Made by a program: the position numbers and the translations under genes. 64,000 bases of DNA, from contig OX359248.1 of assembly GCA_947179485.1 (NCBI GenBank), positions 1,939,501-2,003,500 on the forward strand. Reading direction: 5' to 3'. Positions 1 through 64,000 of the stretch are shown here, piece by piece (the first letter of the stretch is position 1; every line of letters starts with the position of its first letter). Under the pieces are notes generated by a model. The model saw only the letters and a program-made list of their open reading frames with translations. It was not told the DNA's origin and ran no database searches. The stretch is from Allacma fusca. Lineage: Eukaryota > Arthropoda > Collembola > Symphypleona > Sminthuridae.

Positions 1-536
1 AAGGCATCTTAAATGTAAATCGCTATGGAGTACTCACAAAGTCATTCTTGCATGTTGAGTAAATATTTGTGTATCTACTCATTCACAAGTTTATGCTTCA
101 TATAACATACGTATGATTATACACATGCACACATGTAATTATTTCCAAGTTGCTTTGTAGTGTAATAAATCCATCAATCATTTATAAAATTGAAGTTACA
201 GAACGTGTCCCACTTCAGACGTGACAAGTTCTAGCTGCTTTTTACATTTAATCCTATACAAATACCTAAAAGCCGGAAAATTGGCTGTTGAAATTATAAT
301 TGCTCCAAAAGGTTACACTAGTTCTGGAGAGTATTTCTTTGACGGTGTAAATCTTATACGAGGTAATAAGCTTGTCCCATTTGAGCTAAAATGCATTTAG
401 TTATTATTCATGTCTTATTTTTTTTATTTCACACATTTATGGGTCGTAGAACATAAGTCTGAAAAAATAAAGGTATTGCATCATACGAAGAAAGAATGAA
501 CACATGTAAGAATGCCATAGATGCAAAGCAGTATTT
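1..536. other. Intergenic / 3' flank, no gene seen
   Basis: AT-rich sequence with TACATA-type simple sequence. A TTTATT near 421-426 reads AATAAA on the minus strand and could be the poly(A) signal of the minus-strand gene whose stop is at 537. Nothing else is recognised. Confidence 0.4.
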
Positions 537-2748
537 CTACTCATCCGTTTGGATGTTTTGACACGCTGTTTTTGCATCTGGGAAAGTATTTGAGTAGCTT
601 GGAGGCAAATTGTCATCCTTCTTTTGAAGGCAGTAAGCTGCACCGTCCCATATTTCGTATGCTGAAAGACTCGTTTCTTCACCAATATTTTGTTTGGTTT
701 TATCATCTGAGTTATCCTTGGTATATTCTGCACGTTTCCGCCGGGATTTCGGTAATGAAGAAAGCTCATTCTGATCAGCAAGGCTGATAACAATATTTTC
801 TCGCTTGTCTCGCGTCTTTCCAGAATCCCCAGATGATGTGTGGTTGTTTGGTTCATTCCCTGGGGGAGACGAGCGTGTTGTTGTATCCTCAACGCCCTCT
901 GGTGTAGTTTCACCAACAGAGACAACTGGTGGATTGACTGTAGTCAAAGTGAGATCGTGGATTAAAACATTCTTAGGTTTGCTCAAAAATGCTTGAAAAG
1001 TTGAGGCCATATGAACAGCAGCGTCAATTTTGTCAACATTTTGCATTAAGATTTTAATATCCGGATGACTTATTATCTCCACCATAGCTCTGCTTGCCGT
1101 TGTATCTATTTGCGGCTGGTACCTACGAACAGTTTCAGACAGATCGTGTCAAAATTGTAAAAAATTAAAAATGCTCTAAATCCATGGACTTTAATTAATA
1201 GCAATCAGTTTATAATTAAGTTATTAATTATGTGGCTCATGAATTATCCAGGACGCTTAAAAACTGATCTCACCATCTATTCTGAACAGATTCTCTGTAG
1301 AAAACATTCAAAATGGCGTTGACATAGTCAAACTGGGAGCCGGGATTTTCATTAAATTCTTGAATGCATGCGCTTAAGGCAATGTCAAAAATTTTCCAAA
1401 TTATCCCAACAATATAATCTTCTCCGTCAATGTCATGCACTCGGTTTTCAGGCAATTTCGGCTCTTTTATTGTGTACCCAGCATCGTGCAAAAGGTAGAA
1501 TGACTGGATCTAAAAAAAATGATCGAAATAATGATATTATAAGGATGCCCCTACAATCAGAGCTCCAGAAACCATGTTATTTTCGGCCAAGGACTTTTAA
1601 TATTTACAATTTGTTTTGTATGCAAGCATAATTGCATGTTGTAATGTATTTTCAATAAGTATATTTTTTATATGTAAATATGATTACTTGACGAGGTCTC
1701 CCAGTAGTTTTGAATGGTAGCTCCCGAGCGTTGTTAAGGCAAAGATCGAGTGCAAGCATGACAGATCTGTAACCTTGGACTTGTAAATATTTATCTGTCA
1801 ACTCGTCCTCATCAATATGACTGAAGAGTTCTCGAAAAGCCAGGTAAGCCTCGTAAAAATTGATGTCTTGGATAATCTTGTTAGGAACAATTTTTGAGAC
1901 AATCCTCATTGCCTTTTTAATCATCTTAAATGTTTTGGTGTTCGGTGGTGGGTCTGGAATGTGACCTGACTTCACATTCCAAACGTGTCTCATGAGTTGT
2001 TTGTTCTCTGTCATAGCTTTGTCCATGGACTCCCTCTGAACTCATACAAGTTTTCATGTGTCAAGTATGCCTCCCGAAATTGAACTTTTTACTTTCTATT
2101 TTGGAGCAACTTACGGTAAATCTAGCCATTTCAGAGTTGTCTGGTGAAATTGACTGAGGTACTTGAGAGGAAATGATTTTACTTGAAGGAGGATCATATT
2201 GATTTTCAACCTTACTAAGCTTTTCAATCACACTTCTTCCAAGGCTGTCAGATTCTGAAGGAGTTTCAAGAGGCTGAGTAGTGTGTGTGTAATCACCGGT
2301 GGTGGACTCAATTTCATCCGAATATGAACCCTCTTCCGACTCTGAAGACGAGTTTCCCCCGGTTTCGTCCGACAATGATGTTGTATTTGGCGTGGGGCTG
2401 GGTTCCTCCGTTGCAACAAGTTGAGGCAACTTTCTCCTCACTTTCTCAGGTTTCTCTGATACTACTGTACTATTGCTCCATTTGCAACGTGCAGATATTT
2501 CAGCACATGTTTCTATACAAATTATTGCATTGTAACCATAAATACTTCTTGTATACATATGTGCATATATACTGTACATACAACATACATATATAGACAG
2601 TGGTAGAGTATTCGATAACCAATAGTGTTGCGACAATTTAAGTAATTGTAACCACTGCGGAACCATTGCATAAATATGTATATGTATATAAACCATCATG
2701 TTAATTGGATCTCACCTTTTTGCTTGCTGCGACCACTCCAAGGCAAGT
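537..2748 (-). CDS. Unrecognised multi-exon gene (partial model)
   Basis: I do not recognise this protein. On the minus strand, consecutive exons join in frame. They are about 2470?-2115 (donor GTAAGT), 2035-1688 (acceptor TTCAG, donor GTAATC), 1509-1274 (acceptor TTTTTTTTAG, donor GTGAGA) and 1122-537 (acceptor TTCGTAG, stop). Phases are 0, 0 and 2 and match at each junction. A 33-nt micro-exon, 2748-2716, lies between TCCCTGCAG and GTGAG. The exon near 2.1-2.4 kb is Ser/Thr/Glu-rich and low in complexity. The 1.7-2.0 kb exon is helical and charged. The last exon has a second Thr/Ser/Pro-rich stretch and a basic RRKR. Possible upstream exons lie at about 3048-2894 (donor GTATCG) and 3290-3130. 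The latter is Cys-rich, which would suit a secreted protein, but its splice sites are not clear. The start is not established. Confidence 0.5.
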
Positions 2749-5099
2749 CTGCAGGGATAAGCAGCATTACCTTAGAATCATATTTGTTTTTTAGAGTATT
2801 GGTTTAGCATGCACTCTGGTTGTGTGACTCGTTAATTACGAAAATTGCACAGAAAGTCGTAGTAGAGTAGAGTTTATCTTATGATGCGATACCTGTCCAT
2901 CCCAGTCTTCCTTGTTCTCAATCAATGGTTTCTCGCAGCCTGATGGCGTGGATTGAGTTTTGATTAAGCTGTCAGCTCCACATGTGCTGTAGATTCTGAG
3001 GCTGTTTCCCAGAAATACAATCAACAATTTATCTGTACTTTTCATGGACACGTGCCTTTACATACATACGTACGGCTACACGCAGATATATACATATGTA
3101 TGAGACTTCATAGTCATGTACATACACAAACAATAACAAAATTATCTTCGACGTACTCAGTGCTAAAGCAATGGCACGGCTCATCAATGTTTAATGGTGT
3201 CTTCAGAAGGATTCCGCCAGGACAAGCCTCCGCCGAGAAGGAGTAGAATTTCCCCTCAGAACAAAATGAGAACTGACTGCTGAGAACGAGCCTGATGCTT
3301 AGATCAAAGGCAGCAAATACAGCTATATGTAAACAGATCTTTGAGCTGCATAGTAACATAGCAATCCTAATTCAGCGGTTGGGTACGTCTAACAATCTAT
3401 TTTCCAGGAAAATGAAATAAAAATCCCTACCAACACTTCCTTAGCCCAGTTACTAATGCTAACAACTTGGAATTGTATGACAAGCAATGAAAATGAGCCC
3501 GTTGGTCATGCCGAGTGGGAGACATAGTTAGGAATGTTTTTTTAACCGGGTCCTCCTAACACCATTTCCCCCGTACTAGTCACCACAATTGTACTGCGAT
3601 TGAAGGAGACTATGAGCAACGTGAGGAGAATATTAAGTTTTGTAAACAAAAGCAACGGGAAATAATGACAGTTTCTTGAACACTCAAAACAGTTGACTTT
3701 ATTGGCTAGAGCACAATTGAACTTGATTGGAATACCAGATTGCTCACAATAACAACAATGAATACGTAAATAAAATGTAGTTCCAGGTGAACGAACATGC
3801 ACATTTACAGGAAATAGCGACTCCATACAAACCCACTACAAACTAAATCTATAGGCTTACTATTCCATAAAAGCTAAATACATGAGATGTAACATGTAAA
3901 CTACACACACAGTTTTCTATAGCTTGCAAAGTTTTACTCCATTAATTACTCTACTTTTACTGACCCACTCGGAACTGTTTTCCCGAGCCTTGCAGCATGT
4001 GTGAAATTGTGAAAAATGACACAAGTACATACAACGATGTTGCTAGAAAAATGTCTCAAGTTTTACATTCATATTTATGTAGTAATTACATCTAAAACTA
4101 CTAAACAAATGATGACTAGTGTTGTACACACACACACACACAGACATACATACTAACCTACATTTGACTCCTCTACCTTTCTCAACCAAAACACGCATAT
4201 AATTAGCTTTCATGGAGATTGATGGGTTTAATTTATCGATGAACTTTTTTTTTGTGTGTATCTATTACTTTCACCAAGTAATGTGTTTGTCTTCGCTCAC
4301 GAATTTTTGTACTCCGCATGTTTTTGCAGTTAAAGCATATATGTATAGGCATACATACATAGTTTATAAAATGTCAACCGCTTTTTTTTTATTGAATCAC
4401 GAGAATGAACAATGTTTTTGTTTACTTACTTCCAAAGAGAGTAACTGTGATTTATTTCACGTTTGTTTTCATATATGTATCTGTTTATATGGTCATCCAA
4501 CAATGGCTTTTTATATTTTTTTAACGATGATCTTTAAAAACTGTTTGTTGCATAGCTAGTGAAAATAATAACAATATTTATATTTAATCCTTTCCCAACA
4601 TATAGTAAAAACGGTTTTTGTTAACTATTCCTAGACCCATACGGATCTATTACAATACAACCTTCCTTACATGCTACTTTCGCATTGTGTGCTTCTGTAT
4701 GTAGGGAGGCATTCTCCGAACATAGACAGTTTTAATAATACCACTTTGTGCACTCTGCACTTGCTGACGTGTAACAACAATATGGGAATATTCTAAACGG
4801 TGCTCGTGTTTGTTAGTATAGGGAAATATATAATTATAATTAGGTGATCCTCACATGCAGGGCAAGGTAAAAGTGAATATCAGAGTTTAATCAATAAACG
4901 TCCACACTCTCAGTTAAATATCCGACATTGTATGGTAATATTGAATACAGTAATTACGTTAAACTATTAATAGTCAAACTAATTGTAAGTAATGTATATC
5001 TACGTAAGCTAACAAGACAATAATTGCTTTATGGAATCAATGATAATTTGAGTTCGTGGTAAATCCAATGCTTTTGGAGAGTTGACTGGTCGAGGGAGT
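2749..5099. other. Upstream exons of the first gene and intergenic DNA
   Basis: The stretch 2.89-3.36 kb holds open segments that may be 5' exons of the minus-strand gene above. From 3.4 to 5.1 kb I see no convincing exon. A short CA microsatellite sits at about 4127-4142 and several TACATA stretches occur near 3.06-3.10 and 4.34-4.36 kb. Confidence 0.35.
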
Positions 5100-8000
5100 T
5101 TACTCTTCCAAGCAGACGGTACGGACGATGGCCTCAGTAACTGAGTAGGGGTCACAGTTAGATGATGGTCGTCTGTCCTCGAGGTATCCCTTGCGTTCTT
5201 CCGCAACTTGACGGGGGATTCGGATACTGCACCCACGATTGGCAACACCTATTTTTAGACAATGTAATTGGTAAACACTTTCAAAACTTATTCGGATTTG
5301 AGTGAATCCAAACAAAAACACAAAGAGGGAAGTTCTTGGAAGAACCCTTTTGTAAACTAAATAGCATGAGTGTGACTAACCAGCAGAGAAATCGTGAATG
5401 GATGAAGTCTCGTGGTGTCCAGTGAGACGACGTTCGTTATCTTTCCCTTCCTTAGGATCGTAGGCCTTGATGTGGCGCAAATGATGACGGGATAGACGAT
5501 CAATGGCCTTCTCGATATCCAAGATACCATTTTCCTCTCTCATTGCCTACAAAAGAAGTAAACCCATTAAAATATAATCCCACCACTCAAATCCTCCTTC
5601 TGACAGTACACAAACTCCAATAATACTCCTCTTATCGGAATTGCATCCCTGTCATGTGTCAGTTATTTTGAAATTACTTGAGTGGAGAAGTTTGTGTGGC
5701 AACCAGCGCCGTTCCAGTTTCCTGGGATTGGTTTAGGATCAAGAGTAACAACAACACCGAAATCTTCAGCCACTCTGTGGAGGATGTATCGGGAGATCCA
5801 AAGCTCATCTCCCATGTTGATGCCCTCAGATGGCCCAACTTGGTACTCCCATTGAGCGGGCATGACCTCAGCATTGGTTCCGCAAATTTCAACTCCAGCA
5901 TAGAGGCAAGCTCTGTAGTGAGCCTCGACAACATCTCGGCCAAAAACTTTATTGGATCCAACACCACAGTAGTATGGTCCTTGAGGTCCAGGGAATCCGT
6001 TCTTGGGCCAGCCAAAGGGATGCAAATCTTGATCCAAAAGAGAATACTCTTGTTCCATGCCGAACCATGGTTTTTGTTCCTTTGCCTTTAGCATAGCATC
6101 CAGGCATGATGCACGATGGTTGGATTCTGAAATGATGTAAACAATCGTTATCTGTAAATATTTCTATTAAAACAACAATTTATCTCCTTCCTTCAACTCC
6201 ATCAAATAATGTGGGAACTCATAGTGTGGAGAGGAATATTACCAGTAGGCTTCTTGTTGTGCTTGTAAGTGTCACAAAGAATTAAACGGTTGTTTCCGAG
6301 GAGGAATGGATCTTTGTAGATAGATACGGGGTAAAGGTAAACATCCGAGTTGCTTCCCTCCGCTTGATAAGTTGAACTTCCATCGTAATTCCAAATTGGC
6401 AGTTCTGAGAAAGGAACATAGACAGAAGGTAATATTATCCTCACGTTGAACATAACAACAGGTTTCCCATCCCACAAACTTATAATAGTGTAATATGTGG
6501 GACGCGTCCCTACTCTCGTATCAGAGCTTATCATTCTTTTTGGGAGGATTCCTGCATTCAGCGCGATTACAGGGAAGTAATAAAATTACTTTAAGATTGC
6601 AGTATATGAGAATGACACCCATTTCAACGTTTACTTATGCGTAAAAATTTACAGGTGCTTTCCCTTGTAATAACACTCCCTGAAAGGAGGAAAACTTCCA
6701 TTGCATTGTAATAATAATAATAATAATTGTATTGCTCTAACTCAACACTGATCTATGCTCTGATTTCCGTGACAGACCAGTCTATTACTAAATACCAAAT
6801 AAATTTACATTTTTATACTCTATAGTCACATGACTTGGTAACATAATTATACTTAACATGTATTTTGAGAGCCCTCACATTGGGAAAAAATTAACATGAG
6901 ACTAAACGGGAATAAGTATATCAAATTATCTGACCCCTATGGAGGAATCGCTCTTTAAACAAGTATTCTGTAGTGAAAGCATTGTACGTAATCAGGGGAA
7001 ATGTGAACTTTAAATTCAAATGAGCTCACTCATATTTCCTCCCTAATCAGAACTAGTGACGAAGTCAATAAAGCATGCACATACATGGAAGACTCATTCT
7101 ATGCAAGTTGCATGACTCTATGCAGTTGGCTATTTGAAAGTGCAAGTAGTGACTCTTCCTACTGGCCTACTATAAGCAGTTATAGCATACATAATATACA
7201 TGGAATAACATTTAAAAAGGATCTTCAGGTATGTACGTAAGATGCAGTTCACACAAATGATAAAGACTGCTTGACGTGCCGTTCACGTTCCCTCAGTTCT
7301 TCTATATTTACATATGTATATACACGAGCGTAGAGTAGAACTGGCAAAAGAAAATTGGTGTTGTGCTTGTTTAAGAGTGCGAACAAAAAGGAACCGTGAG
7401 TGCATACATACATATGTACTTCCTGTGTATGGTCCCGACGTAGGAAAGTAAGCTAAAGAAACAATGTTAAGGGATCGTAGTAGGGATTATATAGCCTGAC
7501 AAGGATGATGCATAACAAAGAGTGTATCTCTAAAACATTTCGGTGGTTGGGAACGTGCAAGGCGACGCTGAGTACACTAAAGCTGCCAAGAGTTCCATGC
7601 TCGATTTTGTTGATATTCTGGTATGGTATGCTCAAATGGGGCAGTTGGGATCGTGGAGTAGGACCATGGGTTCGCCATGGGTACGTTTGTGGAGTCACTT
7701 GGTACGCCTGAGAAGTCACTTGGTACGTCGGAGGAGTCATTTGGTACGCCGGAAAAGTCATTGGGTACGATCGTTTTGCACCGTATCCGACGGGTTGAGA
7801 AGCAGATCCGTACGAGAGTCTGCCAGAACGAAGAAGTTCGTGCTATAACCGCTCGGAAACAACCTCACGCTGCTACAAGGCAGGGTGAGTTCGTGGAATC
7901 AGATATAAAAAATCCTCCTGAAGCCTTAATGCATAGATGTTTCTGGCCGCTATGCCTTTGACACATGCGGTTTGGTGAGGGAATGAAACAGGGTGAACAC

Positions 8001-8769
8001 TGTTGTGAACAGTGAACACAATGCTTGAACAAAATCTATACACAGTATATAGAAATCCCATTAGCTTTCACATTCACACCCACTAACCGAACAGCTCATT
8101 CTACGTAGTTGGATATCTATATCTAGAGACACATGAATTAAATACTGTCAAGTGGCTTTGCACTTTCCAGCTAGAAGTCAGGTAGTGTCGTTAGAATAAT
8201 ACTACGAAAAGTGAGTGTACTCACTAGAGCTAGTTTTTGACAGCGGGTTTTGTCACACTCAAACATAATCGCTTAAAAGCATACTCCTTGCCATTGAAAC
8301 CCAAGGCTATGGGGATAAATGGGAACTGTACGGATCTATCGTACTTCACTGAAGTCGTGGGAATAATATTGGAGGTATTAGAATACAAAAAAAATTTCTG
8401 AAGAGCATCTCCAAGTGACAACTGATTATAATTTGAAGATCAGAATTTAATATAACTAATTAAATTACTCTTTGGACTTGATAGAGAGTTTTTCGTCAAA
8501 CTTAACATCTGTTAATTATGTAAATGATACAATCAAATACCTCTTAGAGCCTCACACTTTAAACTAATAGTTATTCACATACCTTCGGGGTTTTTGGGAA
8601 TTGCCCTCAGTGTCCTGGTCTTGCACCGGACATACTCTCCAGTCCCGTCAATCCAGACGTAAGTTGCTTGGCACACATTGTCATCGACGGGGAGTCGCAT
8701 GTAACGATCAAAGATCGTTTTGTTAGTGGCAATATTTGGGAGGAGAGACATTTTGTAATACTCCGGAAT
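5100..8769 (-). CDS. Glutamine synthetase (type II, cytosolic-type)
   Basis: Makes glutamine from glutamate, ammonia and ATP. Coding exons on the minus strand are 8751-8583, 6404-6243, 6126-5678, 5546-5381 and 5248-5100. They sum to 1095 nt, giving 364 aa, the usual length of eukaryotic type-II enzymes. Every junction has GT-AG signals and matching phase. The N-terminal beta-grasp domain (exons 1-2) ends in a WNYDGSST segment. The catalytic domain carries [26 protein letters not shown], the ATP-site [10 protein letters not shown] and [11 protein letters not shown]. Exon 1 begins with 5'UTR after an acceptor (CTTCTTCCAG) at 8770, so at least one upstream non-coding exon exists. Intron 1 (6405-8582) is about 2.2 kb and holds a 21-bp minisatellite. 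One small departure is Gln where STK is common, at the exon 3/4 junction. The protein looks intact and functional. Confidence 0.96.
7680..7772. repeat. 21-bp minisatellite in a glutamine synthetase intron
   Basis: Four imperfect 21-bp units follow one another, each beginning GTACG and ending GTCAYTTG or similar (starts about 7681, 7702, 7723, 7744). The period is seven codons. Both strands stay open through the array. On the minus strand the units read as a Tyr-Gln-Val-Thr-Pro-type heptapeptide within a longer open stretch (about 7850-7480). Confidence 0.8.
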
Positions 8770-11700
8770 CTGGAAGAAGAGTAAGTTAAAAATAAATTAT
8801 TTGTCTCCCATTCCCCATCTCTACCAGCGACAAAGGTTATCTTCGTAAAAGTTGTATGATTAACGCCGGGTCGACAAGAAAATAATCAAGCTTCTAAAAA
8901 TAAAAACGGAGCATGGAGGATTCTTCTAATAAGTTATATTAAAACTATGTTCTATGCATTGACTACACCTCCTAATGTGCATAATTTAATTAGACGAAGA
9001 GTTTCCCTTAATACAATTTTGTACCATTAGAACTTTAGCTTTGCCAAAGAAAAGTCTTCTACTGCAAGTGACTTTTTTTCTTCAAGTCCTTGTAGTACGT
9101 ATAAGGTACAGCTTTAAAAAAAATTGGATGCTGTGGGCAACTAAAAGATTCCATTATTATGCCAGCAGGCACAAGTCCATCAAGGCAAGCTATACGTGTA
9201 ACTATGTTGATGAAGGAATCTTAGTATTAAATTCCGGTTCTCCTCTAACTCCTATTTACTCAGCTTGAGTCTATCTTATATAAAAGGATGGAGGTAACAA
9301 TAAATTATATACATGGTAGAGCCATTGAATGGATTTTAAAATGCAGAATGAGCTAAATTTTTTATGATAATTTCCCAACTTTCAGATACTGGAGAGGATT
9401 CGAGGATACATGCCTAAACAGCCTGAGGAGAATGTCATGTTTGTCTTTCCATTGCCTTTGTAAAATGTGCTAGTAGAAACACACATGTACTACGCAGGAA
9501 TGTAGTTAATCAGCCCTACACAGTCAGGTATTACAATGAGCGTGTGGGACAAATGCTAAGAAATCAATACAAGTTTCATTAACTATGTATGTATGTCTCT
9601 CTCAAATGTTACTTGCTACAGCACTCTCTTCCAATTCCCTCTCCCGTACAATGTCAAACGACAAATTTCCTCTACCAACATATATAATCACCTCTTCTTC
9701 AACATGATTATTCCTAATCAGAGATATTCTCGTACTATTTTAAAGGTAGCTACAATATTACCTATCTATTATCCCTTAATACAGTTCCACGTGGAAATTG
9801 TCCTACTGCACCAGTTTAGGATTCCTGCCCTCAATATAATATTTTGCGGTTAAGCAGACGTTGCAGGCTTTGAATTTGAGAATTTAAAATTGAAATTAAA
9901 ATGCCACTATGCCACAAGCAGCTGTCAGTACAGCAGAAAGGAGGGATTGATGGGGAAAAAAACTAAAACTGAGATATAAAATTATATAATGAAATGTAGG
10001 CCCAGGAGTACATTGGCCTATGGTAATGATAAAATGATAGCTAGTAGCCTTACCTAGACAAGCTCCAAAAGGATTGAACACAAAATTCGAACTGAACAAG
10101 TTTGTGAGAGGTCCAAATTATTTGACTACAGAAAAGGGGAAAATGCTCATCACCTAACGCTGCAGTTATAGAGGCTGGCTTAGCACACCCGCTTGAGTAC
10201 ACTCAAAGCGTGGATAGATAATGTGTATGCTGACAGTGAGATTTCTACGGACTTGGAACACTGCTAAAGTTCTCGTATAGGGCAAAGCTTACTCGAAGTA
10301 CACAGAGCGTCATGCAAAGGTAGGAGTAGCCAATGGAAATTCAGTGATGTTTCCTGTGAAACAACTTGTTGTGAGTACTTGCTTTGCCATAACTGATCAC
10401 AAGTGATTATAAGTGCCTATGAAGGTCTTTGTAATTTATTTGCCATTTGAAATCCAATACAATATTACGGGAGTAACTTTATAAGCAAACCTCTTGAGCC
10501 CGTCTCCACTGTTTCATGTAACTGACTGATAAGTGGCTCTGTGAAATCCTGACACTTTACAATTAGCAAATATTATGTATGAGAAATCTCCTCAAGGGAT
10601 CTGATATGGGTTGTTGTCTGGGTATTTTTTTCATGTCAACGTGTGATATGACAACGACAGCTAAAAGCTACCGGAACATAAAACGAAGGACCCACAGATA
10701 ATAAAACAATTGATGTGCTTATTTACAATCGGCCTGGGAAGCTCAAACTGTTGCACGCCACCAAACAATCTGACAATTGCGTGACTATCCACATTATATA
10801 TGCACTTCCATCAGGTTTACAGCCAAGGAATCGGGTAGTTTCCAAAGCAATGGAGGCTTATGATACTCACTGTGACGTGATTCATAAAAATTAAGCTATT
10901 ATTTTATTATTTTGCGTACACTGCACAATACGTCCCGACCGAACTGTGACTGCTGGATTTAAAAATCCTAATAAAAGTTGACAAACAAAATCAAATGATG
11001 TCATGTGTCTGTTTCTTGTCAGATGATGTTTTTCAGTTCTCATTCATTATATTTGCAACGTAGGAAAGCCTTCTCAGCAATTTCCAGTTGTTTGAATCCT
11101 CCCTTTACCTTTGCACTGATGGTGTTTATTGTGTTTCCAGCCTTTCCGTGTACTAATTGCATATCTTATGAATTATCTAAAAGTAGGTAACATTTTCTTG
11201 GAGACATTCCTGTGAAACTCCAATTGTGAGTTCATAAAAGGTGCTGGCTCATTCAATCTGCATACATACAATGAGCAGTACCTTGGAAGTTTGTATGCTG
11301 TTAGATTTCTACCATTTGGCATGACTTGGTAACCACATCTATAAATGAACAGTGCATATTATGAATTACATGTATCCGTCTCTATTTTTTCATCCACAGG
11401 TTTTCACTTTGCTAAGTACTTCAATCAATGCTTGTTGCAGTAAAGCCACTTGTTCATATTCAAGCTAAATGTTGTTCCTCTATAGAACCAAAAGGAGAGT
11501 ATATACACTTTGGAAATGAAATGTAAATCAGCTGTAAGAACATAAGGGATTAGTAGGTGGTTACATGTTTAGTCATTATTAATTAATTCTTCAGAAAAGG
11601 CAAGTTTTCAGAGCTGATTTCCCGGTATTGACGTAACTGGACATACATATAGATTCATAGAAGAAATGCACTTGGGTTTCCAAATGATAAGGCAGCCATA

Positions 11701-14700
11701 AATTCTGTGAAAAATAAGCAGAACATGACCCTAACTATGTACTGAAACTTATGCACATTATTTTGACACTGACTAACATTGTGGTTTGTGTTGTTGGTGC
11801 ATGAAATTCTTTGTGGGGAAGTCCACGAGCTATACAACGTGACAATGGTTAATATACGAAAACACTTCAATACTACTACATATAGACTAATATGACGCTG
11901 TTTCCAATATAAAAATTTCCTTAACAGCTCACACACGAGCATTTAGTTCCCCATTGGAATTTTTACCATCATTTTAATTACCTTGTTTGTGAACTTTCGT
12001 AGATCGCTCTTCCAATATCTACAGTCAAAATTAATAGTAGAAGGATAACCCAAATAACATGAGAAAAAAATTCGAGTCAAATGAGAGGAGTTTTTGCAGT
12101 AACATTTAAAAAAGCCTGAGAATGAAAGACCGTACGATTATGGCATCATTTTTAATCAACTGAAGTCAGGATTTGTCAGACCATACATATTCCCAAACTG
12201 AACGGTAATGTCGTCGTAAATTAAGTATTGTCTCATGACAGGGATTTACTGCCGGTTTATTCACACAGGGAAGTAAAGTGATGAAACTGCCATTAGGTTA
12301 GTATGACAACATGTTTTTATATTGGAAGTTGGATTACCGGTCTGTTTCTACGTACAGTAATTACATATACCCAAGTCGGATGCAAGTATGAGGGAGAACG
12401 TGAGCAGTATGAATTATTAAAGAATTAACACACAGCTAGTTTTGAAAATGGTTGGTTTCTTCTACAATAATTTTATGCTCTTGAAAATATCCTGTCTGGG
12501 CCTAAATATGGTATGTATTCTACTGGGCTCTAATGTAGGGTTGTACCTGAGGGACGAACCTGATTAAGATTAAATCTATATCGATGAGGATAGAATACAT
12601 CGTTCAGTTTTAAAATGTTCAAATGGAATTATATATAGATACCTATGCAGCGTGAAATAAATAATCATTGTCACAGCTTGTATTAAAAGTAATAAATTAT
12701 TCTACTCACATTTCAATTGATAAGTACTATTTGGATAGTGTGATATTCTTCCTGCTGATACTCTAGCATTCTTGACTCTCAAGTTTATATTATTGTCCCT
12801 TGAGTTTAATTATATCTAGTGTTTTATGTAAGCGATCACGCCGAGAAAGCCGGGACTCCCTTTCTGGAGGTCAATGTGTAATGACAACTGCCACAATGTA
12901 TAACAATAATAGATTTCATTTTGTACTAACAAATTTATTCAATTTATTACCCTGGAGCATATTCCTACTGTATATAGCACACTATCTCAGAGGAAAGTTT
13001 GACCCTGCATTTATAAATAGCTGAGTTAAAAATTCTTAGTCCGTTTGCCAAGATGAGCGTTAACTTGGACGAATGAAACATCACGCCGTCATCAAGTGAT
13101 ATCCGACCGGAGTCACAGTCAGAGTAAATTATATATGTTAAATATAAGTACTGCTGGAAAGTTCATAAACAAAAAGTAAAAGCGTCCGGACTGATTGTAA
13201 AGTGCAATGAATTCTTGTCATTAAAGTACTACAGTGCTGTTTGTTGTTGGTGTTTACAGACTTCCGCATCATTCCTCATTTCTTGGTATCATTTTACAGT
13301 GGGAGCTTTGATTGTAAACTGCCAAGTCTGAGGATAACTTCTGACATGAAACGGGAGCTCTGTAGATATGGGAGGTCATTTCAGAATAGTGAAAGTTGTT
13401 CACATGCACGTGAGTTTTGGCAGCAAATGAACAAAAAATAAGTGTAACTGTAGATATAAATATACATACATGTGACTCAGGAGCCAGCAGAGGGAAACAT
13501 GTTGTCTCATCCGGTGCTGCTGTATTTTTGTAAGTATGCATACTGTAGGCAAATATTTGCTAGTTTGCTTGTGGAAGGACAAGATCAGCACCCTCCAAAG
13601 ACGAAGATGGGATTCACATGCTGGTGAAATCCCTGCTCACATTTAACATCTGAGGCTACACCCACAGGAGACATGAACATGGAACATGGACAGCAGATCT
13701 ACTATTACTTGTAACTTGGGCTGTGACTAATCTGCGAATCCAGGCTCTCACGAAATAATACAATTGGGCATACTGATCCCCCTTTTACGGGCATCCCTGC
13801 AAAAATCCAGCTTCAAGGCTGTGCACGCTATCAAGGTGTGGGACTCCTGCAAATAATATTTATTTCGATGTATGTACATGCTTATGAACATCTGTATGCA
13901 TTAGTCGTGTGTAAATAAAAAAGAACCTGTTCCATAGTAATGGAATTGAGACGAATACTACCATTTTTTTCCACGTTCCCAGAACAAACTGGGAAAATGT
14001 CAATAGGAATGATCACTTTGAAATTGAGCTGAGATTTTGGGTGTCGCTAAAACTATTTAACATGATTTTCGCACGGTCTCAATATAGGAGTCCTAATTGT
14101 GTCTGCTAGGTTTTGGAATGTCATAAGCGGAACTCCATTATATACATACTAACTGAACATAGTAACCCTTATTACAGAGATTTATGAAATTGGAAGTCTT
14201 GTTCCCAGAAAATTCATACCCGTTCCGAGTCCTTCATACAGATTTGCCTATGACACATCTTGACATTGTGCTGAATGCATTATTTGTTTTAGTTTTCATT
14301 ACAGTCATAAAACTTAGTTAACTATCAAAAATAGCAGAGATAGCAGGGATAAGATAAAATGATGACCCTTTATAAAGTCTTCTCTACAGTTCATTACATA
14401 GTAGAGATTTAAACTTTCATCTGACAATTCCAGTTACTTGACTGGTTGATAGTGTGAAATGTGATAACTTTCGAATGAAGTCACTGAAACTTAATTGTCG
14501 GAGAGGTTAAAAAAAAGTGAGCTGAATAAAATCTTTATAGTTTTTACAACTCTGAGATTCTGATCCAAAATTTTCCAAGTCAAGATAACAATTTATCTGT
14601 GCATACATAATGTACATATGTCCCATCGTCCTGTACAGGCCATACAGCCGCCTTGCGTTGATTATGACGTGTGTGATGTCACGTAATAAATCAGGCTGGA

Positions 14701-17700
14701 ATTGTCGTATAAATGCAAATACTTGAAAAATAACAAGGCGTTGGGTTACTGAAAAGTTCCAGAAAGGAGGAAGAATTGGGAAGATAAGGATGATGCTATA
14801 TGGGGAATAACAAGTGCATACTAACATGTGACCGGTGATAAAATTTTAGAGAAATGTCTCTTATCTTGAGTAAACTCAAGCTGATGAAGCGTGAGGAGTG
14901 TTGGTGTCTTGACATCCTCAGCGGACAGACGAAATCAAGCGTTAAGACCAAGATTATTGAGAGCCTTCACATGAAACCAGCGGGGAATAAAAGGAGAGGG
15001 GAAGTTCATGCTCAAGAATCCCTAAAAGGTTATCACACAATTAGTGGTACTGTGCCAATAGAATGTGGATTAATTGGTTCAAGTACCACAACTTTTTTTT
15101 AACTGGAGAGAACTCATCACTGACATATATAGAATAACCGTCTGTAGCAGCATATGAAGGCTACTGCTTAAGCTAGCTCCGAGAAGCCTGTCATTATAAT
15201 TTAAGCAATCATTAAAACTCATTTGACTGTCACTCTGATTGAGCATTCCACTTGTTGAGGAGATTCTAATAATAAATGACTGTGAGACATTCGACTGGGA
15301 GATGGGAGGAACTGTACGGTTTCAGGCTTCCGTCCTCAGCTTCTTTTCATCTTCTCCGGCAGTTTTTCCGAAGTCTATATGGCCTGACCAACTTATTAAT
15401 TTTAATGTTAAACACAGCTCGTCCCCGATGTACTACAATTTTTTTTACCAGGTACTCCCTCCAGTACTGTGAGCAATTTGAAGTAACGCTCATGATTACA
15501 TGCTATACAAACTCATTAAATTCTAGTCAGCTCAATGATGACTTGTCAAGGTCTTGAAGTGACTTAACTTTCATACGGTCTATTTTTATTGTTCAGCTCT
15601 TGTCCATTTTTTATAACGTAAAGTTCAAACCGATATTTCCAAGGGTATTGCACATATGTATACACATCTCAGTATCTATGTACATACATAGTGCAGGAAT
15701 TAATAGCATTAAGTATTAGATATATGCTCATTGTCAGTAATAAACTCATGTCGTCAAGCAGTTGCAGTGAGCATACTGAGTCTGAGCAAGCAACTTATTT
15801 GCTGAACAATACAAATTGAAAACTACATTAGATAGTACTGTAAGGGGTGGGGAATATTGTGCGTGTACTTGGTTCGGGATAAATTTTGCATGACTGTTAG
15901 TGGACAGTGGATACTCAGACTATTGAGTCCGAGCTGGGACTGGTACCTCTCATAAGCCCTGACGTGTGGAGTGTCCTTGAGATGCGCCAATACTGACAGA
16001 AGTATTAAAAAATGCAGGAGTTGATACAATAAAAAAAACTAAATGAGCGTGTATAGAATAGGAAAATTATTAGGAAAAATTACTCATCCAAGCAGTACAA
16101 CTGATGGATTCTTCGGAATGAAAATGGGTTTGATATAATGTAATCATCCACATGTGTATAAGAACCTCAGGTGAGGTGTTGGGGGGACAATAAATGGAAT
16201 AATAGTTTTGAGTATGTACATTCATCCATACACGCTTGTATTAATCGAAGGTAAACAGTTTTTTATGGCTCATTTATCCTGTCACGGTAAATAAATCAAC
16301 GAGGAGACATTCATCTAAAAGAAAATGGAAGTCGTTTGTTTACTGAACGGCCTGTTACGTATTTTCAATGTTATGTGTATGTACTCTCATCTTCAAATGC
16401 TATTTCCCTATTAAAAATACTTCAAGAAAGAGTTTACAAGGGGAATAATGACAGAGTATAGAATAAAAAGAAAAATGACATGCTCTATTTTCTAAATTGA
16501 ACTTCTTATTGTTAGCAACATATGTATATGAACCACGTGGGATTAGGATGGAAGAAAAGCATTCACTTCTCAAAGCAATTCGTACAAGTGCTGTAGATAC
16601 ACCGTAAATCATTTCTACGCAGTTCAAATTGAAATTATAGCAAAATAAATTCTATTTTTAGTTGGTATTATCAGTTTGCTTCGACAGGAGAAAAAACATT
16701 TTGGGAGTACATGCATGTGTACCAACAACAAACACATTTCAAGGTTTCTTTTGTAATTGATAACAATTATTACAGCACACTCAGCAACCTCCCTATCGCA
16801 ATTTTCATGCACTTTTTACATACAATAAGTCGAAAAATAATGATTGTTGTTTAATTTGGCTCTATATAGTGCGTATGTTCATCAGCCCAATCGCACATCC
16901 GAAAGGGGTAATAATTACTTAATTGCGTACCGTCTCACATCATATGTCTTACTAATAATTTCGTGTAGTATGCCGAAATTCCGTCACACATTCATTTATC
17001 GACACACATGCAACTTCTCGTGCAAAAATACATCCGCTGTTTTTGCTGCGTCTCGTCCCATGCAGTGTCACAAATCTATGGGTTCAGTACGTAAAGTTTT
17101 TTTCGGGACACAACAGGGATGAAAGTAAAAGCGAATATTTGTAAGGATATTTTTTCGTACAAAGTATCAAGCTCAAGAACATCATCATGTTGCAAGGGAA
17201 TTCCAGGATGATAGATTACAGACATGGATAAAAATGAAGTCCCTTTAAAACGTACTAAAACCTACATATGTATTACTATGTATATAACGATTAATGTCTC
17301 ACACCTTCTCTGGTAACTTGAACGAACTTCCTATATCATGTTTTAGTGGAAGGTTACTTCTATGGGTCTTTGATAATAGGCAGTAGGGAGAATGAGCACA
17401 ATGAGCGTATAGGCTCCTTGAGAAAGCATTTCAAGGAAATTGAAGTAAACAAAGTTTTTGAAGAGCACATCACAAACGCTCTGATATTCCGATTGACCTT
17501 GAAAAACTTGTCAAATGTTGCCAACCTCAAAATCCGGAGACAGTAACTCCTCCTTGAAATTTGGAGTGACTGTCTGCTGATTACATAGTATTTGTCAAGT
17601 GTCACAAATTTTGTCCACAAGATCATTTAAGCGGGGATTTATCCTGGAAAATAAGCTTCCCAAATATTTTGTAGGTAAAGCTCCTCAACTTAAACTAATT

Positions 17701-20700
17701 GAGTGTAATTGAGACTCGACCACATTGGAAGAAGAAACCTTGACCTTCCTCGTGGTTTCCTCCTCCACGGAAATAAATATAGCTTGTCAAGCAGGAATAC
17801 AAGCTCTCCGGGAAACTGTGCTTTGTAAATAAAGCCAATTTAATTATGGTAATATTATAGGGAAACAAGCTATTATTTCAAACCCCATTAATTCCCGAGC
17901 CGTCAACAAATGACAAATTACAAGACGGATTTCCTGCCATAAAGATCACCCAACCAAAGGAAATATGGGAGCACATTCAGGAGCAAAACTGATGCGTCCG
18001 TCGTACTTATTACTACTCACACACAATTTATAAAGGGCGTAATAATTATTATACATAATTCGTACTATAAAGTTACTCTCGGTGTAATGTACCACGTGTC
18101 CGTATCAGCCCAAGCCTTGCCCACGAATGTGGTATGGTATGATAGGAATATTAAGAAGGCATTTGAAACCACGAGTGAACTTCAGATTAATAAACCCACT
18201 TACACGCTTTCCGCATAAGAGGGAAAGTGTGATAACAATTACAATAATGCTGATAACCCATATGGCTTTCGGATGAAACGGCAACCTTACATTTCTGAAT
18301 GTCAAGGATGATCTCAGCTTGGTAACAAGGACGATATATACTTACATTTAACTGACGATATTCAGTTTCAGCATAGGATCCGCTTTATTATTGGTATATG
18401 ATGCTAAAATTAGCTTTATTATCAGTCATCCGACGTGTAAGAGGCTGTAGCCTTCGTACTAAATAGTACAGATCGAAAATAATTGTGCAATCCGGAAAAT
18501 TTATGGGTATAGTAAGGATTTGGTGAGTTTGTCTAAGAAGCCTTAGACAGAAAAATTTAAATTCCCAGGTACATTTAAAACATTCATTGTGCTTTGACCT
18601 GAGGAAAAACTGACAACTGACAATGAGTTTGAAGGTGAATTTGTTGTACTACTAGATGTTATCTGTCGTCTAAACCTGTATTGTGAAATCTCCTCCAAAA
18701 AAATGCAACATGTGACTTTATTTCTGAGAGTACGTACGTAGTTAAAGCTAACAGTGTAGGTTTTCTGGCCATCAATTTATCATTACCACCTGATTACAAG
18801 CGTATACCTGGATGTGTGTACAATGAAACTGGCGCCTCAAAATATCTTACAACGTCCACTCGGGGAAAAAAAGTTTTTAATCGGGCTGACAGAAAAATAG
18901 CGCAAACCAGATATTCTGTCTCCATGCAATAATATTATCGGGAGTGTATAGCTTCGTAGATTAACCAAGTCAAGAGGGGAGACTCAAATTAAAATGCTAA
19001 TGGAAACTTCACTGTAGGTGTTGCTTCAAAAGAGGTAATGAGATGCAATATAGATGCGATGAAAATAAATTGCGTAACAAAATAATAATAATCTTAAACT
19101 TCAGAGCTCCCTCAAGGTTTCGCCAATGACAAAAAAAAGAAAAAATTGAAAATTAAAATAATTTACCAATTATTCGCACGAGATAGATACTTCCAAAAGA
19201 AATTAAAGTTGACTTGGCCAATAAGCTTGATTTTCTCGTCACACACCTATTTTACTGTTCTTCGTATTGGTTACGGCTTCCCCTTGTTGTTTTGGAATTG
19301 TCAGTTGTTTGTCAGTAAAAAAATTGTAAACGTGCCTTGTAACTCAGCTCAGGAGACACAAGGTTGAAGAAGGATAGTGAACCAAGGCAGTGGGCTATTA
19401 TGTAAAGAGATTTATTCTCGGACTTTGTTTTATCCTTTCCACCGTCACGGGGAATCTTGATGGGAGCAGAGATGAGAGTAAAGTTAATTTCATGAGTCAA
19501 CTTCTGAGGACACACGGTCAGTTCCCGTATGTACTGAATTTGTTGTGGTTACACGGTCACGGTAATTTCAAGCTTTGCTCTACTTTCCTCTCAAGCACAG
19601 ATGAAAGTGAGAACTCCGGGGGTCTGGTTGTTATGTGTACTGTGGAAAGGATCGGATGAGGTGTTTAATATGTAAACAGATGTGAAATACTGGTATTTAT
19701 CCCTTCTTAGAGGAGTAAACTCAGGAGTTTTTCAAACTCTCAAGCAGACTGACTTTGGACAAGTAGGATGAATCTCAAGAGACTTCTAACAACTCGTCTT
19801 ACTTATATATCTCTCTGTCTGGAAATTATTCTTCAGTTCTCTTGTTGCAAACTCAACACTCTCACCGTAAGTAGATATACATACCCTGTGGACTTTAGAC
19901 TGGAGTCGGAACGAACGGCTCAACCGAGTTCTTCCGAGGACGTTAACACACTTCTTGCGCAGAAAATAAAACTACTTTCACCATATAGTTAATCCAGATA
20001 TGTACGACCTCTCATTCCATAAGATTACATGACTTCCAAGTCTCTATCAACCGTGTGCCTCCTAGAAATTCAATTTGTATTTGATCCAACTTATATAGTA
20101 ACCCTTCAGAATCATCATGCAAAATAAAACCCGATATATGTAGATGTATGTACTATTATCCTAATGCTGGAATATTTGTTACTCTACTGTACCCATAAAT
20201 ATTCATATATATCATATAACTTGCATAGTATTGAAATCAAATTTGTATTTCACCTGAAAACTGGACGAGGGACGAAAGGGAACGGTCTTTACATCTTCGA
20301 GCTTGTTCATCATGTGAGAGTTTATAAATGAAAATCTGCAGAGGTTAAATGTTATAAGCAGAAATTGTGTGGAAAAATGTCGATTACAGACTACACATAA
20401 AAATAAGATATGGATTTCTTATTTTAAGAATCAACTCAGTTGATCCGGATTTTAATTTTGTTTTGTCTATGTAGAAAAAGTTATTTTCCTTATTTTTTTA
20501 AAAGCTATTTTTTTCCTACTCATAAAATTTGGCAATACTTGTGCAGTCGACTTTTTGTGACGAATGTAATAAGAATATTATTGTATACTGCCAGATGTAC
20601 TAAATATGTGTGTATTAAAAAATAGTCAAGTTTTGCTATCTCAAGAAGAAAATATGACAGAAAGGACTCACTATAACTGGTATATTCCTGAATTTATATA

Positions 20701-23700
20701 TTTCGGAGTATTCTGCAATCACACACACACATATATGTATACACATGCATATATCTATTACTTTTGCTGAAATTATCCAATGGCTGGGTAACTTTTGGTA
20801 TCTATCGGAACATTTATGCACCCCAATTTCAATATCAATAATTTACTGTAGAACATGCGTTTTTCGTAACTACACGTAATAGGAAAAGTACACTGTATTT
20901 GTTATCTATTATTTGCACTGGCATCAATAACTATTTAGAACAACAAACAAACAGGAAATCAACTCATAAAAGGATGTCAGTATAAATTACAAATATCGAG
21001 ATTAGGTTAGTTGTCTAATCGATACTCATAATTAATTAAGCTCCTGGGGAATTGCTGTTAATAACTTAGGCTCTGATTCCAGATTACAAGCAATATTACC
21101 AGTACATGTGATTAATGTAGTTTCCTTCTGCGTTCCCACTTATCTACAGTTGGCACTGGGCAGCTAGATCAAGCCCAATCAAAATCAAATCTTCATGTTT
21201 ACTCTCATGTCATTATTGCATCCCATAATTCTTACTTATTCCAGGTTCCAGGTGGCCTGCGTCTAGTAATACAGTAGTTACATATGTATATATATCACTA
21301 CAGTGCAACTCCTTTGCTTTGCCTGTATATACCATTCAACCTCCGTTGTTCGTTCTGAACTCATTTTTTTTATAAATGTCATCGTCAACCTCTCACGTTT
21401 CGTTGAATGAGCTGACTCAAGACATTTGCCACCAACATCATCAGCCAAGTTAGTACAGAAAATAACGCAGTTTATCGATTTGATACATTTGCACGGATGC
21501 CGAACAACCTCGTGAGAAACCAGTCGGAGCGTGTGAATGTAAATATTGAAATTGATTTCTTATACGATTCGAAAAGTACTAACTTGTGACAAGGCTCACA
21601 TTTGTTCAAGCATATAAGAGTAACTGGAAAAATACACCGCAGGAAAATCTGAGTGAGCATATGAGTAATGAAATTCCAGATTATTTTCTTCATGTAATTA
21701 CGCAGCTTGTCCCACATTACTTTGGACAGAATTGAGACGGATGACGCAATTTTTCAACACAGGTTTCTTTGCTTGTGAACAATGACCATTGAAAAAGCAA
21801 GTCAAGGCACACACATACATAATACACGCTGAGGACTCAAAAACATGTTATGTCCTTAAAACTTTTCCAAATGCGTAGAAGTGAATTGGCTGAAAGCCCA
21901 CAAGTACATTCTGTTTATTATTTACCTCTTACAAAACATATAATACCCGGCCATGGAATGCCTTATACACTGGTAATTTCTGTCGTTTAAAAAGTAAAAT
22001 ATAATAACATTCATGCAATCCGAAACCTATAATCAGTCTTCTCGACATGACGGAGTGACTAAGTATTTCTGACACAAATTACAAGTATAAACACATTCAT
22101 GTGTAAATACATCATTTGCTTTTTCAAAATCTCCTAATTATTTTTAAAAAACAGATGCGTTTGGGAAAAATGGAATTGAATCAAGCTAGAGGAGGCTGCT
22201 GCAGTAAATTTAATAAATTAATAATATTAAAAAGTTTAAATAATTTAAATAATCATTCAGTATTTCCACTTGATTGTGTCCATTAAATAATTTACTCAGT
22301 AATTAAGCTCAATATTATTATAGCAGATAGTCATCATAATGTTGTACAATTCAGGTACAACATTCAGGTATACATATACACTGAAAAGCCTGCCTTTAGT
22401 GACATGTACGTATGTATAATGAGCACATTTAAGTACATATGCTTACCTCACTATAATTTCAAAGGGTTGTATGTTTGTAGGTATTTTGTCTGTGCTTAGT
22501 AAACAAACATAAAAGTGGACTGATAAAGTTCACACGTGGGCTCAATGCAACTTTTTATAGATTTACTTACTGACAATGGACTGCTAATATTAAAGTTCTA
22601 AATGTAAACAGTCACAGACTCGTGCCCATGTTTTTAGTACGTGGCATCTAGGTATTGCACTAATGTATCTACATATGTCTACTTACATATTTGTGCAGAA
22701 GTTTCAACTACATCTTTAGGACGTGAATATACATATAATTACATACAAACATACATAACTAGTTGAGTTTCCCAACATCAGGTTGGAGATGAGAGAACTC
22801 CTTGGAAGTAATTATGTACCTTGTTTGTTTTGTTTTGCTGACACGGGTAAGCATATTGAAGCTATAAAAATAAAATTAGAGAAAGAAGGTAATGTCCCAA
22901 AATACAGCCGAAATTATTTTTTATTCAAATTCGCAAGCTGAACATTTTTGCAAACAAAAACAGCGTGGGTAGAAAATACCTTCAAAATGATGTAAAGAAT
23001 GCTGCAATTTTGGCAACTACGTGGAAAGTATTTTACGTTTCCAATATCTAACTCCATTCAACGTGAGATACGTGTGCGGTGTACTTACACACTATTTGAT
23101 TTTTCATACGTATTGCAGGTTCAGTTCAGACGGGTAAGAAGCAGTCTAGAACATACTTACACTTGACTAAAAAATTCCTACATAACAATTTAAGACTATT
23201 TTGATGGTTAGTTTTGGAACGGTTAGGCTCCATTCATAGAGATTTAAAAATACTTTCTTTTTGTAAGTACGATTATGTGTTGTCCAAAGGTGGAGGCGCA
23301 AATTGTCAAAGCAAAATCTGTTGATGTATCACCATCACCCTGAGATCCAAGGGTTCCGTCATCTTACAGCCAACTGTTTGAAATGAGCCAGACCTCAACA
23401 TTTGCTAAAAGTCCAAAAACGTAAAAATTGAAAAATAGAAACTAGAGAGGGTAAGAAAAATAAGTAATGCAGTTATATAATCACAAACGAGATTCATTTC
23501 ATAACTTTCCAGTTCTTCATTTTGAACTTTCTAAAATTAGTTTATTGAAACTCATTTTGACATCTTAACCGACCGCTTCCAATTTTATCCCGAGATTTTA
23601 AGGACAGTCACTCACAGCCAACGTTGTTGCGTAAGGAGGCACAGCCACTTGTCAATACTTCAAGTATAATTCATATGCATGTGCATATACTTAAGTGTGT

Positions 23701-25103
23701 ATTTAGCGGTTTTGATTGAAGCTATTACGTTTACCTTCAAATTCAATGATGCTATCCTGAAAACAAATATTTCTGCGCTGCAAAGCTACTGAACAGCAAG
23801 AACTATAAAATAGTGCTGGCTTGATTAATTGAATGGTGTAACCGTGAAGAAAGTTTGATGCTAATTAAATATTAGTGGCTAAAGGTTATCTGTAATCCTA
23901 TAAGTACTTGCACAGTAGTTGAATGACCAGGACTATACGGAACTGGGAAAAAGTTGGTTTTATTTAAATTATCCTTCCTGAGGATGTGAGTCAAGCAGCT
24001 TTTAGTAATAATTCATTTTGATAATAATAATTAGTCAATTAAGAAAAACTGATGTCATAATAAGTGCAATCATTAACATCGGTGATGAAAAAGCGAGTCA
24101 CATTATCCAGTGTAACCTTCAATAATAGGAATTTATGCAAGTACTATGTATTAATGAAATATAATCCTATATTCTTTGCACAGAAATAAATGATTATTAA
24201 TCTAGAAGGAATTACACTTGTTTGTGCACGTATTCTTATTCTTGCACATTTGAATAATCTCATGCTTTGACACATTTTTCTTCAAACATTGAGGACTTTC
24301 TCCTACAGTGAGATTAAGGATACCAAAATTATAAGCGAATTTAGAATGACAGAGAAGTAAAACGAAGCTTAAGCACTGTATGTTAATCGTAAGAGACTAT
24401 TCATAATGAAAATAAAAAAGATAATAATTACCAGTCTCATAAAATTAGACGTTTGAAATGACAATTTGCACCTAAATGACAGTGGTCAAAATATAGAAAA
24501 AAGCGTACATATAATCGTTTTTCGCACATGCATTATGCGTAATTATCCCGTGTTGCACAATTAGTAACACAATCAAGGAAAACCAGGAGCAAAATATTTA
24601 AGTCCCTCTAAACGAATTATAAGTATTTCAATATTCAACGGTCTCGTCTGGCACTCCATCGGAGAACATTACATCGCAACAATCGACTAAAATTTTCTAC
24701 AAGTTTTAGTGTCATTTCGGACAGTGTCTATAATTTTTAAACGTGTATCACCATTATAAATAAAAAGCATGACATGGACCATTGATTAAGCAAGATAATA
24801 TCAAGATACCATCGGAATTTGTAAAAAGTACCCATTCAAACTAGTATTAATACAACATAACGCTGCCAATACATCCAAGAAACGACTGTCGTAATTCTCC
24901 TAAAAAATTAGCCTACAGAACTAGCAACGGTTGCAATCAATAGTATTACAATTCATATCATCAAGTCATCGAAGGTTGTCTCTTTAAATATAGCAAAACA
25001 AAACCTTTCAGATGATATGCTTAACTTTATAAAGAGATTTAAAAATAAATGATCTCAGTATTTAATCATTAGATTCAATTAATTATAGCATATAGGATCA
25101 TCT
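8770..25103. other. About 16 kb without a recognisable gene
   Basis: Six-frame reading gives only short open stretches with no domain I recognise, no consistent splice pattern and no tRNA-like sequence. The DNA is AT-rich with scattered TACATA/CATATG microsatellites (for example 20.72-20.75 and 21.28-21.30 kb) and very AT-rich patches (22.20-22.33 kb). It may be intergenic DNA, regulatory sequence, or intron of an upstream untranslated exon of glutamine synthetase. I cannot distinguish these. Confidence 0.4.
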
Positions 25104-25709
25104 TTAAGCAATCCTCAAAATGATATGATAGCCGGAATCCGTGTCGACAAAGTCCGACATTTCGCCCACTCGGAGGGCAAAAGCCGCATCCTCAAACGGT
25201 TTTTGCATAGCACCACGCGTGAAGGGTCCCAAATCCCCTCCACGTTTCGCCGATGAACAATCCGATACTTCGGATGCCAGTTGAGCAAACGATGCCTCGC
25301 CACTTTCAACCTGTTCTCTGTAGCGTTTGAGCAGTGCCATAGCTTCTTCCGGAGTTCGATTAATTTTCTCTTCACGCCAAGATGACGGACGTCGGGAATT
25401 TTTATGCTTGACCAACAAGTGTCGGCAAGTGATGTTGGCCGGTCCAGATGCCGGTTCCGGCTCAGCGGGCTTCGTGGGTACCTCCCACTGACTATCCTTC
25501 GTGTACATATTCAAGTAATAAGCCTTCCCTGCAAATGATTCAATTTAATTACTTCACGTAACTCAAACTTACTAGCAAACAAAAATATCATTATTTAATT
25601 GGTAGCTAGTGGAATATCTACATTTCCAATAAATTATTATCAACGGACCTGTAGATCGACTGACTCGCTTCTCCCATCCTTCGGGTAAATCTTGGGTTTC
25701 ATTCGACAT
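25104..25709 (-). CDS. PIN1: Pin1-type peptidyl-prolyl cis-trans isomerase
   Basis: Nuclear prolyl isomerase specific for phospho-Ser/Thr-Pro bonds. There are two exons, 25709-25649 and 25528-25104, with a 120-bp intron. The sum is 486 nt, 161 aa, about the usual length. Exon 1 encodes the first half of the WW domain (LPEGWEKR), and exon 2 starts with the second half (YYLN...SQWEVP). The parvulin domain follows: [15 protein letters not shown] carries the basic Lys/Arg/Arg phosphate pocket, [13 protein letters not shown] carries the catalytic Cys, and the end GYHIILRIA is canonical. The start ATG is the first in frame and directly precedes the WW domain. It is the first of three closely spaced minus-strand genes. 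The linker between WW and PPIase domains is short and Pro/Glu-rich. Confidence 0.96.
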
Positions 25710-27084
25710 TTTGAATTTCTAAGGGAAGGATCCTTGCGAACAGTTCCGAAACTTTAAATGGTCAAATAACCAATATGCCTTATTTTATTGACTCAGTGAA
25801 TATTTTGAAAATCAATGTTTGATATTTTAATTGACGTCTTCCAATCTAAAGACACCTTAATTTGAGAGACTACAAAATTTGAATTATCTGGGCTTGGGGA
25901 AATAAGCAGCTTTAAATTCTCGCGGGGTGTCAGTTTCCCAACGAGGCAGCACTTACAAGGCTCTATTGCATTTCCTCATTTGGCTTACCCAAGTAGCAAT
26001 TATTTCCTCATCCATTTCAATGGTTTTAAAAATCATATTAGCAAATTAAGTATAGCTATAATCTATTTATTATTATATTTTAAATCTATTCATGTTGAAG
26101 TCCAGTAAAATAATAATAATACCTCTGCAATTTGATACTACTATATTTCCAGTATTTTAATAGATTGCTTTTCTAATAAGGTACTCAGATTTATGAGCTT
26201 TCAAAAAAATTGCAATTTTTAAAAATTAACAGAAACAGCCACACACTCGAATGCTTGTGCTACGGTAAATATTTTTTCATATTAGGCAATGAACATGGTA
26301 CATGATACATGTGAATCAATTAGGACGTCATTGGTTCAAACGAACTTGTAACTTATATGAAATACCGGACCTAATAATTGTAAGTTTCGTTGAAATTAAA
26401 AATAACTTTATTATAGTTCCCCAGTAACGAAAACATGAAATACTGCCGAATGTTAATTTTAACACGATAAAGTTCCAGCTGGCTGAAACATTCTTTCAAG
26501 CAGTGGGTCAAGTCAGTAATAAAACTTCTGGAGGTTGGACAGATTGGTTGTCTTCGTCTTCATCATTTTCTTTTCTATAACTTGTGATACTGTCACCTGG
26601 AAGGAAATATACGAATTACTTAAGGGGGGTCTTCAATTAATATATATGTTTACATTGACGAGCACAGCGGAAAAAGCAAATCTGGAATAAAAAGAAAAAA
26701 TGGGACTAATTCGAAAAGCAAAAAGCTTACATAGTAATAACTAAAATAAATACAGTTTCAGCACAATATGACTACAAGGCATAAAAATTATGACAAACTA
26801 GCCCCTGGGATTTAAAAAGACATGTAATGTCCACAAAATTGTATAGTTTAGAATGGGTGTATGTTACAAACCCAAGTCACACGAGTCGAAGGTAAAAAAT
26901 ATTAACATTTCAAACAAATAGTGAACGATTTTATGGGTCAAAGCATGCTATGTGATTACAAATTTACGATAATGCCGCTGCAGAGGTTCTATAATATATA
27001 GTAAGCCTGTGAAATTATTCACACCGGCGATACTGGGAGCATCAGCAACTAAAACCTGAATACAATCACAAATTTTACACGAAA
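25710..27084. other. Between Pin1 and the capping-enzyme homologue
   Basis: Mostly AT-rich DNA. At 26596-26508 (minus) a good acceptor (TTCCTTCCAG) opens an acidic frame ending in a stop, which could be a terminal exon of an alternative transcript of the gene upstream. A second acceptor-like site with an open stretch lies near 27057. Neither can be joined with confidence. The Pin1 5' region has no clear promoter motif. Confidence 0.3.
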
Positions 27085-29766
27085 TCAATGACTATTAATG
27101 TCAATGACACTTAGACTCAAGATTGCACCTTTGAGTTCGCTGTCGTTTTCTGAAATTGTTGCAATAGCATTTACTGTTCCTTTGGGTTGATCTTCTGAGC
27201 TCCATCTCGTATTAACGCGTTTTAACTGCTTTTGGGAGCCATAGTAATCAAATATTAACTTCGTTGGCACATTCTTGGACAGTTCTCCGGATCGTACATC
27301 TACAAAGAAAATACGATGTCCAACAATTACAATTAAATGTAATAACTAATCATGGTAAAAATAAACAAGTCATCTTAAAAAGGCAGCAACACCCCAAAAA
27401 CTTACTTTGAGCAAACTCAAATGTATCACTCCAAATTCTTGTGTCAGCTTGTCGTTTAACTTTCCAGCCACCAGTAGCATTGTCAAATTCACATTTTATG
27501 ATACTCCCTACGAACGAATCGTATAAGTTGAAATCTTCATCAGTGGCATATTTTAATTCGTCAAAATAGACTTCCCGGTCGTCGGTATAAAGGCGAAACA
27601 CTGTAACAGGCACTGGGTCTGACCTAATGGATGGAAATAAAATTCCTTATCAGGAAGCTGATCGGGAAAGTTTTGTGTATATTTTAGCCAACTTAATAAA
27701 TCGTACTCCTTAATTAGGAATTCTCGCAGCAGGCGAAAGCAGGTGGTATTTGTTGTTGGGCACATCCATTTGACATCTTTGGATTCCTACGAGATGAAAA
27801 TTTACATTTCCTTATTCGAACAAGTAACAATTACGATATTTTTAATAAAATGTGTAATTACCGCGGAGTTAGAAGGGTAAAAAATCAAAGCATTTGGCCC
27901 AATGGGGTAAGAATGAAACCAGTCGAATCGCTGTAATTTCCAGAAATGAGAAGCTGACCACATGGGCTGTATCCGAATTCTAAATGGATCTGAAGGTAAA
28001 TCGAAAGACCTAATTCTGAGCTTTGCATAGCCTAACGATTTTCTGGCTTCCAGAACATCCTAAAACACAAAACGAGACACTTTATAATAGAATCATATAA
28101 GACAGTAATCCACGCAGTTAATTAAAATGAGCTATAAGATAGAAGTAAAAAATATTGTTCACGGAAAAGGAATTACTCTCAGCAGTTTCAAGCGAGAACC
28201 TAGGCTTTGTGCAGTTAAATTTTGACCTTCAAAGGCTTCAACGTCACACATTTCAAAATGATATTCCGCATCAATACAGCCTTCAATCGTTGACACGTAT
28301 TTTCGTAAAATAATCTGTAAATTAATGTCAATATTCCACAATAATCTGTTGACCCCTTGTCGTAGAAATAAGAAATGAAGTCGAAACTAGATTACAAAAT
28401 AATATAAACTAACTTACACCTTCTATCACAGTTGAGAAGACACATCCGGAAGGAGACGTGCAACTCGGAAATATTAAACCAGGCAAAGCATACACACGAT
28501 TTGATGAATCAATTAAGTATGCCCTACTGCCAGCATCAAAATAAAGTAAATAGCGGAAGTATTCTTCAGGAAACCAAGAAACCATGTAAGGCTCAGATTT
28601 TAAGATTTCGAATTCGAGTTCAGTACACTGTCGGTGCTCACTTCCAACAAAACTGCTGCAGAGGAAATTAGAACTGAGCTTATAGCATTCACTCAACTTC
28701 CACTTAATTAAAAGTAATAAAATTAACACGACATACCTTTCGGAAGAAGTGCGATTAGTTAATATACTAACATCTTCCAAAATACTTGCCCGCATTTCGG
28801 TCGCAACTTCAATAGAATAGTTTCGTATATACTCTTGAAATGTTTCTCCAGGACAAAATTTCCTAATCATATGTGGCATTCTGCACTGAGTCCGACCAGA
28901 ATTCTTGTTTACTTTCCCAGAATTATTTTCAGGAATGTTTCCGTTCATGGCTGCATTTTTCCGGTAAGTGTTACCAACTTTCCATGGAGGGTTAGAGACT
29001 TTCGGTGCTGGCGGACAACCAAGGCTCCCAAAATATCCCACAATATCATTAACCATATTCTGTCTGTAAATGCCAGGCGGTCGTAGCTCTGCGAATTTCT
29101 TTAAAGCCGAGTGTACATCCAGTTTCTTTACTTGACTTAGAAATGAACATATTAAAAATCCAGTTCGGTTGAAGCCGTGTGTGCAATGAATTCCAATTAT
29201 TTTGTCCGGATTTTCCGTTAAAAATTGATTACAAACGTTGTTAAAAGACGTGATTTCGTGCATTGATGGGCTCTGCCTTCCTGCTACTGCCAATTTAACG
29301 TACTGCACACCCTTGCTCTCGACTAGTGAAGGATTGTAGTACTTTTTCGTATTTGTGAGGTCAACCCACAAGCCTATACTCCACTGAAAAGAAAAAAATT
29401 ACAGAGGAAACAAGTCACTTTACACTTCTCCATAATAGAAGTCACGCATATCCTCAAATCAACATTTTTACTCTACTTACCTTCTGCTCTTTCGCGTGAT
29501 CGAATACATCATCAATTGTGAAATTCCCCGCAGTTTTATTCAAAGGTGTTTTGAACGGGAAAAATATATTCTCAATGAGGCCCAGAGCCATATTAGGTGA
29601 TTCTGTCAGTAATAAATAAAACTCTCATTAGCATTTAACAAACCATGATAAGTCGAATCGATAATTATATATGAAGCTAAAAGCTAACCCAATTGACTTT
29701 AGTAAACAAAGCTTTGAAGCTCAACATTTTAATTTATTTCCTACCTTTCCAGCCTTCGGGCAACAT
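27085..29766 (-). CDS. Capping-enzyme homologue, decayed guanylyltransferase
   Basis: Nine minus-strand exons: 29766-29745, 29602-29481, 29383-28737, 28655-28418, 28314-28177, 28059-27862, 27786-27707, 27623-27406 and 27299-27085. They total 1878 nt (625 aa) with GT-AG signals and matching phases throughout. Residues 1 to about 180 match the metazoan RNA 5'-triphosphatase domain. The cysteine-phosphatase loop HCTHGFNRTG (Cys115, Arg121) is intact, followed by the RPPGIY segment. From about 265 the sequence aligns with the guanylyltransferase and OB-fold domains, but the signatures are lost. The KxDG nucleophile motif is FPEE (292-295) after a conserved VSW, motif III DGE is EGC (354-356), motif IV DGLIF is NALIF (445-449), and motif V LKWKP is VKWMCP. 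Expected role: 5'-triphosphate removal from RNA without GMP transfer. The upstream ATG encodes an LPEGW-K start also seen in the DUSP11 branch of this phosphatase family. Confidence 0.85.
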
Positions 29767-30795
29767 CTTCAAAAATGATTCTTCAAACCGCTAAAGGTTG
29801 TCAGAAGATTGAGTCAAAACTAAAAATAACAACTAATTTGGTAAACTACCACTAAGTACAAAAAACTTATGTGTCGTGATATTAGACTCAGCATTTATTT
29901 GTACTTCTTGCATTTAATTACTTATAAAATAAGTTAAATCCTTTTTATGAAAAAATCACCGGAATCACTATTTAGACAAAATTTGTGAAAAAACATTTGC
30001 AAGGAATCTGAATCCAAGATTGTGAAATAAACACTTTCAATGAACAACTATATTTAATAGCGCCTCTGTATAAAAAAGTGAGAACAGATTGCAGACGCAA
30101 AATAGCAATAGAATTAGTAGAATTTTTTACAACTTTCAGAACAGTGAATATAACTAAAGATATTTGCATACAGCAAATAAACTGTAATAAGTAGTTATTT
30201 ACTAAAATTTTAAAAACTTGTGCAGCTGGAACTTTAGAACATTTATGAACTACTATTGTTATTACTAAAATTAAAAACTGTTGCCTCAAAGGTCTCGAAC
30301 TTTAAATGCACACCATTGGCTACTCACACTGACAAGGCCCGCCTGGAATTTCCGTTCATGTACATAAGAGCACATGACATTCACTTGTACTGTACTTATG
30401 TATGTATTCTATGTATAAACAGGGTAACACAAAACGATACAGTACGCTCCCCCACACACGGGAGTAACATATTTGAGTCTCCAGTTGTCATACTCCTGTC
30501 CAGATTTCCTAAAATTTGTTGCATTGACCGCGGTTAATTTGTGCAAAGTCGGAATTGTTTAAAGAATTCATCATTGTTTATTTCAACACAGAAAATTAAA
30601 ATGTACATAAAGTATCAGTGCATTTGTATTTAAGTGTACAAATATAACATTTAAATAGATGTCATACCATATACATATATAACATACTTGTGTACTTATA
30701 TATAAGAAAAAACTAACTGAGAAACATGATTTACCTAGATACAATAACTAATATACAATATCATTTATAGACATAATAACATTGGCTTTACTATC
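29767..30795. other. Intergenic between capping homologue and CHRAC1
   Basis: AT-rich, no exon seen. TTTATT at about 30577-30582 reads AATAAA on the minus strand, about 215 bp past the CHRAC1 stop, and is a candidate poly(A) signal. Confidence 0.35.
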
Positions 30796-32327
30796 TTATT
30801 CTAAAATCTCCTTATTCGCAGCTGCATTTTGCTTAGCCACTTCTATCAAAGCATTCTTGGCAGTCATCGTTTGCGGAACAATATCTGCAAGACAGAAAAC
30901 GGGGAGATACTATTAGTCATCATCAAAACAAAATAAAGATCGACGTTTATTCTGAAGTCTGCAAGCCTTTAATACACCTCATTCGCATTGGGTAGTTAGG
31001 CAGAGATGAAACAAGCAACAACTGTATGTCATCATAGGAGGAAGCTTGAATTTGTGTGACTGTGACCTGTCCCTCAGAGTGTAACATGAGCTTTCGAGTT
31101 CACTTTCATGGTTTAAACCATGGTTTAAACCAAACGGTTTTTTTATAAAAACCAATGGTTTAAACCAAACACCTGAAATTTTAATATTTTCAATCCAAAA
31201 TGCTTATATTTCGTCGTGCACAAAATTTGTGCAGTTACTGTGATATTGTGTAGTTAAACTTTAGTGAAGTAAAAAATACTATTAGCTTTTAGTCTTGTAC
31301 ATTTAGAAATTCGGAATCGTTTATAAAATGAAAAATGCCAAACTTGTGTTTATGCTGCAAAGTTATTGTTACAATTATATCTAAACTATTAAATATTTAA
31401 TGCTTCGTGATACTTACTGAGTTTGGGAAATAAGTAAAGTTCTTCACATGTTTTTGCATATTAATGAATGTTTTGGATTGAAAATTTGTTTGAACCAAAA
31501 AAACCTGGTTTAAACAAAAAAACCCGGTTTAAACCAAAAAAAAACCCCAACCCTGCCATCAGCATAACCATGTTAAAGTAATATAACTCTATCATCGCTG
31601 AAGAGGTAAAATGGTCTACGTGCGTATGCTTTTGTACAGCATTTAGACCATTTTCCCTTCAGCGACGATATAATGCTAAATGTCAGTCCGTTCTCAAAAA
31701 TGTGGAATATAACTTCTCATTTCAGCTCAATTGTCATTTTTAAATGCGTAATAAAGTATCAAGATAATCTTTGTCAAAATTACCCGGACACATTCAATAA
31801 ATCACAATAATAACGAAAGAAATCTCCCTTCTTTCGACACATTCCTCACCTTTTAAAAAAGCCATATTTTCATGCTTGTTAATGTAATCCGCAAGATTTT
31901 TATATGTCAGCGACTTTCCTTTTGATGATTCAAAAGCCTGCTTGGCCAAATAATCCACAAATAATTCCTGCAAAAGATCAACAGTATCAAGTGATTGTAA
32001 CTTACGAGAAACGTCCACAAACAAATAACAGCAAGAGTACCCCTACACAAATATACATCTGTATTTATGGAACAGTTAAAATGACTCCCTCGTAAAACCA
32101 TCATCTGTCAATCCTGAAAATGACTTAAACTTACAACGGCAAGTCCATCAGGAAAAACTTACCGTGGCTTTTGTAATTAGGTACAAGGTCTCGCTTCCAA
32201 TTTGCTCAATCTCCGGTGACGACTTCATAATTGTCTTTACTTTTGCTTGAGGTAACAAAAGGTCTGTTTTTTTAGCCGATGATGTTGGAGTTGTCTCCTT
32301 CTCCTTGTGCTTCCCTTTCTCGGCCAT
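30796..32327 (-). CDS. CHRAC1: CHRAC1 histone-fold protein
   Basis: Small histone-fold subunit of the CHRAC chromatin-remodelling complex, where it pairs with a POLE3/CHRAC-14-type partner. Three minus-strand exons, 32327-32163, 31967-31850 and 30884-30796, total 372 nt (123 aa). Junction phases are 0 and 1 and match. The histone fold runs from LLLPQAKVKTIMKSSPE through TKATELFVDYLA to KSLTYKNLADYI and FLKDIVPQ. These are the diagnostic stretches of this family. A short Lys/Glu-rich N-terminal tail precedes it. The C-terminal tail is short and helical, lacking the long acidic tail of the vertebrate protein. The second intron (30885-31849) contains a GGTTTAAACC-type transposon remnant and a long hairpin. 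The gene lies head-to-head with the dsRNA-binding gene at 33.7 kb. Confidence 0.93.
31094..31554. mobile_element. hAT-like non-autonomous element, GGTTTAAACC type
   Basis: Both ends consist of repeated GGTTTAAACC palindromes and CCAAA runs. The right end finishes ...CCCCAACCCTG at 31554, a hAT-style terminus. The left terminus and target duplication are not clear, so the 5' limit is approximate and may be truncated. It sits inside the second CHRAC1 intron. Confidence 0.55.
31591..31670. repeat. Intronic hairpin, miRNA-precursor-like
   Basis: Two arms of about 30 nt (31591-31623 and 31639-31669) are reverse complements with a few mismatches and one bulge, around a loop of about 15 nt. The core AAAATGGTCTA pairs with TAGACCATTTT. 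Size and shape fit an animal pre-miRNA, in either orientation, within a CHRAC1 intron. A small palindromic transposon relic is the alternative. I do not recognise the arm sequences as a known miRNA. Confidence 0.5.
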
Positions 32328-33745
32328 GGTCCTATCAATTCTCACACGGAGTAAACTACTGTCTTCAACCTTAAAAAAATATAAATGTATTAATGGTTAT
32401 ATTATTCCAAGAAACCACAAGACCCTTTTCAATACACCAAACCCAATTCATAAGCAATTGTACTTATTTGCAGAAAGTTAGAATTATACTTGCTAATTGT
32501 AAATACAACACTTGAAATCTTGAGAATTTATAAAGACACAAAATGTACATAAAATAGTGTAAATTCAAACTTCCAAAATCCCCAACAAATTACCTCAAAA
32601 TTTTACCGTCGTTTTGCGAATGTGAATGCAAAGAACAACTTAGGCAGGTGCAGAGCAGAAGAAGCCGAGGACACCCTGGACACAGATGAAAAAAAGAAAT
32701 GACAACATAAATGTTCTTTAATATTCCCGCTATAAATTTACTTATGAGTGAGCGGGGCAAAGGAGCAGACGGAATCTTTATATAGCGTCCTAGTCCTGAG
32801 CTGCTGAGCTGCCTTTGTCGTTCCTTTGTGTATTACATCACGCACTGACGCACTACTACGTTAATGCCGGTTTATCCAGTTTAAGGGGTTCCGTTCCCCT
32901 ATTGAGAGCCCAAACGAAAGCGTCACGAATTTTTTAAGAATAATTGAAATACCTGTCGTTCCTTTATTCTTATCATTATTTTTGTCCTGTTAAGGTATAC
33001 CTAAAATTAGAAATAACATGCAAATACAAAACACTTACACTAATAATTTATTCAGGGAATAATGGCTGACGCATATTTGACAGTGAGGCTAGAGACAAAG
33101 TGTTACTTACTTAATAAATAAGCTACAGATATATCCTATAGCTGGGGACGGGGACTCTGGATATAGGGTCAAAGTGTGTGGATGTGGACCTGAGAAGGAA
33201 GTAGTGGCATTTTAAAATTAAGGTGAGCTACTTCTGGTGTCTGGGATTGGTAGCGGAGTTTAAAGTAAAAAACGTCGTCGTAATATTTTTCACGGTGTAG
33301 GCATTCTTCATCTTGAACCAGGGAGGTAGCTGTAACGATTGCATAATTCGCATTTGCTAATAGTGTTAGATCGTGTGCAGCTGTTGGATGCGAAAGTTTT
33401 TCTGAGTGTTGAAATAAAGTAAGATGTACTTATGTAATTACTTACGTTATCAGTACGTACATTTAGAATTGTGTTTTAAAATTAGAAAATATTTATTGGG
33501 AGACAGAATCCGCGCTAATTAATTAATAGTGTCTTCCTCTAACTATTATATAACAGTCGTTCCTTCATTTTAAGACAAGAGTCACGACAGTAAAATAATT
33601 AGCGTGCTTATGTACCATTATCCGCGGGGCATCGAATCGATAAATAGTTGTTTGTTGGTCTTATACTTAAAGTGTAATAATTAAACAATTATTGTTTTTG
33701 CTATTTTTGAAAAATGATTATTTAATTATTTTTTGGAATTTAGCC
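32328..33745. promoter_or_regulatory. Divergent intergenic region (bidirectional promoter)
   Basis: Separates CHRAC1 (-) from the dsRNA-binding gene (+). A 5'UTR intron is likely for the plus-strand gene, because its ATG follows an acceptor-like TTTTTGGAATTTAG. No TATA box or other core element can be named with confidence. Confidence 0.35.
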
Positions 33746-34968
33746 ATGGATTTGTTGGAAGCCGACATGGAGGAGGTAGCAGTGCAAACTGTGGAGTTTC
33801 AACCGTTCAACTACTTGACTGACTATGATGACATTCGTGGATCGATGGAGAGTTTGGTGGGGAGTAGTACTGCACCAAGTATTTTGTCTCCGACCCTGGC
33901 TGACACTCTAGAGGCTACGTATGTGCAGAAACGAGATGAGTTGCTCATGGAGGATGGGGTTACTTGCACGCCTTTGAAGGTCTTGAAAGACCTGTGTTTT
34001 GAGTATGGATGTCCCATTGAGGTGACCACTTTCGAAGTTCACCTGCCATTCAGCAACTTGTCCAAGCAAGATAGCATTCGCAATCGTGTGATTTTGAAAG
34101 CTGGACAGTTTACAGGTTGGAGTAATGAGTTACTGGCTGGGGGAAGGAGAAGTAATATTTTAAAAGTAAATATGAATGTATGTTATTTAAGGACATGGGG
34201 AAGCATCCCGGCATCGATTGGGCCTTCAACTTGCTGCTGCAGATCTGTTGGAGAAGACGAAAGTAAAAAGGAAGGATCTTCCGGAGTATGGCTTACTCCC
34301 TGGTTGTCGCATTAGCCCAATGATTTACCAGGATTTGAGAGAATTGTGTCGTATGGAAGAGCTCGCTTCCATGCCACATTTTGTACAAGTGTGTCCATCA
34401 AGTGTGGGCAGTGAAGAACTCTACAGCTTTAAGTGTTTAATTGGCCAGGCTGAAACTATAGGTGAGGTTTTATTTTCTCGGATATTTCCAAGCTTATAGT
34501 GCTTGTGAACTGTTCTAATATACGGAAGTTAATTTTGAAGGGACAAGTGATAGCATCTTTCTTGCAAAGCGTATGGCAGCCAAGGCAATGTTTGAGATGC
34601 TGACTGGAGAGAAGTACCCTGACGATCGCATTGCCACCGGATCGGGTTGCCTGCGGTTTGAGGATTTGCAAGCCATGGGTATCAATCCAGTTATGTCTGT
34701 GCGGGTACTGAACTCAGTGTTTTACGAAAATATTACAGGTGCTGGATGGGTGGGGCCGGATTTTATGTTTAGCTTTTATTTTTAGGGTAAGCAAAGAAAA
34801 ACCAATGATATCGGATGCAGCGAAGACCCCGCAGGTGATGGAATCAACGTGTATAAATCGCAGCGAAAAACCGACGACAATGAGGGTCTCCATGTTGATG
34901 ATTTTGCGGAGGATGAAGACAACGTCGTCGTGATGCGAGAGCAGCTCAAGACAATGAATCTTGTTTGA
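33746..34968 (+). CDS. Double-stranded-RNA-binding-domain protein (TRBP/PACT/Loqs-like?)
   Basis: Plus-strand exons 33746-34115, 34192-34461, 34541-34738 and 34786-34968. The first three join in phase 1 with GT-AG signals. Two dsRBD-like regions are visible. The first begins TPLKVLKDLCFEYG and ends in HGEASRHRLGLQLAAADLL. The second begins SPMIYQDLRELCRMEE and ends in AKRMAAKAMFEML. The first lacks a typical central loop. The C-terminal exon is acidic and does not look like a third dsRBD. By architecture it could be a Dicer or Argonaute-loading partner, but this is an inference. The last junction is a problem: exon 3 ends in phase 1, while the best frame of exon 4 (GGTAAG start) needs phase 0. 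A 36-nt intron from 34750 would fix it. Otherwise the gene is frameshifted or another donor is used. Confidence 0.65.
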
Positions 34969-35070
34969 AAAAGTTGGTTCCTCTAATAATAATTGGCGTA
35001 CGGTTTTTGTGCTTCCGGTAGTTTTGCTGCGATGAATTGATAGCTTGTACCCCTAGAACCACAATGAATT

Positions 35071-35076
35071 AATAAA
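35071..35076 (+). terminator. Poly(A) signal of the dsRBD gene
   Basis: AATAAA lies about 100 bp after the stop at 34968, in the expected place for the plus-strand transcript. Confidence 0.55.
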
Positions 35077-36744
35077 TGATTCGTTGCAATTTTGTGATCA
35101 TAATGGAATAATTGGTTTTTTGTATCAAACAATACAACATGAGAATTCCCAGTGCTCCTGGGAAATATTATTGGTAGACTTGTTAATTCAATGTTAGAAT
35201 AGAACTATGGTTATTATTCGTTGATTTTGTTGTGTGTTGTATTACGGTGTAATGTGTTAATTCCCAGAGTTTGATTTTTTCTATACGTTCTATTGTTTGA
35301 ACCAACTGAATACATAATAATATGAGTGGAGTAATTTGTAAATAATTGATTTGCTTAACAGTTAGTAATGTCACTTAGGTACAATACGTAATCATATTAT
35401 ATTCGTAATCATCCAAGTTAGTAAAATATACACGACAGGGCGTCGTACTTTTTTTTCGTATAGCATATGCTAACTCTTGCTGAAGTAGCATGTTGATACA
35501 AGCTATGGGGGAAGATTTAAATGTGCGACTTATTGGAATTATTCCACGAAAGATTTTTGCCAGCCATTAGTTTTACACGGCAGTTCAGAATTATCGCTAG
35601 ATTTTTTCAGGCAGAAAAATTAACTTGCTGATAAAGATATTTTAGTTTTACAAGCCGAAAAATACGCAAAGAATGGCAAAACATTTTCTCTTCAAACCCT
35701 GAAGGGGCAACGGTGACTATTTGACCTATTATTCCTAGACACAACTTGTTAATCTAATGAACGCGTGCTAAAATTTAGCCAGGTATGAAACGTTGGTCAT
35801 ATTCAAGGCAAGTCAGGCAAAGTGTAGAAGAAGTGGGGCTTTACTGGGAATGTTGTGCGGACTACTGAAAAGTATAACAATAATTATTACAAAGCCACAT
35901 GTCTTCTGTATAATGCCAGCCAATAAGTAGTAAATAAGAATGTATTTAAGAAATATAAAACAATAATGTGAGTTGCTGATGAGTGAGCCAAAGCGAGGTG
36001 AATGCCAATAATACGGGAACGCCAACCAGAGTCCAACTAATAACAAGTAGAGTTTATTAATCAGGATCAGGACGCTACTTTGGTATGGAAGAGAGTTCTT
36101 TCTTTCTCGCAGCTCCAGATAGCACTGAGGCTTTCCTCGGAATACATGTAAGAGGAAGACTGGAGAATTTATCTCCTTTGCATATCATCTGTGAATCTAA
36201 GGCAGATTACTATTTACATAGCAAGGATACCTTCTCGTTACAAAAGGTAGGTACTTTTTAAATTCTGAAAGAAAATTCGCTAGGAAATGGGGGAATCGAA
36301 TATTGGTTACCATTGCCCATTTAATTGGCAAGGGAGAGAAAAATGTTTAGTGGTAGGATGTATATATAATTCATTTGACATCATTGACACACTTAAGTAC
36401 TCAGCAAATATTTTATGACGATAAAACAATCGTTACGCGAATTTGTTGCCATCCTTATCCTCTCTTCTAATTTGAGCGAGTGGGCCGCGTCTTCGAGTAA
36501 TATGATTTTGAGAATCCAACTTGCGCGCGCTCTACTGCTGCAAGGCTAGCTATTGCATACAACTATTTACCACCTTCACTATTTACATTTGCATTCTAAG
36601 CCAGCAATAGCTGGCTGTGCAATGCTCGTTATAATTGGTCTCGACCTGTCCGTTGATTTAAACTTTCGCGGCTTTGGCTTTACAATTCAAACCTTCGCGG
36701 CTCATTTCACTATATAGCAAGCCGCTATGTACTATATTATTTCA
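35077..36744. other. Intergenic, no gene seen
   Basis: AT-rich sequence with no supported exon or RNA gene. The right edge is the target-site copy CTATATAG (36745-36752) of the next transposon. Confidence 0.4.
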
Positions 36745-37002
36745 CTATATAGCAGGGACGGGATATCGGAAACATACGGATTTAAATTCGGATTCGAATA
36801 CTTTCTAACTAGCAGTATAGCCACCGCCTGCGTCGGTGGTCACAGGGTTTCTCTTAAAAAGAGTACGACGCAGGCTAGTGGCTTTACCGCTGGTAATAAT
36901 AAAATTCTTGGTTAAATTTTTTTCAAATTGAACTCGTTAAATATTCCTAAATAATATATTTGAATACTTTTTATTTTCATTAAAAATGTAACATTACACG
37001 TT

Positions 37003-37429
37003 TCAAAACTTTCTTAAGTACACCATATTGCTTGTGTAAGTTCCTTCACCTTGCTCTGCCGTGTCCATTACAACTATCTTTATATTTTCTTTTGACTTAC
37101 TTCTGGAAAATGCAACATACAGTTGACCATGCGAAAAAACGGGTTTTGGCAAATAAATACCAACTACCTCAAACCTTTGTCCTTGAGATTTGTTAATGGA
37201 CATAGCACAACTTACTCTAATAGGAAACTGCCTTCGCTTTAATACAATTGGGTAGACACCATCATTTGAGGTAATCCGGCGAATAAATTATGATTCTCCA
37301 TCGGCTCTGCCTATCAGAACAGTCGCGAATATTAAATTTTCTTGTAGTTTGTGTAATAATTAGACGGGTTATTAGACCGTTACCCAGCGTTGTATTAAGG
37401 TTTCGTAATAGCATTACAATTGCGCCAAC
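37003..37429 (-). pseudogene. Helitron Pif1-type helicase C-terminal fragment
   Basis: The minus strand encodes SINKSQGQ followed by VGIYLPKPVFSHGQLYVAFSR, the last conserved motifs of the Pif1-like helicase of Helitrons. Upstream is a GAIVMLLRNLN segment from the same domain. The reading frame is broken between the two pieces by stops and shifts. The coding remnant continues for a few codons on the far side of the 37430-38380 insertion (PLMQ at about 38389-38402), so the insertion split it. It is dead and truncated at both ends. Confidence 0.82.
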
Positions 37430-38380
37430 CAGACCTGCATTCGAACCAAATATTTTCAAATTTCGTATTTGGTTTGTATTTGAATTTGAATTTCAACTTC
37501 AATTGGCTTGTAAATTTGTATTCGGTTTATTTATTCGAATCAAACTCAAAGGACTATTCGATTTATTCAACCGAATAAGACATGAAATTTGCATTTGAAT
37601 TTTATTTGATTTTCGAATCGAATTCCAGATTCGGTTCGAATTCGGTTTGAATTGGATTCGAAGTTGGTTTTTCAATTATTCCAAATTATCAACACCAATA
37701 ACCCTTGGCTCATTGGGATTTAATTTTCTCCAGAAATTCGAATTATTTGGTAATAATAGGCTGCATGTTTGTAACCGTAATACTACCAGAAATTATTTAA
37801 TGTACCCTTAAAAATTATTTTATTATTATTTAATATATTGGATTCAAAGTAAATTTTTACCTTATCAGTAAGCAAAGTAACTAACGTCCACTAGAAAATA
37901 ACAATAGAACTAAACATTCAGAATGTCCTACATATACATTCGAATCGTCTAATTCGCCCAAAATTTTACTAACAATAGCATTAAGTCGGCATTGCTGTAA
38001 ATCTGACTTCTTAACCGCTATTTGATGAATCATGCTTTCGTCCTCATAGAGATCTACTTGTGCTACGACCAGTTATCACGTGTTGGTGTTGACCAATAGA
38101 CATTTTGCAAGGAACGAACTCAATTCGAAAAACCAAATTCGAAACCAATTCGAATACGAACCGATTAAAAATTGCATTCGCATTTGATACTAATTCGGAT
38201 TTCAAATGCCTGTATGAATTCGAATTTGAATTGTATTCGGTTTGAAATTCAAGCAATGAACAGTTAGGTTATTCGCATTTGATTTGAAAATTCAATTTAA
38301 TTAAACTTGGCGATTGTATTCGGTTTGATTCGAATTCGATTCGAAAATTCGAATAATATTCGTATTCGAAAACAGGTCTG
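37430..38380. mobile_element. Nested hAT-like element of TTCGAA words
   Basis: A 951-bp element starts CAGACCTG (37430) and ends CAGGTCTG (38380). It has a perfect 8-bp duplication GCGCCAAC at 37422-37429 and 38381-38388. Both subterminal regions of about 200 bp are built of degenerate TTCGAATTCG words, and the central part is unrelated AT-rich DNA. There is no transposase. It interrupts the Helitron helicase fragment inside the larger hAT-like element. Confidence 0.92.
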
Positions 38381-38470
38381 GCGCCAACTTGCATTAATGG
38401 CATGCTATATATGCAACGTGTGAAGTGTGTATCGCGGAACGTCAGCTAGGATTTCTACTTGGGCCCCGCA

Positions 38471-38943
38471 GACAATTCCGCCCCTTTCCGAAATCCTCGA
38501 GGCAAAAAATGTTCCTACCGATTCCGTCCTGAAATAATATTGGGACAAAATGTTTGTCCCTAAACTGTCCGGAACCCGTCCCGAAAACCTCGGGATGTTA
38601 TTATTATGGACGGGGGATTATGATTCGGACGAATCATAATCCCAGTCTTAAAACAAATGTTCCAAATTCCACTATTTATATAAGACCACCTCCAGTAATA
38701 GTTTACTTTAAAAAGTATTCATATAGAATAGCAAATTTTAAACGGAACAATTCCCATACATAATAATTTTTATAGCAATATTTATTACAGTAATTTTTCT
38801 GTCACGATCTATTGTTACGTCCCGTCCCGAAATCTTCGGAACAAAAAAGCTCGCCCCGATTCCGTCCTGACATAACATGGGAACCAAATGTTTGTCCCGA
38901 AACTGTCCCGTTCCTGTCCCGAAAACATCGGGGCGTGCCGTCT
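38471..38943. repeat. Direct repeat pair of GTCCCGAAA type with perfect palindrome
   Basis: A segment of about 130 bp at 38.47-38.60 kb recurs in direct orientation at 38.81-38.94 kb. It contains CCGATTCCGTCCTGA, AAATGTTTGTCCC and CCGTCCCGAAAA-type words. Between them lies a perfect palindrome at 38614-38643 (two 14-nt arms, 2-nt centre). Probably the remains of another palindrome-word transposon. Confidence 0.6.
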
Positions 38944-39087
38944 CGAACAGAAGCCCTAGCGTTAGCTCATCAGCTGCAGCTGGCTGTAGCGCTCTGAGTG
39001 CTCTCCTCTCCAATACACATGTTGCATGTATAGCATACTATATGTAAAGCAATAGGAGAGCAGTATCCTATATATGCAACGTGTATA

Positions 39088-39509
39088 GGGAGCGTTCACA
39101 AATGACGTCATCAAATTAGTGGGTGGGTGCTAACGGGAGATGGTGATGTTGATGACGCAGTGGTAGGGTGGATTTGACCGAATGATGATGTCATCAACCG
39201 ACGAATGTTACCAACGATTTTTTTGCTTAACCGTTAACAGTTTTGGTAGTTTGATTCAACCTGCTTCGACTTGCTTACTTGCCGAAAATGCCCAAAATGC
39301 CAGGCATTTTCAAATTAAGACATTTTCAGGGCATTTTTAGGTAGGCAGGCATAAAACCCAGTGCATTTTCAATTGTGCAACCCTGGTGATGATGACGTCA
39401 TTACATGGGGTGGGTGCGTCGTTTCATCACATGATGACGTCTGATGACAAGTGTGTGACTGGGTGCCTAAAATCCAGTATTTTGGATGACGTCATTTGTG
39501 AACGCTCCC
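39088..39509. mobile_element. Short TIR element, GGGAGCGTTCACAAATGACG ends
   Basis: 422 bp with inverted ends of 24 bp (GGGAGCGTTCACAAATGACG..., mirrored at 39486-39509). The flanks share ATA (39085-39087 and 39510-39512). The interior is rich in GATGATGACGTCAT-type repeats. It is a MITE without coding capacity; the superfamily is not assigned. Confidence 0.75.
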
Positions 39510-40283
39510 ATATGGGAGAGAGGGAAAGGACATGGAGCCAGCGCTGGCGGCGCGGAGAGCGAGAGCGGTCAGCCGTAGCCGTCAGCCAGCTCAGTAGCTG
39601 TATATATTAGTGATATAGCTTGCTATATGACTCAACTGACTGCACGCATTGCTTTATTAGCAGTCAGTTTTGCTGTTGACTTGAGTAAGTCTTGTGACGC
39701 CGGCGGAGGGAAATATAAAGTTTATGCCACGGCCAAATTATTGTATTAGTGATTTCGATTTCAATTTTAATTACTTATTTTAATACTTAAAAATTTGAAT
39801 TCCGATACGGATTCTAACATATTTGAATACTTCCGTAATTTGGATTCCGATTCAAATACGTTTCGGATATTCTTATAAAAAATGGGAATTTATTCAACGG
39901 AACAATTTAAACGCAAAAATATAAGCGATACATAACGCATTAAGCGTTTCTAAGCTAAATATATACTTTTCCTTTGCCAAACGTTCGTTACTTTGTCTTT
40001 GGATTTTATAATATTATGTGTGCGGCTTTTAAAAAATGCTTCCTATGAACATTTCTTCGCACGTGGCAGTATAAACCCCAATGAAATTGACACTTTATTG
40101 GAATCGGAATTCATAAACAAATATTCGAATACCGATTCGAATACTTTAGTTTTTATTCGAATCCGATTTTGGATACAAATACCTTAATGAATTTTTTTCC
40201 GATTCCAATATCGATTCGGATACCCGAATTTTTGAATATAATTCCGATTCTAATTCCGATTTGAATTCGAATTCCCGTCCCTG

Positions 40284-40925
40284 CTATATAGCCAAGCAAG
40301 TCGGTGGTATATACAGCAAGCCGAAAAGCACAGCGGCAATGATGTTCGCTGGGGATACCGTCTCTCAGGGCGGACGGCAAAAATCGGGACGGGATAGGGT
40401 CTTTGTGACGGATTATGTTCTAACAATTAAGAGAGGAGAGGGACAGACGGGATCGAGACGTTGACCGTAAAATACATTAATAATAGGGACGAATACTTCG
40501 GACGTTTCGATTTAATGCAGTCACCGGTCACCGCCTCTATTTACTATCTCGTTCATTTACATGTGCTGTATACCATGCGTATGTACCAATGCATATAACA
40601 ATGGTGGTTACCAGGAAAGGTTGTCACGTGAGATGGAGAGAGGGATAGGATAGGGATACGGACGGGACGGGGACGTTCATTAACGACGTTAGCGCTGACT
40701 GGCCGTGACTGAGACTAGATCGTCTGGTGTTCAGGACGGATTGGAGGACGTAAGGATTTGTGACTGAGTGTTACCAGGGATATGAACGTACCTAGTAGGG
40801 ATTTTCCCATCATTGCCAGCGGGCTGAAACGTTGTCGCAGATGTCTGAGAGCTTTTTCAGCTCGCTCAGCTCGCTATGCTTCTCGGCGTATACGGTATCA
40901 CGATAGAAGAACGGCAAGCATTACA
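40284..40925. other. Moderately GC-rich spacer, no gene seen
   Basis: Follows the right target-site copy of the hAT-like element. Contains GGGACGGGAT/GGACGGGACGGGGACG words that resemble the ends of the hAT-like elements nearby, so older element debris is likely. Confidence 0.35.
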
Positions 40926-41262
40926 CCTTCGACAAAAGACCTTAAATCCAAAAGAACTTTCCCAAAAGACCGCGAAAACTATAAAACCTTGGTTCCCAAA
41001 AGACCGTATCCAAAAGACCGTATCCAAAAGACCGTATCCAAAAGACCAGGGACATAAGAACTTTGCAGTAACACCTCCGACAGTAGACCTTTTCAAAATG
41101 ACCTTCGACAAAAGACCTTTTCAAATGACCTTCGACAAAAAACCTTTTCAAAATGACCTTTGACAAAATACCGCGAAAACTATAAAACCATGGTTCCCAA
41201 AAGACCGTATCCAAAATACCTGGGACATAAGAACTTTACAGTAACACCTACGACAGAAGACC
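40926..41262. repeat. Array of CAAAAGACC words
   Basis: Degenerate units of about 11-15 bp with the core AAAAGACCKT or AAATGACCTT, spaced by TATCC, CGAC or TTTC. There are two larger blocks: the CGCGAAAACTATAAAACC..CCAAAAGACCGTATCC segment at about 40.97-41.07 kb recurs at about 41.17-41.25 kb. No coding role is evident. Confidence 0.7.
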
Positions 41263-41429
41263 TCACTCCGGATTGCTTTTGAGAGTAACTTAATGTTTGA
41301 ATCTCTATGTGGGGATTTTGATAGGGGAAATATACACTGTACAGATATAAGTTCCGGAGCTGAGAATGTGTGGAGGAATGATACAGAGAGTGGTACTTAA
41401 ATAATATTTAGATTAATTTAATTCTGTAG

Positions 41430-41647
41430 GAAAGGGATATGGTTTCCATTTCCTGCGGAACACATGATCGGGTACACTATTTGCAGTATAGTTAAAGTCG
41501 GGGAAGAGGATATTTACTATGCTGAGGATTATAATCATCACTTAAAAGGATGTGAGCTGGACAAAATCCAAAAATCATCTTTACTTATTACGGATTCCTT
41601 CAACTTATGGTCAAGCTAGGAGAAGGACGCGGGATGAGCAGCTTATG
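41430..41647 (+). pseudogene. CPSF2 (CPSF-100)-like exon fragment
   Basis: After an acceptor (TTAATTCTGTAG) the plus strand reads [20 protein letters not shown], then YYAEDYNHH, then [19 protein letters not shown]. This matches the metallo-beta-lactamase/beta-CASP region of the 100-kDa cleavage and polyadenylation factor subunit. The frame then breaks. The expected RRxxRDEQLM end is present only in another frame, and the first frame stops at 41617-41619. A few residues are missing after YNHH. Only one exon is present, with no other part of the gene nearby. It is a dead fragment, part of which is repeated in reverse at 49.7 kb. Confidence 0.8.
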
Positions 41648-43394
41648 AGTGGGAGAAACGTTGAAATTACTATTTTTTTTAGTTTAATTTTCTTTAAGAA
41701 TGGAAATTCATTTTCTGCTATTCTAATTGTTTTTATTTGCAAAGCGATGAAATTCTGCAGTAAAGCACTCTTTCTTCTATACATGAAACGAAGCATCGTT
41801 AAAATCAAAAGAATGGTTCCCGGGTATAGGGTTTTATGCAACCTATAATGCAATATTTGTAGTATTGTGATCAATTCAGTGTATCATTTTAAATGAATGA
41901 GTTCATGCGATAGAGACTTGCAGTTGGAAGGCAATCTTACATGATCAAAAAATATTGTTAATTAATGCAATTTATCTTTATTTTTCATATATTTGGTCTC
42001 GTAAGAGTTTACAAGCAAAAAGTCCGTCATTCCAGAATGACACTCTGCTCACGTCCAGGATTAATCATGTGTCTATACTTGGATCAAGAACAAACTGAAG
42101 TAATTAAGATCACTTAAAAAAACCTAAAGAAGTTTCTTGGAGATAGATTAAAAAATGTAATTAATTTATTGAATGTACAAATTTAATTCATCAATGCTGT
42201 ATGACCTGAATGTGTAATTTTGTGACATTTACTGTGACATGATTAAAGTCAGTAACACTTTAAATTGTCTACTTTCCCCTCCCCCAATAATTCTTGTATT
42301 CCCCTTGCATCAATAAATCTAGATATTATGCGATTTTGTTCTACCACAACTTCTTGCTGTATTTTCACCGTAATTATAAATGCAATATAATGAAATGTTT
42401 CATGTAAATGTTCCAATCCTTCTTTTAATTGTCCTTAACTCTTTATTTTGTGCCAGATTACAAAAATACAAATGAACGTCAATTTTGCAGCCCAATGTAG
42501 CTGCAGCCCAATAAAAAATGCCCAGGGTTGAGCAATGAAAGATGTTCAGCTTCAATTTTGACAGGGCTTACCATTTAAGAATATTCTAGTGACTTCAGGC
42601 AGTTCATACAACCCAAAGTATTAAAATATATGTATATAAAAATAAAGTTCAAAACAAAATTGAACCAAAATTTCTTCGCCCAATGTTTCAAAAAATATCC
42701 TGGAAGCCTGCTCGAATGAAGTGTACATTGGAGAAGTAAATGAGGTCATTAAATAGTATTTCAAAATTTGACTGCTACAAAGAAACTGAAGGTACACTTG
42801 CTGAAAATTCTTTGTGACCATGAAGAACACTAGAAAAGCTAGCTGATGTAATTGTGAAATTCGACAAAAACGAAGAAGTAACCTTTTACCCTGGTCTATC
42901 AAATGTCATACAAAATGATAACCATCACATTTGGGTACTTGATTAGACAAATCTGTTGGGCAAAATACTACTAGAATAATAGTATTATTCTGGAGCATAA
43001 ATTTATTTATGAACACTATTTTTTATCAAAAGTGTAAAACTTGAATTGTCATTTCAGGAAAGCATTTAAGATCCATCGGATTTGCTATAGCATTGCATCA
43101 TACAATTACATTGAATCCAAAAAGCGGAAATACGATTAGGGTTTAAACTCGTACACAAAACTTATCTGCGTTAATATAATCAAATGATATAGCCTCTGTG
43201 CGACCAAATATCTTGAACTAAAGCAAATTTAATACTGCAATTAAGCAGCCCAGCAGCCAAATATGGCATATAAAATGTAAACAAGTAGTGTAAAAATTAA
43301 ACTCTAGTATTCCTACTAGTATTTACTCTCCAAGTGAGACTAAAATTGCAATTTATAATGAATTATTAAAAACAACAATTAAATCTGTATTGGC
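41648..43394. other. No gene seen
   Basis: AT-rich DNA without supported exons. The first 60 bp continue the segment shared with 49.68-49.84 kb. Confidence 0.4.
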
Positions 43395-44219
43395 TTAATC
43401 TTCGATCCAACTCGAACCAAATTCTGGGCATTCTTCCGACCAAGATGGTGGTGGCGTTGGTGAACGCCGTGGGTCGCCACTGGTCACAGAACTATTTGAC
43501 TCCTTGTGTGATCTGCGGGACTGCTGAAATTGTAATCATATTATGTGTAAAACTAATGCGGGAATTCAAGTGAATGGATTATGAAAATGGCTACCTTTTG
43601 CAAATTGAAGCAAAACTTGGCAATTCCGGCCCATTCACAACGCTGTTTCCATGCTTCCATTTCAATTCGATGAGAAATTTTGTCAGTTTCAACATAATCC
43701 CCCTGATCAAAATGTAAAGCCGCTAAGCGACTTTCTTCCTTCTCCTGTGCTCTACACTTGCTCTTAAGCTTAGAATACGTCATACAATTTATTTTTAGTT
43801 AATACGTGAAGTTTGCATAGTATTTTAATGTTAAATTAAAATGCGAAAAGTACAAATCTTACAGCTGTAACCCATCCTAGAAACCTGTAAGCCACAATTA
43901 TTGGCATATCCCAAAAATTAAGACTGAATCGATAAGCTCTCTGGACTCTAACTTTGCCAGCCTTATTCCAGCGGTCAATGGATTTTAAGTATGAACAAAA
44001 TTCTTCTCTTCCCCAATCCCAGCTATCATTTGGATATTCTCCGACACGACGAGATATGATAAACCATATGTCATCCTCCGAAAACTGCCGAATTACATGC
44101 TCTACAAGAGTCTCACCGGGATTATGTGATAAGACAGCTTGACATAGCTTATCGTAACGTGGAGCATTTAAAATTCTCCGTTTCGCAACCAGAATGTTTC
44201 GTGGCTTCTCAGCTTCCAT
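43395..44219 (-). CDS. Unrecognised 219-aa protein, three exons
   Basis: Minus-strand exons 44219-43863, 43768-43595 and 43523-43395, all phase 0 with GT-AG signals, total 660 nt. I do not recognise the family. Residues 1-119 form a compact, Trp/Arg-rich region (REEFCSYLKSIDRW, AYRFSLNFWDMPIIVAYRFLG) that looks like a folded helical domain. Exon 2 is a charged helix (KSKCRAQEKEESRLAALHFD). The last exon is Ser/Pro-rich and disordered, ending acidic. There is no signal peptide or membrane segment. Consistent phase and clean splice sites argue for a real gene in the middle of transposon-rich DNA. Coding sequence with bidirectional transposon neighbours could also be a transposon-encoded accessory protein. 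Confidence 0.68.
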
Positions 44220-44472
44220 TTTTATATTTGTGAATCTACATTTATTTTTAGAATTAGTTTCAAATGTTTTTTAAACTTCAAATGCAGTCATAACTAATGC
44301 TAACTCTGGAAACATTTTATTTTGGTTCAAAAATGTGTTCAATTGAATCCACCATAATCTCTCAAGGGTTAAAATTTCTTACCCGGTATATATATGAATT
44401 TTATATTGTGATTATACCTGGTGCAGTATATATTATTTTTTTGTGCACTGTACCACGAAAAATACTTACAAG

Positions 44473-45453
44473 CAGGGATGGAAAACCGAAAAATATGGTT
44501 TTGGTTAATACCTTAACGTTTCTCTCAGAAGTATTTGCGTTAACGTTATGGTTTACGTTATCTGAAGTTACGGTTATTGGTAAAAACTGTTACGGCTTCC
44601 ATACTATTCTGTTAAACGGTTAAAAACAGTTTTCCAAAGTTACGGTTACAGCTTCCACGACATACAGTTAAACGGTTAAAACGGTTATAAAAATAATGTT
44701 TTCTAACTTTAATCAATGAAACATAAATGTATTGCCTATTTATTGAAAAAAAATAATAAGAACTGCATACAAATGCATAAATGCCTCACAGAATCCATTT
44801 ACTCGAAGAAATGGAATGACGTCCAGAAGTTCATCTGTCGATCTCATTCTTCTGTCTGACATTTAAGCTCGACACATTTAACAATTAAAATTGTAATAAA
44901 CGTGTGGTGCAAAAGTTACCCGTGTTATTGAATCGCAGCATTCCACTAAATACCGGGTTTTATTTGTCTTCTCGAAGATTGTATTTTTAAATAGTCAGTC
45001 ACTGCGTTCGTCTTTTTTCACCCCATTGATTTGTTTCACCAAATGAACACTAACAATGATGGCCGTTACTTACTTAATGTGTAAATAATTACCTAATGTA
45101 AATTGATAAGGAATGACTCTGTAGTTTCTATGCATTCCTATATATGTCATAAGGTAAGCACGTGTTAAAAGAATTAGTTCAAGTGAAACGAAATTGAAGA
45201 GTATCACGTGTCTCATTTGAGATCAGCCTAAAGCTTTATTGGAGCTTGCAAGATGACAATGCATGGGATTTGTAAAAACGGAAAATAACGTTTATATTTT
45301 CGGTTATGGTTTACGTTTTTGGTTTTGCAAATTCAACCTTTGGGTTAGTTTTAGTTTAACATTATTACATATTTTCCGTTTCGTTTTCGTTACTGTAAAC
45401 GGTTTTATCTTTTTTTCCGATAATAACGTTATGAATAACGTTAACCATCCCTG
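44473..45453. mobile_element. hAT-like element of GGTTAACGTTA words
   Basis: 981 bp. It starts CAGGGATGG, ends CCATCCCTG, and has a perfect 8-bp duplication CTTACAAG (44465-44472 and 45454-45461). Subterminal regions are dense in TAACGTTA, AACGGTTA and ACGGTTTT words that are mutually complementary. No transposase is encoded. Confidence 0.92.
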
Positions 45454-45602
45454 CTTACAAGTAACCCTCGACTCGGGATCGGAATGAAATTTTGTGGGAG
45501 CTTAGGTACCTGACCCAATGTCCCAGCTAGAGAAAACGTTTGAGCTTTCTCGTCCTGGTTTGCGCAAAAGGTTTTAAATTGTAATTCGTTAGGAAAGGGT
45601 CT

Positions 45603-46660
45603 GCCCTGTCCAACTTAAATTTTTAAATGTTAAATCCCACAAGGAAACTTCATTTTCCAATTTCACGAAAAAAATACGTAATATCTCATTAATATCCGTT
45701 ATAACACAATATTCGCATGTTTGCAAACTTGGTTTGGGCCATCTCACCCTCGTTTCCGGTGGAAACCGGATTTCAGTTAGACATTTTTAGAAACACATAA
45801 GGCAAACAAAGCACTTCGGAGGCTACCTAATAATATATTATGTGTACGTACATAAGTGTTTGCACCTAAGATGCTTTTGTTTCGTTCATTATTGCTCTAA
45901 TTCCTCCCATATCAAATGCTAGTTTTTCACTTTTTAGAACCGTAAAAGCATCTTCATTTTTTATTCAATGGTTTCCAAAATTGTCTTGATTTTATGAGTC
46001 CATAATATATACTAGTAATACATTATTAAAATGTTCATGAAGTTGAAATAATTTAATTAGTTAATATTGGAAAGACTTAAAGTTGCGTTTCGAATATTGA
46101 AGGTTATGATTAGGCTTGGGAATTTGCGAAAAATGCGAAATTTTAAAAACGAGTAGTTACGATACTGGCATGGGGGTGAAACATAACCCCAGATATTGGT
46201 AGAATCCAAAAATGAAAAACAAAATTGCGAAAAATGCGAAATTTGCGAAATGGGAAGTTTAAGTGCGAAATATTAAATCGCATTACAAAATCCTGAATCT
46301 TGTAAAATATTTTACATAGACATAGATTTTTAAACAATTAATTTTGAAGGGTCCAAGCCCTTGGTCGCACATCATAAGATTTTGTAAAGCCAAATGTAAA
46401 TACGAAGTTTTCTTATTGGATATAACATTCGTAATTTTAAATCAGACCGACGGGACCCTTATGTGCTTCTAAAAATGTGTAACGTAAATCCGGTTTCCAC
46501 CGGAAACGAGGGCGAGATGGCCCAAACCAAGTTTTCAAACATGCGAATATTGTGTTAAAAGGGATATTAATGAGCTTTTACGCATTTTATTTTTTTCGTG
46601 AAATTTTAAAATAAAGTTTTCTTATGGGATTTAACATTTGAAAATTTAAGTTGGACAGGG
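45603..46660. mobile_element. Foldback element with about 200-bp inverted repeats
   Basis: 45603-45804 and 46456-46660 are inverted copies (for example TGGTTTGGGCCATCTCACC and GGTTTCCACCGGAAACGAGG on both sides). A shorter partial copy of the arm tip occurs at about 46.40-46.43 kb. The centre holds a GCGAAA-word repeat (46108-46335) that also occurs in both arms of the 50.8-64 kb element. No coding sequence is evident. Confidence 0.75.
46108..46335. repeat. GCGAAA-word repeat, copy 1
   Basis: About 225 bp starting AGGCTTGGGAATTTGCG with GCGAAAAATGCGAAATTTGCG in the middle and a CTTGTAAAATATTTTACATA end. Near-identical in plan to 52525-52742 (same strand) and its mirror copy at 62067-62290. 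Confidence 0.8.
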
Positions 46661-46848
46661 TGAACGAGTAATTGGAAACGGCCTCCCTTCCGATGGAATA
46701 ACGAAGGTGATTTCAAATGGATACATATGACCGTGGTACAATACATTTGGAATACATTTGCTACATCAGGAAAAATAATGATAAGGGACAGGTGAGGAGG
46801 ATTCTTTTTGTTTGGGGCTGGGGTTTGGGGGAAAGAAGAACCACCAGG

Positions 46849-47280
46849 CAATGTTAGGGAAATCCCTCTTCTTACACTCCCAATCCACATTCACTCCCGA
46901 CACTCCATAACACACTCCGTCCCAATCACTCTATGTACCATAGAGAAAACTCCCAATCTCTCTGATGCACGTACATACCCCTGATAGTCAATCCCACACA
47001 CTCCCGCGCGGCCCGCGCTTACATGCATACATACCGCGCCAATTTTAAAAAGCATTATAAAATTGATAAAATTAATGCAATTAATTAAATTAATTTCAAT
47101 TAAGGTGGCGTCATTTCTGATCATCAATCCCGCTCAGTTTTCTACATACTTTTTGTCAATCACACTCCTTCTCAATCCCTCTGTACATTCAAATAGTCAA
47201 TTCCAATCCCGACCCCAATCCATCCGGACTGATGTTTTTGTCAGTCCGTCCTGTGAGCTGCTCGGGATTTCCCTAACATT
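46849..47280. mobile_element. MITE with 9-bp target duplication (Mutator-like?)
   Basis: Inverted ends AATGTTAGGGAAATCCC (from 46850) and GGGATTTCCCTAACATT (to 47280). Flanks carry ACCACCAGG at 46840-46848 and 47281-47289. A 9-bp duplication suits the Mutator superfamily; the assignment is tentative. The interior is rich in CAATCCC/CACTCC words. Confidence 0.75.
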
Positions 47281-47285
47281 ACCAC

Positions 47286-47348
47286 CAGGTATATACGTGG
47301 TATCAATTTAAACCAGTGTAACCTCAATTGATACCACGTATGTACCTG
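47286..47348. repeat. Short near-perfect hairpin
   Basis: Arms of 23 nt (47286-47308 and 47326-47348) pair with one mismatch around a 17-nt loop. It could be a pre-miRNA-like hairpin or a small palindrome; the MITE at 46849-47280 inserted at its edge. Confidence 0.6.
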
Positions 47349-47610
47349 CTGCTTCTTCTTTCCCCCAATTAAAAGCTTATCTTTCTCACGTGCCCTTTAC
47401 CATTATCTTTTCCTCGTATAGCAAAGGTCTTTTACGAATGTATTGTACCACTGTATTATAGCTTACATTACTTGCACCACGTATTTTTCCTGGTGCAATG
47501 CCCTAAAAACTAGTACATACAGCATCAGGTACAGTCCCACCATAACATAATACTTCAAGTATTACTAATTTAAGATTTCTTTGAGATGATGCTAGTTGCT
47601 ATACAAATGA

Positions 47611-48122
47611 TCGGGTACTTGAGAATTTGGTCGGTTTCAGAGTTTGTTACCTTAGACATGGTCCCTGTGATCATTTTGATGTCATCTGTGGGTCCATAGT
47701 CCGGGTAGTTTGGGAGGTAGCACCGGGTAAAGTTAAAATCCGAAAAATGAAAAATCGGGTACTTGAGAATTTGGTCGGTTTCAGAGTTTGTTACCTTAGA
47801 CATGGTCCCTGTGATCATTTTGATGTCATCTGTGGGTCCATGGTCCGGGTAGTTTGGGAGGTAGCACCGGGTAAAGTTAAAATCCGAAAAATGAAAAATC
47901 GGGTACTTGAGAATTTGGTCGGTTTCAGAGTTTGTTACCTTAGACATGGTCCCTGTGATCATTTTGATGTCATCTGTGGGTCCATAGTCCGGGTAGTTTG
48001 GGAGGTAGCACCGGGTAAAGTTAAAATCCGAAAAATGAAAAATCGGGTACTTGAGAATTTGGTCGGTTTCAGAGTTTGTTACCTTAGACATGGTCCCTGT
48101 GATCATTTTGATGTCATCTGTG
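47611..48122. repeat. 144-bp tandem repeat, about 3.6 copies
   Basis: Units start at 47611, 47755, 47899 and 48043 (the last is partial, ending about 48122), so the period is 144 bp exactly. Copies are almost identical; the second differs from the first and third by an A-to-G in CATAGTCC. The unit is 48 codons long, and one frame stays open through all copies on each strand. No start context, splice site or known domain is attached, so coding is not supported. Confidence 0.92.
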
Positions 48123-48736
48123 ACACCAGTGTTTTCAATACATTTCATTAAACAAATTTTAATCATTGGTCTCTTGCTTTTAACTAAACTATGGCTCCCA
48201 TGTGTCGTTTTTTTTGTCAAAGTATTGTGTTAATGTTAATGTTATGTTTTACATTATACAATTTAGGTGAGTTCCCACTTTCTGTTGCATTATTTATAAT
48301 GAAAAAGGATAAATTGCATTTAGTTGAGCCAAGTTAAAAATAACTTAACTTATTAAATAACTGATAACTGACTGATGGCGGACTCATTAAACCAAATACT
48401 GTAGAACCCTGGCGGGCTGCATTTGTATTGGGCTGCAAAATTGATTCCCTTAAAATACAATAAATTCTCGTGTTGACTAAATCTAATTATTCGAATTCCA
48501 TTTCACAATCTTTTATAGCCGTATTGTTTCAATAATAATAATTATTATTATAATTATTGCAAAATAAATGAAAAAGAAATAATAAATTTATAAGAATGAT
48601 ATTGTTTTTTAATTGTTTATATCCTCAATTTAATCTCTATTAACGGTACATTAAAATTGACAATATATGACAGAGCAGTAAAAAATGTTATATTTATGTC
48701 AAACTACAATATTTGCATTCTAAACAAGTCCACAAG
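48123..48736. other. No gene seen
   Basis: AT-rich DNA with an AATAATAATAATTATTATTATAATTATT-type simple repeat around 48.53-48.56 kb. Confidence 0.4.
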
Positions 48737-49552
48737 TAAGGTTCTCAACGGATAGGATAATTCCCTTGTCCTATCCGTATCCTATCCGATCCGAATTTTT
48801 ACGGATAAAACTGAAGCTTATCCGATCCTATCCGCTTCCATCGGATTAAAAATTATCTTATCCGAAGCTTATCCGTAAATTTTCGGATGACGTTCGTATC
48901 CGAAGCCGTCGGACACGAAAAAGGAGCTATCCGATCCTATCCGCGGATATCCGATCCTACCCGCGGATATCCGATCCTATCTGCGGATACACGAATTAAT
49001 TGTAGAAGGTGAAGTTGATCCTGGAGTTTTGATTTTAGCTTTAAATACAATATTCTGTTTGCGTATAACGTATTGTAATGATAGAAGAAACCGTGCATAT
49101 GTTTGCTTGGAAAAACTTTTTAATATAAATAATTTAAGAATTGAGAGTTTTCTGTTTCGCATATCAGATATTCTCAAAAATTAATTTAACTTACAGAAAA
49201 CCTTTAACAATTTGAAGAATATAAGAACAGGTAACTAGAATAAGCAGCTGTGTCCTGTCGGTGATTGCAGAAGATAGTAATTACTCGTGGTCGTTATAGT
49301 GGTCGTCATGTTTTCAAAAATTCGTTTATCCGCGGATATCCTCGGATATCCGTCGGATTATCCGTAAAACAAAAAGTCGCCGTCCGATCCGTTCGGATAT
49401 TTCAGTTAGTAGTATCCGATCCTATCCGGGATTTTTCTCGGATGGGAATGACAAAACCGATCCGTTCGGATAAATATCGGATCGGATAATCTTCAGTTTT
49501 ATCGTATCCGATCCGTATCCGTTCGGATATATCCGATCCGTTGAGAACCTTA
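48737..49552. mobile_element. hAT-like element of CGGATATCCGATCC words
   Basis: 816 bp. It starts TAAGGTTCTCAACGGAT and ends ATCCGTTGAGAACCTTA, with a perfect 8-bp duplication TCCACAAG (48729-48736 and 49553-49560). About 250 bp at each side consist of CGGATATCCGATCC-type mutually complementary words. No transposase. Confidence 0.92.
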
Positions 49553-49676
49553 TCCACAAGGGGCCAAGTAACGTTTCGAGTCGACTCCGTTCTTCAAGGT
49601 TTGCAAGATATTCGCTGCAAAAATTCAAAAGTCAATCTTAATAGGAAGAATACCGACATGCTCTGTAAATTCTCTA

Positions 49677-49865
49677 ATTTCCATTCTTAAAGAAAATTAA
49701 ACTAACAAAATAGTAATTTCATCGAAATTTCTCCCACTCATAAGCTGCTCATCCCGCGTCCTTGTCCTAGCTTGACCATAAGTTGAAGGAATCCGTAATA
49801 AGTAAAGATGATTTTTGGATTTTGTCCAGCTCACATATTCATAAGCTGCTCATCCCGCGTCCTCA
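49677..49865 (-). pseudogene. Second CPSF2-like fragment
   Basis: 49677-49836 is an inverted copy of 41550-41708, including the GCELDK...ITDSFN coding piece, the same frame break and the same intron-like tail. Just beyond it (to about 49865) the exon end GAGGACGCGGGATGAGCAGC occurs a second time, so this copy is a partial tandem duplicate. Confidence 0.8.
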
Positions 49866-49904
49866 TCTTAGCTGGATGGTATTCAGTAGGCTGACATTAC
49901 TCAT

Positions 49905-50244
49905 AATTTTAGATTGAGTGGATGAGCGAAAAACTCATGAGGAACGTGTAATCCGACTGAAGAAATTCTAATGAAGTAGGACGTTTGCTAGGGTCATGGT
50001 TGACAACCCACCTGGGAAAAAAGGAAATGGTAAATAACATTCTTAAAAACTACTTTCAATTAAGTAATGTTTCCAACCTCAAGATAAAAGCAACTTGAGG
50101 TAGTAGGAGCTCGTCAAAATCTTTCGATAATATCACTTCTTTTTGACGTAATCCTGCAATAACTCTGACTCTTTCCATTGCAGTCTCAAGAGGTTGGTAG
50201 AAAATTTCGAATAAAATTACTCTAAGAATGTATATGTCCACTTT
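49905..50244 (-). pseudogene. GCN2 (eIF2-alpha kinase)-like fragment, two exons
   Basis: Exon 50244-50078 (acceptor ATATTTTAG, donor GTTGGA) reads KVDIYILRVILFEIFYQPLE, then MERVRVIAGLRQ and KDFDELLLPQVAFIL. It joins in phase to 50011 onward (acceptor TTTTCCCAG), which reads WVVNHDPSKRPTSLEFLQSD. These are the last kinase-lobe segments of GCN2-type eIF2-alpha kinases. Homology ends after QSD and a stop follows at about 49905. The segment where SLGIIFFEM would be expected is degraded. No other part of the gene is in the window, so this is a captured or decayed fragment. Confidence 0.75.
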
Positions 50245-50825
50245 CTAAAATATTTTTCACAAATTAATACTAAACATTTATTGTCCGTAGACATATACAT
50301 AATACTCATACAATAAAACAATACATTACATGTACAAATGAAAGACGTACCATACGGTCTGAGCAGTATGGGAAAGTGTTTCCCTAATAATAATAGCACA
50401 TGAGTATAAGTCCTTTTTTCTACAAAATGACTGATCTAATCACACAGGGATTTTGATTACCGCCAATTTCCCTCTTTCCCCACCTGTGTCCAGTACAGGG
50501 GTTGTAATCACCCACAAATGGAGAGCGTTGTTGAAATCTGCGGTCAAAACTACAGGTAGGCTACCCGGGCTGAGTGACTTCACTGAATGAACGTATACAG
50601 GGTGAATTAAATAATTGGCGGAATTCAAAAAGTTAGAAATTACACAAATTAATGGAATGACGCCCATTATCAAATCTAAACCTATAAGTGACCTAATATT
50701 ATATATTATTGGTCAAACAACTTTCGTACTGGTATACAAGGTGCCCCAAAATTACTGACAAAGACATTTTTCTCAGGAATAAATTGTCAAATATGATGAA
50801 ACCATAGCATTTATATAGAAATAAA
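50245..50825. other. Flank of the large inverted-repeat element
   Basis: No supported gene. The right arm of the next element leaves the window at 64000, at sequence equivalent to about 50826. Whether the left arm extends further into this stretch cannot be seen here. Confidence 0.4.
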
Positions 50826-53800
50826 GGGGGTAAAAATAGAAACTGCAAGATCCAGAGATGTTCAAACGAAATAGCCTTTCTTCAAAACTTCGAAGGCCAT
50901 TTTTTCCTAACACGAATTCCTTGATGCTTCTTTTAAAAGAATCCTTTGAAATATGATGCCCATCACTCAGCTTTTTTCACTTATTAATTTAATCGTTAAT
51001 TTAATGACTCCTGCCTTCAGCCTTCAAAAAAATCAGCCTTCCTTCCCACACAGCCATCATAGCACCAAAAACTATAGCAATGCATTTAAACAACCCTTTT
51101 GCAGGTTAAAGACCTTAAAATGAGCAATATAATTCAAAATTGCATGGTTCCCAGGTATTTGTCATTAAAAAAATGTACTCAAATTCGTCCGAAGCATAAA
51201 TTCAATGAGTATATATATCAACAAACGGTTACGATTTCTCAGTGCGAACATTAGTATGTACATGATGCATTTGCAGTGATTTCAGTAGCACTCTCATTGT
51301 TTTCTTTGTGGCGATCATTTGTCGTTAGTTGTACACCGAAGCCGTTTAAGTAGCAGAGGGCTACTTTACACACGTCCTTCCTTCGCCTACCGTTTTCTGT
51401 TAATATTAGGAAGCCTTTATCCAGCCTTCCCAAATTAATTCAGCCAACCTGATTTCCCTTCTCAACCCTCTCTGGAAACTTGATCTTCTGCCATCCATCA
51501 AGCGTTTATTAAAGGCTACGCTGGACATATATGATAAGATCCACGTGAAAGGCAAAGCAAGTTGATGCCCCATAAATAGCTGGCGTAAACTTGCTTCTCT
51601 CACTCAAGCCTCTTTACGACCCTCCAAAAGTATAAGGTTTCGTGCTTAATTGTGAGGCAAAATAATACCACTGAACTGTTTGTTATCAACACAATGAACT
51701 CAAGTGAAGATTTTATTGTGTATAATAATGTGGTGGCACGTTCCATCCACACAAGGGTATTTTTATGACCCTCTTGAAAGTGACAGGAATCATGCGGTGC
51801 CTGCACTGCATGAAACCGTATCAAATTCCCTTTTTTTTCTTATATGAAGGTTTTGAAATTTAAATTGTGGAAGTCACCTCATTTTTGTCCTTCTCATCTT
51901 CATACCATTTAATTATAGTGATACCCAGTCATTCTGGTTAGCAATATGAATTTAAAAAATTTGCTGGTACAATTTGTACTGGCAGACTCTCACAATATTC
52001 TAATGAAAATATTAACCTGGGCAGTTAAATTGTTTTTCCGGATGTAATATAACATGCAACATAATAATCTCCAAAGGAATTTTCTCCGCTTAAAACTCTC
52101 CACCCGAGCGTAATTATCTCCCCCGGAGTTTTCTCACCGTAAATAATTCCGCCTAAAAATCCCCGGAGGAGTTTTATCGTAAATCCCCGGTGGCACATGT
52201 TCTGCCCATGACAATATCACGTGGTGCGGTTTTGGTTCGTATTAACTCAATTCAAATGATATAGGATTCGTATTAACATGAAGGATTCTAAAACTCTAAA
52301 CATGTTGAATCCAAAATCCAATATTTATACAATGAATATTACTGTGAATAGTCTACAGTGTACGGAGCTCACTTTCAGCTTTAGTTTTTAGTAAAGTTAA
52401 GTTAATTGTTTAACTTGAATTTCCCACGGATGATGTTACTGTCATTCTATATTAACCCTCCCCCTCCTACCTTCGTCATCGTCATTTCTTCTCGCCCCCT
52501 CCCTCCTTTGATGATGACTAGGCTTGGGATTTTGCGAAAAATTCGAAATTCTAAAAACGATTAGTTACGATACTCCCATGGGAGTAAAAGTAAACCCCAG
52601 ATACTAGTAGAATTCAAATATGAAAAAAAAGTTGCGAAAAATGCAAAATTTGCGAAATGGGACGGTTAACTGCGAAATTTGAAATTCCATTACAAATTCC
52701 AGAACCTTGTAAAATATTTTACATACAATCATAATATTTTGACATTTTTATCATTCAATTCTGGATCTTCGGGTTTACCCGCATACTATGTACAATGGCA
52801 TTCTCTCGTGGATCGCCTCATAAATAGCAGGCGTGAACTTGCTTCTCTCACTCAAGCCTTTTTACGACCCTCCAAAAGGATAAGGTTTCGGGCTTAATTG
52901 TGAGGCAAAATAATACCACTGAACTGTTTGTTATCAACACAATGAACTCAACTGAAGATTTTATTGTGGATAATAATGTGGTGGCACGTTCCATCCACAC
53001 AAGGGTATTTTTATGACCCTCTTGAAAGTGACAGTAATCATGCGGTCCTGCACTGCATGAAACCGTATCGAATTCCTTTTTTTTGCAACAGTAATGAAAT
53101 ACATTAATACGTATTTACACTTTAACACGTTCAATGTGTTTATCTTCACAGACACATTTTCTTTGATTAATTCACAATTTCTGAACGATTTAAAGGCAGA
53201 TTTAATAGAGGAAGGGAAAAGCATTTGTAAGCATTGTATCCCATTTGTTTTCACTTTGTCATTAGGAAAGCATTAAGGCATTAAGGTTAATTAATTGCAT
53301 TAAACCCAAATCATACTCTATTTATACCCTCACGTTCAATTCACATTTTGCATTACTTATTCTGCTGTTTTTACCCATTATTTTCAGTAAATATGAGCTT
53401 CATAACAAAAATTTTTCCATTTATTCCTTCAATGAATGATTGTAGTTAGCATTGGAGTTTGGTTTTAATACACCATTGTGAAATATGATCTGCTTGAACA
53501 GACATTGAAAGTGAAGACTGAAAATTTGTTTTCATATCGCACACTGAATTGTAATTATGTTATTGTCAAATCGACACATGCATTTTATGTGTATGTAATA
53601 TGCACTTTAAGAAAAAACCAAGTGTGTAACAAACAAACGTTCATTTTGCAAATGATACGGATGTCGCAATTGTCTGCTTTAATTTGTAGGACTTACCTCC
53701 ACACATAAATGTTCGTTGGGGTTTATACATTAGCTCATTTACGATCAAGTTCTTGAACGAGAATATTGCAACAGTATTTGTCCAATAAATCATTTTTATT

Positions 53801-53848
53801 ACAGTACTGGTTAAGTCTAGCTTAAGTTTAAGCCGGTTTCAGAAATTA
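50826..53848 (+). repeat. Left inverted-repeat arm
   Basis: Contains an internal direct repeat (51570-51832 and 52819-53083, about 263 bp), the GCGAAA-word repeat (52525-52742), and a cluster of CCCCGGAG / CGTAAAT words (52.09-52.20 kb). Short open frames here are mirrored in the right arm but have no recognisable domain or splice pattern. Confidence 0.88.
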
Positions 53849-53888
53849 CTTTTCAGAGTTAGATCTCCCGAACTTATAATTGCAGAAA

Positions 53889-55798
53889 ATGTTTTTTGTT
53901 TTGATTGTGGTTGTTGGAGCAAGTTTACTTCCAGGAGCATTTTCAAATCATAAGTTGGACTCCGCCGCGTACTTTAAGCAGGTATTTATGTCCAAAAAAA
54001 TTATCAAAACTTTGAAACGGATACATTTAGTTTGTAACGGTAAATAAATACACATTAATACAAATGTTTTTACACTTCCTTTTCAGCATTCGAATGTATT
54101 ATCCTACGAGATATCTGCCAAAGTGGTATTTAAGGTGGTCCTTCCTATGTTTAATTCAAGTAATCCTGGTAAATGCGAAGGTACAGATCTCCAGTGCATA
54201 GCTGAAAGTATGATATACAATCGACGGGAGGAGCTGAAGAGCATGCTTTGGAAACATCCCAGTGCTGCCAAGACCAAACGAGTTAAGCGTCAGGCGGGAC
54301 TTGTAGTTGCCGGTTTTCTTGGAGGATTAGCTCTGCATTCAATTTTCACATTACTGGGCTCAAAAATGTCTGGATCCGATAGCGATGCTGAGGGAAACAT
54401 AAACAGGGTAAGTCCATTTTAACAATAGTGGTTATGATTGTATTGTATAATACATGTTATATTGAAAGTTGAAAAAGATGAAATAGACCTTTTTACGTCT
54501 TACAATGATTGATGGTGCATAAGAAATCATCGTCACTAGAAACGAGTAGTAATTATTGGAAATGTGTTTTCGTTAAAGTGACTTGTATTTTATTACTTAT
54601 TATTGACTTTTAGCTATGGAGCTCCATGCATGGATATCAAAAACAGTTCCTTCTATTTCGAGAGGATGTTAACCTTTACAGCCAAAACCTTTCAAGGGCA
54701 TTGAATAGATCCTGGTGGTTTGACTCAGTTCTGGAAAAGCAAACACGGTCTCATTTACATTTAACTCAAGTTAATCAGTTTATGGATCGAGTAAATTTTG
54801 GTATGCAACGATGTGGTAGCCATTTCGTCCCTTTCCAGTTCATTTCTTCCTTTGAGTTTCATTCAAACCTTTTAACCGTGCAAAACCAAACAAAAGCACA
54901 CGGGTATAAACTTGCAATTGATCCCGAAAATCTTCACGAGTATTTACAACTCCCGCTGGCTGACTGTTTTCTAACTGATTCAAATGTGTATGTATTGGTT
55001 AATATACCAATGTATAAGAAAAGATGGACTATATACGACATGATTCCCATACCCTTTGCGTATCAAAATCAAACATGCGCTTTAGAAACTCGCCACACAG
55101 ATTTGGTTGCGGTTTCTATAGACGAGGTTAAAATCCTGGATTTGAATTCCCGTCCATTTTGTGACCTAGTGCAGAAAAAACTATGCCTTGTTCCTATGTT
55201 TCAATACCCAACTGAACAGTCTTCTACATGCGCCTCCAATATCTTTCACAGGACTTCTGTTGAATCGATTGGTAATGCGTGCCTATTTAAATGTACTTCT
55301 AAATACAATGTGATTGTGACCCCACTGGAGAAAAACAAGGTAGCCGTTACGAATGGTAAAATATTAATTGTAAAATGTAAGGAATCTAGCAATCGATTTC
55401 CCCTTTACTCCTTTGGGGCTCTAGAAATTTTGCTTAAATGCAACTGCTCATACAAGGTGGACAGCAAAAATATTAGTACCGATGGAGCTTGTATTGATTC
55501 TGCATTTAATGACATAGATGTCAAAAATATAGCACCTCACTTCCTTCTCACTCCTTCCTTGTCTGGAGCAGGTTTCGATTTGTATCACAATTGGTCATTA
55601 TATCTTCCCACTTTGAATTATACCAATACTGGAGCGAATAATAATGAACCGTTGAGCTATGAACCTTTCCCAATGATGGGATATAGTCTCAATGCCAGTC
55701 ATCTTTCCTTGTGGTTGGTAGTTCTGTCAGTGCTAGTGACCGTTTTATCAATTATTATTATATTTTATGGTTGCCTTATGAAAATAAATTTTAAATAA
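53889..55798 (+). CDS. Envelope-like type I membrane glycoprotein with furin-type site
   Basis: Three exons, 53889-53981, 54087-54407 and 54614-55798, all phase 0 with GT-AG signals, total 532 aa. Exon 1 gives a signal peptide (about residues 1-19). Exon 2 holds a basic RVKR site (about 96-99), directly followed by a glycine/alanine-rich hydrophobic stretch of about 22 residues, as in class I-type fusion proteins. Exon 3 has coiled-coil-like sequence, many Cys, numerous N-x-S/T sites, a transmembrane segment of about 22 residues near the C-terminus and a roughly 10-residue tail. This layout fits insect retroviral or baculovirus F-type envelopes and their domesticated relatives; the precise family is not settled. 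Reading frames are intact with no stop. Two introns are unusual for a retroviral env copy. The start lies about 40 bp inside the left arm boundary. Confidence 0.8.
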
Positions 55799-56473
55799 CA
55801 ATCATGCATACGGTAATCATTGCATTTACTGCATTTTAAAAGGCCAAGCACTCAGACAAGTTCAGTAATCGCAAGTTCGAATTTTGAATTTTTCTTATTG
55901 TTAGTTATGTATAAATATTCTGCAACATTTGAAGTCAAATATATGTTCTAATATGATATGTACCGTAAATGACAACGTATATATGTCATGTTTATTCAGT
56001 TTGAAATCTGTAAAGGAATCATCTGAGAAGAAATACTGTAATAATTATCTTCTAGAGCTATGTATTCAAGTACATAAATAAACATAAATATGTTTCAACA
56101 AACGTTTTAAACGTAATATTTTAATTTCATGTAATAAGTTTCACAGCAATAATTTTAGTTTCCTGTACATTCTAGTGTTCCAAATCCATTATCATGGTAT
56201 AAAGGTTACAATTCAAATGAATTAAGTAACATTTGAATAAGTATGCCTCCTGATTTACATGTCAACATTCATCGTATCTATCATAATATTATACATAACA
56301 TGTCCATTATAGAAATATTTTTAGAACACATATTGTATCCGTTATATTATTTAATTTTTTAATAATTCCATTTTTAGCACGCGAACCATTATGTACTTTA
56401 ACGTGTTACTGTATGATAAAAATAAAGTAATACCAAGCTGTATAGGTAAATATATGTATATATACGTAAATAA
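55799..56473. terminator. Shared 3' region of the two convergent genes
   Basis: 675 bp of AT-rich DNA between the two stop codons. AATAAA at 56077-56082 suits the plus-strand envelope-like transcript. No equally clear minus-strand signal for the transposase was found. Confidence 0.5.
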
Positions 56474-59400
56474 CTAATAATTCCTTCGCAATGATGTAAT
56501 TTCGTCCGCCTTTTTTAAGGCGTTTACAACCTCTATAGCATTAAATTCATACATTCTGCAACTTGATGTCACAGGAGAGGGGCATGACAGGCAACTCACA
56601 AATGTGGTAAATGAGAACGTCTTTAAAATAACCGGTTCTGGCCAGTAATATTTATTTCTGGTTTGCTTCATTAATTGTATTTCAACTTCACCAGCCTCGA
56701 TTTTAATATAAGTAACCAAGCCAACATAAAACATTGACGAACAAACAAATGAAGCATACTGTCCTTGCTTAAGCATTTCGATACCTGAATTAAATATTTC
56801 TGCGGTTGTATCGAACTTATGCACATAAGCTTCAATAGACGAAGCAAATCTTTTGCATATCAAACCCTCATTAGGAATAACGTCAATGAAATGTAATTTT
56901 CTCGTTCCCGGGACAGTTTTAAACCGCGTATAACGTTGCTCAATATCTTCACTACATTTTGTTATTACGGATTCTTCTATGTACTTGTAATGCTTTAATG
57001 GATCTGTGTTTTGCTGTTGTAGAAATGTACACATATCATTTGCACTTAAAATGTAATTTTCTTTCCTTCTGAGGCTTTCCAAGCGCACTAACCGCTTTGT
57101 AATAGCAGATATGGCATCTACAACATCCTTTCCATGGGATGTAGCACTGAAGCACCAACTAGCCTTTATACCGAAGTCTTCAAAGTGAAGGTACAAGTTT
57201 GCAAAGTTTTTTACGTTTTTATATTGCGAACCTGCACCATCTGAAACGTATATTAGTTCTGTAATCCATGGTAATCTTACTTTAATATCTGCAATAAATG
57301 AATACCTTAATGCATGGAAAGAAGTCGCATCATGGACAAGACTGTCACTTATTCCAACAAAAGAAAATAACCGAATATTTTCTGTTCTTGGTTCCTTATA
57401 GTATAAACAGAATGGGTGAATTGTTGCTTGCACATTTCCCCAGTAAGAACTTTGTACAGCATTTGGGATAACAAAGGTATAATTCTGGCCGAAATCAACA
57501 TTGACTATACCAACATTACACTGCAATTCTCTAAACTGCTTTAGGTCGTCAATGAATTGCTTTTGCTTAACATAAATAAAATGATGCTCTGCGGTTTTAT
57601 TTACGCATGTCTTAAACAAGTTGCAAAATGGAGACTTTTCTAATCGTTTCTTCGTTAATTCTATAGAAGGTCCATTCGAAAGTGATTCCCAATACCAAAA
57701 TTCGACAAAGGGCGATTCCCACATTTCTATGATATCTTCAACACCCTCAAAATTGGGACAATTTTCGCATATCCCCGTTAAACATTTTTCATCTTGACAA
57801 CAAAAAAATTTGTTCAACAATTCCGTTGTTTTTCCCGTTAAACCAATCGATTCACACAGAAGCTTAAAATTTGTGTGAATAGTACAAAGGCACGACTTTT
57901 GGAATCCTTTACGAAACCCCCAAACACATTCTCGAGGTCTAAGAGAAGCAAACTTGGACTTTGAGATGTGGAGGTAAGGATATTTGGCAACAAATTCCGA
58001 ATATAATTGCCTCATTGTACAAAACATTTCCCGCTTCTGAACCAGTGTTTTGACTGTTTTACCTTGTATTACCTCTCGAACGAAAATGGTGTCTCTAGCT
58101 GCAGGCGACAGTTTACTATTATCACAGTTTCTGTAAAATTCTGTTACAAGATTTACCGTGGAATCTGGGATTTTTCTTCCTAATCGAGGTGGAGGAGCGG
58201 ACATTGGTCCACACTCCTTTCTTAATTTCGAAACCTTCACGGCAGTTCCCTTGGAAACCTTAAATTTTGTTTGAAGTTTCGAAAGCGATACCCATTTTGG
58301 CGTACTAGTCATGCATTTGTACTGTTCAGAGACTGTTTCTGCAGCGTTTTTTGAGATAACAAGTTGATCGACTAGTTCATGACAATCTAGACATCCCTTG
58401 ACCAAATCCTGAACAAAATCAACATCATGTTTAAGGAAAGCTCGCATTAAAAACGCGACTTTTTCCTGCACGACCGATCTCAGACTGATACACTGTTTTA
58501 TAGTTCGTAGCTCAGACTTATTAACAAGAGGAATGCCCAATACATTACAAATGATTTTAATTTTTTCCTCAGCTACATCCTTATCAATGTAATCGTCATC
58601 ACTGTCAGATAAATCACTAGAGTCTGTCGAGCTTTCATCGAAAATGTCTTGTGTATCAGTGACGTTGCCGGGGACCTCGTCCACTTCCATTGCATCATCA
58701 TTCTTGTCGGACTGTCCAATCAATTCTTTTTGAATCAAATTCATGCACTTCCAACAAAGGTGGTCACCTATTGATAGATTTCGACCCAGTAGTGCCGCAC
58801 TGGCTATTTGTTCCTGTGTAACTTCCTTAAAAACCGTCAAAAAGTTTTTTTTATTTGGTTTCGGATGTCTCTGGAAAGGATCTGCGCAGTATACGCCAGG
58901 ACTGAAATGAAGGGAGAGTAATAATCTGTATTTCGTAATCCTAATTGTGACGTACAATTTCATTATTTTAATAGGATGGGCAACAGTTACCAAATATTTT
59001 ATCTGAGTAGTCCGCTTACTAAAATGTCCGTCAATTTGTCAAAATAAAAATGAAACTAGTGTACACCTGGAATATAATTCAAAACCGCAGTCTCTGAGGA
59101 ATTCAACATAAATTCTTTTTTGAGTCTCAACATGCTTGCTTTCAAATACTAATTTAAAAACGTGCTTAGAATCTACGGAAAATGGATTGTTATACTCCTC
59201 TTTGGATCCTTCAACATATTTGAATTCACCTTTTTAATAAACCAGCAATTCAATTTACACTTTCGATATTTCAATCACTGGGATACAACAAATCTAAAAT
59301 TCTTAGCTTAAAATATAAACGGTGCATTTTTTCCTCACGCTTTATATGCATTGTTACTGCAATTATACTGTCTAATACTATAACCTGCTTATTAAAACGG

Positions 59401-60643
59401 CCAATTTGAATAGCCCTGTTTTGAAATAAATTTGTTTATCAGATCAGGAGATTAATGAGACTTAAATACGGAATGAGTCAACCAAAAATTCTATAAACTG
59501 TTATCAAATTACATTTACCCTCCCCTAGTACCTTCTATTTGAATTTCTGTAGGAACGCCTTCCGTATGTGTCAGGTATTAGGAACACGCAAGAAGAACTT
59601 ATAAAAATGAAAATAGAGTGTTTGGGGGAGGATAAATATACCGTGCGCACTATATTTCTCTTAGGAGGAAAAGGTGTTGGAGGTAACATTATGATATATT
59701 TTATAAATTCCAAAATTATAATTTTGGACGGAATTTAACATAAATTTGTAACTTACAAAAATTCCTTGGCATGTTCCATGTAGACCTTGTACTTACAATC
59801 GAAGCAAACATAGCTTTCTGTAATCACTGGTAAATTCATTGGAAGTGCCAAATACTTCTCCAAAAGTTTACCACTTACGCGAAACCACACCTCGGTTGAC
59901 TTTTTTCTCCTTGGTGTAGAGTGATTTCCAAATGGGTTGGGGCAAACTATCGATTTTCTGTTAAAACAATTCAACTTATAAATACGATGTCCAACAAAAT
60001 GAAAAATAAAAAATAGGTCACAATAACGTTTTACGCACATGACTTTTGTTTGTGTAAGCAAGCCTGACCCTCCACACTGAAAACTTGTTGAAGCCACATC
60101 TGGACATCTCCTTTAAAAAATAAAACGTGCCATGAGTTACCATCTACATTAAAAAATTTCCTTTAATGCCGAGTTTTTAAAGTTCTTAAAGTTTTATTTT
60201 CAATGCATATTGCTCGCCGCGGAAGCGTGTTTAGTTGCAAATAGATGTTAGAAATTATCAATCATTGTTAGCAAAAAGGATAGTCAAATACTACAAACTG
60301 GCTACTGAAATTTACAATGATAGCTTACTCCGTATTTTGATGGTTCGGTCCAGAAGCCAAATCTTCATTACTAATACGTAAAATACGCAAATAGTTACAT
60401 GGCATACTATTTCAGATACGTAAAAGAAGAAGACGTACCAAAAACTTACCTATTTCGCGCAGGTTTCCGCACAACTGCCAGTCTACAAGGATTGCATATG
60501 TACGAGTTCAGAGGAAGAAGAACATCGGAAGTTATTCTCAAGGTTTCAGTAATTGGACGAAAATTGGACTTCGTTCTTTTAGAAGCTCTACATTGCTTCA
60601 AATGTCTGCCGAGAGGGTTGCAGCAGACAATCTCTACACTCAT
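56474..60643 (-). CDS. Putative DDE-type transposase with three zinc-module exons
   Basis: Exons 60643-60450, 59957-59757 and 58901-56474 have donors GTAAGT and GTAAGT and acceptors TTTTAACAG and TTCATTTCAG. They join in phase 2 to 2823 nt, 940 aa. Each exon contributes one module of the form C-x-(N/D)-P-(L/F)-x2-H followed by about 35-50 residues and CxxC: CCNPLGRH..ICNPCR, VCPNPFGNH..VCFDCK and YCADPFQRH..LCWKCM. An acidic Ser/Asp stretch (about residues 215-240) follows. The C-terminal half has NVDFGQN (Asp about 601), YVSDGAGSQYKN (Asp about 686) and SHGKDVVDAI (Asp about 727). The spacing fits an RNase H-like DDE/D core, with a basic helix after the last motif. Similar SHGK..D proteins are widespread in invertebrate genomes, but I cannot name the superfamily. 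The frame has no stops. The in-frame ATG at 58993 lies in the intron and is not the start. Confidence 0.82.
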
Positions 60644-60960
60644 TTTTCTTATTGTAGTATTACTTTCATAAATCCTTGTTCAACTTAAATGTATAAAAAA
60701 GAAACTTGTTTTCAAAAACAGGTTTTTTAAAACGTTTGCAGCGATAGGCAGGCCGCGAGAATTAGGTTCACCAAATCGATACGATTAAGAGATAAAATGC
60801 TCAAACTCAAGTAGTCACAAATGCTATTCTGATGATTCAGCAATACGCGTTTCTGGGAGATTATAATGAACAAATGCATAAGTGAGTCTTACTTAATAAT
60901 GCTTACGATAAAAACTATTTATTGCAGCAATAAATCGAAATTATTTTAGTTAAACAACTA
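60644..60960 (-). promoter_or_regulatory. Upstream region of the transposase gene
   Basis: About 320 bp between the right arm and the transposase start. An acceptor-like TTTATTGCAG at about 60.93 kb (minus) suggests a spliced 5'UTR. No core promoter motif can be named. Confidence 0.35.
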
Positions 60961-63900
60961 AATTTCCAAAACCGACTAAAACTCAAGCTAGACTTAACCA
61001 GTACTGTAATAAAAATGATTTATTGGACAAATACTGTTGCAATATTCTCGTTCAAGAACTTGATCGTAAATGAGCTAATGTATAAACCTCAACGAACATT
61101 TATGTGTGGAGGTAAGTCCTACAAATTAAAGCAGACAATTGCGACATCCGTATCATTTGCAAAATGAACGTTTGTTTGTTACACACTGGGTTTTTTCTTA
61201 AAGTGCATATTACATACACATAAAATGCATGTGTCGATTTGACAATAACATAATTACAATTCAGTGTGTGATATGAAAACAAATTTTCAGTCTTCACTTT
61301 CAATGTCTGTTCAAGCAGATCTTATTTCACAATGGTGTATTAAAAACAAACTCTAATGCTAACTACAATCATTCATTGAAGGAATAAATAGAAGTAATTT
61401 TTGTTATCAAGCTCATATTTACTGAAAATATTGGGTAAAAACAGCAGAATAAGTAATGCAAAATGTGAATTGAACGTGAGGGTATAAATAGAGTATGATT
61501 TGGGTTTAATGCAATTAATTAACCTTAATGCCTTAATGCTTTCCTAATGACAAAGTGAAAACAAATGGGATACAATGCTTACAAATGCTTTTCCCTTCCT
61601 CTATTAAATCTGCCTTTAAATCGTTCAGAAATTGTGAATTAATCAAAGAAAATGTGTGTGTGAAGATCAACACATTGAACGTGTTAAAGTGTAAATACGT
61701 ATTAATGTATTTCATTACTGTTGCAAAAAAAAAGGAATTCGATACGGTTTCATGCAGTGCAGGCACCGCATGATTCCTGTCACTTTCAAGAGGGTCATAA
61801 AAATACCCTTGTGTGGATGGAACGTGCCACCACATTATTATCCACAATAAAATCTTCAGTTGAGTTCATTGTGTTGATAACAAACAGTTCAGTGGTATTA
61901 TTTTGCCTCACAATTAAGCCCGAAACCTTATCCTTTTGGAGGGTCGTAAAAAGGCTTGAGTGAGAGAAGCAAGTTCACGCCTGCTATTTATGAGGCGATC
62001 CACGAGAGAATGCCATTGTACATAGTATGCGGGTAAACCCGAAGATCCAGAATTGAATGATAAAAATGTCAAAATATTATGATTGTATGTAAAATATTTT
62101 ACAAGGTTCTGGAATTTGTAATGGAATTTCAAATTTCGCAGTTAACCGTCCCATTTCGCAAATTTTGCATTTTTCGCAACTTTTTTTCATATTTGAATTC
62201 TACTAGTATCTGGGGTTTACTTTTACTCCCATGGGAGTATCGTAACTAATCGTTTTTAGAATTTCGAATTTTTCGCAAAATCTCAAGCCTAGTCATCATC
62301 AAAGGAGGGAGGGGGCGAGAAGAAATGACGATGACGAAGGTAGGAGGGGGAGGGTTAATATAGAATGACAGTAACATCATCCGTGGGAAATTCAAGTTAA
62401 ACAATTAACTTAACTTTACTAAAAACTAAAGCTGAAAGTGAGCTCCGTACACTGTAGACTATTCACAGTAATATTCATTGTATAAATATTGGATTTTGGA
62501 TTCAACATGTTTAGAGTTTTAGAATCCTTCATGTTAATACGAATCCTATATCATTTGAATTGAGTTAATACGAACCAAAACCGCACCACGTGATATTGTC
62601 ATGGGCAGAACATGTGCCACCGGGGATTTACGATAAAACTCCTCCGGGGATTTTTAGGCGGAATTATTTACGGTGAGAAAACTCCGGGGGAGATAATTAC
62701 GCTCGGGTGGAGAGTTTTAAGCGGAGAAAATTCCTTTGGAGATTATTATGTTGCATGTTATATTACATCCGGAAAAACAATTTAACTGCCCAGGTTAATA
62801 TTTTCATTAGAATATTGTGAGAGTCTGCCAGTACAAATTGTTCCAACGAGTTTTTTAAATTTATATTGCTAACCAGAATGACTGGGTATCACTATAATTA
62901 AATGGTATGAAGATGAGAAGGACAAAAATGAGGTGACTTCCACAATTTAAATTTCAAAACCTTTACATAAGAAAAAAAGGGAATTTGATACGGTTTCATG
63001 CAGTGCAGGCACCGCATGATTCCTGTCACTTTCAAGAGGGTCATAAAAATACCCTTGTGTGGATGGAACGTGCCACCACATTATTATACACAATAAAATC
63101 TTCACTTGAGTTCATTGTGTTGATAACAAACAGTTCAGTGGTATTATTTTGCCTCACAATTAAGCACGAAACCTTATCCTTTTGGAGGGTCGTAAAGAGG
63201 CTTGAGTGAGAGAAGCAAGTTTACGCCAGCTATTTATGGGGCATCAACTTGCTTTGCCTTTCACGTGGATCTTATCATATATGTCCAGCGTAGCCTTTAA
63301 TAAACGCTTGATTGAAGGCAGAAGATCAAGTTTCCAGAGAGGGTTGAGAAGGGAAATCAGGTTGGCTGAATTAATTTGGGAAGGCTGGATAAAGGCTTCC
63401 TAATATTAACAGAAAACGGTAGGCGAAGGAAGGACGTGTGTAAAGTAGCCCTCTGCTACTTAAACGGCTTCGGCGTACAACTAACGACAAATGATCGCCA
63501 CAAAGAAAACAATGAGAGTGCTACTGAAATCACTGCAAATGCATCATGTACATACTAATGTTCGCACTGAGAAACCGTAACCGTTTGTTGATTAGTACTG
63601 GATCATGACAATATATACTCATTGAATTTATGCTTCGGACGAATTTGAGTACATTTTTTTAATGACAAATACCTGGGAACCATGCAATTTTGAATTATAT
63701 TGCTCATTTTAAGGTCTTTAACCTGCAAAAGGGTTGTTTAAATGCATTGCTATAGTTTTTGGTGCTATGATGGCTGAGTGGGAAGGAAGGCTGATTTTTT
63801 TGAAGGCTGAAGGCAGGAGTCATTAAATTAACGATTAAATTAATAAGTGAAAAAAGCTGAGTGATGGGCATCATATTTCAAAGGATTCTTTTAAAAGAAG

Positions 63901-64000
63901 CATCAAGGAATTCGTGTTAGGAAAAAATGGCCTTCGAAGTTTTGAAGAAAGGCTATTTCGTTTGAACATCTCTGGATCTTGCAGTTTCTATTTTTACCCC
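60961..64000 (-). repeat. Right inverted-repeat arm (cut by window edge)
   Basis: Mirror of 50826-53848. The internal direct repeat (61731-61995 and 62978-63240) and the GCGAAA-word repeat (62067-62290) occur in mirrored order. The last bases of the window equal the mirror of about 50826-50840, so the arm continues outside. Confidence 0.9.

Follow-up and report, generated by a model that had tools for sequence, protein, structure and literature searches.

Insect errantiviruses are env-bearing LTR retrotransposons whose envelope gene is of the F type. LTR elements gained env from baculovirus, as described in PMC10175614. Among DNA elements, nematode Mavericks have an integrase together with a putative fusogen (PMC10680173), and Teratorn, a piggyBac–herpesvirus fusion that spans some 180 kb and contains numerous herpesvirus genes, is a DNA transposon with an envelope glycoprotein gene (PMC10175614). 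KolobokP, a composite-like element, pairs a DDD/E transposase with a second, unrelated gene for a homing endonuclease (PMC9587614), and Galileo and Foldback-type transposons have a transposase flanked by inverted ends of unusual length (PMC3688188). MDG1-group retrotransposons with sORF2 have their own fusogen-like protein for cell-to-cell passage; these are LTR retrotransposons with capsids, in which a short transmembrane protein stands in place of Envelope (PMC11952523).

The unit described here lies in a stretch of 64,000 nucleotides from the collembolan Allacma fusca (contig OX359248.1; hereafter the window), where two long inverted arms enclose a candidate transposase gene and an env-like gene (Table 1). 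Like the env-bearing LTR retrotransposons, it appears to be a genome-resident element with a baculovirus-F-type envelope gene; however, its interior lacks an LTR pair and matches neither gag nor pol, its env has introns of its own, and its enzyme has a predicted DDE-type fold. With the Mavericks it shares the combination of integrase-type enzyme and putative fusogen in a DNA element, but the polymerase and capsid genes of Mavericks found no match here, only two genes lie between the visible arms, and the DDE enzyme has no Pfam match. Teratorn is alike in bearing an envelope glycoprotein gene on a DNA transposon, but differs in size and in its herpesvirus gene content, and the piggyBac Pfam models did not match the window transposase. 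The likeness to KolobokP, by description only, lies in the second gene, which in KolobokP is no fusogen (the term "envelope" was absent in a term search of PMC9587614). Galileo has comparable long ends but belongs to the P-element superfamily with a THAP domain, and the excerpt of PMC3688188 mentions no envelope gene; in the window transposase, no Pfam match to THAP was found in exons A and B or in the exon C ORF. The MDG1-group elements resemble the proposed unit in their fusogen-like protein. Among the open-licence PubMed Central matches listed, as far as titles, the opening lines of abstracts and counts of terms show, there was no report of a DNA transposon bearing an env of Baculo_F type, which leaves such absence unproven. 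The term Baculo_F was missing from two sets of listed matches (20 of 82 and 40 of 881), and PF12259 from the second of these.

Table 1 Features of the unit in the window (positions in the 64,000-nucleotide stretch)
Feature	Position	Strand	Remarks
Left inverted arm, matched visible part	50827..53847	+	pairs with right arm; outer end further left
271-bp direct repeat, outer copy, left arm	51567..51837	+	12 differences from inner copy
Dispersed-repeat piece, left arm	52514..52725	+	86.4% identity to 46106-46318
271-bp direct repeat, inner copy, left arm	52815..53084	+	
Env-like exon 1	53889..53981	+	start codon, signal-peptide-like stretch, 31 aa
Env-like exon 2	54087..54407	+	furin-type site RVKR, fusion-peptide-like stretch, 107 aa
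Env-like exon 3	54614..55798	+	Baculo_F region, 9 N-glycosylation motifs, C-terminal anchor-like stretch, 394 aa
Transposase exon C	56474..58901	-	zinc-finger-like module 3, linker, DDE-type catalytic domain, C-terminal part
Tudor-like small beta domain in exon C	56588..56758	-	model residues 569-625, placed from model strands
RNase H-like (DDE-type) domain in exon C	57002..57520	-	model residues 315-487
Transposase exon B	59757..59957	-	zinc-finger-like module 2; no Pfam match
Transposase exon A	60450..60643	-	zinc-finger-like module 1; no Pfam match
Right inverted arm	60961..64000	-	truncated by window end
271-bp repeat, inner copy, right arm	61726..61996	-	2 differences from left inner copy
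271-bp repeat, outer copy, right arm	62972..63242	-	1 difference from left outer copy

Alignment of the two arms revealed 98.2% identity across 3042 alignment columns, with 32 mismatches among 3019 aligned bases and 6 indels in the global alignment. An earlier sequence-only reading had put the length of the inverted arms at 3 kb or more, which this result bears out; a chance origin of the arms was ruled out, since such identity over about 3 kb is far above chance. The same reading had set the left boundary at 50826, a position that turned out to be an artefact of the window edge: the right arm is cut off where the window stops, so that 50826/50827 simply mirrors base 64000 and marks no end of the element, and the outer end of the left arm therefore lies further left. 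The lengths of at least 3.02 kb for the arms and at least 13.2 kb for the whole unit are thus lower bounds. The arms, which enclose a spacer of 7.1 kb, are candidates for terminal inverted repeats with their outer ends outside the window; pairing continues through the 390 bp at the outer edge of the visible arm, and the arms could therefore continue as an ordinary duplication. The dispersed-repeat piece of the left arm recurs in the right arm at 62086-62296, with 85.4% identity to 46106-46318. The 32 mismatches between the arms appear unevenly placed, 14 of them falling in the outer 2208 bp and the other 18 within the innermost 813 bp (Fisher p = 4.5e-4); we give this gradient little weight because the split point was picked after looking, and division by halves gives 13 versus 19.

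The interior contains two convergent genes, arranged tail to tail, each starting just inside an arm and reading inward; from the inner end of the arm to the start codon there are 41 bp on the env side and 317 bp on the transposase side. Both genes, whose exon structures were called from the DNA sequence rather than from transcripts, read intact, with GT-AG introns, compatible phases and stop-free exons, in agreement with the earlier description of two convergent, intact, intron-containing genes. That description had counted exactly two, a number that holds for the interval bounded by the visible arm sequence and no further. In 200 mononucleotide shuffles of the interior, the longest run free of stops reached 151 codons, against open frames of 854 and 394 codons in the actual sequence. 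Neither an LTR pair nor any other long direct repeat was detected within the 7.1 kb, and no gag, pol, capsid or polymerase Pfam model matched the four interior ORFs (≥100 aa). Rfam and tRNA searches found nothing.

The env-like gene encodes 532 aa in three exons (31 + 107 + 394). Exon 3 matched Pfam Baculo_F (PF12259) with an E-value of 4.1e-8 and a score of 32.7 bits (cut-off 24.1), the match spanning exon residues 53-289 and profile positions 228-475 of 609. Judged by sequence pattern and hydropathy only, a signal-peptide-like stretch, a furin-type site, a fusion-peptide-like segment and a C-terminal anchor-like stretch are all present, with a hydrophobic stretch following RVKR and the anchor-like one close to the C-terminus. 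The profile match and these features agree with the envelope-like glycoprotein with furin-type site, fusion-peptide-like segment and anchor that had been proposed, and support the product as a baculovirus-F-type protein, a putative fusogen. No relatives of exon 3 were found among 1347 scored candidates, and beyond the Pfam profile none was found in the PDB by sequence, in phages (exon 3 only) or in a pattern scan of viral contigs; the fold prediction for exon 3 alone, made without relatives, yielded no reliable model (pLDDT 33.7) in which to look for a class I fusion fold. Origin of env as a separate retro-insertion was considered and rejected: the gene has two introns, flanking LTRs are missing and pol is unmatched, and it thus shows no sign of such an event.

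The transposase gene encodes 940 aa in three exons, with three zinc-finger-like modules. Its core found relatives in 53 of 881 scored candidates (E ≤ 1e-3), including one row named Bactrocera neohumeralis and one Nitrosopumilus metagenome assembly, whereas the whole 854-aa exon C ORF as query found none among 7994 scored candidates, so that only the shorter core finds any. Three acidic residues are conserved in the order expected for DDE/D transposases: among the rows with a letter at the site, D515 is present in 49 of 49, D600 in 54 of 54 and D641 in 46 of 49. The window protein departs from parts of the family motif around the third residue: the C at 640, present in 44 of 49 rows, is replaced by V, and the G found at 642, 644 and 645 in 37, 41 and 44 of 48 rows is replaced by A, S and A, respectively. 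We take the family to consist of "uncharacterized" animal proteins; it has many relatives in public records, still without a Pfam model. Transposase Pfam models matched neither the exon C ORF, nor the pieces tested, nor exons A and B, and no Pfam family matched more than 3 of the 54 aligned members (among 25 of the 32 families at E ≤ 0.1). A PDB sequence search found nothing, a pattern scan of prokaryote genome contigs confirmed no relative, and the five motif strings of the family were absent from open-licence PubMed Central papers. Within the window, hmmsearch against six-frame pieces of at least 25 aa gave a single match (E = 2.3e-109; next E = 1) and hence no second transposase copy.

The AlphaFold2 model of the transposase had a pLDDT of 86.5, and in 49 of the 50 rows listed in the fold comparison it matched retroviral integrases and the Mos1, IstA, Metnase and Sleeping Beauty transposases; an rmsd of 13-17 in some VIA rows arises because these rows span several domains. 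The Foldseek search of the PDB with the model gave no match at E ≤ 0.001, the best (0.011) being an unrelated kinesin, and the viral fold library gave one match at E ≤ 0.001 whose TM-scores of 0.07 and 0.08 are not meaningful. The predicted RNase H-like fold and the conserved acidic triad together support assignment of the protein as a DDE-type enzyme, as the sequence-only reading had suggested for this gene.

We conclude that the unit is probably a DNA transposon whose DDE family is as yet un-named and which acquired a baculovirus-F-type fusogen. A more specific form of this conclusion, which we put forward tentatively, is a minimal "enveloped" DNA transposon with two genes, an undescribed DDE superfamily, kilobase ends and its own class I type fusogen for cell-to-cell or host-to-host passage, but with neither a capsid nor a polymerase gene.

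Alternatively, the unit might be a true transposon whose spread owes nothing to env, the gene being either captured as passive cargo or an env-derived gene of host type. Gene capture by transposons is known, as in Pack-MULE (PMC6431247), but the env of this unit is intact, has retained every one of the features listed above, from the signal-peptide-like start through the furin-type site and the fusion-peptide-like segment to the anchor, and adjoins its arm much like the transposase gene does, and we regard the cargo explanation as rather unlikely. Also unlikely, to a slightly greater degree, is a host inverted segmental duplication (a large palindrome) with both genes merely in its spacer. The location of the outer arm ends outside the visible sequence, the near-perfect pairing that persists at the window edge and the dispersed-repeat piece common to both arms are consistent with such a duplication, whereas the inner arm ends adjoin the start of each gene, the tail-to-tail genes fill much of the spacer, and one of them encodes a DDE-type enzyme, a class acting on inverted ends. 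The extension of the arms past their visible part, and the co-occurrence of integrase and putative fusogen in nematode Mavericks (PMC10680173), would fit a larger virus-like element, an integrated DNA virus or a Maverick-like element, with other genes outside the visible arms; we consider this improbable, as no polymerase, capsid or packaging Pfam model matched the four interior ORFs or the two ORFs of at least 100 aa in the visible arms, and viral contig pattern scans, which require an exact match to a short conserved stretch, confirmed no relative of either protein. An assembly artefact, through inverted joining of two haplotypes or an amplification chimera, could account for a difference of about 1% between the arms as allelic and for a right arm that stops at the window end with its far side out of view, but is very improbable given the unique 7.1-kb spacer with two complete genes, the arm ends near the gene starts and the 6 indels between the arms.

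For a DNA transposon with an acquired fusogen, the arm ends would carry a promoter for both genes, and with each gene reading inward from one end, transposase and fusogen would be switched on together. The zinc-finger-like modules of the transposase may bind the element ends, and its DDD triad would excise and then reinsert the element. The fusogen would take the secretory route, be cleaved at RVKR and become membrane-bound. There it could join a cell with its neighbour, such as a somatic cell with the germline; alternatively, it could dress vesicles or another virus's particles, and by cell joining or dressed particles the element might reach new nuclei. How plain DNA transposons cross between species is an open question, and an envelope-bearing cut-and-paste element, if true, would be a direct route for horizontal transfer. 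LTR retroelements turned infectious by gaining an envelope gene; a two-gene cut-and-paste element doing likewise would, if true, be the DNA counterpart.

The C-terminal part of the transposase contains a predicted Tudor-like domain, which may guide the enzyme on chromatin. Its position was inferred from predicted strands, since the Foldseek output carried no ranges. The Foldseek matches of the model included the Tudor domains of PHF1 (probability 1.00, TMt 0.80, E = 0.26) and SMN (probability 0.99, TMt 0.68, E = 0.25), and the Pfam model Tudor_4 matched one of the 54 family members (E = 0.00099).

Alignment of the two arms (50827–53847 and 60961–64000) revealed an inverted pair with 98.2% identity over 3042 columns, differing by 6 indels and by 32 mismatches in 3019 aligned bases, in agreement with the sequence-only reading, which had proposed long inverted arms. 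The arm length is a lower bound, since the right arm reaches the end of the window and the true arm is longer; pairing continued to base 64000, with an edge piece of 390 nt listed as 100%. Therefore position 50826, which had been taken as the left end of the element, only mirrors the window edge and does not hold as an element boundary. Each arm contained two copies of a 271-bp direct repeat. Matching copies across the arms differed at only 1 and 2 positions, whereas the two copies inside one arm differed at 12 (left) and 9 (right); the doubling of this repeat therefore predates the time at which the arms last became alike. Both arms also contained a fragment of a dispersed repeat that recurs at 46106–46318 (86.4% and 85.4%), and the simplest reading of these sequences is that the arms would have been copied or evened out once this piece was already present. 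The same dispersed repeat lies in the middle of a separate element, listed in the table as its carrier.

The interior between the arms is a compact unit of two genes, an env-like gene on the + strand and a transposase gene on the − strand, which bears out the convergent pair described previously. The distance from inner arm end to start codon is 41 bases for the env-like gene (left arm) and 317 bases for the transposase gene (right arm). Because the interior is so compact, a putative promoter common to both genes is likely to lie within the arms. A search of the 7.1-kb interior for repeats revealed none longer than about 20 bp. AATAAA signals in the region 55798–56477 are located at 56077 and 56421 on the + strand and at 55996 on the − strand, and their positions suggest that the 3′ ends of the two genes overlap. 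This overlap is a possible source of double-stranded RNA.

The env-like gene was intact and contained introns, as had been claimed; its three exons encode 31, 107 and 394 aa, and its GT-AG introns are all in phase 0. The expected envelope features were also present in order: a signal-peptide-like stretch in exon 1, RVKR followed by a hydrophobic stretch in exon 2, and a strongly hydrophobic C-terminal end in exon 3. Exon 3 additionally contained 13 cysteines and nine N-glycosylation motifs, and matched Pfam Baculo_F above the cut-off (E 4.1e-8). Sequence searches of the databases used retrieved no relative of the env-like protein, and fold prediction of exon 3 alone gave no usable model; its identity is thus based on one profile match and the order of the features. 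The best reading of the product is a candidate baculovirus-F-type fusogen.

The 53 relatives of the transposase core (P0001–P0053; E ≤ 1e-3) constitute a protein family without a Pfam model and with a predicted DDE-type fold. Its members share the motif SDG(A)xSQYKN, and the family may merit a name of its own.

Considering the whole element, we favor, as the probable reading, a DNA transposon that belongs to an un-named DDE family and has captured a fusogen of the baculovirus-F type. A transposon in which the env-like gene is passive cargo was a clearly less probable but serious alternative, followed, as somewhat more doubtful, by an inverted duplication of host DNA. We regard a larger virus-like element as improbable and mis-assembly as very improbable; these gradings overlap and are not required to sum to one.

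In the sections consulted of the cited papers, the cases nearest to the favored transposon–fusogen reading were env capture by LTR elements and the Teratorn fusion (PMC10175614), and fusogens in nematode Mavericks (PMC10680173). Mavericks and Teratorn both carry more genes than the element in the window, as the earlier reading had stated (PMC10680173, PMC10175614), whereas env-capturing LTR elements differ from it in their engine. A review of giant transposons gives env genes of LTR elements and Polinton capsids as possible cross-species routes, and the parts examined of this review say nothing of env genes in cut-and-paste elements (PMC6431247). Galileo already provides an example of long inverted ends by themselves (PMC3688188), and KolobokP one of a second gene on a DDE-type transposon (PMC9587614), according to the portions of these papers considered. 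Since a retrotransposon in the fly ovary is described, in the part of the source consulted, as passing between cells by a fusogen-like protein without Envelope (PMC11952523), it is reasonable to infer that the element in the window could spread from cell to cell by its candidate fusogen; the fly retrotransposon, however, still uses a capsid (PMC11952523).

The window contained other repeats. The small element is rich in TATCCG repeats and is flanked by an 8-bp direct repeat, TCCACAAG (48729–48736 and 49553–49560); it looks like a hAT-type MITE. The tandem repeat has open frames on both strands, and weak Pfam matches of one of these ORFs look like chance.

Other repeat features in the window
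Feature	Position	Description
Dispersed-repeat carrier	45604–46660	Element of about 1 kb with inverted ends of roughly 200 bp
Tandem repeat	47610–48122	144-bp unit, 3.6 times, 99% matches
Small element	48737–49552	Inverted ends TAAGGTTCTCAAC / GTTGAGAACCTTA

The left half of the window contained ORFs with matches to glutamine synthetase (Pfam; the N-terminal match was below Pfam's cut-off) and to a rotamase of the Pin1 type, as well as a dual-specificity phosphatase match with an mRNA capping enzyme domain after it (the capping match was below Pfam's cut-off). A fusion of phosphatase and capping enzyme suggests an animal genome. From these ORF matches, the window looks like animal nuclear genome in character.
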